DNA of 51,652 bases from Thermoproteota archaeon (GCA_027491415.1 JAOZFH010000002.1:1-51652), one strand, 5' to 3'. Counted from the stretch's first letter, positions 1 through 51,652 are shown. A program made the numbers and translations. Notes: generated from the sequence alone by a model not told the origin.

Positions 1-1
1 G

Positions 2-859
2 TACGCCGCCCTGATGTTCGCCTCCTCACCGGAGCACATCGAGACCGAGTTCCTGGGCCCGCCTGAGATCTCTCAGAACGAGACGGTCCTGGCCGACCCG
101 CTGAACAGGGGGAGGATGGTCGAGTACGGGGGGGCCGTGGTAACGAGGGTCCTCGTCAACCTGTCGACCGCCGAGTACGTCCGGGACCTGGGCGGCGGGA
201 GGTACGAGATCAAGATCGTGGATCCGTTCACCGCCAGGGACCCCAGGAGCTGGATAGACGTCCTGAAGATCTCGTGGGACGAGGGAGTGGAGGTGCTGAA
301 CGTCGAGTGGGTCCCCAGCTCCGCCTCCGGCCCTACTGAGCGGGGAGACGGGTACCTCCTCTGGCTCAACTACAACGAGCCTTCCGCCCCGGACGCCTAC
401 GTACTGACAGCGCGCCTCCCCGGCCTGATGGTCGCCCCTCCCCCCGGGCTCTCCGTCAGGTTGGAGGCCAGCAGGGTGGGCGACGTCGTCGAGGTCAGGG
501 TGTCCTCCGACCGAGTGAAGTACGCGGTGGTCAGGATAGTCGGCCCCGGCGAGGATCAGGCCAGGGGCGTCTCGCTAGACGTGGGAGGGTGGAGAACCGT
601 CAGGTTCTACGCAGGCGCCCGCGACCTGAGGGCGGAGGTCTACGTCGGCGGCAGGAAGGTCGCCGAGGCGCCCGTCAGCGAGGGCCCCCCCACGGGAGTG
701 GGTGGGGAGAGCCCGAACGCCTCTCAGAGCCCTTTGCCGGCCCTCCTGCTGGTGCTTGGCATCTTGACCTTCCTGGCTGGTCTCAGTCTCGGTGGGAGAG
801 GTCGCAGGGAGAAAGAGGAGGGCCGGTTCGGCTGGCAGGTGGCCTGGGAGACCTGGTAG
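2..859 (+). CDS. C-terminal part of a membrane-anchored extracytoplasmic protein (5' end outside window)
   Basis: The reading frame is open from the first full codon at position 2, so this is the 3' part of a longer gene; the ATG at 14 is probably internal. What is visible is about 235 residues of beta-rich, charged sequence. A short Ser/Pro/Asn-rich stretch follows, then one hydrophobic segment near the end (PALLLVLGILTFLAGLSLGG) with an Arg/Lys-rich cytoplasmic tail. That is the usual topology of an archaeal surface protein anchored by its C-terminus. No family was recognised. A TorD-type chaperone gene lies convergent only 12 bp downstream. This makes an exported molybdoenzyme system upstream of the window possible, but nothing in the visible part proves it. 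Confidence 0.65.
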   Translation, partial: YAALMFASSPEHIETEFLGPPEISQNETVLADPLNRGRMVEYGGAVVTRVLVNLSTAEYVRDLGGGRYEIKIVDPFTARDPRSWIDVLKISWDEGVEVLNVEWVPSSASGPTERGDGYLLWLNYNEPSAPDAYVLTARLPGLMVAPPPGLSVRLEASRVGDVVEVRVSSDRVKYAVVRIVGPGEDQARGVSLDVGGWRTVRFYAGARDLRAEVYVGGRKVAEAPVSEGPPTGVGGESPNASQSPLPALLLVLGILTFLAGLSLGGRGRREKEEGRFGWQVAWETW

Positions 860-870
860 GCGACTCCCGC

Positions 871-1503
871 CTAAGGCCTCGGGGAGTTGATAAGAGCCTG
901 CCGATCGTCCTCAATGAACTGAAGGAGCGCCGCCAGGGCGAGGGAGTACATCCCCTCCCCGACCTCCGCGATCACGCACTCCGCCAGCTTGGGGACCCAC
1001 CTCAGCAGGTGCCTCTCCAGCAGGGAGAGCTGGGACCTGATCATGGACTCGACCCTCTCCCTGTCCGCCGATGCGTCGGCCATCTCCTGCTGGTAGGCCA
1101 AGACGTACATGAGGCCCAGCTGACCCGGGAGCGAGTCCAGGTCCAAGCTCTCCACTCCAGCGGACCTCGCGAGCTCCGAGAGCGCGAGCTGAGAGTACTC
1201 ACCCGACTCCACATAGGCGGACTCTCGAGGTCTACACCTCTCGGAGGCGCGTTCTCTCTCCTCCGTCAGTCTCGACACGGATGGTTGATCAACGACGAGC
1301 CTCGTGACCAGCTCCCTCAGGGGGCCCGTCCTGTAGCCCATCGACTCGAGCGCCCCCATCGAGCGACCAAGGGACTCCACCACCCAAGAGACGTCCCGGT
1401 CGGGCTCCTCCCTCAGATCGCCGACAAGAGCCGACAGGGCAGCGTAAACCTCGGCCCTGGCCGCCGAGAGACCCGGGGGCCAGGCCGCCCTCCCTGAACC
1501 CAT
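871..1503 (-). CDS. TorD/DmsD-family molybdoenzyme maturation chaperone
   Basis: 210 residues, nearly all alpha-helical, the normal size for TorD-type cytoplasmic chaperones. These bind the Tat signal or apo-form of DMSO-reductase-family molybdoenzymes during cofactor loading. The diagnostic C-terminal part is present: LERHLLRWVP near residues 162-171, then a helix with the pattern GMYSLALAALLQFIEDD, matching the family's E-x-H-x3-W-x-P and fY-x2-la-x3-fl-x-D features. The N-terminal half (YAALSALVGDL) fits the usual first helix. ATG start at 1503, with a TATA-like box at 1525-1533 about 26 bp upstream and no ribosome site, so the mRNA is probably leaderless. No molybdoenzyme gene is visible in the window; a partner would be expected to the left. 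Confidence 0.65.
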   Translation of the reverse strand: MGSGRAAWPPGLSAARAEVYAALSALVGDLREEPDRDVSWVVESLGRSMGALESMGYRTGPLRELVTRLVVDQPSVSRLTEERERASERCRPRESAYVESGEYSQLALSELARSAGVESLDLDSLPGQLGLMYVLAYQQEMADASADRERVESMIRSQLSLLERHLLRWVPKLAECVIAEVGEGMYSLALAALLQFIEDDRQALINSPRP

Positions 1504-1524
1504 CCCGGATGCCGGTCGGCGAGA

Positions 1525-1533
1525 CGTTAAAAC
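1525..1533. promoter_or_regulatory. Shared TATA-like element between divergent genes
   Basis: The sequence CGTTAAAAC sits in the only AT-rich part of the 60-bp gap. It lies about 26 bp from the ATG of the TorD gene on the minus strand and about 35 bp from the TTG of the plus-strand gene. Its TTAA core reads as a TATA box on both strands, so one element may serve two leaderless transcripts. Confidence 0.45.
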
Positions 1534-1563
1534 CGGGCGGCGGAGCCAAGCCCCGGTGGTCCC

Positions 1564-2226
1564 TTGGTCCTCGGTCTGGTCGATCTAGCCGCGGCCCTAA
1601 GCGAGCTGGTGAACTCCTCGCCAGACCTCACCTCGGGTCTCGTCAGGGAGGAGGGGGACGGGGAGTTCCTGGTCGCGTTCGACGTCAGGTGGTCCGCTCT
1701 AGAGGACCCGGAAGGTGAGCTCAAGGAGTTCGAGGCGGCGTACTCAGGCTACCGGGTCGTGGGCAGGGGGACCGAGGGCAGAGAGGACGCCTGGATAATC
1801 GTCAGGTCAGACTTCGGCGAGCTTGAAGACCTACTGGAGAGGATCAGCGAGCGAGGGGACGTAGTCGGGGTCCTTTCGGTGAGGGGGAACTCCGCGGAGG
1901 TCGTCGTCTACCCGCAGCGGGCGGCCAGCGCCGCCGCCGTGGGGCTCGCCGGGGAGCTGGTCGAGGCTCTGCTCGAGAGGCTGGGCTGGCCCGACGGGGT
2001 CTTCTACAGCCTGATAGGATACGAGGTCATCTCTGGCGGGCTGAGGCTCCACGCTTCCCTGGCGGTCGACGAGTGTCCCTCCTGGGTGATCCACGAGCAC
2101 GGGGAGGACCACGCGCACGGGCGAGAGCGCGGGGCGCGTGATGGACAAGCCGACTACGGGGGACGGGGCGACGAGCCGGGCTCAGGTGTCGGGGGCGTCC
2201 TGCTCCCTGGGGGGTGGCCCGATTGA
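1564..2226 (+). CDS. Unknown protein, first of a coupled paralogue-like pair
   Basis: Not recognised. About 220 residues from a TTG at 1564, which fits the TATA-like box about 35 bp upstream. Visible: an N-terminal helix (LVDLAAALSELV), alternating strands and helices, a hydrophobic strand WIIVRS, and a helix LVEALLERLGWPDG. The layout (helix, strand pair, WIIV/VVVR strand, Leu-rich helix, V-G-x-L-A helix, small-residue strand) parallels the next gene, suggesting a tandem duplication. The last 45 or so residues after ECPSWVI are His/Gly/Arg-rich (HEHGEDHAHGRERG) and look unlike the rest. They could be a metal-binding tail or, in this GC-rich DNA, read-through after an unseen frameshift. Its stop overlaps the next start (TGATG), so the two are translationally coupled. 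Confidence 0.55.
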   Translation: MVLGLVDLAAALSELVNSSPDLTSGLVREEGDGEFLVAFDVRWSALEDPEGELKEFEAAYSGYRVVGRGTEGREDAWIIVRSDFGELEDLLERISERGDVVGVLSVRGNSAEVVVYPQRAASAAAVGLAGELVEALLERLGWPDGVFYSLIGYEVISGGLRLHASLAVDECPSWVIHEHGEDHAHGRERGARDGQADYGGRGDEPGSGVGGVLLPGGWPD

Positions 2227-2771
2227 TGGATCTGTCCCACCTCGTCGGGGTCCTCAGGAGGCTATCGGAGGATCCCAGCGTGGTCTCGGCAACCTTAGAT
2301 CTCGGCCTTCGGAGGATAACCGTCGAGGTCAGGCTTCCAGACCTGGCTCCACTCCTCGAGTCGGCGGCCGAGGAGTACAGAGCCGTGGGGTGGCGGGTTG
2401 ACTTCGATCTCAGCGGAGACTCGCCTACCGTCGTCGTCAGGGCTCCCCGGAGAGAGGTCGGTCGGGTCCTCTCCCTGGCCAGGGGTAGGGGCGACTCGAT
2501 TCTGGAGGTTAGAGTCCCCTCCGGCGGCTCCCGGGACGTCGAGGTGAGGATTGAGGCGTCGGGGGCCACAGTCGGCGAGGTGGCCGCGGTCGAGGCCAGG
2601 GAGGCGCTGAGAAGGGCCGGTCTCCCCGGCGCCGACGGCATGCCCGCCGAGCTTGAGACTGTCACGAGGGACGCGAGCGTCCCCGTGTTCCTGCCAACGG
2701 GAACCGGCAGCACCCGCGGCCTCGTCGCCTCCGTCTCGGTGTGCCTCCCGCCGAGGATCGGAGAGTCCTAG
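2226..2771 (+). CDS. Unknown protein, second of a coupled paralogue-like pair
   Basis: About 181 residues from the ATG at 2226, which shares one base with the upstream stop (TGATG); a GTG at 2214 is an in-frame alternative. Not recognised. It has an N-terminal helix (HLVGVLRRLSEDP), a strand-rich middle with TVVVRAPRREVGRVLSLARG, and a V-G-E-V-A-A-V-E-A-R-E-A-L helix that resembles A-V-G-L-A-G-E-L-V-E-A-L in the preceding protein. It has no signal peptide or membrane segment and is probably cytosolic. It converges on the geranylgeranyl reductase gene with only 6 bp between stops. Co-translation with a related protein suggests the two act as a hetero-oligomer; that is inference. Confidence 0.6.
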   Translation: MDLSHLVGVLRRLSEDPSVVSATLDLGLRRITVEVRLPDLAPLLESAAEEYRAVGWRVDFDLSGDSPTVVVRAPRREVGRVLSLARGRGDSILEVRVPSGGSRDVEVRIEASGATVGEVAAVEAREALRRAGLPGADGMPAELETVTRDASVPVFLPTGTGSTRGLVASVSVCLPPRIGES

Positions 2772-2777
2772 GGGGCG

Positions 2778-3887
2778 CTACCTCCTCCCCAGCCTGCTGG
2801 CGAGCCTCTTGGCGACCGCCAGGGGAACCCTGGTCCACACCCACCTCCAGAACTCCCGGAACTCCAGCTCCCCGACGTTGGCGAGGGTGTACCTCCTCGC
2901 TATCTCCGGGTCCGACGCCATGTAGTCGTAGAACCTCTTCATCCTCGGCAGGACCACGTTGGCCGCCTTGGCCCTGAGCTCCAAGTCCTGAAGCAGCGGC
3001 CCCAGTAGTCTCTCGTAGAGGCCGGGATCTCCGCTGAGAATGGCCTGGGACGCGGCCCGAGCGCTCACCAGCGCCTGGTATATGCCCTCTCCGGTGAGGG
3101 GGTCGGCGAGGCCCGCGGCGTCGCCCACCAGGAGCACCCTCCCGGACGCGAGCCGCCTGCTCCGGCCAATGGGTATGACGCCGTACTCCACCGGCGTGTC
3201 CAACCTGAGGCCCAGCGACCTCACGTACCTCTCCAGGTGACCCTTCAAGTTCTCCATGAGGGGGAGCATTCCCCCAACGCCCACGGTCACCCTCCCGGAG
3301 AGGGGGAAGGCCCAGCCGTACCCCCCGCGAGGGACGGCGTCCATCTGGAACAGGGCCACGTCGTATCCTCCCGAGGGCCTCGACTCGACCGCCGCGATGA
3401 GTTCTCCCGGCGGATAGCCGGACCTCAGCCCGACCCACCTCCCGACCGAACCGGCCACGCCGTCGGCGCCGATCACCCAGTCCGCCGAGTAGGCGTTCCG
3501 GCGCGTCCTCACCACCAGCCCCTCCCCCCCGGTGGACACCCCGATCGCCGGCTCCCCATCCAGGAACTCCGCACCCTCCGCTTCGGCCCAGTGGACCAGC
3601 GAGGCATCGAAGTCGGCCCTGTCGACCGTGGCGATCACCCAGGGGTTGTGGAACACCTCCACGGAGCGGCCCCACCCCCGAACCAGGACCCTGTCCAAGA
3701 GCCTCTGGATCGGGAGCTCCGACTGGTGGAAGCCGAACTCCTCCAGCAGCCTCACGGTCTTCAGAGTCAGGCCGCCCCCGCACGGCTTGTCTCTTGGGAA
3801 CCTGCGCATCTCGAGGAGGAGCACCTTCAGGCCCGACCTTGCCAGCAGGGCCGCCGAGGCGCTGCCGGCGGGACCCGCGCCGACCAC
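2778..3887 (-). CDS. FAD-dependent geranylgeranyl reductase family protein
   Basis: Family members use FAD to saturate the isoprenoid chains of archaeal membrane lipids (digeranylgeranylglycerophospholipid reductase) or related polyprenyls. Seen: the dinucleotide motif GAGPAG at residues 3-8, DKPCGGG near 33-39, the GYGWAFP substrate-side motif at 189-195, and the second FAD motif VLLVGDAAG at 251-259 followed by DPLTGEGI. The length of about 370 residues is slightly short. The annotated GTG start is suspicious because it cuts off most of the first beta strand: the frame extends upstream as RRFDVA, but no ATG, GTG or TTG occurs before an in-frame TGA at 3915-3917. A one-base indel would connect it to a TTG at 3918 or 3927 in the adjacent frame. 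Confidence 0.85.
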   Translation of the reverse strand: MVGAGPAGSASAALLARSGLKVLLLEMRRFPRDKPCGGGLTLKTVRLLEEFGFHQSELPIQRLLDRVLVRGWGRSVEVFHNPWVIATVDRADFDASLVHWAEAEGAEFLDGEPAIGVSTGGEGLVVRTRRNAYSADWVIGADGVAGSVGRWVGLRSGYPPGELIAAVESRPSGGYDVALFQMDAVPRGGYGWAFPLSGRVTVGVGGMLPLMENLKGHLERYVRSLGLRLDTPVEYGVIPIGRSRRLASGRVLLVGDAAGLADPLTGEGIYQALVSARAASQAILSGDPGLYERLLGPLLQDLELRAKAANVVLPRMKRFYDYMASDPEIARRYTLANVGELEFREFWRWVWTRVPLAVAKRLASRLGRR

Positions 3888-3946
3888 GGCGACGTCGAAT
3901 CGTCTCGTGGGCGCTCAACCCCCCCAATCACTTCGTTACAACCGCG

Positions 3947-4654
3947 TCACGGGCCGAACTTCTCCAGGACCTCCTCGAGCCGCGCCCTGATCTCGGCCTG
4001 GACCTCCTCGACGCCCCTCTCCCTGCCGCCTTCTACCTCGTCGACCTCGATGACCGTGACCCCCTCCGCCCTGAGGTCGTCCAGGAGCCTCCTGAAGTTA
4101 CGATAGGTCTCCATTAGGTCGGCCCTGTTCTCGTAGATCTGCCACGTCCACCTGGACCTCCTTATCCGCGAGGCCGAGACGTCCGGGGGAACGTCCAGGT
4201 AGACCACCACGTCAGGGAGCGGGGCGTACCTGTTCACCTCCCTCACCCAGTCGAGATCCACGCTCAGGGAGAGGGTACCAACGTCCCTTCCGCCCTGGTA
4301 GGCCATGGAGGAGATCACGTACCTGTCCGAGATGACCACGTAACCCTCCTTGAGGGCCGAAAGGATTCCCCTGTGCCTGGGTCCCGGGCCGTAGGGATCC
4401 TCGTAGAGGTGGTAGAGCCTGTCCGCCGCGAAGAGGAGGGCCATCACGTGGGGGTAGGGGGTTATGTTTACCTGCCTGCTCATTATACCCCTTAGGAGGA
4501 AGCCTATCATCGACTCGGTGGGCTCCTTCGTGAGGAATACCTTCTCTAAGCCCTTCTCCTCAATCAACCACTTCTCAACGAGTCTGGAGTGGGTGGTCAG
4601 CCCGGCGCCGTCTATCCCCTCAAAGGCTATGAAGAGACCCTTCCAATCCCCCAT
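3947..4654 (-). CDS. tmk: Thymidylate kinase-like protein with altered P-loop
   Basis: Homologous to dTMP kinase, which makes dTDP from dTMP and ATP. The ATG at 4654 is chosen because the family's N-terminus (GLFIAFEGIDGAG) follows directly; upstream codons are unlike protein. Seen over 235 residues: P-loop region EGIDGAGLTTHS at 12-23, the FAADR helix at 75-79, the DRY-type motif SDRYVISSMAYQG at 109-121, and the LDVPP strand at 153-157, all in family order. The P-loop lysine (GxGKTT) is replaced by leucine (GAGLTT), an otherwise near-invariant catalytic residue. Either this subfamily positions phosphate with other residues (a nearby His and several Arg are available) or it has lost kinase activity. 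The rest of the fold looks well kept. Confidence 0.75.
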   Translation of the reverse strand: MGDWKGLFIAFEGIDGAGLTTHSRLVEKWLIEEKGLEKVFLTKEPTESMIGFLLRGIMSRQVNITPYPHVMALLFAADRLYHLYEDPYGPGPRHRGILSALKEGYVVISDRYVISSMAYQGGRDVGTLSLSVDLDWVREVNRYAPLPDVVVYLDVPPDVSASRIRRSRWTWQIYENRADLMETYRNFRRLLDDLRAEGVTVIEVDEVEGGRERGVEEVQAEIRARLEEVLEKFGP

Positions 4655-4683
4655 CGACGCACCTCCCGTCGCCGGGTCCCGCC

Positions 4684-4694
4684 CCATTAATGAA
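4684..4694 (-). promoter_or_regulatory. Candidate promoter of the thymidylate kinase-like gene
   Basis: On the minus strand the AT-rich stretch TTCATTAATG lies about 30-40 bp upstream of the ATG at 4654 in an otherwise GC-rich sequence. Spacing fits an archaeal TATA box with a very short leader. Confidence 0.35.
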
Positions 4695-4882
4695 TTTCTC
4701 TCGGACCCGGCGACCTCGAATCTGAGGAGCTGCGATCTTGATGGGGATCGGGCCAATGCTGGCACGGCCTTGAGCTGACAGCCCGCGTCCTACGCCAGCT
4801 AGGCGGAAGCCCCTTTCGTCGGGCCACTAGGATCACATGGTTTGAATTTTTAACAAAAAGCCGGACCAGCTCGCTGAATGGG

Positions 4883-4892
4883 TTAAGTTTTA
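4883..4892 (+). promoter_or_regulatory. Candidate promoter of the oligopeptide transporter operon
   Basis: TTAAGTTTTA lies 47-56 bp before the ATG at 4939, giving room for a roughly 25-nt leader with a strong ribosome site (AAAGGAGGTG, 4923-4932). A second AT-rich tract (TTTGAATTTTTAACAAAAA, 4841-4859) lies upstream and may be an alternative TATA box or activator site. The rest of the 4655-4882 gap shows no gene. Confidence 0.4.
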
Positions 4893-4938
4893 GAGTGGAC
4901 GAGAATGGGTCCGGCAGCCTCCAAAGGAGGTGCACCTA

Positions 4939-6579
4939 ATGAGAAGGAGGAGCGGAATATCCAGGGCCGCGGTAGGCGCCCTGATCGTTGTGGTGCTGCT
5001 GATCTTGGTCGGCGCCTACCTGGCCATGAGGCCTAGCCCCGCCCCAACGACGGCTCCGCCCGCGACGACGACCGGGGCGCCCCCGACATCCCCCCCAGCG
5101 CCCAAGTACGCCGACACCATCATCATCGGGGTGACTGACAAGGTCTCGGACCTCGACCCCGCGATGGCTTACGACTTCTACACGTGGGAGGTCTTCAACA
5201 ACATAGGGGAGGGGCCGTTCAAGTACAAGCCCGGGACGACCGAGCTCATCCCCGGGATAATAGAGAGCTACGAGGTGCAGGAGGGAGGGAAGGTCTACAT
5301 CCTCCACCTCAGGCAGAACCTGAAGTTCGCGGACGGGACCCCCTGCACCGCCCAGACCCTGAAGTGGTCCATAGACAGGGTAGCGAGGATCCAGGGAGAC
5401 CCAGCGTGGTTCGTGCTGGACTTCGTAAACTACACCGAGGTAGTCGACGACTACACGCTCAAGATAGTGCTCCAGCAGCCCGTCGCCTTCTTCCCGGCCG
5501 TCCTGGCCGTGCCGACCTACTTCCCGATCCCGCCTGACAAGTATCCGGCCGATCAGGTGTCCTCCGACAATACCGCCGGAAGCGTCGGGCCCTACAAAAT
5601 CGTCAAGTGGGTGAGGGATCAGGAACTCGTCCTGGAGGCGAATCCCTACTACTACGGTGAGCCGCCGAAGACGAAGAGGATCATAGTCAGGTTCTACAAG
5701 GACGCGACATCCCTGAGGATGGCCCTAGAGGCAGGGGAAATCGACATAGCCTGGAGGACGCTGAATCCCACCGACATTAAGGACCTCAGGAGCAAGCCGG
5801 GAATCAAGATCTACGAGAATCCGGGCTCCTTCATCAGGTACATCGTCATAAATACGAACATCCCGCCCTTCGACAACAAGCTCGTGAGGCAGGCCCTGGC
5901 GGCCGCCCTGAACAGGCAGGCGATCTGCGACACCGTGTTCATGGGGACCACCGAGCCCCTCTACAGCCTGGTGCCGAACGGCATGTGGAGTCACGTCGAC
6001 GCTTTCAAGGAGAAGTACGGAGACCACAACATAGAACTCGCCAGGCAGCTCCTGCAGCAGGCCGGATACTCCGAGGAGAACAAGCTGGTCGTTGACCTCT
6101 GGTACACCACGACGCACTACGGCGACACCGAGGCGGACGTGGCGGCGCTGATCAAGGCGGCCTGGGAGGAGACCGGAATGATTCAGGTGAACGTCCACAG
6201 CGCCGAGTGGTCCACCTACCTCGACCTCACCAGGCAGGGCCAGCTACCCGTGACGCTGTACGGGTGGTACCCGGACTACATAGACCCCGACAACTTCCTG
6301 TACCCGTTCCTGCACACCGGGTCGAACCGCTGGCTTGGCGAGCCCTACAGCAACCCTGACCTAGACGCCCTGCTTGAGCAGGCGCAGGTGGAGCTGGACC
6401 AGAACGTCAGGGCTCAGCTATATCAGCAGATCCAGCAAATACTCGCAGAGGACGCCCCAATCATACCCATCTTCCAAGGTAAGCTCGTCCTGGCCGCCAA
6501 GGATAACGTCCAGGGCATAGTACTGGATCCCGTCATGCTGCTTAGGTACTATCTGCTCGTGAAGCTGGCGGAGGGCTGA
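4939..6579 (+). CDS. Oligopeptide/dipeptide ABC transporter substrate-binding protein (family 5)
   Basis: Extracytoplasmic receptor of a Dpp/Opp-type importer. The ATG at 4939 is chosen over the GTG at 4930, because that GTG lies inside the ribosome site AAAGGAGGTG. It has an Arg-rich start, one hydrophobic segment (ALIVVVLLILVGAYLAM, about 14-30), then a Thr/Pro/Ala-rich stalk, so it is tethered to the membrane as is common in archaea. Family 5 hallmarks follow: SDLDPAMAYD, the LKFADGTPCTAQTLKWSIDR motif, and DAPIIPIFQ near the C-terminus. About 546 residues, normal for the family. It leads a five-gene operon with dppB, C, D and F-type genes, and the ligand is probably peptide. A pyrimidine-rich tract after the stop may cut transcription partly. 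Confidence 0.93.
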   Translation: MRRRSGISRAAVGALIVVVLLILVGAYLAMRPSPAPTTAPPATTTGAPPTSPPAPKYADTIIIGVTDKVSDLDPAMAYDFYTWEVFNNIGEGPFKYKPGTTELIPGIIESYEVQEGGKVYILHLRQNLKFADGTPCTAQTLKWSIDRVARIQGDPAWFVLDFVNYTEVVDDYTLKIVLQQPVAFFPAVLAVPTYFPIPPDKYPADQVSSDNTAGSVGPYKIVKWVRDQELVLEANPYYYGEPPKTKRIIVRFYKDATSLRMALEAGEIDIAWRTLNPTDIKDLRSKPGIKIYENPGSFIRYIVINTNIPPFDNKLVRQALAAALNRQAICDTVFMGTTEPLYSLVPNGMWSHVDAFKEKYGDHNIELARQLLQQAGYSEENKLVVDLWYTTTHYGDTEADVAALIKAAWEETGMIQVNVHSAEWSTYLDLTRQGQLPVTLYGWYPDYIDPDNFLYPFLHTGSNRWLGEPYSNPDLDALLEQAQVELDQNVRAQLYQQIQQILAEDAPIIPIFQGKLVLAAKDNVQGIVLDPVMLLRYYLLVKLAEG

Positions 6580-6592
6580 ACCCTCCTCCCCG

Positions 6593-6605
6593 CCCCCTCC
6601 TTTTT
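6593..6605 (+). terminator. Pyrimidine-rich partial terminator after the binding-protein gene
   Basis: CCCCCTCC followed by five T residues, with a second T5 run at 6628-6632, lies in the 86-bp gap between receptor and permease genes. Archaeal terminators are often plain T-runs. Partial termination here would give the usual excess of binding protein over permease; the second T-run could equally be a weak TATA box for the permeases. Confidence 0.35.
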
Positions 6606-6665
6606 CCCAAGGCATGGGCGCGGCTGCTTTTTAGGTAGAGTTCTGGGCCGGGGTGTGGTGGTCCG

Positions 6666-7679
6666 TTGGCCTCGCTGAGGGCTTACGTCCTGACGAGGAT
6701 CCTCTTGACGATTCCCATGATCTTCATCCTACTGACCGTGGTGTTTCTCGTGATGAGGGTTCTTCCAGGAAACCCAGTGATAGCGATGGTCGGCATGAAG
6801 GCTTCAGAGGAACAGATCAGGCAGCTGATGCACCAGTTGGGGCTGGACAAGCCCCTCTGGAGGCAGTACCTCGACTACCTCTCCAAGGTGCTACGGGGGG
6901 ACCTGGGCAACTCTATGATTTGGGGCAGGAGGCCCGTCATCGACGAGATCATGGATCACTTCCCGGCCACCATCGAGCTGACCATATCCGGCTTCGCCGT
7001 GAGCGTCCTACTGGGGATAGTCACGGGGACCGCGGCCGGCCTCAGGAGGGGAACCGGATTGGACCTGGCCATGAGGGTCTACAGCATCGTGGTCTACGCC
7101 CTCTTCATACCGTGGCTGGGCATGATGCTCCAGTACGTATTTGGTGTCAAGCTGGGCTGGTTTCCCGTGGGCGGGAGGATAGGGCCCATGATGGAGCCCG
7201 AGCACGTGACGGGCCTCTACGTGCTCGACTCCATACTCACCCTGAACTGGGGCAGCCTGGCCAGCGCCCTGAGGTACCTGACGCTCCCGTCTCTGACCCT
7301 TGGCGTGGTGCTCTCGGGGGTGTACACCAGGCTGGTCAGGACGAGCCTCAGCGAGGTCTTGGAGCAGGACTTCATCCGGGCCGCCAGGTCCAGGGGGGTG
7401 TCGGAGCGGGTCGTCCTCTTCAGGCACGCCCTGAAGAACGCCTTCATACCCATCCTGACCATGATGGGCCTCCAGTTCGCCCTCCTGCTCGCAGGCGCGG
7501 TGCTGACGGAGACGACCTTCTCGTGGCCGGGCATGGGAACCTTCCTCATGGAGAGGATAATCTACAGGGACTTCACGACGGTGCAGGGGACTATAGTGTT
7601 CTACGCCCTCTTCGTGGCCCTGGTGAGCCTATTGGTCGACCTGATCTACGCGTACATCGACCCGAGGATAAGGTACTGA
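6666..7679 (+). CDS. ABC transporter permease, DppB/OppB type
   Basis: Inner-membrane subunit of the peptide importer. 337 residues from a TTG at 6666 that follows a GGGGTGTGGTGG ribosome-like tract. Typical DppB layout: an N-terminal membrane segment (ILLTIPMIFILLTVVFLVMRVLPG) with the conserved R-x-x-P-G-N-P, a QLMHQLGLDKPLW region, five further membrane segments, and the EAA loop coupling to the ATPases (EVLEQDFIRAARSRGVSE). The C-terminus ends YAYIDPRIRY, the family's usual last residues. The next permease begins 10 bp downstream. Confidence 0.93.
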   Translation: MASLRAYVLTRILLTIPMIFILLTVVFLVMRVLPGNPVIAMVGMKASEEQIRQLMHQLGLDKPLWRQYLDYLSKVLRGDLGNSMIWGRRPVIDEIMDHFPATIELTISGFAVSVLLGIVTGTAAGLRRGTGLDLAMRVYSIVVYALFIPWLGMMLQYVFGVKLGWFPVGGRIGPMMEPEHVTGLYVLDSILTLNWGSLASALRYLTLPSLTLGVVLSGVYTRLVRTSLSEVLEQDFIRAARSRGVSERVVLFRHALKNAFIPILTMMGLQFALLLAGAVLTETTFSWPGMGTFLMERIIYRDFTTVQGTIVFYALFVALVSLLVDLIYAYIDPRIRY

Positions 7680-7689
7680 GGGGGTGGCG

Positions 7690-8556
7690 ATGTCCGGGGT
7701 CTTCGGGCGGCTCGCCGGGGGTAAGCTGGCGACCCTGGGGAGGGCCAGGGGGATAGAGAGGTTCATGCTCGGGGTAGGGCTCGCAATCGTACTGCTGGTT
7801 ATAGGGATGGCCGCGTTCGCCGACGTCCTGTCGCCATATGACCCCATAGAGATAGCCGACAGGCCGATCCTGCCGCCCTCCAGAGGGCACCCACTGGGGA
7901 CCGACTCACTCGGGAGAGACGTATTCAGCCGGGTGCTCCACGGGTCCAGGACGATGCTCACAGTCGTCTCGCTGTCGACGCTCATCTCGCTCTTCGTCGG
8001 CGTGCCGCTGGGTCTCCTCTCGGGGTACAGGGGAGGGGTGTTGGACAGGGCCCTCTCGCTGGTCATGGACAGCATATACGCATTCCCGGGACTCATACTG
8101 GCGATAGCCGTCGCTGCCATGCTAGGGCCCGGAGTCTACAACACGGCCATATCGATAGCGGTGGTCTACATGCCGACGTACTTTAGAATGGTCAGGGGAG
8201 AGGTCCTGAGCCTCAAGGAGAGGACCTTCGTCGAGGCGGCCAGGGCGCTGGGGGCCAGGGACCGGACGATCCTGAGGAGGTACCTCCTCCCCAACGTCCT
8301 GCCCACCATACTCGTGGTCTTCTCCCTCAACGTGGCCGACGCGGTCCTCACCGAGGCCGGCCTGAGCTTCCTGGGTTTGAGCGTCCCGTCTCCAACCCCC
8401 GACTGGGGGTTCGACATGAGGAACGGGCAGAGGTACTTCCTCTCGGGATACTGGTGGCTCGTCACCTTTCCCGGCCTCATGATAATCCTGCTCTGCGTGG
8501 GATTCAGTCTGCTCGGCGAGGGACTGGACGCCATCCTGAACCCGCGGGAGGCGTGA
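7690..8556 (+). CDS. ABC transporter permease, DppC/OppC type
   Basis: Second membrane subunit of the peptide importer. ATG at 7690 is preferred, since GGGGGTG at 7680-7686 makes a good ribosome site; a GTG at 7684 is in frame. Seen: an N-terminal membrane segment followed by SPYDP, the GTDSLGRDVFSRVLHGSR motif characteristic of DppC, about six membrane segments, and the EAA loop ERTFVEAARALGARDRTILRRYLLPN. It ends with the family's GEGLDAILNPRE. Three bases separate it from the first ATPase gene. Confidence 0.94.
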   Translation: MSGVFGRLAGGKLATLGRARGIERFMLGVGLAIVLLVIGMAAFADVLSPYDPIEIADRPILPPSRGHPLGTDSLGRDVFSRVLHGSRTMLTVVSLSTLISLFVGVPLGLLSGYRGGVLDRALSLVMDSIYAFPGLILAIAVAAMLGPGVYNTAISIAVVYMPTYFRMVRGEVLSLKERTFVEAARALGARDRTILRRYLLPNVLPTILVVFSLNVADAVLTEAGLSFLGLSVPSPTPDWGFDMRNGQRYFLSGYWWLVTFPGLMIILLCVGFSLLGEGLDAILNPREA

Positions 8557-8559
8557 CCG

Positions 8560-9582
8560 ATGGGGGGCGAACTCCTGAGGATAGAGGACCTCAAGGTTCA
8601 CTACTTCACCTCGGGAGGGGTGGTGAGGGCCGTCGACGGGGTCGACCTGGAGGTGGGGCGAGGGGAGCTGGTCGGCCTCGTTGGGGAGTCCGGGAGCGGC
8701 AAGAGCACCCTCGGCCTGGCCATCCCTAGGCTGATCCCTCCCCCGGGGAGGATCGTGGGGGGCAGTATAGTGTTCGACGGCCTCGACCTCACCGAACTCA
8801 GCGAGGAGGGGATGCGCGATATCAGGGGGAGGAGGATAGGGATGGTCTTCCAGGACCCCATGACCTCCCTCGACCCCCTCATGAAGGTGGGGGACCAGAT
8901 AGCCGAGACCATCCTGGCCCACGAGGACGTCTCCAAGTCAGAGGCGAGGGCGAGGGCCGAGGAACTCCTCGAGGCGGTGGGCATACCCCGCGACAGGTAC
9001 GACGACTACCCCCACCAGTTCAGCGGCGGAATGAGGCAGAGGGTCATGATCGCGTCGGCAATAGCGCTCAAGCCGGACCTCCTCATAGCCGACGAGCCCA
9101 CCACGGCGCTGGACGTCATAGTCCAGGCTCAGATCCTGCACCTCTTCAGGGAGCTCCAGAGGAGCATGGGGATGAGCGTGATACTCATCACGCACGACAT
9201 GGCGCTTGAGATGCAGGTGGCCGACAGGATAGCCGTCATGTACGGCGGGTGGATCGTGGAGTACTCTCCCGCGGCTGCGATGGCGAGAAACCCGCTAAAT
9301 CCCTACACGGCCGAACTCCTGAAGGCCATACCGAATATCGAGCTGGAGGATCAGAGGCTGGTCTCGATACCGGGCTCTCCGCCCGACCTGAGGGCCCCGC
9401 CCCCGGGGTGCAGGTTCCACCCCAGGTGCCGCAGGAGGTTCGAGCCCTGCGCCACTGAGGAGCCCCCGCTAGTCGAGGTCGACGGGAGATTAGTGAAGTG
9501 CCACCTCTACGCTTCGGGAGGGCCGGACTCGGCTGGAGGATCGGAGAGAGGTGAGGGGGAGAGGGAGAATGGGCGAGGATGA
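8560..9582 (+). CDS. Oligopeptide ABC transporter ATPase, DppD/OppD type
   Basis: One of two nucleotide-binding subunits driving peptide import. Walker [10 protein letters not shown] near residues 42-50, Q-loop [12 protein letters not shown], signature FSGGMRQRV, Walker [13 protein letters not shown] and H-loop ITHDM are all intact. The C-terminal oligopeptide-transporter domain carries a Cys cluster ([17 protein letters not shown]), a known iron-sulfur or metal-binding feature of Dpp/Opp ATPases. The ATG at 8560 follows GAGGCGTGACC. The 3' end overlaps the next ATPase by 14 bp, so the two are likely made in equal amounts. Confidence 0.95.
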
Positions 9583-10561
9583 GGAGCTGGTCAGGGTCGA
9601 GGGGCTGAAGAAGTACTTCCCCGTCGAGAGGGGGTTCGTGGAGAGGCTCCTGACCCGTCGGAGGAGGTTCGTCAGGGCCGTCGACGGGGTGACGTTCGGC
9701 ATAAGGAGGGGGGAGGTCCTCTCCCTCGTAGGGGAGACCGGGAGCGGTAAGAGCACGACGGGGAAGCTCATCCTCAGGCTGATAGACCCGACGGAGGGGA
9801 GGATCTACTTCGACGGGGAGGACATCACCGACCTAAGGGGGGAGGAGCTGAGGAGGCTCAGGAGGAGGATGCAGATAATCTACCAAGATCCCTACGCCTC
9901 TCTCAACCCTAGGATGAGGGTAGGCGATGCCATAGCCCACCCGCTCGAGATCCACGGCATGGCCGACAGAGAGGAGAGGAGGGAGGCTGTCCTGGAGATG
10001 CTGGAGAGGGTGGGCCTCGTGCCGGCCGAAGAGTTCTACGACAGGTTCCCGGCCCAGCTCTCAGGGGGACAGCGGCAGAGGGTGGCGATAGCCAGGGCGG
10101 TCATAACCAGGCCCGAGTTCATAGTGGCGGACGAGCCCGTCTCGTCCATAGACGTCTCGCTCAGGGCGTCGATACTTGAGCTCATGATGGACCTCAAGGA
10201 AGAGTTCGGCCTCTCCTACCTGTTCATCACCCACGACCTCGCCGTCGCCAAGTACATCTCCAGCAGGATAGCCGTCATGTACCTGGGCAAGGTTGTGGAG
10301 GTGGGCCCGGTGGAGGAGGTGTTCAGGAATCCGGCTCACCCCTACACCAGAGCCCTGCTGGCGGCCGTGCCGGTGCCGGATCCCGCGAGGGGGCTGGCCC
10401 CCGTTGAACTCAAGGGGGAGATTCCCTCCGCCATCGACATCCCACCCGGGTGCCGGTTCCACCCCAGGTGCCCCGAGGCGAGCGACGTGTGCGGGGAGCG
10501 CGAGCCGGAGATGGTCGAGGTCGGGCCGGACCACTTCGTCGCTTGCCACCTGTACTCCTGA
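9569..10561 (+). CDS. Oligopeptide ABC transporter ATPase, DppF/OppF type
   Basis: Second ATPase of the importer. ATG at 9569 follows a purine-rich GGTGAGGGGGAGAGGGAGA tract that acts as ribosome site; a GTG at 9551 is in frame but less likely. Features: the DppF-type insertion FPVERGFVERLLTRRRRFVRAVDG before Walker A (about 20 residues longer than DppD types, quoted here only in outline), GETGSGKST, Q-loop IYQDPYASLNP, signature LSGGQRQRV, Walker B FIVADEPVSSID, and a C-terminal [17 protein letters not shown] cluster. It ends the operon and converges on the DUF711 gene with a 23-bp gap. Confidence 0.94.
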   Translation: MGEDEELVRVEGLKKYFPVERGFVERLLTRRRRFVRAVDGVTFGIRRGEVLSLVGETGSGKSTTGKLILRLIDPTEGRIYFDGEDITDLRGEELRRLRRRMQIIYQDPYASLNPRMRVGDAIAHPLEIHGMADREERREAVLEMLERVGLVPAEEFYDRFPAQLSGGQRQRVAIARAVITRPEFIVADEPVSSIDVSLRASILELMMDLKEEFGLSYLFITHDLAVAKYISSRIAVMYLGKVVEVGPVEEVFRNPAHPYTRALLAAVPVPDPARGLAPVELKGEIPSAIDIPPGCRFHPRCPEASDVCGEREPEMVEVGPDHFVACHLYS

Positions 10562-10584
10562 CTCAACTGGGTGCCCGTTCGACT

Positions 10585-11652
10585 TCATGGGGTCATAACC
10601 GGAACAGAGCCAAATCTCCCCAAGTCCACCCAGTCGCCGGGTCTTGCGTCGGCCAGGATCAGTCTCAACCCCAAGGGCCTCCCTTTGATGGCCGCAGCCG
10701 CGAGGACATCCATCATCAGCTTAGCCAAGGTAGGGGGGTTGAAGAGCGGAAGCGCCACCATGTCAACTCCGGCCACGCACACCGTTGACAGGCCGACTAG
10801 ATCCCTCAGTCTGAGTTTGCCACGCGAGGCAAGCTCCTTAAGTCGGTCGTCCTCGGCAACGGGCAGCATGACCTCCGAGAAGCCAACCGTCGGTGCGTAG
10901 TCTCTCAGAGAGGAGAGAATGGCGTTCAGTCGCCAGATCGCCCAGTAGGTGCCTGGCCCGCCGAACTCCTCTTCCGTGAGGGACTCTATCAGGGCCGCGA
11001 CGGACTCCTCCATCCACGGCGACACGGACGGGTCTACGCCGAGGAACTCTATGCCAGAGGACATGGCTATTCTCCTGCCAGCCTCCGTGGCCCAATTCAC
11101 GATTTCGATAATCCTCTGTTTCAGTTGCCTCCAGGATCCGGTCTGCGCGGCCACCCTGAGATCTCCCGCGTAGAGCAGGCTGAGGGAAATGCCCTCCCTC
11201 TCTGAAGCTGTGGACGGGAAGTAGGGCGTCTCGACGAGTCCCCCCAGCCCAAAGGCAATCCTCGTGAGGGCTTCGGGTCCATGGTCTTCGAACACGGAGT
11301 GTAGAAGCCTGGCGAGCTTAGTCGCGAACTCGGGTCGCGGTCGCCTGACCTCGATCCCCACGAAGATCGCGTCGGAGACGGAAAGGAGAGCCGGCGCCCC
11401 GCCAGCCTGATCCAAGCTTAGGGGGATGGAGAGGTACTCCGCACCTGCTTCAGTCGCGCGGTCGTAGACCTCGGCGACGAGGTCCGGGCTCCGCGCCCAA
11501 GGCCCCCTGGGGAGGACGATCCTCTTGGTCCAGGCCAGGTCGCCCGAGGCCGAAAAGGCGGGCTCGGATTTGGCTAGGATGAGGTCCGAGATAGTGTCGA
11601 TTTTCTCAGGATCGACGGGCGGTGCGTGGAAGGCGAGAGCCCTGATCCTCAA
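10585..11652 (-). CDS. DUF711/UPF0210 family protein
   Basis: 355 residues starting MRIRALAFH, the typical opening of archaeal DUF711 proteins, which are structurally related to the glycyl-radical (pyruvate formate-lyase) fold but lack a proven reaction. Supporting family features are the glycine-rich AFGLGGLVETPYFPS segment and the C-terminal stretch with GLSTVCVAGVDMVALP and ADARPGDWVDLG. No glycyl-radical motif or signal peptide is seen, so a cytosolic location is likely. The start is TTG at 11652, with an AT-rich GATTTTTCG about 35 bp upstream. Archaeal members are shorter than the roughly 450-residue bacterial ones. It is monocistronic between the peptide transporter and a long gene-free region. 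Confidence 0.6.
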   Translation of the reverse strand: MRIRALAFHAPPVDPEKIDTISDLILAKSEPAFSASGDLAWTKRIVLPRGPWARSPDLVAEVYDRATEAGAEYLSIPLSLDQAGGAPALLSVSDAIFVGIEVRRPRPEFATKLARLLHSVFEDHGPEALTRIAFGLGGLVETPYFPSTASEREGISLSLLYAGDLRVAAQTGSWRQLKQRIIEIVNWATEAGRRIAMSSGIEFLGVDPSVSPWMEESVAALIESLTEEEFGGPGTYWAIWRLNAILSSLRDYAPTVGFSEVMLPVAEDDRLKELASRGKLRLRDLVGLSTVCVAGVDMVALPLFNPPTLAKLMMDVLAAAAIKGRPLGLRLILADARPGDWVDLGRFGSVPVMTP

Positions 11653-11988
11653 GGCTCAACACCTCGTCATGGGCCCGCCGGATCACGAAAAATCTCTGCT
11701 GCGTGCGTCCAGAACGCGCATGGTCTCGCGTGCCCCCTGGTGGGAACCGGGTCGATAGAGATGTGGCCGAGACGCCCAATGCCTCTTCCCAGGGACGATC
11801 AACCTCGCGCTCGAAGAGAGGAACTTAGTGGTCGTGAAGTCCCGCAGCGATCCCGCCTTGGTTCGGCTCAGAGCTGCGCGGTTGCGGGAGGTCTGAGTCA
11901 GGGAGATCTATGCGCGTCGACAAGGCGGCTGCTTGATTTTTTGGGCCCTCCCTCGCACGACGGTTTGCCCCTCGCGCTTCTCTGAGTG

Positions 11989-12083
11989 CACCGATATATC
12001 CGCCGAATTCTTGGATCAAGAATTGCCCGCCGCGTATGAAGGAACAGACGCGTTCTGCGAGGAGAGGTGCGGATATATCGGTG
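11989..12083. repeat. 15-bp perfect inverted repeat with TATATC core
   Basis: The left arm CACCGATATATCCGC (11989-12003) and right arm GCGGATATATCGGTG (12069-12083) are exact reverse complements separated by 65 bp. Each arm carries the near-palindromic core GATATATC in GC-rich surroundings. Such an arrangement could be two operator sites in opposite orientation, two divergent or facing TATA boxes, or protein-binding sites flanking an origin. They do not match the archaeal ORB consensus as I know it. Confidence 0.7.
12006..12024. repeat. Perfect 8-bp hairpin inside the larger inverted repeat
   Basis: AATTCTTG, loop GAT, CAAGAATT: a perfect stem with a 3-base loop, AT-rich in GC-rich DNA. It lies next to the left arm of the 15-bp inverted repeat. 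It has no T-run after it on either strand, so it is not an obvious terminator. Confidence 0.6.
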
Positions 12084-12364
12084 AACCCAATAGGAGGAGA
12101 TCTGCGACTCTTTGGAGGCACAGACGGCGGGGAACTTGAGTCTTCTGGAAGGAGTGTCAGAATTACGGGTGGGGCGCGCTGGCAAGACTGTAAAAGGCGA
12201 ACTTCTGCCGGAGGGTACATACTACCCTGTCAGATGAGGAAAGCTCTCCTAGCCTGGCGTGCCCGCCCCAGGCCTCACCGATTGGTGTGGCGAATCGGCG
12301 TGTCCCGCAGACGCAGGGAACATCCCAGAGAGTGGAGCTAGAGGTAAGAGATAACTTGGGAAGC

Positions 12365-12382
12365 CCTCGAGGGCCCTCGAGG
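12365..12382. repeat. 18-bp perfect palindrome
   Basis: CCTCGAGGGCCCTCGAGG equals its own reverse complement across 18 bases. It is also two copies of CCTCGAGG joined by GC. Immediately downstream, CCCCCTTTTGG gives a short T-run, so on the plus strand it might terminate a transcript from the gene-free region; it could also be a dimeric operator. Confidence 0.6.
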
Positions 12383-12510
12383 CCCCCTTTTGGCACAGGG
12401 CCATTCTCATCCGTCATAAGGGGTCCCCCAAGGGGCCGAAGTTGGGGACTACCTTGACCATAGAGGAGAGCTACGGGGGACCAAGACCGGCCGCTGCGGT
12501 CACGCTCTTC

Positions 12511-12520
12511 CTATTTAATC
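12511..12520 (+). promoter_or_regulatory. Candidate promoter of AMP phosphorylase
   Basis: CTATTTAATC lies 49-58 bp upstream of the ATG at 12569, allowing a leader of about 25 nt with GAGGTGATC at 12540-12548. It is the only strong TATA-like element in the right part of the gene-free region. Confidence 0.45.
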
Positions 12521-12568
12521 AGGGGTGCCACAACTCCCCCGAGGTGATCGAGAGTTCGGGTTAAGGTA

Positions 12569-14065
12569 ATGCCCGAGAGCTTTCCGGCAGGCCGTAGGAT
12601 AATACTCCTCTCGGCTCAGGATGCCAGGGAGGCAGGCCTGAGACCGTACGACAGGGTTAGAGTTAGCCTGGACAGCAAGAGCGCGACTGCCCTGCTCTCC
12701 GTGGTCGAGGGGATGATCCCACCCGGAGAGGCCGTACTATCGCTGGAACTCAGGGGGGCCCTCGAGGTTCAGTCTGGAGAAGAGGTCACTCTCAGCCTAG
12801 CTGGCAGGCCCAAATCCTTCGACGCCATACGGAAGAAGATGCGGGGGGAGGAGCTGACCCCCGAGGAGATAAGGGCCATAGTGTTTGACGCGGCGAACTA
12901 CGAGATAGGCGAGCTGGAGATAGCCGCCTTCCTGCTGGCTCAGGAGTTCAAGGGAATGAACATGAACGAGATAGTGGCCCTCACGAAGGCCATGGTGGAG
13001 GCGGGCTCCACGGTGGACTTCGGAAGGCCCGTCTACGAGAAGCACTCCATAGGCGGCGTGCCCGGGAACAAGGTCAGCCTCCTAATAGTCCCGATAGCTG
13101 CGTCGCTGGGAGTCTTCATCCCCAAGACCAGCAGCAGGGCGATAACCAGCCCGGCTGGCACCGCTGACACGATGGAGGTCTTAGCCCCGGTGGAGTTCGA
13201 CCTTGAGGAGTACAAGGAGGTGGCCCTCAAGGCAGGAGGGTGCATAGTCTGGGGTGGAAAGCTCGACCTGGCGCCGGTTGACGACATATTCATCAGGATA
13301 GAGCACCCCCTCGGCATAGACCCGAGGAGTCAGATGCTCGCCAGCATATTCTCCAAGAAGCTGGCCGTCGGCATACAGGGGCTCGTCATGGACATACCAA
13401 CGGGGAAGGGGGCCAAGGTTGAGGATCTGAAGGATGCGGAGGCCCTCGCGAGCCAGTTCATCGAGCTGGGCAGGAGGTTTGACGTCAGAGTTCAGTGCGG
13501 CATAACCTACGGGGGACAGCCCGTGGGCCACGCCGTCGGCCCCGCGCTGGAGGCCAGAGAGGCCCTCGAGGCCCTCATGGGCGGGGGGCCGGCCAGCCTG
13601 ATAGAGAAGTCGACTAGCCTGGCCGGCCTGCTGCTGGAGCTCTCCGGCGTGACTACCAAGGGGGCCGGCCAGGATGCCGCGAAGGAGGCCCTAAGGACGG
13701 GAAGGGCGCTTGATAAGATGAGGGAGATAATCGAGGCCCAGGGCGGGGATCCCAAGGTCGAGCCCGGGGACATCCCCGTCGGGGAGTACAGGGTGGAGCT
13801 TAGGGCGCCAGCCGACGGCTACGTTACCGACGTGGACAACGCGTCGATCGCGACGATAGCCAGGCTCGCCGGAGCCCCAAGCGAGAAGGGCGCCGGCGTG
13901 CTCCTCCACGCCAAGCAGGGGTACAAGGTGAAGAAGGGGGATGTGCTCCTCGAGATCTTTGCCGAGAGGGAGTCTAAGCTTACAGAAGCCTATGAGGCTG
14001 CCGTGAGGTTGAGGCCAGTAACCGTCGAGGGCATGCTCCTCCGGAGGGTCCCGGAGTACCTGTGA
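12569..14065 (+). CDS. deoA: AMP phosphorylase (archaeal thymidine-phosphorylase family)
   Basis: Catalyses AMP plus phosphate to adenine plus ribose 1,5-bisphosphate, the first step of the archaeal AMP pathway that leads through ribulose 1,5-bisphosphate to type III RuBisCO. 498 residues, the family length. An archaeal-specific N-terminal domain (about 1-80) precedes the helical alpha domain. Family signatures are KHSIGGVPGNKVS at 158-170 and TSSRAITSPAGTADTMEV at 187-204, followed by GGKLDLAPVDD and the C-terminal GADGYV-type barrel-sandwich region. The longer form with the N-terminal domain separates it from bacterial pyrimidine phosphorylases. No isomerase or RuBisCO gene lies in the window. 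Its stop overlaps the GTG of a decayed Nre fragment. Confidence 0.92.
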   Translation: MPESFPAGRRIILLSAQDAREAGLRPYDRVRVSLDSKSATALLSVVEGMIPPGEAVLSLELRGALEVQSGEEVTLSLAGRPKSFDAIRKKMRGEELTPEEIRAIVFDAANYEIGELEIAAFLLAQEFKGMNMNEIVALTKAMVEAGSTVDFGRPVYEKHSIGGVPGNKVSLLIVPIAASLGVFIPKTSSRAITSPAGTADTMEVLAPVEFDLEEYKEVALKAGGCIVWGGKLDLAPVDDIFIRIEHPLGIDPRSQMLASIFSKKLAVGIQGLVMDIPTGKGAKVEDLKDAEALASQFIELGRRFDVRVQCGITYGGQPVGHAVGPALEAREALEALMGGGPASLIEKSTSLAGLLLELSGVTTKGAGQDAAKEALRTGRALDKMREIIEAQGGDPKVEPGDIPVGEYRVELRAPADGYVTDVDNASIATIARLAGAPSEKGAGVLLHAKQGYKVKKGDVLLEIFAERESKLTEAYEAAVRLRPVTVEGMLLRRVPEYL

Positions 14066-14375
14066 TTTACCGCGCGCGAGACTTGGAGGGGCCTCTAGGC
14101 CGCGTCGAGTACGCCAGCATGGGCGGGCGCTACTTCGCGGCCAGGCTGGCGGTGACGGAGGCCCGAGAGAGAGGGCAAGCGAGGGTCCTCGTCCTCGGGG
14201 AGATCCACCGTGATCAGCTCACGCCCCTAAGGGGTCTGGCTTGTGAGGGAGGGCTTGAGGTCCACCCTGCGCGAGAGGCCCCGCGAGGTTCTACAGCCTC
14301 GAGGAGGCAGGTCGGCACCTCGACCTCCCGCTCCGCTTCTGGGTCTGGGTCTCCGAGACCCTCGGGGGAATGTAG
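14062..14375 (+). pseudogene. Remnant of an Nre-type (DUF650/651) protein, C-terminal domain with two frameshifts
   Basis: Starting at a GTG that overlaps the AMP phosphorylase stop (GTGA), the first frame reads VEYASMGGRYFAARLAV and VLVLGEIHRDQLTPL. Near 14230 the homology moves to the next frame, GVWLVREGLRSTLRERPR. At about 14285 it moves to the third frame, RFYSLEEAGRHLDLPLRF, then WVWVSETLGGM and a TAG at 14373-14375. Joined, these segments match in order the C-terminal domain of archaeal Nre proteins, which interact with PCNA in DNA repair. The roughly 300-residue N-terminal part is missing because deoA occupies the space. This is a truncated and decayed gene unless both frameshifts are assembly errors. 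Confidence 0.6.
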
Positions 14376-14410
14376 GCAGGGGACCCTATCCAAGTACCTG
14401 TGAGCCCGGC

Positions 14411-15340
14411 CTACTGTCCCAGCTGCCTCGCTATGTCCTCCAGGGCCCTGAGCCTGTCCACGATGTTAGGGTGTGTGGAGAATATCCCGAGGATCCTCTC
14501 CGACACCGTAAGCTTCTTCTCCATCAGCGCCCTCCTTAGCTCAGCCGGATCCACTGGGGGGAGCATCGGGTCGGATATGAAGAGCGGGCGTGCCTGGGCA
14601 GCCCGGATCCCCAAGCTGGGATTAGAGCGGGCCGCTATCTTCACCAGCGCGTGTTGGAGCCTCCTGGCGCCCCCGGGAATCACCGTCGCGGCGTGTGCGT
14701 CGGCGTAGTACTCCCTAAGCCTGCTCAGCCTGAGCGACACGAGCCAGAGCACGGTGGCCAGGGCGATCGCCAGGCCTCCGGCGAGGACCAGCTGCCCCCT
14801 GTCGTCCCTGTCCCCCAGGTAGGAAGAGTAGTATAGCGACCTGCCGATGTGGTAGAAGATCGCTGGCAGGGTCGAGGCGAGCATCATCACCTGCATGTCG
14901 CCGTGGGCGACGTGCCCGACCTCGTGAGCAAGGACGGCCTCGACCTCCTCGGGGGAGAGGGTCGAGAGGAGCCCCTCCGTCACGGCCACCCTGTAGCCGG
15001 AGATGGGTGTCCCGTAGGCGAACGCGTTCGGCACGTTGAGCGGAACCAGGACGAGCTTCGGCTTCCTGACTCCGCTCTCCGCCGAGATCCTCTCCAGCGC
15101 CTCGTGGAGCCACGGGGCCTCCGAGGGCTTGAGCTCCCTGGCCCTGTACATGAGCTCGATCAGCGACGGCGAGGTGAGCCACATGAGGAAGTTGAAGGCG
15201 ACGGCCAGGGCGACGGCGGCGAGGGGGTTGACGAACCTCGTGAGCGCCGCGAAGGCCAGCGTCGCCAGCCCTATCAGCAGAGCAAGCGTCCCGAACATCT
15301 CGAAGCGGAGCCTGCCCAAGTTCGCTATTCTGGTGGACAT
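14411..15340 (-). CDS. htpX: HtpX-like M48 zinc metalloprotease
   Basis: Membrane-bound protease for quality control of membrane proteins, active site facing the cytoplasm. 309 residues with two N-terminal membrane segments (about 17-34 and 39-56), zinc site HEVGH at 139-143, two further hydrophobic segments (about 150-170 and 185-203), and the third zinc ligand Glu210 in REYYADAHAA. The last 60 residues match the usual HtpX tail including the STHPNIVDRLRAL motif. ATG at 15340; the minus-strand TTTTTTACC at 15366-15374 is a TATA-like element about 28 bp upstream, so transcription is probably independent of the transglutaminase gene on the same strand. Confidence 0.9.
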   Translation of the reverse strand: MSTRIANLGRLRFEMFGTLALLIGLATLAFAALTRFVNPLAAVALAVAFNFLMWLTSPSLIELMYRARELKPSEAPWLHEALERISAESGVRKPKLVLVPLNVPNAFAYGTPISGYRVAVTEGLLSTLSPEEVEAVLAHEVGHVAHGDMQVMMLASTLPAIFYHIGRSLYYSSYLGDRDDRGQLVLAGGLAIALATVLWLVSLRLSRLREYYADAHAATVIPGGARRLQHALVKIAARSNPSLGIRAAQARPLFISDPMLPPVDPAELRRALMEKKLTVSERILGIFSTHPNIVDRLRALEDIARQLGQ

Positions 15341-15383
15341 ACTCGTGGTTGAGGGGTGGGAGGGGGTAAAAAAGTTGGGGGGC

Positions 15384-16829
15384 TCACGGGAGCTCGCCCA
15401 CTATTGGGAGGCTCCCTATCTGGTCGACCAGCTTGCCCCCCATCCTCACCTCCAGCTTGACCGCGGACCTGAGGGGTCCCTGGAACGTGAGGGTCACCAC
15501 CGCCACCCGAGACGGAGGAACGTTCACCTCTAGGGTGGTGCTGTTCAGGTACCTCCCGCCCATGATCGGGACGCCGGCGGTTATCGTCAGGTTCGCCCAG
15601 TCCTGCCCGAAGTTGGCCACGGTCACCACCACGGTCGCCACTCTGGTGGAGGATTGCCAGATCACGCCGACCCTATTCCTGACGAGGACGGGCATGGGGA
15701 TGCTCTCAAGCTTCGGGAAGAGGAAGATCGGGTGCTCGTAGTCGAGGTATTCTGGAAGGAGGGGTTCCCCGAGCAGCAGGCCCGGCTGAGTGGCGTCGAT
15801 GTAGTAGTACGTGGTCCCGTTGATGTCCCATCTGAGACCCTGCCCCCTGTCAAGCGCGACGGCGACGCCCATGTGTCCCGCGGGGAATCCCGGCTTTCCC
15901 CAGACGATGACGAGGGCGACATCGTACCCCATCTCCATGTACAGCGTCGCCAGGAGGATGGCGTGATCCTCGCAGTCGCCCCCGTAGTCCATCAGAGTCT
16001 CTATGGGGAACCTGGGGTACTCGCCCGACGCCATTATCACGTCCTTCTCCAGGTTGTAGGGTATGTGCTGGACGAAGGCTGCGAGGAATTCGAGGGTCTG
16101 AATCCCGTTGTATCCCTGGGACCTCGCCATGGAGAGGAGCTTGTTCAGGAGGCTCCTTATGTAGGGCCGGGAGAGGGGGTCAGACGCCAGGACGGCCCAG
16201 TCCTCGTAGGGTATCTGATGCTCTGAGGAGACGTAGTACAGGTAGAGGTCCTTTGGGACGGTGAGTCCCATGGAGAACTCCTGGCCTGCGTACGTCCACC
16301 TGAACTCCCTGCTGGCCACCTCGGCTGTCTTGTAGCCGAAGGGAGAGACCTCCGATATCCTGCTCGGGTAGAGTATCCAGTCCTGATACCCTCCCTGTTC
16401 GAAGAGCATGACTGCCTGGTAGGTCTCGACCCTCGTGTGGCCCGCCAGGACCACGTAGTGCCTTCCGTCCACGTTCCTGATGAAGAAGTTGAAGTAGCCG
16501 GACCTCTTCAAGAGCAATTCGCTCTCCAGGTCGGTCAGAATCCGGGACGATATCTCGCCGACTCCCTCGTAGGCCTCCGGACCCCCGAGGACGAATATCG
16601 CGGTCGCCAGATCCTCCACCTGATCCAACCCTGAGGCAGAGACGACGACCACCTCTGCGCCCCTGCCGGAGAGGAACTGGGATAGGGCCTCGGCCGCTCT
16701 CGCGTCTGCCTCGTTGGAGACGATCACGGCCAGGGGGCCGGGTGTTCCGGCCCCCATGTGCGCCGTTGGCAGGAGGAACAGGAGGGTCAGCGCGAGGACC
16801 ATCCCCATTCCCACAGGCGCGCGGCTCAT
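15384..16829 (-). CDS. Secreted transglutaminase-like (cysteine protease fold) protein
   Basis: 481 residues with a signal peptide (about 1-27, hydrophobic MGMVLALTLLFLLPTAHM). The N-terminal alpha/beta domain (about 30-145, VIVSNEADARAAEALSQFL and AIFVLGGPEAYEGV) resembles surface-binding repeats, but this is only a resemblance. The core is a transglutaminase-like domain with the catalytic triad in the expected spacing: Cys286 in YGGDCEDHA, His319 in AGHMGVAV and Asp345 in YYYIDATQ. The C-terminal 120 residues are beta-rich with an N-x-T/S-rich adhesion-like (CARDB-type) look. Likely extracellular, processing or binding surface proteins; no membrane anchor is seen. A minus-strand TATTAA at 16853-16858 is about 26 bp upstream of the ATG. 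Confidence 0.8.
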   Translation of the reverse strand: MSRAPVGMGMVLALTLLFLLPTAHMGAGTPGPLAVIVSNEADARAAEALSQFLSGRGAEVVVVSASGLDQVEDLATAIFVLGGPEAYEGVGEISSRILTDLESELLLKRSGYFNFFIRNVDGRHYVVLAGHTRVETYQAVMLFEQGGYQDWILYPSRISEVSPFGYKTAEVASREFRWTYAGQEFSMGLTVPKDLYLYYVSSEHQIPYEDWAVLASDPLSRPYIRSLLNKLLSMARSQGYNGIQTLEFLAAFVQHIPYNLEKDVIMASGEYPRFPIETLMDYGGDCEDHAILLATLYMEMGYDVALVIVWGKPGFPAGHMGVAVALDRGQGLRWDINGTTYYYIDATQPGLLLGEPLLPEYLDYEHPIFLFPKLESIPMPVLVRNRVGVIWQSSTRVATVVVTVANFGQDWANLTITAGVPIMGGRYLNSTTLEVNVPPSRVAVVTLTFQGPLRSAVKLEVRMGGKLVDQIGSLPIVGELP

Positions 16830-16852
16830 CAGGCGGCTACGGGGGTGGGCCG

Positions 16853-16858
16853 TATTAA
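16853..16858 (-). promoter_or_regulatory. TATA-like box of the transglutaminase-like gene
   Basis: TATTAA (TTAATA on the minus strand) is centred about 26 bp from the ATG at 16829, the spacing of a leaderless archaeal transcript. The plus-strand neighbour appears to use a different element (CTTCTTTTCT, 16891-16900) plus a ribosome site GGAGGCGGGG. Confidence 0.45.
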
Positions 16859-16927
16859 CGATCGCTCGGCCCGTGCCCGGGGTCGGTAACCTTCTTTTCT
16901 GAGCAACCCAGGAGGCGGGGGTATTCC

Positions 16928-17671
16928 ATGTGCAGGATGATCGCCGCCATCTCGCCTTCGGCGATGCCCGTCTACGCGCCGCTCGAACTCGTCGATGCGC
17001 TCGGCCGCCTCGCGCTGCGCGGGAAAAGCAGTGACGGCCTGGGGCACCCCCACGGTTGGGGAATCCTCGGGCTCAGGAGGGGTCACGTGGTGGAGTACCA
17101 CAGGTCTACCGAGCCGGCGTGGAGGGCGAGTCTCGACGAAGCCTTCAGGGCAGACCTCCTGATACTGCACGCCCGAAAGGCGTCCAAGGGAGAGGTCAGG
17201 CTGGAGAACACCCATCCGCTGGTCAGACTCGTTGGCGGGAGGTTCTGGGGGCTGGCCCACAACGGAACCATTCACGGGTGGGAGGGCCTACTGGAGGAGG
17301 GTGAGAGGGAGGAGATGCTGGGAAGCACCGACACGGAGGCCCTCCTAATTCACCTGTCAAAGGCCGGAGACCTTCAATCGGTGATGGAGAGACTCTCGGA
17401 GCTGAAGGATGACGTCGATCGCCTTGGAGTCGAATCGATCACGTGCCTGCTCACGGATGGGTCGTCCCTGCTTGCCTGCCGCGGGGCCTCGAAGAGGCGA
17501 GACTACTACACCCTCAGCTGGACCGGGAGGGAGTGGGAGGGCATCGAGTCGCTGGTGTTCTCATCCGAGCCCCTTGAGGGCTGGGGAGCCTGGACTCCCC
17601 TGAGGAATTGGTCCGCGCTGCTCGTCAGGCGCGTTGCAGGTGGATTGGAGGTCGACGATGTGGACCTCTGA
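16928..17671 (+). CDS. Class II glutamine amidotransferase (YafJ-like)
   Basis: 247 residues beginning MCRMIAA, so processing exposes Cys2, the N-terminal nucleophile that hydrolyses glutamine. Further class II motifs: the HARKASKGEV strand, AHNGTIHGWEGL for substrate binding, and GSTDTEALLIHL. There is no synthetase or sugar-isomerase domain, as in the YafJ/GATase_4 group, where the ammonia acceptor is unknown. The ATG at 16928 has the ribosome site GGAGGCGGGG 7 bp upstream. It is monocistronic and converges on the YjbQ gene. Confidence 0.85.
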   Translation: MCRMIAAISPSAMPVYAPLELVDALGRLALRGKSSDGLGHPHGWGILGLRRGHVVEYHRSTEPAWRASLDEAFRADLLILHARKASKGEVRLENTHPLVRLVGGRFWGLAHNGTIHGWEGLLEEGEREEMLGSTDTEALLIHLSKAGDLQSVMERLSELKDDVDRLGVESITCLLTDGSSLLACRGASKRRDYYTLSWTGREWEGIESLVFSSEPLEGWGAWTPLRNWSALLVRRVAGGLEVDDVDL

Positions 17672-17720
17672 CCCGACCCCGAGGGGCGCCGCGGGTCGGA
17701 GGGAGGGCGCTCTGGCTCGG

Positions 17721-18155
17721 TCACTCTCCGAGAACGGTGACCTTGACGCGCCGCTTCCGGGGACCGTCCAGCTCCACGAGGAGGACGGCCTGCCAGGTCC
17801 CGAGGTCGAGGTCCCCCGAGCTGACCGGGAGGGTGATCCCCGGCCGTATCATAGAGGACAGGATGTGGGCGTGCGCGTTCTGCTCCCCAGGCAGGCGGGA
17901 GTACTTGGCGTTGTGCCTGTAGTCGCCCTCCACGGGTACGAGCCTGGCGAGGGTCTCCAGGATGTCCTCCCACAGGTCCGGGTCGGGCTCGTTGACCGTC
18001 AGCGCGGCGGTGGTGTGCGGGACCCAGGCGCTCGCGAGCCCCTCGGAGATCCCGCTCTCCCTCACGAGCCGGCGGACTTCCCGGGTCACGTCGATGACCT
18101 CAAGCCTTCGGGAGGATCTCACGCTGACCTCTCCCCTCCAGAGCCTCAAGCTCAA
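17721..18155 (-). CDS. YjbQ/UPF0047 family protein
   Basis: 144 residues, the family length. Hallmarks are all present: PHTTAALTVNEPDPDLWEDI, the Y-x-H-N region YRHNAKYSR, NAHAHILSS, the PVSSGDLDLGTWQ strand and the C-terminal ELDGPRKRRVKV. Some members complement thiamine-phosphate synthase mutants weakly; the physiological role is unsettled. It is a trimeric cytosolic protein in known structures. TTG start at 18155 lies about 27 bp from a TATA-like TTTTAA shared with the divergent AlaX gene; an in-frame TTG at 18149 is an alternative. Confidence 0.9.
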   Translation of the reverse strand: MSLRLWRGEVSVRSSRRLEVIDVTREVRRLVRESGISEGLASAWVPHTTAALTVNEPDPDLWEDILETLARLVPVEGDYRHNAKYSRLPGEQNAHAHILSSMIRPGITLPVSSGDLDLGTWQAVLLVELDGPRKRRVKVTVLGE

Positions 18156-18178
18156 CCCCAGGCGCGCGCCGGTCAGCC

Positions 18179-18186
18179 ATTTTAAC
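18179..18186. promoter_or_regulatory. Shared TATA-like element between YjbQ and AlaX genes
   Basis: ATTTTAAC is the only AT-rich stretch in the 48-bp gap between two divergent start codons. It is centred 27 bp from the TTG at 18155 and 21 bp from the GTG at 18204. Its TTAA core is symmetric, so one element may direct two leaderless transcripts. Confidence 0.5.
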
Positions 18187-18203
18187 GACCGCGGGGGGAC
18201 ATA

Positions 18204-18986
18204 GTGAGGCGAGGTCGCTTGACCTGCATCGTCGACGTGGTGGGGGGGCTCCCGAGAACCGAGAGGATCTACATCAGGGACTCCTACGCGAGAGAGTGCA
18301 GGTCAGAGGTGCTCAGGGTGGTCAGGGACCGGGGCGCAAAGAGGTATCTGGTGCTGGACAGGACCGTCTTCCACCCCCTGGAGGGGGGTCAGCCCAGCGA
18401 CAGGGGTGAGATAGTCGGGGAGAGGTTCAGTCTCACGGTGAAGAAGGCCCTGTCGTCCGCGGGCGTCGTGGCGCACTACGGCACCATAAGCGGCGAGGAC
18501 CCACAGCCGGGAGACGCCGTCACCTGCCGACTGGACTGGGAGAGGCGCTACCTCATAATGAGGCTCCACACCGCCGGCCACATCCTAGACGCGGCCGTGA
18601 GCGAGGTCTTCGGAGGTCCGGTGAACACCCTCGGCGCTAACCACGGCCCACCGGAGGCCCACGTAGACTACGCCGCGAGGCTCCCCTCGGAGGACGAGCT
18701 GGGCCGCATAGAGAGGATCGCGAGCGAGATTGTGTCCGACGACCTGCAGGTGAGGGTCAGGTTCGTCGTCCCGGAGGAGCTGGAGTCTTCCGCCTACAAC
18801 GCCCCAAACCTCGACAGGCTCCCGGAGGCCCCAGTTTACAGGCTGGTAGAGATCCCCGGGAGGAACTCCATCCCGTGCACGGGGACGCACGTCGCCAGGA
18901 CCGGCGAGGTCGGGGGAGTCAGGGTGCTCGGGGCCACGCCCCTGCGGGGTGGGTTCAGGCTCTCTTACTGGGTTACCCGGCCCTAG
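18204..18986 (+). CDS. alaX: AlaX-type alanyl-tRNA editing hydrolase
   Basis: Free-standing homologue of the AlaRS editing domain, which hydrolyses mischarged Ser- or Gly-tRNA(Ala). 260 residues, matching the medium-size AlaX-M type. The N-terminal barrel carries HPLEGGQPSDRG; the editing domain has the zinc ligands in RLHTAGHIL and PCTGTHVARTGEVG. The GTG at 18204 is supported by the upstream TATA-like element; a GTG at 18240 would shorten the N-terminus, which is a little longer than usual before IYIRDSYARE. It is monocistronic. Confidence 0.88.
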   Translation: MRRGRLTCIVDVVGGLPRTERIYIRDSYARECRSEVLRVVRDRGAKRYLVLDRTVFHPLEGGQPSDRGEIVGERFSLTVKKALSSAGVVAHYGTISGEDPQPGDAVTCRLDWERRYLIMRLHTAGHILDAAVSEVFGGPVNTLGANHGPPEAHVDYAARLPSEDELGRIERIASEIVSDDLQVRVRFVVPEELESSAYNAPNLDRLPEAPVYRLVEIPGRNSIPCTGTHVARTGEVGGVRVLGATPLRGGFRLSYWVTRP

Positions 18987-19056
18987 CTGCAGGCCCTTCG
19001 ACGGACCTCGAGCCGCCAACGATTGCCTGAAGGTCCTCCGCCTACGGACTGTCGCG

Positions 19057-19064
19057 CCTTAAAG
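19057..19064 (+). promoter_or_regulatory. TATA-like box of the PAP2-like gene
   Basis: CCTTAAAG lies 25-32 bp before the TTG at 19089, consistent with a leaderless transcript, and argues against the more upstream in-frame start at 19023. Confidence 0.35.
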
Positions 19065-19088
19065 AGAGGGCGGGCCGGACATCAGGCT

Positions 19089-19682
19089 TTGCCCGGTCGA
19101 GGAGTCGTTGAGGTCGTATCGGTGGCGCTGTCTCCCGCCACCATGGGCGCCGTCGCGGCGGTCGCCCTCGCCAGCGGGGGCTGGTCCGAGCTGGCGGTGG
19201 CCCCCGCGCTCGGGTTCCTGATGGGCGTGGCCTTCCTAAGCATCCTCCCAATGGCCCCAATCGCGGTCGAAGGCGGCGTTTACGGCCTGATGAGTCAGAG
19301 GCTCGAGAGCGAGGAGAAGAGGATCGCGGTTCTAACGTGGTCGGCCCCAGTCTACGCCGGGGGGTCCGTCGCGTTCGTTGCGGTGGGTTGGGACAGCATG
19401 GCGTACCTCGCGGCGTGCTACGCCGTAGCCTCTGCCATGCTGGCGGCGATCACGCTGAGGCTCAGGGTCAGCCTCCACGCCGCCGGAGTCTCGCTCCCCG
19501 CCGTCGCCCTCGCCCTGACGAGGGGCCTCCCCTGGTCCGCGCTCCTTCTCCTCCTCCCGGTAGTCGCCTGGGCAAGGATCAGGGCGGGCGTCCACACGCC
19601 CCGTCAGGTGGCGGTAGGCGCCGTGGCCGGGGGACTCGTCCCGCTGGCCCTATGGCTCCTCCTACTCAGACCTCACCCTTGA
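19089..19682 (+). CDS. Multi-pass membrane protein, possibly PAP2-like phosphatase
   Basis: About 197 residues from the TTG at 19089 chosen by TATA spacing; GTG at 19122 is an alternative. Five or six hydrophobic segments are visible. Two short motifs recall PAP2 lipid phosphatases: SLHAAGVSLPA (cf. P-S-G-H) and ARIRAGVHTPRQVAVGAVAG (cf. S-R-x5-H-x3-D in the last cytoplasmic loop). The first motif's Pro/Gly and the final Asp are replaced, and the K-x6-R-P motif was not found, so it may be a diverged or inactive member. If active it would dephosphorylate polyprenyl or lipid pyrophosphates. The last 21 bp overlap the convergent polymerase-like gene. Confidence 0.6.
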   Translation: MPGRGVVEVVSVALSPATMGAVAAVALASGGWSELAVAPALGFLMGVAFLSILPMAPIAVEGGVYGLMSQRLESEEKRIAVLTWSAPVYAGGSVAFVAVGWDSMAYLAACYAVASAMLAAITLRLRVSLHAAGVSLPAVALALTRGLPWSALLLLLPVVAWARIRAGVHTPRQVAVGAVAGGLVPLALWLLLLRPHP

Positions 19683-20747
19683 GACGTAGGCGCAGGCGAG
19701 CAGCACGCCTAGAACGAGCGGGTCAAGTCCCGTCTCAACCGCCACCGTGAGGTACGCCAGCGCGAGCGCGCCGGACGATCCCTCACCCGAGTCCCTTAGG
19801 GCTACCCCTACGGCCAGGGCCTCCAGCGGAGCCAAGAGGCCGAAGTCTCCCACGGGTTGGCCCATGATGAAGTAGGTGTACCTGGTGGCTCCCCTGCCGA
19901 ACAGCCTCGCCACCTCCCGTCGGGGGTCTGTGGAGACCAGCAGGCTCCCGTGGAACAGACCCCAGGGGAGGCTGTTCAGGGCGATAGTCTCGTACACCCA
20001 GTAGGTAAAGGAGGCCCTGCTTACCACGCCGAGGGGGTCCGGCTTCCCTGTCATCCCCCTCATCGCGCCCAATGCCGCGCCCCCAACCGCCACCACGGCC
20101 GCAAACGTGAGGAGCCTCTTCCAGCTGCCTGAACTCCCGCGCGGGGCCGCCCAAGCCAGGGCAGGGAGGGTCGCGTACGATCGGAACCCCGTAAGGAGCC
20201 CCAAGGCTGAGGAGGTTGCCGCCAGCGGGGCGCTACCGGATAGGACAGTGGCAGAGGTAAGGAGGAGCGTGGCCAGTCCAAACACCCGAGAAACGTCTCC
20301 CGCTCGACTAGCGCCCTCTTGTATTAGTGGAAGCCCAAAGACGACGGCCCCCGCCGAGTAGACAACTAATCCGGCAGCCAAGGCCAAGAGGGCGTTTGAG
20401 GGAGATCGGGTCCTGGCCGACCTGATCCTCTCCTCCAGAGGTCTTCTGACGGCCGCGAAGGCCAAGGTCAGGAGGGTCACGAGCGCAAGGCCCGCGGGGG
20501 ATCTGCCAAGCGTCCCCAGGGCCAGGAGCGAGATCGCCGCGGCGTAGGTCCAGCCGGGAGGTGAGGGCACCAGCGCGTAGCCGGCGGCCAGCGCGGCCCA
20601 CCCCGCCAGAGCCAGCAGGAGGGGGAGGGGCTCCAGCGGACGCCCTCTGAGGGCAGCCCCGAGGGAGGCCAGGGCTAGATATCCGAAGAAGAGGAGGGAG
20701 AGGAGGGTCAGGGAGTTGGGGCGTATCGATTCCCCCCTCCCGAGCAT
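19662..20747 (-). CDS. Polytopic membrane protein, oligosaccharide-polymerase-like
   Basis: 361 residues with about ten hydrophobic segments and a large extracytoplasmic loop around residues 235-300 (VVSRASFTYWVYE, ARLFGRGATRYTYFIMGQPVGDFG). That layout, with a Tyr/Arg-rich loop between membrane segments, recalls Wzy/EpsG-type O-unit polymerases or archaeal surface-glycan proteins. No sequence signature is decisive, so the function is inferred from topology only. The ATG at 20747 has GGTGGGCGG upstream. It overlaps the PAP2-like gene by 21 bp at the 3' ends, so the two mRNAs are antisense there. A joint role in polyprenyl-linked glycan handling is possible. Confidence 0.6.
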   Translation of the reverse strand: MLGRGESIRPNSLTLLSLLFFGYLALASLGAALRGRPLEPLPLLLALAGWAALAAGYALVPSPPGWTYAAAISLLALGTLGRSPAGLALVTLLTLAFAAVRRPLEERIRSARTRSPSNALLALAAGLVVYSAGAVVFGLPLIQEGASRAGDVSRVFGLATLLLTSATVLSGSAPLAATSSALGLLTGFRSYATLPALAWAAPRGSSGSWKRLLTFAAVVAVGGAALGAMRGMTGKPDPLGVVSRASFTYWVYETIALNSLPWGLFHGSLLVSTDPRREVARLFGRGATRYTYFIMGQPVGDFGLLAPLEALAVGVALRDSGEGSSGALALAYLTVAVETGLDPLVLGVLLACAYVSRVRSE

Positions 20748-20785
20748 CCGCCCACCTCTCCCGCCTTTGGCGCCACGGGCCCGGC

Positions 20786-21856
20786 CTACAGCCTTATGGC
20801 CAGGGTCAGCTCGGGGGATGCGTAGACCTTGATCGACTTTCCGACGGGCACCTCCTCGTCCGGGTCGACCTCTATGACGAAGGGCGCGTCCCCGGCCCTG
20901 GCCTGGACCCTCAGGGAGTTCCCCAGGAAGGACACGTGGTAGACCTCCACCTCGAACTCGTTCGAGTCCCTTGTCTCTGGGGCCAGCTCGAACGACTCGG
21001 GCCTTACCATGACCAAGACTCTGTCACCCACATCTGGATTGGCCTCGGGGTGCGATGGAACTGCCAGAACCTCCTTCTCGATGGCCTCCAGCCTCACTTT
21101 CAGCCTCTCCCCATCCTTCGCGACGACCTCCCCGTAGAGGAACGTGCCCTGCCCGATGAACCTCGCCACGAACTCGTTCTTCGGGTGCTTGTAGATCTCC
21201 TGCGGGGTACCGATCTGCATGACCCTGCCCTGGTTCATGACCGCGATCCTGTCGGAGATGCTCATGGCCTCCTCCTGGTCGTGGGTGACGTAGAGCGTCG
21301 TTATCCCGAGCTCCCTCTGGAGCCTCTTCAGCTCGGCCCTCATCTCTATCCTGAGCTTGGCGTCGAGGTTGCTGAGGGGCTCGTCGAACAGCAGCACCTT
21401 CGGGTTGATGACTATGGCCCTCGCCAGCGCGACCCTCTGCTGCTGCCCGCCTGAAAGCTGGTGTGGCGTCCTGTTCTCCATCCCCTCGAGCTTGACGAGC
21501 TTGAGGACCTCCATCACCCTCTTCCTGATCTCCTCCTTCTTGTACCCCCTGATCTTGAGTCCGTAGGCGATGTTGTCGAAGACGTTCATGTGGGGCCACA
21601 GTGCGTAGTTCTGGAACACCATCCCCGTGTCCCTCTTGTGGGGCGGGACCTCGGTGACCTCCTGATCGTCGAAGTAGACCTTCCCCTCGTCCGGGAGCTC
21701 AAGCCCGGCTATGCAGCGGAGGAAGGTGGTCTTGCCGCATCCGCTGGGGCCCAGCAGCGTGAAGAACTCGCCGTGCTGGATCTCGAGGCTGACGTGGTCG
21801 ACCGCCACGACCTCCCCGAAGCGCTTCGTAAGATCGACGGTCCGTATCTTTACCAT
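20786..21856 (-). CDS. ABC transporter ATPase, FbpC/PotA type with TOBE domain
   Basis: Energises import by the neighbouring fused permease. 356 residues. Walker A LGPSGCGKTT (about 35-44), Q-loop MVFQNYALWPHMNVFDN, signature LSGGQQQRVALARA, Walker B LLFDEPLSNLD and H-loop VTHDQEEA are intact. The NYALWPH wording is typical of Fe3+, putrescine, thiamine and phosphonate importers. The C-terminal 110 residues form the regulatory TOBE domain (VMVRPESFEL). ATG at 21856 has GGTGATC just upstream and lies 10 bp after the permease gene, so both are one transcript. Confidence 0.93.
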   Translation of the reverse strand: MVKIRTVDLTKRFGEVVAVDHVSLEIQHGEFFTLLGPSGCGKTTFLRCIAGLELPDEGKVYFDDQEVTEVPPHKRDTGMVFQNYALWPHMNVFDNIAYGLKIRGYKKEEIRKRVMEVLKLVKLEGMENRTPHQLSGGQQQRVALARAIVINPKVLLFDEPLSNLDAKLRIEMRAELKRLQRELGITTLYVTHDQEEAMSISDRIAVMNQGRVMQIGTPQEIYKHPKNEFVARFIGQGTFLYGEVVAKDGERLKVRLEAIEKEVLAVPSHPEANPDVGDRVLVMVRPESFELAPETRDSNEFEVEVYHVSFLGNSLRVQARAGDAPFVIEVDPDEEVPVGKSIKVYASPELTLAIRL

Positions 21857-21866
21857 GCGATCACCC

Positions 21867-23762
21867 TCAGACTCCTATCAGGGCCGTCGCCCGCTTCCTC
21901 AGCAATAAGTTTGCACCGACTATGAAGACGAACTGCAGGCCCATGAGCATGAAGCCCATCGCCGCGGGCTGGGCCAGGCCGCCGGCCAGGCCGTGGAACA
22001 GCATGTCGTACATCTTCCATGTCATGGGGGCGTCCCTGTGGTTCGCGTCTCCCACCACTATCCCGGTGCTGACCTCGGACATGGAGTAGATGAAGGACAG
22101 CATCCCGCCGGCGAGGACGTTGAGCGCGATCAGCGGCAGGATTATTGTGAAGAAGGTCCTTGTCCTGCTGGCCCCCACGGTCCACGCGACCTCGTCCAGG
22201 GCCTTGTCTGTCTGCTCCAGCCCCGAGAACACCGATCGAACGGTGAACGGGATCTTCCTGACCGTGTATGAGGCTATGAGGAGCGGCGCCCCGCTTATGG
22301 TCGGGCTGAGGGGCGTCCCGAGGTACGTGAGGAAGAGGCCCGTCGCCACCGCAATGCCCGGGACCGCTATGGGCAGAGTTACGAGCAGGTCCAGGGCCTC
22401 TATGCCGGGCACCCCCTTCTTCCTGGACACCAGGTAGGCCGCGCTCACGCCGAGGATCACCATGAACACCGTGGCTATCCCAGAGTAGACCAGGCTGTTC
22501 ACTATGCTTCTCCTGGCCTGCTCGTCTGCCAAGACGGCCTTGAAGTTGTTCAGCGTGTAGCTCTCGGGCAGGATCGTGGTACCCCACTCCTTGGAGAACG
22601 CGAGGAGCGTCACCCCGATGTGCGGCAGGGTGGCAAAGAAGAGAACGGCGAAGACGAACACGTAGACGAGCACGACGGTCTTGTTGGACAGCCTCCGCCT
22701 CCTGGGCCTCCATATCCCTCCCTTGCCGAGCATGGCGTACCGCCTGAGGCTCACGTACCTCCTGACGGCCACGAACACGACCGCCGATATGACCAGGAGT
22801 ATGAGCGCCAGCGTAGTGGCCTCCTGCGAGATCAGCCCGGCTGGGGTGAATATCCTGTTGAATATCTGGAAGGTAAGGACCTTCTCGGCGACGGTCCCCT
22901 TGAACACTATCGGGGTGCCCAGGTCCTCCAGTGCCAGGATAAAGACCAGGAGGGCGCCGGCCTCGACTCCTGGGGTCGCCAGCGGGAGAGTTATCGTCCT
23001 GAAGAGGCGGAACCCGCTCGCCCCCATGTTTATTGCCTGCTCCTCGAGCGAGGGATCAAGGCTTATCAGGGCCGTGTAGGCGTTCAGCATGACTATCGGG
23101 TAGAATATGAGGGTCTGGACCATTATCACGGCCGGCAGGCCGGTGATCTCTACCTTGAAGGGGATCACCCGCAGGATGTCGTGGAACAGGACGTTGAGCA
23201 CCCCGTCGGAGACTATCATCCTCTTGAGCCCGATGGCGCCGACGAAGGGGGTGGAGAGGAGCGGTATGAGGGAGATTATCCTGAGGGCCTCGGCCCCGGG
23301 AAACTTGTACTTGGCGAAGATGAAGGCCAGCGTGAATCCCAAGACCGTGGAGAGGATTGCCGTCGAGGTGGCGACGACCAGCGAGTTCACCAGGACGCCG
23401 AAGTCCCACCCGGTTATGTAGATGATCTTGACGACCTCTCCCGTGGGCCTGGTGTACTCCACGACGTGGTAGAGGCTGCCCCTGACTCCCTCCATGGAGA
23501 TGAATGGGAAGTCGCTCGTCAGGTGGACCCTCAGGGGGAAGTAGTAGTCGTCAGTCAGTACGAGCTTCAGGGAGTCGAGCGTGAACCCGCCGGAGGTGTA
23601 GAACGACCGGACGATGACCATCCCCAGCGGGATCAGCATGAAGGCGGCGAACGCCGCAAGGACTATGAAGAGCTGGCTCCACGAGAAGGGGTCCATCTCC
23701 CACTTGAGCCTTCTCAACGACCTCTTCAGCCTCTCCTCCAGCCCCTCGGCCCGAGAACCCAT
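21867..23762 (-). CDS. Fused double-domain ABC permease (Fe3+/AEP type)
   Basis: 631 residues with two complete permease domains in one chain, about twelve membrane segments in all, as in FbpB, ThiP and PhnU/V-like proteins. Both EAA coupling loops are visible: SLEEQAINMGASGFRLFRTI in the first half and DKALDEVAWTVGASRTRTF in the second. An extracytoplasmic insertion of about 80 residues (FPLRVHLTSDFPF to PTGEVVKIIYI) lies between the first two membrane segments and is longer than usual. ATG at 23762 is preceded by GGTGATGC and, 46 bp upstream on the minus strand, TTTTTATT. The ATPase gene follows after 10 bp. Confidence 0.92.
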   Translation of the reverse strand: MGSRAEGLEERLKRSLRRLKWEMDPFSWSQLFIVLAAFAAFMLIPLGMVIVRSFYTSGGFTLDSLKLVLTDDYYFPLRVHLTSDFPFISMEGVRGSLYHVVEYTRPTGEVVKIIYITGWDFGVLVNSLVVATSTAILSTVLGFTLAFIFAKYKFPGAEALRIISLIPLLSTPFVGAIGLKRMIVSDGVLNVLFHDILRVIPFKVEITGLPAVIMVQTLIFYPIVMLNAYTALISLDPSLEEQAINMGASGFRLFRTITLPLATPGVEAGALLVFILALEDLGTPIVFKGTVAEKVLTFQIFNRIFTPAGLISQEATTLALILLVISAVVFVAVRRYVSLRRYAMLGKGGIWRPRRRRLSNKTVVLVYVFVFAVLFFATLPHIGVTLLAFSKEWGTTILPESYTLNNFKAVLADEQARRSIVNSLVYSGIATVFMVILGVSAAYLVSRKKGVPGIEALDLLVTLPIAVPGIAVATGLFLTYLGTPLSPTISGAPLLIASYTVRKIPFTVRSVFSGLEQTDKALDEVAWTVGASRTRTFFTIILPLIALNVLAGGMLSFIYSMSEVSTGIVVGDANHRDAPMTWKMYDMLFHGLAGGLAQPAAMGFMLMGLQFVFIVGANLLLRKRATALIGV

Positions 23763-23780
23763 CGCATCACCACCGGCTTG

Positions 23781-23816
23781 AGTCCAAAAAGGACCGCGTC
23801 GTGAGGAATAAAAAGA
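23781..23816 (-). promoter_or_regulatory. Hairpin and TATA-like tract between binding-protein and permease genes
   Basis: The 73-bp gap holds GTCC-AAAAA-GGAC (23781-23793), a small hairpin, and CTTTTTATT on the minus strand (23808-23816). The hairpin may trim transcription after the binding-protein gene, and the AT tract could start a separate permease mRNA. Neither is strong. Confidence 0.3.
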
Positions 23817-23835
23817 GGGTGAGGGTGAGTCCGGC

Positions 23836-25242
23836 TCACGGCTCGGGTATCTGCTCGTAGATCGCCTCGTACCTCTGGAGGGCCGCGTCCCTCCAGACGG
23901 CCTGCATCTGGGAGGCGAACGCCGGATCGGTCTTCATGCGCTCGTTGATCTGCTTGGCGAACTCCAGCGTGAAGGTCATCTGCTGCCCTTTCTCCTCCCA
24001 GGACAGCGGCTTTCCTAACTCGTGAGCGAACTGCTCGAACTGCTCCTCAGTGATCTTCCCTGCCTCGTAGGCGTCGACCAGCTTCTTCCAGACCCTGACG
24101 AGCTCGTCGTGCCTGTCGCACAGCACCGCGTCGAAGTAGTAGGCGACGGAGAAGTACACCTGGCCGGCGAGGCCCTCGTCGAACTCAATCGTCTGGAGGT
24201 TGATGGTCTCGTTGAACTTCTCGTAGAGGTCGGTCCTCTGCCTGCCCTCCGGGGTCTGGAACACCTTCGGAGATATCGGGAGCCTGTTCACCTTGGGGTC
24301 GAGCCAGATCTTCTGGCCATCGGTGAGCACCCACCTTATGAAGGCCTGTGCGGCCTCCGGGTGCTCGGACGTGGCGCAGAGCGCTATCGGATCGCCGTTG
24401 ACGATGCTGTTGGGCGGGGTCACGTAGACGAAGTCTGGAGACTTGGTCTGCAGCTCGTAGCCGTAGAAGTCTATCATGATCCCTATGGGAACCTCCCCCG
24501 TCTGGACGGCGAACTGGGCCTCCACAGACCCGCCGTAGGGTCTTCCGTTGGCGGCGAGCCTGGTGAGCAGCACCCAGCCGTCCTCCCAGCCGTAGGCCTG
24601 CAGGATGATCTGATAGATCCTGGAGTGGGAGGTCGAGGTGGTGGACCTCGCGAAGGATATCGCGGGCATCGGGAGCATCTTGGCGTACACGGGGCTGGCC
24701 AGGTCGTCCCACGTCGCGGGCTCGGGCAGCCCCCTCTCGGCGAGCTGCTTCTTGTTGTAGGTGAATCCGAAGGACGAGATGGCGGCCGCGACCCAGGTGA
24801 CCTGACCGTCGTCGTACCTCTTCATGGCGGACCCGCTTATCGTGTCTGGGATCTCTGAGATCACTTGTAGGAGCTCCGGGTCGGTCATCGGCTGCAGGAG
24901 TCCCTTGTCGGCCAGGTCGTTGAAGACGGTGGGGCCCCCGCCCCACGCCACGTCGATCTTCTCCTTCTTGATCACATCCGGCCACAGGGCCGCGTTCGGG
25001 CCGTAGAAGCGAATGTCGACTATGTTGTACTGCTTGGCCAGGTCGGACTTGAGGAATTCCTCCTTAGTCAGCAGCCAAATGGTGCTGGCGTGCCTGGTTA
25101 TCACCTTCAGGGTGATACCCTGCTTGGACGGTCCGGCGGTCGGGGTGGGCCCGGCGCCTCCCCCTCCCCTCGTGAGGAAGAGGGCTGCGCCTATAAGTAC
25201 GATGACGACCGCCAGGATGGCCACTAAGTACTTGGCTCCCAA
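23836..25242 (-). CDS. ABC transporter substrate-binding protein, family 1 (Fe3+/phosphonate-like)
   Basis: Receptor for the fused-permease importer. 468 residues from a TTG at 25242, preceded by GGTGGTGAG and a TATAAA at 25285-25290. An N-terminal membrane segment (YLVAILAVVIVLIGAALFLT) and a Gly/Pro/Thr stalk tether it. The body has the family fold: KVITRHASTIWLLT, DVAWGGGPTVFNDL, SSFGFTYNKKQLAERGLPEPATWDDL and NGDPIALCATSEHPEAAQAFIRWV. The wording fits the FbpA/thiamine/AEP cluster, but no ligand-specific tyrosine pair is certain. The C-terminal 130 residues are longer than in typical FbpA. The ligand is unknown; neighbouring secreted phosphoesterases make a phosphorylated or phosphonate compound worth considering. 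Confidence 0.88.
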   Translation of the reverse strand: MGAKYLVAILAVVIVLIGAALFLTRGGGGAGPTPTAGPSKQGITLKVITRHASTIWLLTKEEFLKSDLAKQYNIVDIRFYGPNAALWPDVIKKEKIDVAWGGGPTVFNDLADKGLLQPMTDPELLQVISEIPDTISGSAMKRYDDGQVTWVAAAISSFGFTYNKKQLAERGLPEPATWDDLASPVYAKMLPMPAISFARSTTSTSHSRIYQIILQAYGWEDGWVLLTRLAANGRPYGGSVEAQFAVQTGEVPIGIMIDFYGYELQTKSPDFVYVTPPNSIVNGDPIALCATSEHPEAAQAFIRWVLTDGQKIWLDPKVNRLPISPKVFQTPEGRQRTDLYEKFNETINLQTIEFDEGLAGQVYFSVAYYFDAVLCDRHDELVRVWKKLVDAYEAGKITEEQFEQFAHELGKPLSWEEKGQQMTFTLEFAKQINERMKTDPAFASQMQAVWRDAALQRYEAIYEQIPEP

Positions 25243-25284
25243 GACTCACCACCCCGCAGACGAGGATCAGCTGCACGCCTCCAC

Positions 25285-25290
25285 TATAAA
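25285..25290 (-). promoter_or_regulatory. TATA box of the family-1 transporter operon
   Basis: TATAAA on the plus strand (TTTATA on the minus) in GC-rich DNA, 43-48 bp before the TTG at 25242, leaving room for a leader with the GGTGGTGAG ribosome site. It is one of the clearest promoters in the window. Confidence 0.55.
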
Positions 25291-25395
25291 GGCGCCCTTC
25301 CGGGTCTCTCTGGGAGGGGCCCTTTCGACCTACCCGCACGCTCGGGAGACCTGAAAAGGAACAGCGAGTAGAAAGAAAATAGGAGGGGGAGGCCC

Positions 25396-26418
25396 TCACT
25401 TCTTCTTGAGGGCCAGCGCGGCGCCGACGATGATCACGATCACCACGACGGCGATCGCTATGTAGGTCATCGGGATGGCCGGGCCGGCGCTCTCCTCGGT
25501 GAGTCCCCAGGCGAAGGCGTTCTTGGCGAAGGTGGCTCCCTGGAGCTCGACGCCGTGGTACTCAGGGGTGATGATAACCCTGTCTCCGAGCAGGGACTCT
25601 CCGGTGACGATTACCTTGCTGTACTTGTTGCCGACCTTGATCTTCTCGGCGGCGGCCTCGACGAACTGGCCGGTCTCGCCGACCGCGTGCGCCTTCGGGT
25701 CGACGCCGTCGTGGCTCACCACGGTGCCGCTGGGCGAGGAGCGGTAGAGCCACGTCACGGTCTCGCCGTTGTCCACCTCACTGAACGGTACGAACTGACC
25801 GTTCTTGCATCCGACGACAAAGGTCGGGCCGTGGAACAGGACCTTGGGAGCGCCGGCTGTTATCTGAGCGGCCCAGCCCTGCGTGTTGGCCTCGTAGCTG
25901 ATGACCCTGTAGCCCGCGCCGGCGTTGGACTCGGGGTCCTCGAGGCTGCCGTACTCAAGCCTCAGGCTGGAGCCGATGGCCTCGAGGATCTTGTTGGGCT
26001 CACCGGCCTTGAAGGAGGTGTCCTCGGGGTTCAGGTAGGGCTCAACGTAGTCGGAGTCTGCCCCCACCCACAGGAACTTGCCTCCCTCCTTGAACCAGTT
26101 GGCTATGGCCTGAACCTCGGCGGAGGAGAAGCCGCTGTCGTAGTCCTTCATCTTGCCGATGACTAGGGCGTCGACTCCCTCGAGAGCTGCCGGGGTTATC
26201 TCGGTAAGTTCCTTCACCTGATAGCCCGCGGAGGTCAGCAGGTCCTTCAGGGCCTGGAGGTTCTTCTGCCCCCACTCGCTGTCTAGGTCCTTGACCCTGC
26301 CTGGGGTGAGGTCCAGCGCGACGACCTTCTGATCCTGGGCGGACACGCTGGTGCCGAACCACACACCCACGGAGAGTGCGAAGAGGGCCACCAAAGCCAG
26401 AGCAAGCAGCTTCTTCAT
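25396..26418 (-). CDS. Membrane-anchored extracytoplasmic GATase-like protein
   Basis: 340 residues. Signal peptide MKKLLALALVALFALSVGVW (1-20, cleavage near VSA-Q), then an alpha/beta domain (VVALDLTPGRVKDL, GVDALVIGKMKDYD, WFKEGGKFLWVGADSDYVEP) resembling the class I glutamine-amidotransferase-like fold found in DUF4350 and ThuA-type proteins. The region near residue 120 has no catalytic Cys. The C-terminus is a membrane segment (MTYIAIAVVVIVIIVGAALAL) ending in KKK. Proteins of this design accompany archaeal ABC importers, probably as accessory surface proteins. It has its own TATA-like element and a good ATG with GAGGG upstream. Confidence 0.7.
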   Translation of the reverse strand: MKKLLALALVALFALSVGVWFGTSVSAQDQKVVALDLTPGRVKDLDSEWGQKNLQALKDLLTSAGYQVKELTEITPAALEGVDALVIGKMKDYDSGFSSAEVQAIANWFKEGGKFLWVGADSDYVEPYLNPEDTSFKAGEPNKILEAIGSSLRLEYGSLEDPESNAGAGYRVISYEANTQGWAAQITAGAPKVLFHGPTFVVGCKNGQFVPFSEVDNGETVTWLYRSSPSGTVVSHDGVDPKAHAVGETGQFVEAAAEKIKVGNKYSKVIVTGESLLGDRVIITPEYHGVELQGATFAKNAFAWGLTEESAGPAIPMTYIAIAVVVIVIIVGAALALKKK

Positions 26419-26452
26419 TGTGCCCTCACTGAGGGGGGTCTGACCAGCGACT

Positions 26453-26462
26453 GCTATTAATG
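26453..26462 (-). promoter_or_regulatory. Candidate promoter of the GATase-like protein gene
   Basis: GCTATTAATG, TTAATA core on the minus strand, is centred about 39 bp upstream of the ATG at 26418, with GTGAGGGC as leader ribosome site. Confidence 0.45.
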
Positions 26463-26548
26463 TTTGGCTGGAGGCATTGCAGGTCCGTAGCTAATTTCCA
26501 TTAGAAGTAAGGTGCCGGATTGTCTTACGAACCTATTGGGCGTTTCGA

Positions 26549-26581
26549 ATAAAAAAATCTCAAAAAGCCGAGGGCTCAGCC
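26549..26581 (-). terminator. Terminator downstream of the metallophosphoesterase pair
   Basis: Read on the minus strand, GCTGAGCCCTCGGC can form a short stem and is followed by TTTTT and then a run of seven T. It lies 30-60 bp after the stop of the second phosphoesterase gene and before the promoter of the next gene, so the phosphoesterase operon probably ends here. Confidence 0.5.
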
Positions 26582-26610
26582 GCTGATTTTCGACTCTCGC
26601 CTTTTCCAGT

Positions 26611-28356
26611 TTAGCGCCTCAACTTATAGGCGACAGCCATAGCAGCCGCCGCCAGAATCGCCACGCCGATCATCCAGATCGGGAAGTGAGCCTTCTCTGC
26701 CCCTGTCTCGCCCGTCGGTCCGGTGGGCGATTCCCAGCTGATCACCTTCTCCACGGTGGTCGCCCTGCCAGACAGGTCGACGGCCTCCACCCTGAAGCTG
26801 GCCTGACCCACCTCCCGGGGCACCTGTGTGGTCGCGAGGAAGGTGTCCTCGTCGAGCCTGAGGAGTTCCACCTCTTGCCAGCTCTGACCGTCGGTTGACA
26901 CCCGAAGTCTGACGTCTGAGACCCCCGAGACGTCGTCTCTGACCGTCAGGTTGACTCGAATGACCACCGTGCCGCCCACCTTCGGCTCAGCCTGGAACTC
27001 GACCGCCGGAGGGCTTGAGTCCTCCTCTGCCCAGACCTTCACCACCTTATCCTGTCCCGGGGGAACGGTCACGGCCACGTACGCCACACTGTAGCCGAGT
27101 CTGGAATCCCTGATCACCAGAAGGTCCCCTCCCTCGACATCCACGCTGCCGCTACCGCTTATCCGGGCCACCAGCGTTCCGTTGAGCGGCCACGGAGACC
27201 TGTTGATCACCCTGGCCGAGAAGCCCCCGGCGCTCCCGTCGTTGACCTGGTAGTGCTCCACCTCGAACCAGTTCAGCGGGATCGGTTTCTCCACACCTCC
27301 GAGCCACCTCAGGCTGCCGTCCGGCTCGATCGTGAAGATCCTGTACCCGGGTACGGCCTTCTCGGCCGCCTTCTCCACCTCTCCGTAGGAGTTGGGATTC
27401 GTCACCATCAGTATTGGCTCCGTATAGACGTAGTTCTCGTGCATGTGCCCAGAGAGAGCAGCCGTCACGCCCCGCTCGGCCATCAGCTGGATCACGGTGT
27501 CAGAGTCGGCCCCGGACACGGCCTCTAGGTTCCAGGGCGGGTGGTGGAACAGCACTATCTTCACGGTCGCGTTGGTGGCCGACAGGTCCCGATCGAGCCA
27601 AGAGATCTGGTCAACGCTCAGTTTGCCCTCAAGTGATCCCGGACCAGTATCCACGCTCACGACGTGTACCTCTGGCCCGATGTCGAGGCTTAGATTGGAT
27701 GGGGCCAGGTACACGACGAAGGGCGCGCCCTTGATCGAGTGGTCGTGGTTTCCGGGTATCAGGACGATGGGGACGTCGAACGCGGGCATCAGCCTGCGGA
27801 GTCCCTGAAATATGACCTCGTGGGGGTTGTTGCACACGTCGCCCGTGTGGATCACGAAGTCCGGCCTGAGGAAGTTGATCAGCCAGATGTCTCTAACGAA
27901 CTGGGCCGCCTGGTGGAGTTGTCCGGGCCTGTTGTCGTAGTGGGTGTCGGAGATCCAGAAGACCGTGAAGGGAGGGTCGGAGTCCTCCAGCACCGCCACC
28001 GAGTTTGGCTCGCGCCTCGCCTCGCCGCCCTCCAGCTCCACGACGAGGTCGTACAGCCCGGGAGGCGCCTCCGGCGGCAAAGCCGCCTCGACCTCGGTCT
28101 TTCCGTCGGCGGCCGTGGTCTCCTCGACGGACAGCTCGTACTCCCCAAACTCGTTCTCTATCCTCACGGCGCCGACCGAGACCTCACCGACGAGCTTGAT
28201 CCTTATCCCGCTCCCCGGAGCGGTGAATGCAGGGAAGCCGATTCTCGGGAACTCGATGCCGGAGAGTGGCGACTCGCCCGATGCGACGACATAAACAGAT
28301 GCAGCGGATACGGTGAGAGAGAGGAGGAGGGCGGCTGCCCCGCTCCTCCAGCTCAC
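26611..28356 (-). CDS. Secreted, C-terminally anchored metallophosphoesterase (second of pair)
   Basis: Calcineurin-type phosphoesterase acting outside the cell. 581 residues: signal peptide (about 1-25), an N-terminal beta domain (about 35-125), then the dimetal motifs in order: SDTHYD, TGDVCNN, PGNHDH, LFHHPPW and SGHMHEN. Next come beta-sandwich domains (REVGQASFRVEAVDLSGRATTV) and a final membrane segment (FPIWMIGVAILAAAAMAVAY) with RR tail. All metal ligands look present. The GTG start overlaps the stop of the upstream paralogue (GTGA). The substrate could be nucleotides, phospholipids or sugar phosphates; the sequence does not say. Confidence 0.85.
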   Translation of the reverse strand: MSWRSGAAALLLSLTVSAASVYVVASGESPLSGIEFPRIGFPAFTAPGSGIRIKLVGEVSVGAVRIENEFGEYELSVEETTAADGKTEVEAALPPEAPPGLYDLVVELEGGEARREPNSVAVLEDSDPPFTVFWISDTHYDNRPGQLHQAAQFVRDIWLINFLRPDFVIHTGDVCNNPHEVIFQGLRRLMPAFDVPIVLIPGNHDHSIKGAPFVVYLAPSNLSLDIGPEVHVVSVDTGPGSLEGKLSVDQISWLDRDLSATNATVKIVLFHHPPWNLEAVSGADSDTVIQLMAERGVTAALSGHMHENYVYTEPILMVTNPNSYGEVEKAAEKAVPGYRIFTIEPDGSLRWLGGVEKPIPLNWFEVEHYQVNDGSAGGFSARVINRSPWPLNGTLVARISGSGSVDVEGGDLLVIRDSRLGYSVAYVAVTVPPGQDKVVKVWAEEDSSPPAVEFQAEPKVGGTVVIRVNLTVRDDVSGVSDVRLRVSTDGQSWQEVELLRLDEDTFLATTQVPREVGQASFRVEAVDLSGRATTVEKVISWESPTGPTGETGAEKAHFPIWMIGVAILAAAAMAVAYKLRR

Positions 28357-30230
28357 TTGGACCCCCTCCTGAGGGCTAGGAGGGCGGCGACGGCGACCAC
28401 GACTATGCCAGCTATCCAGAGCACTAGGTTGGAGGCCAGGCCAGCCCCTTCCTCGGGGCCTGGCTGGGGCGTCGGCGCCGGGGTGGTCGTGGCCGGAGCC
28501 AGCTTGCTTATCTCGCCAAAGAACTCCGCCTCGTTGCCCGCAGCGTCCGTGGCCGTGATCTTGAAGTAGCGGTACTGGTCTGGCGAAACCCTCCAGACTG
28601 GCCAGCCCGTGTCGAACTCCGGCTCCAGCTCGCTCCAGGTGGAGTTGTCCGGCGAGACGTAGACCCTGTACTCAAGCACGCCGAGGCCCTCGTCGGTGAT
28701 CCTGGGCCAGATCTCCTTGCGACCGTCTTTCGCATCCTTCAGGTCTGCAGATATCTTCGGCGGCGCCCGGTCAGGCTTTAGGTAGATCTTCACGACCCTC
28801 TCCTCGCCTGGGGCCAAGGCGACCGTGAGCTCGTAGGCCCCCTTGCCGGAAGCCCCGTAGGCTGCCGAGAGTTCGGCGCCCTCGACCTTGGGGCTGGGGT
28901 CGAAGGACGAGAGCACCACGGGCAGCCTCAGGGTCACCTCCTCCTGCCCCCTGTTCCAGACCCGGATGGCCACGGCGTAGGAACTACCGTCGTAGGCCTG
29001 GAGGTACTCGGCGCCGAGCTCGGAGACTGAGGGGGAGGAGGGCTGATACCAGAAGCCCCCGTCTGCGGTGAACCTCAGGTGCCTGTAGTGCCCGAAGTCG
29101 CCCTCAGGACCCCCGTAGCTGGTTCCGTGATCATGCTGCCCGGCTTCGGTGACCAAGCACAGTACGTCGCCGAACGCACCCTGATCGTCGCTGTGCCAGT
29201 GGCCAGTGAGGACGACGGGCGCGTTGGCCATGTGCGCTATGTCGACGACCCTCTGCACCGTCTGGTTATAGTCGAGGGTGCCCTGGAACTTCCCATCTGG
29301 ACCGTAGAGCCATACCCTTATGTCCTGATCCATGAGAGGATAATGCGTGAGCACGGCCCCGGTACCACCCTTTCCCTCTAGCAGAGACTCGATCAGGTCG
29401 AACTGGTATCCGAAGATCTTTCCCGTGTCCGAGTCGATCTGGACGAAGTGAAAGTTAGGCCCCACGTCCACGACCCCGTAGAACGGGCCAAAGTACTTCT
29501 CCCAGTAGTACTGCTTCTTCTCCACGGCCGTGTAGTCGTTGTTTCCCTCAACGGCTATCAGGGGGACTCGAAGCCTCACGAGATCCCTGTACGCCTCTCT
29601 AAACGGGTCCTCCTCGTCAGGCCTAGCAATCGCGTCTATGACATCTCCGGTGTGGACCACGACGTCGGGCCTCAGGCCGTTTATGGTCGCCACCAGCATC
29701 CTGAAGAGCTGCTGATTCCTGTGGTGCTTTGGTATGTCCCTCGTCCCGTAGTGCGTGTCGGTGAACTGGACGACGCGGATCTCCGTGGGATAGGAATCTC
29801 CGAAGACGTAGACCGAGTTGGGCTCGGTGAACCTGAGTCCCGACCCCTCTACCGTCAGGTTGTACAGGCCAGGCGGAACATCCTCGGGCACCCTGACGGT
29901 CACCCACCACCCGCCCACGCCGTCGTCGAATCCCTGGTCGACCGCGTCTAGGGCGTAGCGCCAATCCTCGGTGAACGCCGACTCCAGGTAGGCGCTCCAT
30001 GTCACCGAGGACGGGAGATCGTCGGTCCTTGCGATCCAGGCGGTGAGGGCGTCTCCGTAGGCGACGAAGGCTGGAGATGTCAGGCGGGGGTACAATATGT
30101 GATTCAGCGGCGTCACGTGGTACTCCGGGAACGGCGGCTGCGGGGCTGACGAGAACTCGGCGGTGGTCGAGGGGGCGACGAACAGGACGAGCAGGGAGAC
30201 TGACAGCAGGCCTCCAGCCCTGACCCTCAA
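28353..30230 (-). CDS. Secreted, C-terminally anchored metallophosphoesterase (first of pair)
   Basis: 625 residues and the same design as the downstream gene, so the two are a tandem duplication now well diverged. Signal peptide LLSVSLLVLFVAPSTTA, an N-terminal beta domain ending in PPGLYNLTVEGSG (compare PPGLYDLVVELEGG in the partner), then TDTHYG, HTGDVIDAI, EGNNDYT (GNHD has become GNND), TGHWHSDD and GQHDHG. A beta-rich part with an F5/8-like CDNSTWSEL-type segment, a Thr/Pro stalk and a membrane segment (NLVLWIAGIVVVAVAALLAL) follow. The His-to-Asn change in GNHD affects a catalytic or metal-near residue, so specificity or activity may differ from the partner. TTG start at 30230; TATA-like TTTATA near 30266-30271. 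Confidence 0.82.
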   Translation of the reverse strand: MRVRAGGLLSVSLLVLFVAPSTTAEFSSAPQPPFPEYHVTPLNHILYPRLTSPAFVAYGDALTAWIARTDDLPSSVTWSAYLESAFTEDWRYALDAVDQGFDDGVGGWWVTVRVPEDVPPGLYNLTVEGSGLRFTEPNSVYVFGDSYPTEIRVVQFTDTHYGTRDIPKHHRNQQLFRMLVATINGLRPDVVVHTGDVIDAIARPDEEDPFREAYRDLVRLRVPLIAVEGNNDYTAVEKKQYYWEKYFGPFYGVVDVGPNFHFVQIDSDTGKIFGYQFDLIESLLEGKGGTGAVLTHYPLMDQDIRVWLYGPDGKFQGTLDYNQTVQRVVDIAHMANAPVVLTGHWHSDDQGAFGDVLCLVTEAGQHDHGTSYGGPEGDFGHYRHLRFTADGGFWYQPSSPSVSELGAEYLQAYDGSSYAVAIRVWNRGQEEVTLRLPVVLSSFDPSPKVEGAELSAAYGASGKGAYELTVALAPGEERVVKIYLKPDRAPPKISADLKDAKDGRKEIWPRITDEGLGVLEYRVYVSPDNSTWSELEPEFDTGWPVWRVSPDQYRYFKITATDAAGNEAEFFGEISKLAPATTTPAPTPQPGPEEGAGLASNLVLWIAGIVVVAVAALLALRRGSK

Positions 30231-30265
30231 GGCTCAAACCCAAAAACTTTCCCCCGGCGACAGTC

Positions 30266-30271
30266 TATAAA
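30266..30271 (-). promoter_or_regulatory. TATA box of the metallophosphoesterase operon
   Basis: TATAAA (TTTATA on the minus strand) in the sequence GTCTATAAACG, about 38 bp upstream of the TTG at 30230. It lies in the 101-bp gap after the Liv operon. Confidence 0.5.
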
Positions 30272-30331
30272 CGATTGGGGGGTCGGGAGAACTCTGCCGA
30301 CCGCGACGCCGGGAGCTGACTTGGGGGCTCG

Positions 30332-31039
30332 TTACAGGCCCAGATAGGCGGTTCTGACGTGATCGTTCTGTAGAAGCTCTTCCCCCGATCCCTCCAGCAC
30401 TATCCTCCCGGTCTCGATCACGTAACCCCTGTCGGCTACGGAGAGCGCCTGCTGAACATTCTGCTCAACCAGCAGGACGGCAACCCCTTCTTCTCGGATC
30501 CGCTCGACGGCACTCAAGACCTCTTGGACTATCTTGGGGGCCAGACCCAGGCTCTGCTCGTCGAGCATCAGCAGCTTGGGGGAGGACATGAGGCCCCTTG
30601 CTATGGCCAGCATCTGCTGCTCCCCCCCGCTGAGAGTGCCGGCCAGCTGGTCCCTCCTCTCCTTGAGAATGGGGAACAGTGAGTAGACCATCTCCAGCCT
30701 GTCCTTGACGTCCCCCTCGGCCAGGTACGCCCCCATCCTGAGGTTCTCGTACACCGTCATCTTCGGGAAGAGCCTCCTGCCCTCGGGGACCATGCTTATC
30801 CCGAGCCTCACTATCTCGTGGGCTGGCCTCCCGGTTATGTCCGCGCCGTCGAAGGTGATCCTGCCGGACATCGGCTTGAGTAGGCCCGATATCGTCCTCA
30901 GGGTAGTGGTCTTGCCGGCGCCGTTCGAACCCAGGAGCGCCACTATCTCCCTCTCCTCCACGCGGAGTGAGATCCCCCAGAGCACTTGGACGTCCCCGTA
31001 TCCGGCCTCCAGGTCGTCAACCGACAACATTCTGGTCAC
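30332..31039 (-). CDS. livF: Branched-chain amino-acid ABC transporter ATPase, LivF type
   Basis: 235 residues, the LivF length. Walker A LLGSNGAGKTTTLRTISGL, a Q-loop in MVPEGRRLFPKMTVYENLRMGAY (outline only), signature LSGGEQQMLAIARGLM, Walker B LLMLDEQSLGLAP and H-loop VLLVEQNV, the classic LivF wording. Start GTG at 31039 or ATG at 31030, both inside the end of the livG gene (23- or 14-bp overlap), so translation is coupled. One odd point: DEP of Walker B is DEQ, replacing the proline after the catalytic Glu, which should not affect catalysis. Confidence 0.93.
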   Translation of the reverse strand: MTRMLSVDDLEAGYGDVQVLWGISLRVEEREIVALLGSNGAGKTTTLRTISGLLKPMSGRITFDGADITGRPAHEIVRLGISMVPEGRRLFPKMTVYENLRMGAYLAEGDVKDRLEMVYSLFPILKERRDQLAGTLSGGEQQMLAIARGLMSSPKLLMLDEQSLGLAPKIVQEVLSAVERIREEGVAVLLVEQNVQQALSVADRGYVIETGRIVLEGSGEELLQNDHVRTAYLGL

Positions 31040-31820
31040 CTAAGTATGCCTCAATGACCCTCGGGTCGCTTGCTATCTCCTTGGGCGTTCCCTCCGCGAT
31101 CTTCTCCCCGTGGTGGAGCACCGCGACCCTGTCGCTGAAGTTCATGATGGCCTTCATGACGTGCTCTATCATCACTATCGTCAACCCCCTCTCCTCCTTA
31201 ACCTGCCTGAGCATCCCCAGCTCCCACTCAACCTCGGCAGGCGAGAGTCCGGCCATTACCTCGTCCAGCAGCAGTATTTGGGGGCTGACGGCCAGGGCCC
31301 TAGCCAGCTCGAGCCTCTTCCTCTCGACCACCGTCAGGCTGTGTCCCGGCTGGTATCTCTTATCCCTCAGACCGACCATCTCGAGAATCCTGACGGCCTC
31401 TTCCTTCAGATCGGAGAGACCCCTCCTAACCCTGCTCGAGACGCGGCCTGAGAAGAGAAGGCCGACTAGCACGTTCTCCAGGACGCTGAGCCCCTCGAAA
31501 GGCTTCGTGATCTGGAAGGTCCTGGCCACGCCCAGCCTGCTGAGCAGGTGGGGTCTCTTGCCGGTGACGTCCCTGCCGAATACCAGAACCCGACCCCTGT
31601 CGGGAGGGAGGAAGCCCGTCATCACGTTGAACAACGTGGTCTTCCCCGCGCCGTTCGGGCCTATGACCCCCAGGACCTCCCCCCTCTGAACCTCAAGGGT
31701 CACCCCGCGCAGGGCCTGAAGTCCCCCGAATCGCTTCCAGACATCCTCTACCTTCAATATCACGCCGTCGTATTCGGCATCGGGCGGCCTGGATATCGCC
31801 ACTATTCCCCCCTTCCCCAT
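31017..31820 (-). CDS. livG: Branched-chain amino-acid ABC transporter ATPase, LivG type
   Basis: About 267 residues from the ATG at 31820, which has GGAGGTG at 31826-31832; an ATG or longer frame at 31829 is less well placed. Walker A IGPNGAGKTTLFNVMTGF, LivG-type ARTFQITKPFEGLSVLENV, signature region HSLTVVERKRLELARALA (LTVVE where most have LSGGE or LSYGQ), Walker B ILLLDEVMAGLSP and H-loop IVMIEHVMKAIMN. LivG commonly has such a relaxed signature. It is divergent from the receptor gene and co-transcribed with livF. Confidence 0.92.
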   Translation of the reverse strand: MGKGGIVAISRPPDAEYDGVILKVEDVWKRFGGLQALRGVTLEVQRGEVLGVIGPNGAGKTTLFNVMTGFLPPDRGRVLVFGRDVTGKRPHLLSRLGVARTFQITKPFEGLSVLENVLVGLLFSGRVSSRVRRGLSDLKEEAVRILEMVGLRDKRYQPGHSLTVVERKRLELARALAVSPQILLLDEVMAGLSPAEVEWELGMLRQVKEERGLTIVMIEHVMKAIMNFSDRVAVLHHGEKIAEGTPKEIASDPRVIEAYLGDQNVVG

Positions 31821-31936
31821 GTCGAGCACCTCCCCGCCTAGACCTCTTCATCCCTTCGAACTGTTGAGATCGGTGCGCCATTGGTTCGACGGTCTCGACG
31901 ACACCCGCCGATCTTGGGAGAGGCCAAGATCGAACT

Positions 31937-31944
31937 CTTTAAGA
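31937..31944 (+). promoter_or_regulatory. Candidate promoter of the Liv receptor gene
   Basis: CTTTAAGA lies about 46-53 bp before the ATG at 31990, giving a leader of about 25 nt with the ribosome-like CTGGAGGCGG (31975-31984). It is the only AT-rich tract in the 169-bp divergent gap. Confidence 0.4.
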
Positions 31945-31989
31945 TTTGCCCGCGGTGGCATCGGACAACTCCCTCTGGAGGCGGTTAGT

Positions 31990-33204
31990 ATGGATTGGAA
32001 GCCTCTCGTGGCCGTAGTTGCCATACTCGTGATACTCGGGGGGATTTACTACATCTACTCGGGCAGGGAGAAGGGACCAGAGAGCGTCAGGATCGGAATC
32101 GTCCTGCCGCTCTCCACCGCGTCGTTCGCCTCGGCCGGTCAGGAGTGCTATAGGGGCATGCAGATGGCCGTCGAGGAGATCAACTCAAACGGCGGCGTCC
32201 TAGGCAAGCCGATCGAGCTGGTGGTCAAGGATGACAAGGGAGACCCGAACACGGCCATAACTGTGGCGACGGATCTGATCACCAACGAGCAGGTCCCGAT
32301 AATCGTGGGCTTCTACTCCTCCACTGTGACCTACGCCACCATGAACGCCATCAAGCAGTACCAGCCAATAGTGTTCGTCATGGGGGCCTCCTCGGTCAAG
32401 GTCGAGAGCCTGGTCGGTAAGGAGCGCTGGTTCTTCCACATGCACCCGTGGGACTACCACAGGCAGGGCACCGTGATCGACTACTTCCTCCACTACATCG
32501 AACCGACCCCGCAGAAGATCTTCGTCGCCTATGAGGACGGAGTGTACGGCTCCACCAGCTACAGCTACTTCGTCAACATGAGCAGGGAGGTCGGCGCCCC
32601 CTGGGACATCAAAGGAGAGCCGTTCAAGTCCGGCAGCTCGGACTTCTCCGCCATAATCCTGAAGGCCAAGGACTACGACCCGGACGTGTTCTACATCGTA
32701 GGCTACCCGGCGGACTATCCGGTGTTCTTCAGGAACGCCAAGGAGAACGACTTCAACCCCAAGCTGATCTTCATAGTCGCTCCTGAGTTCCCGGAGTACC
32801 CGAAGGACATCGGCGACTACGTGGCGGGCGTGGACGTCTGGAGCCCATACCTCGACATCCCGCAGGCCAAGGACTTCGTGGCCAAGTTCCAGTCCCAGTA
32901 CGGCAGGCTGCCCGAGTACTGGGCCCCGTTCTGCTACACCGCCATCAAGATGGTCGCCCAGGGCATCGAGAAGGCGGGCAGCCTGGACAGGGAGGCTCTG
33001 ATATCCGGCCTTGAGAGCGTCCAAATGGACTCCCCGCTGGGGCCGGTGAGCTTCAAGCAGACGGGCAACACGCTCCACCAGGTGGTCGACAAGCTCTACG
33101 TCGTGCAGTGGCAGGGCGGCACCGTAGTGATACTCTACCCGGATGAGTTCAAGACCGGGGAGCTGATCTACCCCGTCCCAACCTGGGCCGAGAGGGGAGG
33201 GTGA
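31990..33204 (+). CDS. livK: Branched-chain amino-acid type ABC substrate-binding protein, LivK type
   Basis: Extracytoplasmic receptor, 404 residues from the ATG at 31990, chosen because a membrane segment (PLVAVVAILVILGGIYYIY) follows at once and GGAGG lies upstream. Type-1 periplasmic fold signatures: IGIVLPLSTASFASAGQECYRGMQMAVEEIN region, LVVKDDKGDPNTAITVATDLI, and VPIIVGFYSS. The ligand pocket wording fits the Liv/amide-urea family; whether it binds branched-chain amino acids or another amide cannot be told. It is followed by a hairpin terminator, then the permease genes livH and livM on the same strand. Confidence 0.92.
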   Translation: MDWKPLVAVVAILVILGGIYYIYSGREKGPESVRIGIVLPLSTASFASAGQECYRGMQMAVEEINSNGGVLGKPIELVVKDDKGDPNTAITVATDLITNEQVPIIVGFYSSTVTYATMNAIKQYQPIVFVMGASSVKVESLVGKERWFFHMHPWDYHRQGTVIDYFLHYIEPTPQKIFVAYEDGVYGSTSYSYFVNMSREVGAPWDIKGEPFKSGSSDFSAIILKAKDYDPDVFYIVGYPADYPVFFRNAKENDFNPKLIFIVAPEFPEYPKDIGDYVAGVDVWSPYLDIPQAKDFVAKFQSQYGRLPEYWAPFCYTAIKMVAQGIEKAGSLDREALISGLESVQMDSPLGPVSFKQTGNTLHQVVDKLYVVQWQGGTVVILYPDEFKTGELIYPVPTWAERGG

Positions 33205-33211
33205 GCCCCTC

Positions 33212-33230
33212 CCCAAAACCTCTTTTTGGG
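33212..33230 (+). terminator. Hairpin after the Liv receptor gene
   Basis: CCCAAAA, loop CCTCT, TTTTGGG: a perfect 7-bp stem with U-rich 3' arm, 8 bp after the stop at 33204. It probably reduces read-through into livH, keeping receptor in excess, or stabilises the receptor mRNA. Confidence 0.5.
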
Positions 33231-33253
33231 ATCCAGAGGGGGTCCGAGGACAA

Positions 33254-34123
33254 ATGAACGTTGACCTTCTCGTCCAGGCAGTCGCAAACGGCGTCCTCCT
33301 GGCGGGCTTCTACGCGCTGGTAACCCTCGGCCTCAACCTTCTCTTCGGGGTCTTGGAGATCACGAACTTCGCCCACGGCGACCTCATCATGATGGGGGCG
33401 TACGCGACCCTCTGGCTGAACAGGCTCGCCGGGGTGGACCCGATCGCCTCAATTCCCATGGTGTTCCTCATCCTGTTCGGCGTCGGGCTGGCCGTCTACC
33501 TGCTCTTCTTCAAGCCCATCCTGAAGGCGCCGGCCCACAACCAGATAGCGCTGACCTTCGGCCTCTCGGTGTTCCTCCAGAGCCTAGCCCTGATAGCCTG
33601 GGGGTCGGACCTGAGGACGCTCGACATACCCTACGTGTCGAAGACGGTCTCTATAGGCCCGGTGACCCTCGGGTACGGGAGGCTCATAGCCTTCTCCATA
33701 GCGGCAGCCTTCACCCTGGGATTCTTCGCCTTCCTGAAGTGGTCGAAGCTGGGTTACGCCGTCAGGGCTGTGAGCCAGGATCCCGAGGCCGCTTCCCTGC
33801 TCGGAGTTAACGTGAACAGGATATACGCCTTGGTGTCGGGGCTGGCGGCGGCCCTTGGTGGGGTGGCGGGAGTGCTCGTCGCCATCAACCTCTACATCCA
33901 CCCCTACGTCGGCGTGGAGCTCACGCTGAAGGCGTTCAGCGTCGTGATCCTCGGCGGGATGGGGAGCTACGTGGGCATGCTCGTGGCGAGCCTGGTGCTC
34001 GGCATCTCTGAGTCGCTGGTGGGCGCGCTCTTTCCGCAGGGCTCTGGGCTGGCGCCGGGCGTTGCGTTCGCGATCATCGTGCTCGTCCTGGCCTTGAAGC
34101 CCGAGGGCCTCTTCAGGAGGTGA
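33254..34123 (+). CDS. livH: Branched-chain amino-acid ABC permease, LivH type
   Basis: 289 residues and about eight membrane segments. LivH hallmarks: NGVLLAGFYALVTLGLNLLFGV at the start, ITNFAHGDLIMMGAY, the coupling region AVRAVSQDPEAASLLGVNVNRIY, and the final GSGLAPGVAFAIIVLVLALKPEGLFRR. ATG at 33254 without a strong ribosome site, so its mRNA may be partly initiated near the hairpin upstream. One base separates it from livM. Confidence 0.94.
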   Translation: MNVDLLVQAVANGVLLAGFYALVTLGLNLLFGVLEITNFAHGDLIMMGAYATLWLNRLAGVDPIASIPMVFLILFGVGLAVYLLFFKPILKAPAHNQIALTFGLSVFLQSLALIAWGSDLRTLDIPYVSKTVSIGPVTLGYGRLIAFSIAAAFTLGFFAFLKWSKLGYAVRAVSQDPEAASLLGVNVNRIYALVSGLAAALGGVAGVLVAINLYIHPYVGVELTLKAFSVVILGGMGSYVGMLVASLVLGISESLVGALFPQGSGLAPGVAFAIIVLVLALKPEGLFRR

Positions 34124-34124
34124 C

Positions 34125-35087
34125 GTGGAAGTGGCCGTCGCCGAGGCGTGGCTCGAAAAGAGGGCGCCTGTAATCTGGATCTTGGGGATGGCCGTCGCGC
34201 TGCTGCCCGCATTCCTCGGGCCCTACCCGGCTCGGCTCGGGATAAACGTCCTGAAGTTCATAGTGCTGGCCATCAGCTTCGACATCCTCGCTAGGGCCGG
34301 TCAGATGAGCGTTGGCCACGCGGCGTTCTACGGCATAGGTGCCTACGCCATAGCCATGCTCTCCGTTCACAAGGGAGTGCCGGTGGAGCTCGGCCCCCTG
34401 GTCGGCGGGCTGTCCGCCGCGGCCGTGGCGGTCGGGCTGGGCTTCCTGACCCTGAGGATCAAGGGGGCCTACTTCTCCATAGGCACGCTCGCGTTCGCCG
34501 AGGCCCTGAAGGTCATCTTCCTCTACGCGAGGAAGTACACGTTCGGGGCCCAGGGCATAGGGATCGAGCCTCTCTTCGGCGGAAACGTGCTCCTGTCTTA
34601 CGCCTGCATACTCGGCCTCGTGGTCGCCTCGGCCGCCGTAGTCAGGCTCCTCGAGGTGACGGGGGTCAACTACGCGCTCGCGGCCATAAGGGAGGACGAG
34701 GATGCGGCGGCCATGCTGGGAATCGACACGACCAAGTACAAGGTGCTCGCCTTCGCAATCAGCGCGTCCCTGGCGGGGGCGGCCGGGGGATTCGACGCCG
34801 GCTACACCACGTACGTCTACCCCTATGAAGTGTTCAGCGTCGCGATATCCGTGGCCGCCATGATAATGCCCATCTTCGGCGGGCTGTACACGCTCTCGGG
34901 GCCAATAATGGGCGCGGTCTCGGTGTACCTGGCCGAGGAGATCTTGAGGAAGTGGATCCCGCAGGGATACACCATCGTCTACGGGCTCGTCCTGATGGTG
35001 TCCATCCTCTACCTCCCGAGGGGGCTGAGGGGCCTCCTCCTGGAGAGGGTCGCTCCGGCCCTTAGGGGTAGGGAGGGGGCTTCGTGA
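34125..35087 (+). CDS. livM: Branched-chain amino-acid ABC permease, LivM type
   Basis: 320 residues. GTG at 34125 follows AGGAGGTGAC. LivM features: LGINVLKFIVLAISFDILARAGQMSVGHAAFYGIGAYA near the N-terminus (shown in outline), LRIKGAYFSIGTLAFAEALK, the coupling loop AAIREDEDAAAMLGIDTTKYK, and the ending IVYGLVLMVSILYLPRGLRGL. All expected motifs are present. It ends the receptor-permease unit; the ATPase genes are divergent upstream. Confidence 0.94.
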   Translation: MEVAVAEAWLEKRAPVIWILGMAVALLPAFLGPYPARLGINVLKFIVLAISFDILARAGQMSVGHAAFYGIGAYAIAMLSVHKGVPVELGPLVGGLSAAAVAVGLGFLTLRIKGAYFSIGTLAFAEALKVIFLYARKYTFGAQGIGIEPLFGGNVLLSYACILGLVVASAAVVRLLEVTGVNYALAAIREDEDAAAMLGIDTTKYKVLAFAISASLAGAAGGFDAGYTTYVYPYEVFSVAISVAAMIMPIFGGLYTLSGPIMGAVSVYLAEEILRKWIPQGYTIVYGLVLMVSILYLPRGLRGLLLERVAPALRGREGAS

Positions 35088-35144
35088 GTCTCTGACGCCG
35101 CCCCTCCACATCTTTCACTTCCCAGCTAAGCCTTGGTCCGAGGC

Positions 35145-35474
35145 TCACTCCCGCCCCTCAGGTTCGGAGATGACGGCCGTTCCCCACGCGTTTATCACGA
35201 TGGCTCCCTGCAGGAGTTCGGTCGTCTCGAAGTCTATGCCCACGATGGCGTTGGCCCCCATCTCTGCAGCCTTGGAGATCAACCTCTGCAGGCACTCCGA
35301 CCTGGCCTTCTCCACCTCCGTGACGTAAGCGCGCACCTCCCCGCCCACGAGGCTCTGGAGGGCCGCAGCGAGCTGGCCTCCAACCCCCCTAGTCCTGACA
35401 GAAGTCGCGTGTACGAGTCCCACCACCCGGGCAACCCTGTGACCGGGTATGCGGGGAGTCGTCACCGCGATCAT
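35145..35474 (-). CDS. YbjQ/UPF0145 family protein
   Basis: 109 residues from the ATG at 35474; a GTG at 35486 is four codons upstream. Family signatures are the IPGHRVARVVGLVHA start, the central KARSECLQRLISKAAEMGANAIVGIDFETTEL region (outline) and INAWGTAVISEP at the end. Known structures form pentamers with a putative metal site; function is unknown. It shares a TATA-like tract with the divergent OsmC gene. Confidence 0.9.
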   Translation of the reverse strand: MIAVTTPRIPGHRVARVVGLVHATSVRTRGVGGQLAAALQSLVGGEVRAYVTEVEKARSECLQRLISKAAEMGANAIVGIDFETTELLQGAIVINAWGTAVISEPEGRE

Positions 35475-35502
35475 GCCGCGCCCCACTGAGCGCGCCCCAC
35501 AG

Positions 35503-35511
35503 AAATATCTT
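35503..35511. promoter_or_regulatory. Shared TATA-like element between YbjQ and OsmC genes
   Basis: AAATATCTT lies 33 bp from the ATG at 35474 (21 bp from the alternative GTG) and 34 bp from the OsmC ATG at 35541, and is the only AT-rich stretch between them. Confidence 0.45.
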
Positions 35512-35540
35512 ACCGACAGACCGACGCCCGAGGACAGGAG

Positions 35541-35948
35541 ATGAGGGCGAGGGTGAGGCTGCTGGGTGAGATGACCTTCGTCGGGGATGCCGACGGTCCA
35601 GGTATAGTCGTTGACGGAAAGGGGAGGCTCGGCCCGTCCCCCATGCAGCTAGTCCTCATGGGGGTGGCGGGGTGCACCGCCGTCGACGTCGCCGAGATCC
35701 TCGGGAGGAACGGGCAGGTCTTCGAGAGGTTGGAGGTCGTGGCCGAGGCTGAGAGGGCGCCGGAGCCTCCGAGGGTGTTCACGAGGGTGAAGATAAGGTA
35801 CGTGGTGCACGGAGATGTCGACGAAAACATCCTGAGAGACGCCATCAAGCTCTCGCAGGCCAGGTACTGCTCCGCCAGCATCATGGTGAAGAGATCGGGG
35901 GCAGAGGTCACGACCGAGTACGAGATAGTCAGGGGTCGCGAGAACTGA
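35541..35948 (+). CDS. OsmC family peroxiredoxin-like protein
   Basis: 135 residues. The two redox cysteines of OsmC/Ohr proteins are in place: VAGCTAVDVAEIL near residue 46 and ARYCSASIM near 112. The GPSPMQLVLMGVAGC strand-helix is diagnostic. These reduce organic hydroperoxides with thiols. Start ATG at 35541 fits the TATA-like element and has ACAGGAG upstream. The last 20 bp overlap the convergent HAD gene. Confidence 0.9.
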   Translation: MRARVRLLGEMTFVGDADGPGIVVDGKGRLGPSPMQLVLMGVAGCTAVDVAEILGRNGQVFERLEVVAEAERAPEPPRVFTRVKIRYVVHGDVDENILRDAIKLSQARYCSASIMVKRSGAEVTTEYEIVRGREN

Positions 35949-36603
35949 GGGACCTGAGGAGGGAGGGGAGCTCCCAGATCCCGGGGATGACGTGATCTGC
36001 CCCCTTCCTCCTCAGCCTCTCTTCAGGCTCCAGGCCGGTCAGCACGCCGATCGACAGGACGCCGGCCAGCTTGGCCGACTCGACATCGACCCAGTAGTCC
36101 CCCACGAACACGGCCTCCTCCGGCGAGGCTCTGAAGTCCTCCAGGATCTTTTGGATCAGCTCGTGTCGGTGCCAAAGCCCGCCAGAGTTTGGTTCGTGCT
36201 GGCCTAAGGTGTAGACCTCGTCTACCAAGTCGGACAGGCCGAACCGCCTGAGCTCCCCCCAGAGGGCCTCCTTGGTGGTCCGCCTGCCCGTGGTGACCAC
36301 GATCCTCAGCCCCATCGTCCTGAGCTCCTCGAGGGCCTCCCTCGCACCCCCTATGAGCCTATCCTCAGGGTGCCTCAACTCGGCGTGCCTCTTGGCGAAC
36401 TCCCGCCAGAACTCGGCCTTGTCTACTCCCTCGGGGATGTACTCGTCCAGCCTGTCCTCCGCGTACATCCTCACGAACTCCTCCCAGCCGGGAGGTCTCC
36501 CGCCGACCTTCGTGAGCACCTCCGAAAAGGCGACGTGGAACCTCCGGAGGGTGTCCAACAGCGTCTGGTCGAGGTCCAGTATCGCGAGCTTGAGTCTCGG
36601 CAT
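35929..36603 (-). CDS. HAD-superfamily hydrolase
   Basis: 224 residues with HAD motifs I (ILDLDQTLLDT, Asp nucleophile and general acid at 8-12), II (VTTGR), and IV (VFVGDYWVDVESAKLAG) and a helical cap between, as in phosphoglycolate phosphatase-type enzymes. Motif I reads DLDQT rather than DxDGT, which is tolerated in this superfamily. The substrate is unknown. ATG at 36603 has AGGTGACC upstream, 7 bp after the HD-domain gene, so they form a two-gene operon. Confidence 0.9.
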   Translation of the reverse strand: MPRLKLAILDLDQTLLDTLRRFHVAFSEVLTKVGGRPPGWEEFVRMYAEDRLDEYIPEGVDKAEFWREFAKRHAELRHPEDRLIGGAREALEELRTMGLRIVVTTGRRTTKEALWGELRRFGLSDLVDEVYTLGQHEPNSGGLWHRHELIQKILEDFRASPEEAVFVGDYWVDVESAKLAGVLSIGVLTGLEPEERLRRKGADHVIPGIWELPSLLRSLSSRDP

Positions 36604-36610
36604 TTCTGGG

Positions 36611-37804
36611 TCACCTCTTGAGCACTCTCTCGACCGCCTCGGCGACTCGCTGGGCGTACTCCGGCCTGGTATAAACCCTCACAGCCTTTATCGCAGCCAC
36701 GAGAACCTCCGGGGGAATGACCCCGTCACGCACGGACTCCAATGGATCGACGGAACCGTCCTCCTCCACGACGCCGATGAGCCCCGCGTGGTCGGCGGAC
36801 GGCAGGGAGGGAGACCCCACTAGGACCCAGTGCGCCGGGACCCCAGCCTCCTCTGCTATCCCCTCGTGGCCCACCTCCGCGAGCCTGTCCCCCTCCTCGC
36901 CCCCTCTCTCCGCCACGAGCCTGACGGGCCTCCTCGCCTCCAGGTCCGAGAGGATCTCGTCTACCTGCTCGGACTCGACCGACGCGGCCCTCAGGGAGCA
37001 GATGACGGAGTGATCGTCGAACCGCGCCCAGCCAGAGAGTTCGACCAGCTTCAGGACCTCCTCGCCGGTGGGGAGGCCGACTATATCTCTCGCGAGCTCG
37101 TAGGTCCTTTGGAGCATCAGCTCGAAAGCGACGACGGTCTTGTGAAGGTAGACCGCCCTGAACATGAAGGTCCTGCTGAGGAGGAAGTGCTCTAACGCGT
37201 GGAGGGACCTCCTCGGGATGCTGAGCACCGGAGAGCCACCCAGCTCGGCCTTTCTCACCACCCTGAGAATCCTCTGGACGTCCGGCCTCCCGTAGGTAAC
37301 GCCGGTGTGGAGTGAATCTCTCAACAGGTAATCTAGGCGGTCAGCGTCCAGTGGAGAAGAGATGAGGAGAGATTCTGGCCTCCTGCGGCCCCACGCCACT
37401 TCTGCAACCTCCTCCGGACTATACCCCGCGGCGGAGAGGGCGTCGGCCAGCTCCCCGCTCCGGAGCACCGCCCTACCCAGCCGCTCGTGGCTCACCCCCA
37501 GGGTAGCCTCAAGGGTGTGGGAGAAGGGCGGGTGGCCAACGTCGTGGAGGAGGGCCGCCAGCCTGACCAGCTGAATGTTCGCCTCAGGGAGGGCGCTCCT
37601 AGCTAGGGCCTCGGCCAGGTGCATTACGCCGAGGCTGTGGGCAAATCTGGTATGGGTGGCCCCGGGGTAGACGAGGTGAGCCGGGCCCAGCTGCGATATC
37701 CTACGGAGCCTCTGAAAGGTTGATGTGTCGACCACCGATACCTCCGCCTCGGTCAGACCTATGTACCCGTGGACATTGTCGTACACGTGCTTGACGAATC
37801 TCAT
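36611..37804 (-). CDS. HD-domain phosphohydrolase (YdhJ/SAMHD1-like)
   Basis: 397 residues. The HD motif and surrounding helix read TRFAHSLGVMHLAEALAR, LLHDVGHPPFSH and SPLDADRLDYLLRD, the classical metal ligands H, HD and D of archaeal HD-superfamily dNTP or nucleotide phosphohydrolases. The N-terminus (VKHVYDNVHGYIGLTEAEV) and FQRLRRISQLG are typical. It may hydrolyse dNTPs. ATG at 37804; AATAATTATT at 37831-37840 is a TATA-like tract about 32 bp upstream. Confidence 0.9.
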   Translation of the reverse strand: MRFVKHVYDNVHGYIGLTEAEVSVVDTSTFQRLRRISQLGPAHLVYPGATHTRFAHSLGVMHLAEALARSALPEANIQLVRLAALLHDVGHPPFSHTLEATLGVSHERLGRAVLRSGELADALSAAGYSPEEVAEVAWGRRRPESLLISSPLDADRLDYLLRDSLHTGVTYGRPDVQRILRVVRKAELGGSPVLSIPRRSLHALEHFLLSRTFMFRAVYLHKTVVAFELMLQRTYELARDIVGLPTGEEVLKLVELSGWARFDDHSVICSLRAASVESEQVDEILSDLEARRPVRLVAERGGEEGDRLAEVGHEGIAEEAGVPAHWVLVGSPSLPSADHAGLIGVVEEDGSVDPLESVRDGVIPPEVLVAAIKAVRVYTRPEYAQRVAEAVERVLKR

Positions 37805-37830
37805 CGCTCGGGCCCTAGGTCTGGCGGAAT

Positions 37831-37840
37831 AATTATTGAT
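37831..37840 (-). promoter_or_regulatory. TATA-like box of the HD-HAD operon
   Basis: AATAATTATT, symmetric and strongly AT-rich, about 32 bp from the ATG at 37804. Confidence 0.45.
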
Positions 37841-37892
37841 TGATAGGCCTGCGAAAAAGGAGCGAGGGCTTCTCTTTGAGGTGCCTCCCCAA

Positions 37893-39896
37893 TTAGGAGC
37901 TGAGCCTCCTGTAGAGGACTGCTGCCAGCGCGCCGACTATCACAAGAGGGAGGGCGAGGAACCAGCGTGGGAGCACATTCACCCGCAGCTCACCATCTGC
38001 AAGGAGGTGTCCCTGGGCAAGGACCCGGACGTAGATCCAGTGGGTGCCCTCGAGGAGGGTAGTCGACACCGAAGCCTCTCCTCCTGGACCTACTGAGAGG
38101 TTCCTGGAGACAATCCGACTTCCGTCCACGAATACCTCCAGCGTGAGGTTGAGGGTGAGCTCGTACGGGTTCTCGACTGTCGCGGAGAGCCTCCAAGATC
38201 CTATCTCGAATCTGCCTGGAGTGGATATCCTCAGCGGGATGGTTGGGCCGATCACCGCGACGTTGACTTGCCTCACGGCGAGGGTAACGCCAGCCGGGCC
38301 CACGACCCTTATCGTCAAGTCGTAAAGCCCTGGATCGAGGGAGATCCTCCACGATTTATAGAGGACGCCCGGAGAGAGGTTCTGCTCGACCCCCTCTATC
38401 AGCTGGCTGCCTCCCTCTAGGACCTCTATCTTGACAGGGAACTCCAGTGGGTTGGGGTTGGTCAGCGCGACTGTGAGGTTCACGGGCTTTCCTGGTGCTG
38501 AAGAGACCCACGCGGCCAGGCTCAGGTTGGCGATCGACTCGATTCCAACCAGTGCGAAGGACTCCGAACGCAGGGCTGCGCACCGGAGCCTCAGCTCATG
38601 TCTGCCTGGAGAGGTGGTTAAGTTTAGGGGTATCTCGAAGACGCCGCTCGCCGGCACTCTGGCGGCCCCACTCCAGAGCTCCTCCCCGTCGAGCCAAGCG
38701 GAAAGGTTCGCTTCGACGTCTATAGGGAGGGGGTTCGTCAGGTTGACCCTGACTATCCCCCTTCCTTGCGGCAAGACCACGTACTCTGGGGCGATGATCT
38801 CGGTGGGCTTAGTTGCATAGGCTCTCACCCCAAAGAACCCCGACACGTATATCGCCTCTCCTGCCGGAGCCCAGGCCAAGGACAAGGCACCCTCCGGGAG
38901 TTAACCTGAGTCAAGAACAATACGGCCAGATGAGTCGAGTACGACCAGCCGCCTGTCGAGGAGGGCGGCCAGGACGCCTCCATTCGGGCTCCATCGGACT
39001 AGGTTGATCCCTCGACCTAGGGCCCCGGTGGACCAGACGACGCGTCCATGATCGTCGAGAAGGAGCACCTCACTCCCGGAGGCCGCAGCTAGGCCCTCGG
39101 GTCGCCAGTCGAGGGACGACACAGGGCCGGTCAGCGGGGCGGAGGTCCACAGGGTCCGCCCCGATCGGTCGTAACATGAGACCGTCAACGCCAGCTCCCC
39201 ACGGGTCGTCGAGAGGAAGCCCCCTGCCACTGAAGAACCGTCGGGACTCCACGAAACGGACCCCCTGTCGGACCCCAGGAACCTAGCCGTCCTGGGCGCG
39301 GTCGTCCAGGCCTGGACGCAGCCACGCTCAGTAGCCACTATCCTTCCGTTTCCCAGCGCAAAGGTCACCAACGCGCCGTCGGGCGACCAGTTAACTGCAG
39401 TAACGGGTGCCTCCGTCTCGAACCAGCACGTGAGCACCCCCACGGCCGAGACTAGCGCAAACAGGCCTCTACTCCCTGCCGCCTTAGAGGTCTTCGCACC
39501 GACGGCCAGCGTCGAGCAGTTCGGGCCCCAGGCGACAATCCCGCTCCAGGCACTTTCTTTCAGGGAAATAAACCATAGCTTAGCTCCCGACTGGTCGATC
39601 GCCGTGACTGAGTCCATTGAGAGAACCGCCACGAGCCCCTTGGCACAAGCGTCCACCGAGAGCGCCGGTCCGAGCTCAACGGACCACAGGTTCTCCCCGC
39701 TGGACGCGTTTAAGGCGAGTAGACCCTGCTCAGCTGCGACGTAGATGGTTTGGCCGTCCGGAGAGACGGCCAGATCGTATGCCGGCCCTAGATCATCCCT
39801 CTCCCACAGGAGGGGGGCTGTCTGCAGGGGCGCCGCGAGGGCCTGGACCGGGAGGATTAGCGCCAGTGCTGCAGCGAGGGCGATGGCTCCCCTCAC
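37893..39896 (-). pseudogene. Surface beta-propeller protein gene interrupted by an in-frame TAA
   Basis: Two same-frame segments belong to one protein. 39896-38901 encodes a signal peptide (IALAAALALILPVQALA) and WD40/PQQ-like blades (DLAVSPDGQTIYVAAEQG, VNWSPDGALVTFALGNG, VSWSPDGSSVAGGF, VRWSPNGGVLAALLD), ending IVLDSG then TAA at 38903-38901. The next codons, LPEGALSLAWAPAGEAIYV, complete the next blade without any shift. N-x-T/S-rich beta-sandwich domains and a C-terminal membrane segment (WFLALPLVIVGALAAVLY) follow. Read through the stop it is a normal anchored surface protein of about 667 residues. A TTG at 38885 could restart translation, but that product would have no signal peptide. 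Nonsense mutation, assembly error and readthrough remain open. Confidence 0.75.
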
Positions 39897-40059
39897 AGGT
39901 TAGCCGACCGTAAGAGAGCTTAATTTCGTTTTTGACGGCCATCCGGGGGACCTCTCCTCTGAATTCATGTGTGATCAGGTTCAGCGCGACGACCAATCGT
40001 CTATACCAACCGTGCCGAGCCCTATTAACCCGAGGGCGGCTTAAAGGATTGGTGATCGC

Positions 40060-41814
40060 ATGAGGCGAGCTCGCTTGCTCTGCCTCGTCCTCTTTCCAGT
40101 TATCCTCTTGGTGCTGCCGCTGCAGCTAGCGGAGGCCGCCCAGTCAACCGTCGAGGTAGAGGTCGCCGTCGACGTGTACATAGACGCCTACGACGGGGAG
40201 CTCGACATCACGATATCGGACCCGGACCTGAACTTCAAGCACGGCTCTGACCCCACCCTAATCGTGGGGAAGAGGAAGGAGAACGTCGAGTACGGCAGGA
40301 CGGCCTTCACGGACAACTGGCACGAGGGGTGCGGGTTGCTCGACGCGGAGTGCGTCGGACTCATGGGGGCCAACGAGTACAGGATCCTCCTGAGGCCCAG
40401 CCTGGACGGGATCTCCGGGGTGGTGACGTCGGCCAAGATCGTGCTCACCCTCAAGCAGATGGATCAGGATCACGACGTCGCGATCCTGGCCTACCCGCTG
40501 ACGGCCAACTTCAACGAGGCGGAGGCCACGTGGATCTACAGGGACTCAGGCGTGGAGTGGGCCAACGAGGGGGGCGACTACGACTCGTCCAACCTCCTGG
40601 ACCAGGTCGTGGTGGAGGCCGGATCGCCCCCAGGCACGGTGGTGGAGATAGACGTGACGGACTACGTCCGCGCGGTGAGGCAGGGCCAGTCCCGCAACTA
40701 CGGGATAATCCTCGTCCCCGGGGCAACCCTCGGGTGGGCCGAGTTCTACTCCACCGAGTCCTCGAATCCCAGGGGAAGGCCCAAGCTCGTGGTAGAGACC
40801 TCTCTCCTCGGGGGAGTTGTTGGGCCCCCCCAGCCGCCCGCCACGCAGCCTCCGTTTGGGGGCTGGACCGGGCCAGTGACCCCTCAGTTCTGGTACGTGT
40901 CGGCCTCGCCGTCCGAGGTCACCGTCCTGCAAGGGGCAAGCGTCACTGTGGACGTTAGCGTCGAGGCGCTTGGAGTGAGCCCCACGGTCACGCTCTCGGC
41001 CTCGGGGGTCCCGCCGGGATGCACAGTCAGCTTCAGCCAGACGAGTGGGACGGCCCCCTTCACGGCCAAGCTGAGGATATCCACGTCCAGCTCGACGCCA
41101 GAGGGGGGTTACAACGTAACCGTACAGGCGGTCTCCAGCTCTGGGGAGACGCGCTCCGCCACGCTGAGACTGAGGGTGGTGGGCAGGCCCACCCCAGACT
41201 TCAGGGTCATCGTTAGGCCTCCGGGCGGCGCGGTCCACTCAGGGGAGGCGATAACCTTCAAGGTGGCCGTGGCCCCGGTGTACGGGTTCTCCCAAGCCGT
41301 GACAGTCTCGCTGTTCGATCTCCCGGCCGACTGCTCCTACACGGCGTCGGGGGGCGGCGTCCCTCCACTAGAAGCGTGGGTCAACGTCTCCACCTCGGAA
41401 ACCACCCCACCCGGCGTCTACGAGCTGAGGGTCGAGGTGAGCGGGGGAGGCATCACCAAGGCTGAGAAGTTCGTCCTGATCGTGACGAGCCCCGAGGGAG
41501 CCCAGCAGGGTGCGCAGCCTCCCACGGCAGGGCCGGGAGGTGGCGGAGAGCAGGGGTCTGGCGAGGGGGCCCAGCAGGGAGGAGAAGGCGCGCCCCCGGT
41601 GAGCGGAAGGCCTGAGGAGTCGCCTCGACCCTCTCCACCGACAACTCAGGGGCCCGTCGGGGGGGGTGAGACCGCGTCTCCTAGTGGAGGTTCCCGGGGC
41701 ACCGTGACCCTGCCTGTAGTGGGGGTGACGCTGCCCGTCTGGCTGGCGATCAGTCTGGGGGTGGGGATCCTCCTGTTAATCGCGGGAATCGCTCTGTCAG
41801 CCAGGAAATCCTAA
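40060..41814 (+). CDS. Secreted DNRLRE/CBM96-like surface protein with C-terminal anchor
   Basis: 584 residues. Signal peptide (LLCLVLFPVILLVLPLQLAEA, about 5-26). Residues about 30-245 match the DNRLRE/CBM96 layout: DVYIDAYDGELDITISD, EYGRTAFTDN, AKIVLTLKQMDQDHDVAILAYPL, EATWIYRDSGVEWANEGGDYD-type region and DVTDYVRAVRQGQSRNYGIIL (outline). Two tandem Ig-like repeats follow (VSASPSEVTVLQGASVTVDV and VIVRPPGGAVHSGEAITFKV), then a Gly/Pro/Gln-rich linker and a membrane segment (LPVWLAISLGVGILLLIAGIAL) before SARKS. Probably a glycan-binding or structural cell-envelope protein. ATG at 40060; upstream AT-rich elements at 40021-40030 and 40040-40047. Confidence 0.8.
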   Translation: MRRARLLCLVLFPVILLVLPLQLAEAAQSTVEVEVAVDVYIDAYDGELDITISDPDLNFKHGSDPTLIVGKRKENVEYGRTAFTDNWHEGCGLLDAECVGLMGANEYRILLRPSLDGISGVVTSAKIVLTLKQMDQDHDVAILAYPLTANFNEAEATWIYRDSGVEWANEGGDYDSSNLLDQVVVEAGSPPGTVVEIDVTDYVRAVRQGQSRNYGIILVPGATLGWAEFYSTESSNPRGRPKLVVETSLLGGVVGPPQPPATQPPFGGWTGPVTPQFWYVSASPSEVTVLQGASVTVDVSVEALGVSPTVTLSASGVPPGCTVSFSQTSGTAPFTAKLRISTSSSTPEGGYNVTVQAVSSSGETRSATLRLRVVGRPTPDFRVIVRPPGGAVHSGEAITFKVAVAPVYGFSQAVTVSLFDLPADCSYTASGGGVPPLEAWVNVSTSETTPPGVYELRVEVSGGGITKAEKFVLIVTSPEGAQQGAQPPTAGPGGGGEQGSGEGAQQGGEGAPPVSGRPEESPRPSPPTTQGPVGGGETASPSGGSRGTVTLPVVGVTLPVWLAISLGVGILLLIAGIALSARKS

Positions 41815-41816
41815 GC

Positions 41817-41826
41817 TTTTTTTAAT
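41817..41826 (+). terminator. T-run terminator after the DNRLRE protein gene
   Basis: GC followed by seven T residues (41817-41823) lies three bases after the TAA at 41814, in GC-rich surroundings. It fits an archaeal intrinsic terminator. Confidence 0.5.
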
Positions 41827-41932
41827 CTCCCCGCAATTCCATGTAGCGCGCCTGCTCTTACGGTGTTGGGCTGCGTAATGCCGACCCATTAGGGCAAGCG
41901 GCGGTGGCGAGGTGTTCGTCCTACACGACTTT

Positions 41933-42583
41933 ATGAGGACCCTGCTGCTGGCCCTGGCCGCGCTGATCCTCCGCTTGCTCACAGGCGTCCAGGTCGTTAG
42001 GCAGGATCATCCGGCTCTTTGTCAAATTCCCAGCCCCCTCCTTCCTCGTGAGGTTCATCGACAACCCGATTAGGCGGAGAGTTCAGCCGCCCGAGGTTGT
42101 GGTCAGCTGGATGGACGTAGGGGAGGGCATGAGAGTTCTAGAGGTGGGACCGGGGTCTGGAACCTTCACTCTCGAGGCGGCGAGGCGAGTGGGGGGTGGC
42201 GGAGCGGTGTTCGCCGTGGACATCCAGGCGTCAGTCCTCTCTATGCTCAATGCCAGGCTGAAGAGAGAGGGAGTCTCTAGCGTCGAGCCGGTGCCTGCGT
42301 CAGCGTACAGCCTCCCCTTTCGGAGCGGAGCGTTCGATAGGGTGTACATGATTGCCGTTCTGGCCGAGATTCCGGACAAAGTGAGGGCACTCCTCAAGGT
42401 TAAGAGGGTCTTGAGAGATGACGGCCTACTTGCGATAGGGGAGATCCTCTTTGACCCCGACTATCCCAGGAGGACGACCGTGATACGCTGGTGCAGAGAG
42501 GCTGGCTTCGAGCTGGTTCGATCCCACGGGGAATTCTACACTACCTCCTCGTGTTCAAGAACTCAAACGGCGGCCCCAACTAG
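41933..42583 (+). pseudogene. Membrane-anchored class I SAM methyltransferase gene with two frameshifts
   Basis: Frame one, from the ATG at 41933, reads MRTLLLALAALILRLLTGVQ, a membrane helix. Near 42000 homology moves one frame on: RLFVKFPAPSFLVRFIDNPI followed by the intact methyltransferase core with motif I VLEVGPGSGTFTLEAARRV, AVFAVDIQ and FDRVYMIAVLAEIP. Near 42540 it returns to the first frame as LHYLLVFKNSNGGPN then TAG at 42581-42583, the expected terminus after AGFELVRSHGEF. Archaeal relatives have exactly this order (helix, FPAP linker, core). The two indels compensate in frame. If only the core is translated (GTG at 42048) it loses its anchor and gains a random tail. Confidence 0.7.
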
Positions 42584-42685
42584 GCTCGATGCGCGGTCGG
42601 GAGGGGGAACTCCCGTCGCACTATGGTCGGTTGTATGCAAAACCGCGGCGAGCGAGGACCCCGCCCTGGGCAGGGTCGAGAACTG

Positions 42686-42694
42686 TATTAAATA
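42686..42694 (+). promoter_or_regulatory. TATA box of the radical SAM gene
   Basis: TATTAAATA in GC-rich DNA, centred about 26 bp before TTG 42716 (29 bp before TTG 42719). It is a textbook leaderless promoter and supports one of these two starts. Confidence 0.6.
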
Positions 42695-42715
42695 CGGCTG
42701 GCTCGATCTCGCCAA

Positions 42716-43621
42716 TTGTTGAGGGTCCTTCGGCCCTTCGACCCTTGGAAGAGCCCGCTGTGCACCTGTCCGCCTCAGCTCACGCTCAACCCCTACACCG
42801 GCTGCGGTCACAGATGCGCCTACTGCTACATCACGGCATACGTGAGGGACGCCTTCAACCCCAGGCCCAAGAGAGACCTCATCGCCCGGCTGATCTCCGA
42901 CATTAAGCGCCTGAGGCCCGGCACCCTCGTCTCCATGAGCCTCAGCTCCGACCCCTACACCCCCCCAGAGGGGGAGCTGGGGCTGACGGGGCGGGCCCTA
43001 GACCTCTTGCTCAGGGCCGGCGCTAGGGTCCTCGTGGTGACCAAGTCAAGCCTGGTGGTCAGGGACGCCGACGTTCTCTCCCGTGGGCGAGCGGCGGTCA
43101 TGCTCACCGTTACGACGCCCAACGAGGACGTGGCGTCTAGGCTGGAGCCCGGGGCCCCCCCGCCGGGCGACAGGTTCGAGGCCATGGCACACCTTACGGC
43201 GACCGGAGTCCCGGTGGGGCTCAGGCTGGACCCGATCATACCGGGCGTTAACGACTCCCCCGAGGATGTCAGGGAGATCCTGAGGTCGGCGAGGAGCGCC
43301 GGCGCCTCTCACGTGGTCTCTTCCACCTACAAGGCCAGGCCCGGCAGCATGAAGCGCCTCCTTGAGGCCCTACCCGAGGCCGCAGAGGCGCTGAGATCGG
43401 CATACCGTGGAGGAGAGAGGGTTGGGGGTTACGTGTACCTCCCGAGGTCCGAGAGGGTTCGGCTGATGGAGATCGTGAGGAGGGAGGCCCTCGAGCTCGG
43501 GATGACCTTCGCCACCTGCAGAGAGGGGCTCCACCACATGAACACCCCCGGGGTCGCCTGCGACGGGTCCCACCTTACACTGGCCGCGCGGCGGCCGGGC
43601 GTGGCGGAAAAGGGATATTAG
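42716..43621 (+). CDS. Radical SAM protein, SPL-like (SplB/Rv2578c-type)
   Basis: 301 residues from TTG 42716 or 42719. The iron-sulfur motif is CGHRCAYCY (C-x3-C-x2-C) in NPYTGCGHRCAYCYITAYVRD, the wording of the SplB/Rv2578c group related to spore photoproduct lyase. Further features are VSMSLSSDPYTPPE, VTKSSLVVRDADVL and LRLDPIIPGVND. The C-terminal part ends AARRPGVAEKGY with two Cys at FATCREG and GVACDG, which may bind another cluster. Substrate unknown; archaeal members are rarely characterised. It is leaderless and monocistronic, with a new TATA-like ATATTA at 43615-43620 for the next gene. Confidence 0.85.
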   Translation: MLRVLRPFDPWKSPLCTCPPQLTLNPYTGCGHRCAYCYITAYVRDAFNPRPKRDLIARLISDIKRLRPGTLVSMSLSSDPYTPPEGELGLTGRALDLLLRAGARVLVVTKSSLVVRDADVLSRGRAAVMLTVTTPNEDVASRLEPGAPPPGDRFEAMAHLTATGVPVGLRLDPIIPGVNDSPEDVREILRSARSAGASHVVSSTYKARPGSMKRLLEALPEAAEALRSAYRGGERVGGYVYLPRSERVRLMEIVRREALELGMTFATCREGLHHMNTPGVACDGSHLTLAARRPGVAEKGY

Positions 43622-43642
43622 GAAGACTGTAGAGCCGACCAC

Positions 43643-44290
43643 TTGCCGGGTGCGTCTGGGTTGGGGCTGCACGCGTTCTTCGTTTTTGACGCGTTCACCG
43701 AGTTCTTCAGCGCGCTTACAGCCCTCTTCGTGGCTTACTACTCCCTGAAGGCCTACAAGATCCTGGACGACTCCCGGATGATCTCCCTCAACCTGGGGTT
43801 CTCCGTGCTGGGCGTAGGCATGTTGATTCACGGGGCCGTCAAGGTCAGGATAGCCTTGGCCGTCCTGTCGGGAGTGGCCGTCCCGCCAGCCAGGAGGCTT
43901 CCCCTGGTCAGGCTAGGTTACACCATCGCCTTTGCCACCGAGCTGGCCGCCTACGCTCTGATATTCCTCTCGACGATGAGGAGGCCCCCGTCGACGGAGG
44001 CCGCCCTCGTCCCGCCCCTTGTGACCCCCCTGATCGAGTACGACTTCCGCTCCGAGGGCCTGCTGGCCGCTCTGGCCTTGTTGATCGCGATCAAGGCTGG
44101 GATCAGCTATGCCCAGGGAGATTCTAGGCTCGCGGGGTTGGTGTCGCTGGGCTTCGCGCTGCTGGCTGCTGCCCACCTGCTATTGGTCTTCGGCGGACCT
44201 CTGAAGCTGGTCGCTGCGGACGTGACGAGGCTGCTCGGGTTCGCGTGCCTGCTCTGGATGGTAATCAGGGTGAGCCGGGTGAGAGCATGA
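43643..44290 (+). CDS. Polytopic membrane protein paired with a winged-helix regulator
   Basis: 215 residues and about seven hydrophobic segments (FSALTALFVAYYSLKAYKIL, SVLGVGMLIHGAVK, GYTIAFATELAAYALIFL, LLAALALLIAIKAGI, AGLVSLGFALLAAAHLLLVF, LLGFACLLWMVIRV). No family was recognised. It is similar in style to small archaeal membrane proteins encoded next to HTH_45 regulators. TTG start at 43643 lies about 25 bp after the GATATTAGG tract. The stop overlaps the regulator's start (ATGA), so the pair is co-translated. Confidence 0.65.
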   Translation: MPGASGLGLHAFFVFDAFTEFFSALTALFVAYYSLKAYKILDDSRMISLNLGFSVLGVGMLIHGAVKVRIALAVLSGVAVPPARRLPLVRLGYTIAFATELAAYALIFLSTMRRPPSTEAALVPPLVTPLIEYDFRSEGLLAALALLIAIKAGISYAQGDSRLAGLVSLGFALLAAAHLLLVFGGPLKLVAADVTRLLGFACLLWMVIRVSRVRA

Positions 44291-44574
44291 CGGCCAGGCA
44301 GAGGTACAGGTCCAAGATGAGGATCTGCTACGACATGCTGAGGGTCATACAGGAGGAGGGCGGAGAGGCAGGCCCCACCCGGATTCTCTACGGCGCGAAC
44401 CTCTCCTACGAGAGGCTCAAGAGGTACCTCGCCGAGCTGATCGAGAAGGGCCTCATTGAGGAGGTGGAGAGAGACGGAAAGAGGATATACAGGCTGACGG
44501 ACAGCGGGCGGATGTTCATCATCCACTTCAGGAAGATGACGGAGTTCGCGAAGGCCTTCGGAATGATCCTATGA
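44287..44574 (+). CDS. Archaeal winged-helix transcriptional regulator (HTH_45-like)
   Basis: 95 residues from the ATG at 44287, which overlaps the stop of the membrane protein gene. RSKMRICYDMLRVIQEEG, GPTRILYGANLSYERLKRYLAELIEKGLIEE and RIYRLTDSGRMFIIHF match the archaeal HTH_45/winged-helix pattern (helix, ANLSYxxLxxYL recognition helix, wing and lTxkG). Probably regulates the adjacent membrane protein or the transporter that follows. Its stop overlaps the start of the decayed transporter (ATGA at 44571). Confidence 0.8.
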   Translation: MTARQRYRSKMRICYDMLRVIQEEGGEAGPTRILYGANLSYERLKRYLAELIEKGLIEEVERDGKRIYRLTDSGRMFIIHFRKMTEFAKAFGMIL

Positions 44575-45375
44575 TCTCGTCGCTAGGCCTCCCGACCGAC
44601 CGCCCAGGTCGCCAGCGAGAGGCGCGCCGCGGTGCGCTGGTCCGAACTCCACGTGGAGGCCAGGGGTACGTCCTGTATCGCGCCCTAGCCTCGCCGGCCC
44701 TGATCACGTGGTACGCGCTCCCCCTCTACCTGATGAAGATGGACTACGGCGTCTTGGAGGTCGGGGCCACGTCCACGGCCGCGACCTGTTGAGCGTTCCG
44801 TTCACCGTTCTGCTGGGCAGGAGGTTCACGAGGGTCGACCTGAGGCTTGGGCTGGCCGCCATAGACCTGATGGAGGCGGTCTCCCTCGCCCTCTTCTCAA
44901 TGGCGTACGGTCCGCTGGCCCCCCTGCTCGTTCTGGCGTGGCAGCTGGTGGACGAGGCATCCAGCGTGCTCTATTCCCTCTATCCTGCCTGCGAGAGGAT
45001 CGTGTACCCGGAGGAGAAGTTGAGGGAGGCCATGCTGTGGCACATGGCGGGGCCCGAGCTGTCGGTGGTCCTCACCTACCCGGCGCTCGGCTACGTCCTG
45101 GGGCGGGTCTGCGGTGCCCCCTCCCGCCTAAGACAGGCCTTCGCGGCCTTTGCAGCTACCAGCTGCTCCTGATACCCTAAACCCTCTTGGCGCTCAGGCC
45201 CGTGGTCGTAGAGGGTAAGAGAGATGGCCGGGGGGGAGGGGGAAGGGGAGGGTGAGGGGGAGCGTGGGGATCTGTGGAGGAGGTATGGAGTCTACGTGGT
45301 CCCCGACATCCTCTTCGTCCTGAGCCGAGGCCTGGCCCGAGCTTGGCCATGGTCTACCTTGATATGGAGAGTTTT
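44571..45375 (+). pseudogene. Degraded major-facilitator transporter gene
   Basis: From an ATG overlapping the regulator's stop, pieces of one MFS-like protein appear in changing frames: ERRAAVRWSELHVEARG (about 44614-44665), GYVLYRALASPALITWYALP (44663 on), SVPFTVLLGRRFTRVDLRLG through GYVLGRVCGAPSRLRQAF (about 44795-45145), YQLLLIP and, after an in-frame TAA at 45178, TLLALRPVVVEGKR, and finally LWRRYGVYVVPDILFVLSRG (about 45272-45340). Each piece is in order and hydrophobic where expected. At least four frame changes and one stop mean it cannot encode a working transporter. The overlap with the regulator shows it was once the third gene of that operon. Confidence 0.65.
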
Positions 45376-45673
45376 GCGCGCGTGACGGTCATAACTTGAC
45401 TGAGGAGGGTTCATCAACTCTGGAGAGCGTGAGCGGCTGGTCGACTGGCGTGCGGGGGCCTCGAAGGTTGCTTCCTGTGTAAATCCCTGCCCTACCCACC
45501 TTTTCGCAATTCAGTGGACCCATGTAGAAGCCTTCGCTGTACAGAGGCCTCGCCCGTTACCAAAGGCAATTTTAGTCTGAAAAGCCCTTGCCGGACTGTG
45601 TAGGGCGGTCGGGACTCGCTCACCATCCGCCAGTAAAACTTCTCCGCAGCCAGAGAGCCCCGGAGACTCGGAA
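45376..45673. other. Gene-free region between decayed transporter and mobile-element operon
   Basis: I see no convincing coding frame here. GGACTCGCTCACCATCCGCC and a TATA-like GTAAAACTT at 45634-45642 precede the first element gene at 45674, with spacing of about 32 bp. The left boundary of the element, and any attachment repeat, should fall in this stretch or in the decayed transporter, but no partner repeat is visible because the right end is outside the window. Confidence 0.4.
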
Positions 45674-45916
45674 GTGCAAACTTTTCACCTGACCGAGGAG
45701 CAGAGGGCAATATTCAGGATAGCGTCTTCGCTGTCCAGGGTAAACGACGCCATAGAGGTGCTGGAGGACTCCCCGGACGAGCTGCTGGCCGCCAGCGAGG
45801 TCCTCAACCTCCCCGAACTCCAAGCCTACGCCTACACCATCCGCCACGTCGTCGGCATACTCTACGCTCTGCGCGAGAGGCTGGACTCGCTGATCACGGG
45901 AGGCGATGGAGAGTGA
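45674..45916 (+). CDS. Small helical unknown protein (element gene 1)
   Basis: 80 residues from a GTG at 45674. Almost all helical: TEEQRAIFRIASSLSRVNDAIEVLEDSP and LQAYAYTIRHVVGILYALRERLDSLI, consistent with a small helical bundle. No family recognised. It opens the one-strand array; TATA-like GTAAAACTT lies about 32 bp upstream. Its stop overlaps the next start (GTGA). Confidence 0.55.
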   Translation: MQTFHLTEEQRAIFRIASSLSRVNDAIEVLEDSPDELLAASEVLNLPELQAYAYTIRHVVGILYALRERLDSLITGGDGE

Positions 45917-46227
45917 GGGCAAGGAGGTACCTCCGCATTCGAATCGGCGGCAGGGAACCCCTGGACGGGGGCGACTTCTGGGGAGTGGACATCTACCGAG
46001 AGGGCAAGAGGCGGTACTGGCTGGTGTACTGGGAGGTCGCAGCTGAGAGGATGCTGGCCGAGGACGAGAGCGGCTGGCTGGAGACTTGGTTCGGCCCGTT
46101 CGTCAGCACCAGCGAGGCCATGAGGTGGTGGGACAGCGTCCCCGAGTACGCTGGCAGGAAGCTCCTGAGCGAGGCCCCTCCACTCCCGAGGGAGGGGAGG
46201 CCCCCGCTGCCCGCCCTGGGGAGGTGA
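45913..46227 (+). CDS. Small alpha/beta unknown protein (element gene 2)
   Basis: 104 residues from a GTG overlapping the previous stop. A Trp/Tyr-rich beta part (FWGVDIYREGKRRYWLVYWEVAAERML) is followed by a helix TSEAMRWWDSVPEYAGRKLL and a Pro-rich tail. Not recognised. Single-domain, cytosolic, acidic-aromatic; the strand-strand-helix order resembles genes 4 and 8 of the array. Confidence 0.55.
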   Translation: MRARRYLRIRIGGREPLDGGDFWGVDIYREGKRRYWLVYWEVAAERMLAEDESGWLETWFGPFVSTSEAMRWWDSVPEYAGRKLLSEAPPLPREGRPPLPALGR

Positions 46228-46231
46228 CCGC

Positions 46232-46498
46232 ATGACCTGCGACAGGGACAGGCTCACCGCGGCCCTCGCGAGCGTCTTGGTCGCGCTGACGACGGCCTCC
46301 TGCCTCACGTGGGACAGCGCGGAGAGGATGCTGGAGGACTGGCTCAATGAGCTGAGGAGGTGCGGCCTGCTGTCGACGCTCGACAGCCACTACGTGATGG
46401 CCTTCGCTCGAGAGGCCCTGCAGAACAGGGACCTAGCCGACACCTGGCCGGAGGTGCTCGCCAAGCTCCTCGAGGAGAGCGAGGGTGATGAGGAATGA
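46232..46498 (+). CDS. Small helical unknown protein (element gene 3)
   Basis: 88 residues from ATG 46232 (GAGGTGACC upstream). Helical throughout, with Cys at 3, 24 and 44 (MTCDRDR, ASCLTWDS, RRCGLL) and an acidic tail SEGDEE. Not recognised. The final ATGA overlaps the next gene. Confidence 0.55.
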   Translation: MTCDRDRLTAALASVLVALTTASCLTWDSAERMLEDWLNELRRCGLLSTLDSHYVMAFAREALQNRDLADTWPEVLAKLLEESEGDEE

Positions 46499-46836
46499 CC
46501 GCCAGGGATGACCTCATCGCGGAACTCACATCCAAGGCCGTGCTGGTCCCCGAGGACTGGACGGACAGGGTGATAGCGCTGCTGGACTTCACCTCAGAGC
46601 TGACCAGCGTGGTCGAGATCGAGGTGAGGTGGGGCTCCTGGCGCATCTTCGCCGACGAGCGCACCCTCTGGGTCGTCCGAGACGACGACCTCAGGGCGGT
46701 CTGGGCCGTAGACCTGGACTCCTTGGCAGGCGCCGACGAGCTGCAGGACTGGATAGACCACCCGGACCAGTTCCTCAGCCAGTGGACCGAGCTGATCGTC
46801 AAACTGATCGGTAGGGAGGCGATGGATGGTGGCTGA
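46495..46836 (+). CDS. Small alpha/beta unknown protein (element gene 4)
   Basis: 113 residues from an ATG overlapping the previous stop. N-terminal helices (ARDDLIAELTSKAVLVPEDW), a beta meander (VVEIEVRWGSWRIFADERTLWVVRDDDLRAVWAVDLD, outline) and a C-terminal helix with DELQDWIDHPDQFLSQW. Strongly acidic. Not recognised. It overlaps the next gene by 11 bp. Confidence 0.55.
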   Translation: MTARDDLIAELTSKAVLVPEDWTDRVIALLDFTSELTSVVEIEVRWGSWRIFADERTLWVVRDDDLRAVWAVDLDSLAGADELQDWIDHPDQFLSQWTELIVKLIGREAMDGG

Positions 46837-47281
46837 CTTCACGAGGGTCGAGCTGGTCCTCTACCTCGACCGCTACGCGTACCCCAAGCACGGGATGCTC
46901 TGGATAGCCAAGGTCCCGGTGAATGGCAGGAGGTGCATCCGCTCCCTCCGCAGGGGGCAGAAGGCGGCGGTTCCCCTGATCTCCTGGGCCGCCGACGGCC
47001 TCAGGAGACTCCTACACAACCTGGTCAGGCGCGGGGGAGCGCGGTTCGTCGACCACCACTGGCACGGCAGGAGGAGCGTGGCGGTGGTGTTCGACGTGCC
47101 CCCCTCCGTCTCACGCGCGCTCGACAGACTCGCCGAGCTGAGGTTCCGCTACATGGGGCTGGATGGGGAGGACAGGATCGAGGCGTGGAGGGCGTACGAC
47201 CGCTTCGTCCGCTCGCTGCTGGACTGCCAGAGCCAGCGAGACTTCGAGGAGTTGCTCGGCCTCGAGGTGACTGCCCGATGA
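46826..47281 (+). CDS. Unknown basic protein (element gene 5)
   Basis: 151 residues from ATG 46826. Basic N-terminal half with many Arg/Lys (GRRCIRSLRRGQKAAVPL, LRRLLHNLVRRGGARF), which could contact nucleic acid, then HHWHGRRSVAVVFDVPPSVSRALDRLAEL and a helical C-terminus. Not recognised. The stop overlaps the start of the zinc-ribbon gene (ATGA). Confidence 0.55.
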   Translation: MVADFTRVELVLYLDRYAYPKHGMLWIAKVPVNGRRCIRSLRRGQKAAVPLISWAADGLRRLLHNLVRRGGARFVDHHWHGRRSVAVVFDVPPSVSRALDRLAELRFRYMGLDGEDRIEAWRAYDRFVRSLLDCQSQRDFEELLGLEVTAR

Positions 47282-47478
47282 GGTGGGGCGGCTCCTACAC
47301 GTACTCGCGCGTCCGCGTTCAGATCCTGCACTGCCCCGTCTGCGGCGCTCAGTACCGCCACTATAACATCACGAAGCGGGAGCTTCTGCGCGAGGCCAAG
47401 GAGGAGCCAGAGCTGATGATCTGCAGGCGCTGCGGGGCCAGGCTCGAATGGGCTGGAGCGAGGTGGGAGCGTGTCTGA
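47278..47478 (+). CDS. Zinc-ribbon protein (element gene 6)
   Basis: 66 residues from the ATG at 47278, overlapping the previous stop (ATGA). Two CxxC knuckles, HCPVCGAQYRHYNIT and MICRRCGARLEWAG, form a standard zinc ribbon with an intervening helix TKRELLREAKEEPEL. Such proteins are common in archaeal viruses and plasmids and often bind DNA or the transcription machinery. It overlaps the next gene by 8 bp. Confidence 0.7.
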   Translation: MRWGGSYTYSRVRVQILHCPVCGAQYRHYNITKRELLREAKEEPELMICRRCGARLEWAGARWERV

Positions 47479-47728
47479 GGAAGAAGTGCCAAACGAGTGG
47501 AACCTGATGCAGCCCCCCGTCCCGGAGGACGCCGACGCCTGCGTCGACCAGTACGAGCCGGAGGATCTCTCGGAGCAGATCTGGGCGATTAACGAGGCCG
47601 CCGAGGAGAGGAACATCCACCCAGTCTGCGCAATGTGCGTCCATGACTGCAAGAAACCCTACTCCTGGTGGAGCTTCCAGATGCCGCCGTGGATGTTCTG
47701 CGAGGACTGGGAGGGAGATGAGGAGTGA
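47471..47728 (+). CDS. Small acidic protein with Cys motif (element gene 7)
   Basis: 85 residues from GTG 47471. An acidic N-terminal half (EDADACVDQYEPEDLSEQIW) is followed by HPVCAMCVHDCKKPYSWW and PPWMFCEDWEGDEE. The C-x2-C-x3-C plus a last Cys could bind zinc or iron-sulfur. Not recognised. The next gene starts on its stop (GTGA). Confidence 0.55.
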   Translation: MSEEEVPNEWNLMQPPVPEDADACVDQYEPEDLSEQIWAINEAAEERNIHPVCAMCVHDCKKPYSWWSFQMPPWMFCEDWEGDEE

Positions 47729-48075
47729 GGTCGGCCAAGCCCATCCCTCCCCCCTCCTTCTCTCCCCCTCCTAGGCGCAGGGTCGGCCCGCCGAGCCTCG
47801 CCGAGCGCCTCTCTTGGCTCGCCAGGGAACTCGGCGACCGCTTCCCCAGCCTGGAGGTCAGACCCTACCTGGACAGGCTCGCGGTCAGGGACCCGGATCG
47901 AGGCGTTGCGGCCATACTCGCGCTCCGCGATGGGGCCTGGGTCGTGATCGACGGCTCGGGGAGGCGCAGCTTCGACGACCCCTACTCCGCCATCAGGGAC
48001 CTCGTCACCAGGCTCGGCCTTCCCATCGACCCGCTGTGGCTGTTCGAGGCCATGTTCCCGGGGGTGGTGAGGTAG
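47725..48075 (+). CDS. Small alpha/beta unknown protein (element gene 8)
   Basis: 116 residues from GTG 47725. A Pro/Arg-rich N-terminal 25 residues, a helix (LAERLSWLARELGDRF), strands LEVRPYLDRLAVRD and AAILALRDGAWVVIDGSGRRSF, then helices DPYSAIRDLVTRLGLPIDPLWLFEAMF. It resembles genes 2 and 4 in helix-strand-strand-helix order. Not recognised. Confidence 0.55.
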   Translation: MRSAKPIPPPSFSPPPRRRVGPPSLAERLSWLARELGDRFPSLEVRPYLDRLAVRDPDRGVAAILALRDGAWVVIDGSGRRSFDDPYSAIRDLVTRLGLPIDPLWLFEAMFPGVVR

Positions 48076-49134
48076 GTGCCAGAGATTCCCAGCGCCTACT
48101 CGAGTCTCAAGCGCGCGGCGCGGGTCTATGAAAACTTGGCTCGGTCCCCGAGATTCCTTAACTACACCACCATCATAGACCTCGCCCTCGAGTCCCCCCG
48201 ACCCATCACTGCGAAGGCCATCCAGAGGGAGTTGGACTTCAGGTTCGTCCAGCTGGCCTACTACTACGCCAATAGGCTCGTGGAGCTTGGCCTCCTCAAG
48301 AAGATAAGGCGCGGGGGCAGGGTCTACTACGCACCCACGGACCTCGCCAGGGACTTCGTTAGGCTTGCCGAATTAAAGGCCTCGGCGGGACCGAGGGGGA
48401 CCGAGCCCTGGCTCCGTCGCAGGCCGCGGACCAATTTCCTCCGCCCACGGACCGAGGGGGACCGAGAGGTTGGGGTCAGGACGAGACTTCACGCCGCCAA
48501 GGCCAAGTTCCGCATAATCCAGCGTGGCTCCGATCTCCCCTTCCCCAGGAAGGTCACGAGGATGAGGAACTGGACCCAGGTGACCTACTTCGTCCCCTTC
48601 GAGTCTGGCCGGGTGTCGGTGCAGGTCAACACGCGCCAGGTCGTGGTGGATGTGCCCAGACCCGACAGGCCCCTGCCGCCGGAGGGGTTCAAGGAGTGGG
48701 TCCTGCGCGTGGTGGAGCACGTCCGGGGAGTGCTCGCCGACTGCGGCTGGGAGCTTGAGTTCGTGGGGACCACGGCCGAGGTCGGCGTGAAGGACCCGGT
48801 AGCCAGCCTCGTCGCCAAGGGGGGCATGGTGATCAGGGACACAGTCGGCGCCATGGACGACTCCCCGGGAGGGGGAGAGGGCGAGTTCGACATCTACGAC
48901 GATCCGCTGAACCCCGAGCGGGTCAAGAGGTACATGCTGACCGTCACCGAGATCCTGCCCCGCGGGTATCAGGAGATACTGCACAGGCTGGAGGGGCTGG
49001 AGAAGAGGGTCGACGTGGTCGTAGCGAGCATGAACAAGATCGCGGGGATCTTCGAGAGGCTGCTGCCGCCAGCACAGTCTCAGAGGCAGGGAGGGACGCC
49101 GCAGCTGCCCGAGTACCCCGACTTCGGCTACTGA
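48076..49134 (+). CDS. Winged-helix DNA-binding protein with C-terminal coiled coil (element gene 9)
   Basis: 352 residues from GTG 48076, directly after the previous stop. Residues about 25-95 form a winged helix: TTIIDLALESPRPITAKAIQ, FRFVQLAYYYANRLVELGLL and RRGGRVYYAPTDLARDF. A basic linker and a beta-rich middle (VTYFVPFESGRVSVQVNTRQ) follow, then a segment DPVASLVAKGGMVIRDTVGA and MDDSPGGGEGEFDIYDD, which I have the impression occurs in other archaeal virus/plasmid DNA-binding proteins. The C-terminus is a coiled coil (HRLEGLEKRVDVVVASMNKI). The largest gene of the array; it may be a regulator, initiator or partition-type protein. Confidence 0.65.
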   Translation: MPEIPSAYSSLKRAARVYENLARSPRFLNYTTIIDLALESPRPITAKAIQRELDFRFVQLAYYYANRLVELGLLKKIRRGGRVYYAPTDLARDFVRLAELKASAGPRGTEPWLRRRPRTNFLRPRTEGDREVGVRTRLHAAKAKFRIIQRGSDLPFPRKVTRMRNWTQVTYFVPFESGRVSVQVNTRQVVVDVPRPDRPLPPEGFKEWVLRVVEHVRGVLADCGWELEFVGTTAEVGVKDPVASLVAKGGMVIRDTVGAMDDSPGGGEGEFDIYDDPLNPERVKRYMLTVTEILPRGYQEILHRLEGLEKRVDVVVASMNKIAGIFERLLPPAQSQRQGGTPQLPEYPDFGY

Positions 49135-49144
49135 GGTGGTGGCC

Positions 49145-49444
49145 ATGGTGGCCATGGTCCGCAGGAACCCGAGGGGGTATGATGACATCATAGAGATCCT
49201 GCTTCAGCTCGGCATCAGGAGCCGCGAGCGAAGGAGAAAGATGGCGTACATGATCGAGTACCTCAGTCAGATTCACGGCAACATCCTCTCGAAGGACTTC
49301 GAGGCAATCGCTGACTTGGCGCTGAGGCAGGGCTACGACCTAAAGTCCGTGGCTGACCTACTTCGGGCCGTCGCAGCCCTGAGATGTGGCAGGCTTCCAC
49401 GAAGGGTCTCCGTGGACTTCGGGAAGGTGAGGGTCCAGTGGTAG
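49145..49444 (+). CDS. Small basic helical protein (element gene 10)
   Basis: 99 residues from ATG 49145; another ATG is at 49154 because GTGGCCATG is duplicated in tandem at the start. GAGGTGG at 49134-49140 favours 49145. Helical and basic: YDDIIEILLQLGIRSRERRR, YMIEYLSQIHGN, FEAIADLALRQGYDLKSVAD. Not recognised; possibly a DNA-binding helical protein. The stop overlaps the next gene's GTG region. Confidence 0.55.
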   Translation: MVAMVRRNPRGYDDIIEILLQLGIRSRERRRKMAYMIEYLSQIHGNILSKDFEAIADLALRQGYDLKSVADLLRAVAALRCGRLPRRVSVDFGKVRVQW

Positions 49445-49719
49445 CTGCCTTCACACCCCTGACCCAGTACCTCGACGATCCTAGAGAGGTATTCAAGCTC
49501 AGAGAGGAGCAGGAGAGGCGCAAGACCGTAAAGGAGAAGATCCTAGAGATACTCCTCGACGGGAAGCCGCACAGCAATAGGGACTTGGTGAAGGTCACAC
49601 ACAGGTTTAGCGCCAGAATCAAGGACCTCCGAGATGAGGGCTGGATCATTCTCTCTTGGCGCGACGAGGAGGACCCCGCCACCTGGTGGTACCAGCTAGT
49701 GGGGAGGGATTCAAAGTGA
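49438..49719 (+). CDS. Small winged-helix protein (element gene 11)
   Basis: 93 residues from GTG 49438 overlapping the previous stop. After a polar lead, VKEKILEILLDGKPHSNRDLVKVTHRFSARIKDLRDEGWIILSWRDEEDPATWWYQLV (outline, residues about 33-90) matches the phage-type winged helix with the recognition helix in HRFSARIKDLRDEG and a Trp-rich wing. Probably a transcriptional regulator of the element. The stop overlaps the next start (GTGA). Confidence 0.7.
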   Translation: MVAAFTPLTQYLDDPREVFKLREEQERRKTVKEKILEILLDGKPHSNRDLVKVTHRFSARIKDLRDEGWIILSWRDEEDPATWWYQLVGRDSK

Positions 49720-50015
49720 ACTACGTCGTAGTCTTCGAGACCGTCAGGACAGAGGAGGAGATCGCTGAGATCTGCGCCCGGAACTTCCCCGACGCCAGGT
49801 GCCTCCGCTGTCCGATGTTCAACACTCCCCAGTGCCCAGCAGAGTTCGTCAACAGGTACTGCCGCACCTGCAGGCACTCTAGGCCCGTCAGCTTCGTCCA
49901 CCCTCTGTTCTCCTCCTCTGAGGACTGCCTATGGTGCGTCAAGAGGGGCAGGGTCGTCAGGCCAGATGACATTTGCCTAGGCTGGCAGAGGAGGGAGGTG
50001 ATGGTCCGTGGTTAG
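49716..50015 (+). CDS. Nine-cysteine protein immediately upstream of the radical SAM gene (element gene 12)
   Basis: 99 residues from GTG 49716, which overlaps the previous stop and is preferred over an upstream frame start at 49656. After VVVFETVRTEEEIAEICARN, nine cysteines occur as IC, RCLRC, QC, YCRTC, DCLWC and IC, spaced like two zinc or iron-sulfur sites. No family was recognised. Eight bases overlap the radical SAM gene, so the two are made together; a role as cluster-binding or substrate-carrying partner of that enzyme is inference. Confidence 0.6.
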   Translation: MNYVVVFETVRTEEEIAEICARNFPDARCLRCPMFNTPQCPAEFVNRYCRTCRHSRPVSFVHPLFSSSEDCLWCVKRGRVVRPDDICLGWQRREVMVRG

Positions 50016-50796
50016 GATAACCCCGAGCAGGATCGAGTACTTGGCCCACGGCCTGAACTTCGCCAGCTTCTGCACATCGTCCTGCGTCTACTGCTACATG
50101 AACCGCTTCCGCAGGGTGAATCTCGGGCGCGGGAAGCCAGTCGACGAGGACTTAGAGGAACTCGCCAGGCAGCTGGAAACCTTCACGCCCAAGGGGGACA
50201 TCATGATGTCCACGTCCAACGACCCCTTCACGGCTGGCTACTCCCTGGCCAACAGGATTCTCTCCCTTGTGGTCTCAAAGCTCGACGATCTGCGCTCGAG
50301 GGCTGGCGCGGACTTCAACCTCCGGGTTCTGAGCAAGAAGGGGGTCTGGAGGAACCCCATCACCCGCGAGCCCCTCCCCAACCACTCCCTCCTTCTCTTC
50401 GGCCAGACCGTGACCACGCTGAACGACTCCGTGCGCCAGGTCCTGGAGCCCGGCGCCGCGCCAGTCGACGGGAGGATAGAGGCCCTTCGGCAGGCTAGGC
50501 AGGCTGGCTTCCGGGTCTGGCTCAGCGTCGAGCCCGTCTTCGAGGGCATGGACCTCCTGAGGTTGTGCGAGTTGGTGGAGCCTGAGGAGGTCTGGGTCGG
50601 GAAGCTGAACCACTACTCGAGCCAGTTCGCCCTACCGCCTGAGGAGATCCACAGGCAGGTGGAGGAGGCTAGGGCCTCCGGATTCGTGGTGAGGGAGAAG
50701 CGGGAACTCAGGGAGGCATTAAAGATCGAGGAGGAGCGAAAACTCGTCGGTCTAGAGACGTACCTAGTGGAGGCTGGAGCCCAATGCCGGTCCTGA
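50008..50796 (+). CDS. Small radical SAM protein, SPL/DUF5131-like (element gene 13)
   Basis: 262 residues from GTG 50008. The cluster motif CTSSCVYCY (C-x3-C-x2-C) lies near residues 22-30 in LNFASFCTSSCVYCYMNRF, followed by IMMSTSNDPFTAGY, RVLSKKGVW, LLFGQTVTTLND and RVWLSVEPVFEGMDLL, the order seen in SPL-like and phage DUF5131 proteins. The C-terminal part is helical. It carries one more Cys near the end and no extra cluster motif. Substrate unknown. A second, larger SPL-like enzyme lies at 42716-43621 outside the element. It overlaps the next gene by 13 bp. Confidence 0.8.
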   Translation: MVRITPSRIEYLAHGLNFASFCTSSCVYCYMNRFRRVNLGRGKPVDEDLEELARQLETFTPKGDIMMSTSNDPFTAGYSLANRILSLVVSKLDDLRSRAGADFNLRVLSKKGVWRNPITREPLPNHSLLLFGQTVTTLNDSVRQVLEPGAAPVDGRIEALRQARQAGFRVWLSVEPVFEGMDLLRLCELVEPEEVWVGKLNHYSSQFALPPEEIHRQVEEARASGFVVREKRELREALKIEEERKLVGLETYLVEAGAQCRS

Positions 50797-51236
50797 GCGT
50801 CAAGGTCTCCGACGACTACGCCAAGAGGGTCAGGGAGTTCGCCAAGTCCAGGGGTATATCCGTCGCCAAGCTGATCAGAGAGGCCCTCGACTCCTATATG
50901 GCTGAGCAGGCCAACTCCCACGAGTCTACCCAGGTAGACCTGACGCAGAGGAGCGATCCCGTTCTCTTGCTCCTCAGCTACGCTTTGGCTCAGCTGGCGA
51001 GTGCGAGAGGGGTAGACCTCCCCAGGGTTCCCGTGGTCGACCCATCGACCCTGCTGGGGCGGGCCGCAGTCGGGGAGGCTCCTTCTTTCGCCTCAGGTGG
51101 GAAGCCTAAGGCGCCTCGGGAGCCCCTTCTGCCCCAGCCTGATCCTGGCCAGGTGTCCATGGACCTCATCGAGGAGTTCGCCCGGGACAACCCCTGGGCA
51201 GAGGTCCTATCAAGGAAAGGAGGCGGGAAGAGTTGA
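50784..51236 (+). CDS. Ribbon-helix-helix DNA-binding protein (element gene 14)
   Basis: 150 residues from ATG 50784. The N-terminal 45 residues form a classical RHH: VLSVKVSDDYAKRVREFA and GISVAKLIREALDSYMAEQ. A longer, less ordered Pro/Ser-rich region follows, then a short helix MDLIEEFARDNPWAEVL. Probably the repressor for the recombinase or the operon; its own end overlaps the recombinase TTG (TTGA) and abuts an 18-bp palindrome. Confidence 0.75.
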   Translation: MPVLSVKVSDDYAKRVREFAKSRGISVAKLIREALDSYMAEQANSHESTQVDLTQRSDPVLLLLSYALAQLASARGVDLPRVPVVDPSTLLGRAAVGEAPSFASGGKPKAPREPLLPQPDPGQVSMDLIEEFARDNPWAEVLSRKGGGKS

Positions 51237-51652
51237 CTGTTACGCGCGTAACAGATCTGGAGGCCTTCAGATCTTGGCTGTACGCCAGCAACCTCAGGCC
51301 CGGGACGGTCAAGAAGTACCTAATGTGGGTAAAGCGCTGGCTAGAGAGTGGCAAATCTGCGGTGGACTTCTTAGCGAGTATAGAGAACCCACGCACCAGG
51401 CAGGTGGCGAGGTCGGCGATAACTAGGTACGCTAGATACGCCAGCCTGCGCGTGGAACTTCCATCTGTCAGAACCCCGAAGAGACGCCTCCCACGCTATC
51501 TAGAACCCGATGAGGTACAGAAGCTGATTGCTGCGGCGGACAGCGACCTCCAGAGGCTCGCTATGGGACTTATGTACTACGCTGGCCTGCGGGTGTCGGA
51601 GGCCTGCTCACTACGGTGGGATGATGTGGACTTGGAGACCTCGGCCCTGAGG
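51233..51652 (+). CDS. Tyrosine recombinase/integrase (3' end outside window)
   Basis: 140 codons visible from a TTG at 51233 that overlaps the RHH gene's stop. SAM-like core-binding domain: LEAFRSWLYASNLRPGTVKK, YLMWVKRWLE and RQVARSAITRYARYASL. The catalytic domain begins with LPRYLEPDEVQKLIAAADSD and MYYAGLRVSEACSLRWDDVD, where Arg in AGLRVSEA is catalytic residue RI. The remaining R, H and Tyr motifs lie beyond the window. It resembles XerA-type and archaeal-virus integrases. Integration site and partner repeats cannot be seen. Confidence 0.9.
   Translation, partial: MTVTRVTDLEAFRSWLYASNLRPGTVKKYLMWVKRWLESGKSAVDFLASIENPRTRQVARSAITRYARYASLRVELPSVRTPKRRLPRYLEPDEVQKLIAAADSDLQRLAMGLMYYAGLRVSEACSLRWDDVDLETSALR
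51237..51254. repeat. 18-bp perfect palindrome at the integrase start
   Basis: CTGTTACGCGCGTAACAG is its own reverse complement and begins 4 bp after the first base of the integrase TTG codon, covering codons 2-7. It is a good size for a dimeric operator, such as one bound by the RHH protein encoded just upstream, or for a recombinase core site. Confidence 0.65.

Follow-up and report, generated by a model that had tools for sequence, protein, structure and literature searches.

The right end of a korarchaeal contig (GCA_027491415.1, JAOZFH010000002.1:1–51652; 51,652 nucleotides, here called the window) is an integrated mobile element with defined ends, beginning at a boundary at positions 45602–45618. 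We consider it quite probable that this is a small, cryptic, plasmid-like integrative element of the korarchaeon, inserted by a recombinase at the 3' end of a C/D-box small RNA (sRNA) gene; its total size is most likely about 7 kb. A preliminary description of the region had proposed that it could be a new type of archaeal integrated virus or plasmid, or a satellite relying on a helper. Two copies of the attachment (att) site, together with an unoccupied site in a sister genome, bear out the integrated mobile element, but not the virus, for which the assembled part contains no capsid or packaging gene. The designation as a new type is fair with regard to gene content; the sRNA target, which is more unusual, lies outside the region that this description could draw on.

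Boundaries and Attachment Sites

The window is the entire contig C32 of the host assembly (G000; 1.78 Mb, 63 contigs). The left boundary of the element is a 17-bp core on the plus strand (attL: AGGGCGGTCGGGACTCG, 45602–45618). An identical core (attR) lies on contig C9 at 42246–42262 (L041:6247–6263), and the sister genome G001 contains a single, identical core at an empty site (L030:4259–4275). G001 aligns with the window at about 94% identity up to exactly position 45618 and diverges thereafter; beyond the empty-site junction, G001 continues with the sequence that is found on contig C9 in G000. At both junctions, the empty site is matched by the 40 nt on the outer side but not by the 40 nt on the inner side. 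This clean empty site implies that the element was inserted or lost after the split between G000 and G001. A search for the core pattern returned two matches in G000, two in a genome from another korarchaeal genus (G013), and a single match in each of a further seven korarchaeal genomes; the control gave none. The element found in another korarchaeal genome, G002, contains no copy.

The preliminary description had suggested looking for attachment repeats and a target gene, and both are present: the 17-bp repeats flank the element, they coincide with a C/D-box sRNA gene, and the element continues on C9. Conserved gene order without boundaries, which would have spoken against an element, is not what we observe, because homology to the sister ends at 45618. 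Of the limits originally assigned, the right one (51652) stands as the contig end, and the left one (45674) moves to the attL core. Contig C9 contains 539 bp of the element with one 87-aa gene and then ends, so that the element extends over about 6.05 kb on C32, 0.54 kb on C9, and an unassembled gap. No contig of the assembly was found to contain the sequence of this gap, which includes the recombinase C-terminus, and no second copy of the exact element is known. AttL is located in noncoding DNA, 5.6 kb from the start of the recombinase gene, and attR lies beyond a separate small gene. We can therefore reject an SSV-type element, in which the att site lies within a suicidal integrase gene whose halves end up at the two ends of the element. 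On the chromosomal side, the window contains a membrane-transporter-like gene (44571–45390) that is frameshifted here and partly open in the sister genome.

The Target RNA Gene

Judging by conserved sequence elements, the element integrates into a conserved C/D-box guide sRNA gene, at its 3' end, and this gene is whole again at attR. The best Rfam match at the empty site is sR14 on the minus strand (window orientation, E = 9e-4), with a score of 22 bits that falls under the gathering cut-off of 38. Boxes C, D', C', and D and two guides are kept in the aligned copies from seven korarchaeal genomes, and one more distant archaeon keeps the boxes and the first guide. The guide-D'-C' pattern was detected in 8 of 31 genomes, and the reversed control in none. 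Since the 17-bp core constitutes the 3' part of the sRNA gene, attR on C9 retains an intact sRNA gene, at about 42203–42262. The first guide presumably fits the general 5' end of archaeal 16S rRNA; a search for rRNA targets in three genomes, with one pattern per guide and a T in the 16S pattern where C occurs in archaea as well, returned no match. A tRNA target was rejected, because neither the window nor the vicinity of the empty site contains a tRNA.

The Rfam score below cut-off and the unmatched guide patterns would fit an RNA that does not function as a C/D sRNA, in which case the element would merely occupy an intergenic site. We regard this as highly improbable, because the boxes and both guides are conserved between two korarchaeal genera despite different neighboring genes. 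Furthermore, the terminal stems differ in sequence and yet pair (GGGCGG/CCGCCC here, GGGGG/CCCCC in genus g3, and TGCC/GGCA in the more distant archaeon).

A Second Element at the Same sRNA Gene

The sRNA gene in G013 adjoins succinate dehydrogenase genes. Here, an RHH-like gene and a gene for a 392-aa recombinase come after the end of the sRNA, with the same target and the same side as in G000, and the assembled part of this element stops at the end of its contig. A second G013 contig shares 119 bp that comprise flank and sRNA and then proceeds into uninterrupted chromosome, as in G015, G016, G018, and G019. An assembler would produce two such contigs from a population with both occupied and empty sites; several strains mixed in the metagenome-assembled genome (MAG) would look alike. 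The sequence CCCTTATAAAGGGC (13 bp + 1) is present in both elements about 20 bp inside the core and nowhere else in the searched sequence. In both cases a small gene that matches the same PHROG lies between core and recombinase. Unlike these shared features, the recombinases are only distantly related (34 of 158 residues identical in the aligned part). Elements with different recombinases thus use one sRNA gene in two korarchaeal genera.

Recombinase and Proposed Integration Mechanism

Gene 15 (51233–51652, plus strand, TTG start) encodes the first 140 residues of a tyrosine recombinase and ends with the contig. The match to Pfam Phage_integrase (E = 1e-11) is limited by the contig end to 54 of the 172 model positions. 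In the assembly the protein lacks the C-terminus with most of the catalytic residues, and no continuation was found elsewhere in G000. If this gene were the chromosomal XerA, the case for an element would have been weakened, as the preliminary description had pointed out. This identity was rejected: a separate full-length XerA-like gene is located on contig C3 and has a counterpart in the sister genome. Gene 15 is identical to this protein at 54 of 160 positions in the aligned part, and scores 57.9 against an XerA cut-off of 220, gene 15 being incomplete. Near-duplicate stretches around the XerA-like gene on C3 and C37 (L046 and L077) are probably MAG strain variants. A third, more divergent tyrosine recombinase near the end of contig C41 (78288–78782) possibly belongs to a second integrated element.

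We propose that the tyrosine recombinase would join the 17-bp core of a free circle to the same 17 bp in the 3' part of the sRNA gene, a segment that comprises the end of the second guide, box D, and the terminal stem. As with tRNA-targeting integrases, attR would then contain the entire sRNA gene, and attL no more than a copy of the core. The product of gene 15 is presumably the acting enzyme, and the gap may contain little beyond its C-terminus. We think that the gap is small because in G013, too, the core and the recombinase are separated by just a related small gene.

Comparison with Known Integration Sites

This arrangement resembles that of tRNA-targeting, non-split archaeal integrases (PMC8371274) in that the core is located at the 3' terminus of a gene for a small structural RNA, which integration restores, and in that the att sites lie outside the recombinase gene, as far as assembled. 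In contrast, the target here is an sRNA and not a tRNA. Badel et al. (2021, PMC8371274) list tRNA, intergenic, and protein-gene sites in archaea and never mention sRNA genes. Open full-text literature, with subscription-only papers outside the search, contained no description of a C/D sRNA integration site, and none of a korarchaeal virus or plasmid.

Since two different elements in two genera share one sRNA site, guide-RNA genes appear to be docking sites for archaeal mobile DNA that have so far gone undescribed. We lean toward the broader view that C/D-box guide-RNA genes are a regular archaeal integration hotspot for the same reason as tRNA genes, and that korarchaeal elements have converged on one of them. 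The reason would be that these genes encode short, conserved, structured RNAs whose 3' end is restored upon integration. A guide-sRNA target in two genera widens the rule of tRNA, intergenic, and protein-gene sites, and it makes finding elements simple, by comparing the 3' flanks of C/D sRNA genes. Korarchaea also gain well-bounded mobile elements with precise att sites that are testable in vitro.

Gene Content

The compact, one-strand run of genes ending in a tyrosine recombinase was described correctly at the outset: 15 plus-strand ORFs account for 5974 of the 5979 bases of 45674–51652 and form an operon in which most neighbors overlap by 4–13 bp at junctions of the ATGA or GTGA type. Gene 1 (45674–45916, 80 aa, GTG start) has coding-like codon GC and no family match. 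No family could be assigned to gene 2 (45913–46227, 104 aa, 4-bp overlap with gene 1), gene 3 (46232–46498, 88 aa), gene 4 (46495–46836, 113 aa), gene 5 (46826–47281, 151 aa), gene 8 (47725–48075, 116 aa), gene 10 (49136–49444, 102 aa), or gene 7 (47471–47728, 85 aa), the product of which is acidic and contains cysteine. Gene 12 (49716–50015, 99 aa) is also without a family match; its Cys-rich product with several CxxC-type pairs is likely metal-binding. Searches of genes 1–5, 7, 8, 10, and 12 against Pfam, PHROGs, and PADLOC returned nothing useful, and a PADLOC defense-gene search of the element nothing worth naming.

Among the domains named in the preliminary description, the ribbon-helix-helix (RHH), radical SAM, recombinase, and zinc-ribbon assignments hold. 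Gene 13 (50008–50796) encodes a 262-aa radical SAM enzyme with the Cys motif FCTSSCVYC (Pfam Radical_SAM, E = 2.7e-10), and gene 14 (50784–51236) a 150-aa RHH protein (Pfam RHH_1, E = 2.8e-7) with the C-terminal peptide FARDNPWAEVLSRK. The zinc-ribbon protein of gene 6 (47278–47478, 66 aa) contains paired CxxC motifs and has Pfam matches to many further ribbons, with Zn_ribbon_LysW (E = 1.3e-5) remaining below cut-off. For the two winged helices the sequence evidence is weak; the one in gene 9 is supported by its predicted fold. Gene 11 (49438–49719, 93 aa) is a probable winged-helix protein (PHROG 35777, E = 0.002; Pfam HTH_24, E = 0.03). The starts of genes 11 and 12 are most likely at 49438 and 49716.

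The tetranucleotide use of the element (0.176) is outside the range of same-size chromosomal windows (maximum 0.155). The codon-position GC of its genes is like that of chromosomal genes (GC3 0.69–0.91, chromosomal mean 0.86). This latter observation bears on the possibility that the region is a degraded remnant or a domesticated island that has lost mobility. The single copy and the incomplete recombinase in the assembly would agree with such decay. However, every complete gene is open with chromosomal-type codon use, the attL and attR cores are identical, and the empty site in the sister is clean, which makes this explanation improbable.

The assembled part of the element contains no recognized replication gene, and a rolling-circle Rep of the Rep-Arvir type (DUF7845, PMC13107129) has no Pfam match in the element. 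Searches by family and for ATPase homologues detected no capsid, packaging, or conjugation gene in the assembled 6.6 kb.

Gene 9 and Its Repeats

Gene 9 (48076–49134) encodes 352 residues that comprise an N-terminal winged helix, a central alpha/beta domain, and a C-terminal coil. The AlphaFold model contains two fairly confident domains at an overall pLDDT of 55. Sequence support for the winged helix is weak, and the predicted fold and its matches to winged-helix structures in the PDB support it. The best Foldseek match across the entire length of the model, which is weak overall, is a protein from an uncultured archaeal virus (E = 4e-10). Based on this model, the gene 9 product is a candidate replication, partition, or regulatory protein. 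Homology to a 306-aa winged-helix protein from G002 was set aside, as the layout is alike and the sequence similarity is not significant. Gene 9 itself contains two perfect 18-bp direct repeats (GGACCGAGGGGGACCGAG, plus strand, 48388–48466, 61 bp start to start), and within 825 kb of searched sequence this 18-mer is confined to gene 9. These putative protein-binding or origin repeats might be sites on which gene 9 acts within its own gene. The operon most likely carries regulators in the form of RHH and winged-helix proteins. Together with gene 9 and the repeats, these may act in replication or copy control when the element is free.

Related Mobile Elements

A relative in terms of cargo is an element of about 28 kb in G002 (contig C7, QMVZ01000007.1, Guaymas Basin korarchaeon B15_G15). 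Gene 13 is 49% identical to the radical SAM protein of this element, and gene 14 has an RHH homologue there (shuffle z 18) with the same C-terminal peptide. The two genes are close together in G002 as well, and the element includes a recombinase. Unlike the element in the window, the G002 element contains a VirB4/HerA-like ATPase and large surface proteins, lacks the 17-bp core, and has no small genes recognizably in common. The VirB4/HerA fold of the ATPase (L031/L042 on G002:C7) comes from a low-confidence model, and homologues are present in four other korarchaeal genomes (G006:C43; G004:C4, 18.7–20.3 kb; G018:C19; G008:C178). Elements of this family combine the 550–590-aa ATPase with an adjoining protein of about 200 aa and large membrane-anchored Ig-like proteins, and are possibly an undescribed virus or conjugative family.

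The G002 element raises the question as to whether the window contains the visible part of a larger provirus, with capsid and packaging genes in the gap between C32 and C9, which may be of any size. A relative of about 28 kb that shares the radical SAM and RHH genes and also has this ATPase and large membrane-anchored Ig-like proteins would be consistent with this idea, as would the fold match of gene 9 to an archaeal virus protein and a distant homologue of gene 13 in the bicaudavirus ATV. In contrast, the G002-type ATPase is absent from G000, a 96% complete genome, further G002 proteins have no homologue in the searched parts of the G000 contigs, and in G013 the small gene adjoins the recombinase and leaves no room for a module. 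We consider a provirus unlikely. A satellite that depends on a G002-type korarchaeal element or virus for transfer appears less likely still. Two neighboring genes are common to both elements and transfer genes are absent from the assembled part, but no helper was found in the assembly of this genome, neither a packaging nor a transfer signal was found in common, and the two common genes may equally be ordinary regulatory cargo. A plasmid-like element devoid of transfer machinery, which we favor, may rely on a helper for its movement or move as DNA.

The cryptic integrated elements described in Thaumarchaeota, which range from 2.6 to 98 kb (Krupovic et al. 2019, PMC6563490), are similar in having an integrase (here incomplete in the assembly), direct-repeat att sites, and mostly unknown genes with some DNA-binding proteins, and, as far as the present element is assembled, in lacking capsid and conjugation genes. 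They differ from the present case with its korarchaeal host, C/D-box sRNA target, and radical SAM cargo; neither sRNA targets nor radical SAM proteins come up in the main text of that report. A further, more distantly related radical SAM gene is located in a mobile region of another archaeon (L109 7175–13735, G226:C27), beside genes for a D5-like helicase, a cytosine methyltransferase, and an integrase. Given its presence in the G002 element, the G226 region, and ATV, this type of radical SAM protein recurs in archaeal mobile DNA. The searched viral contigs contained no relative of gene 9, the radical SAM protein, the ATPase family, or the att motif, and the plasmid records no radical SAM relative.

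Finally, the peptide LxEEFARDNPWxxVLxxK occurs in the RHH protein of the element (window 51155–51220), in the G002 RHH protein, and in a chromosomal 354-aa coiled-coil protein (L043 10327–11391, minus strand) that adjoins rpoD and ribosomal genes. This common peptide suggests that the three proteins may have one shared host binding partner.
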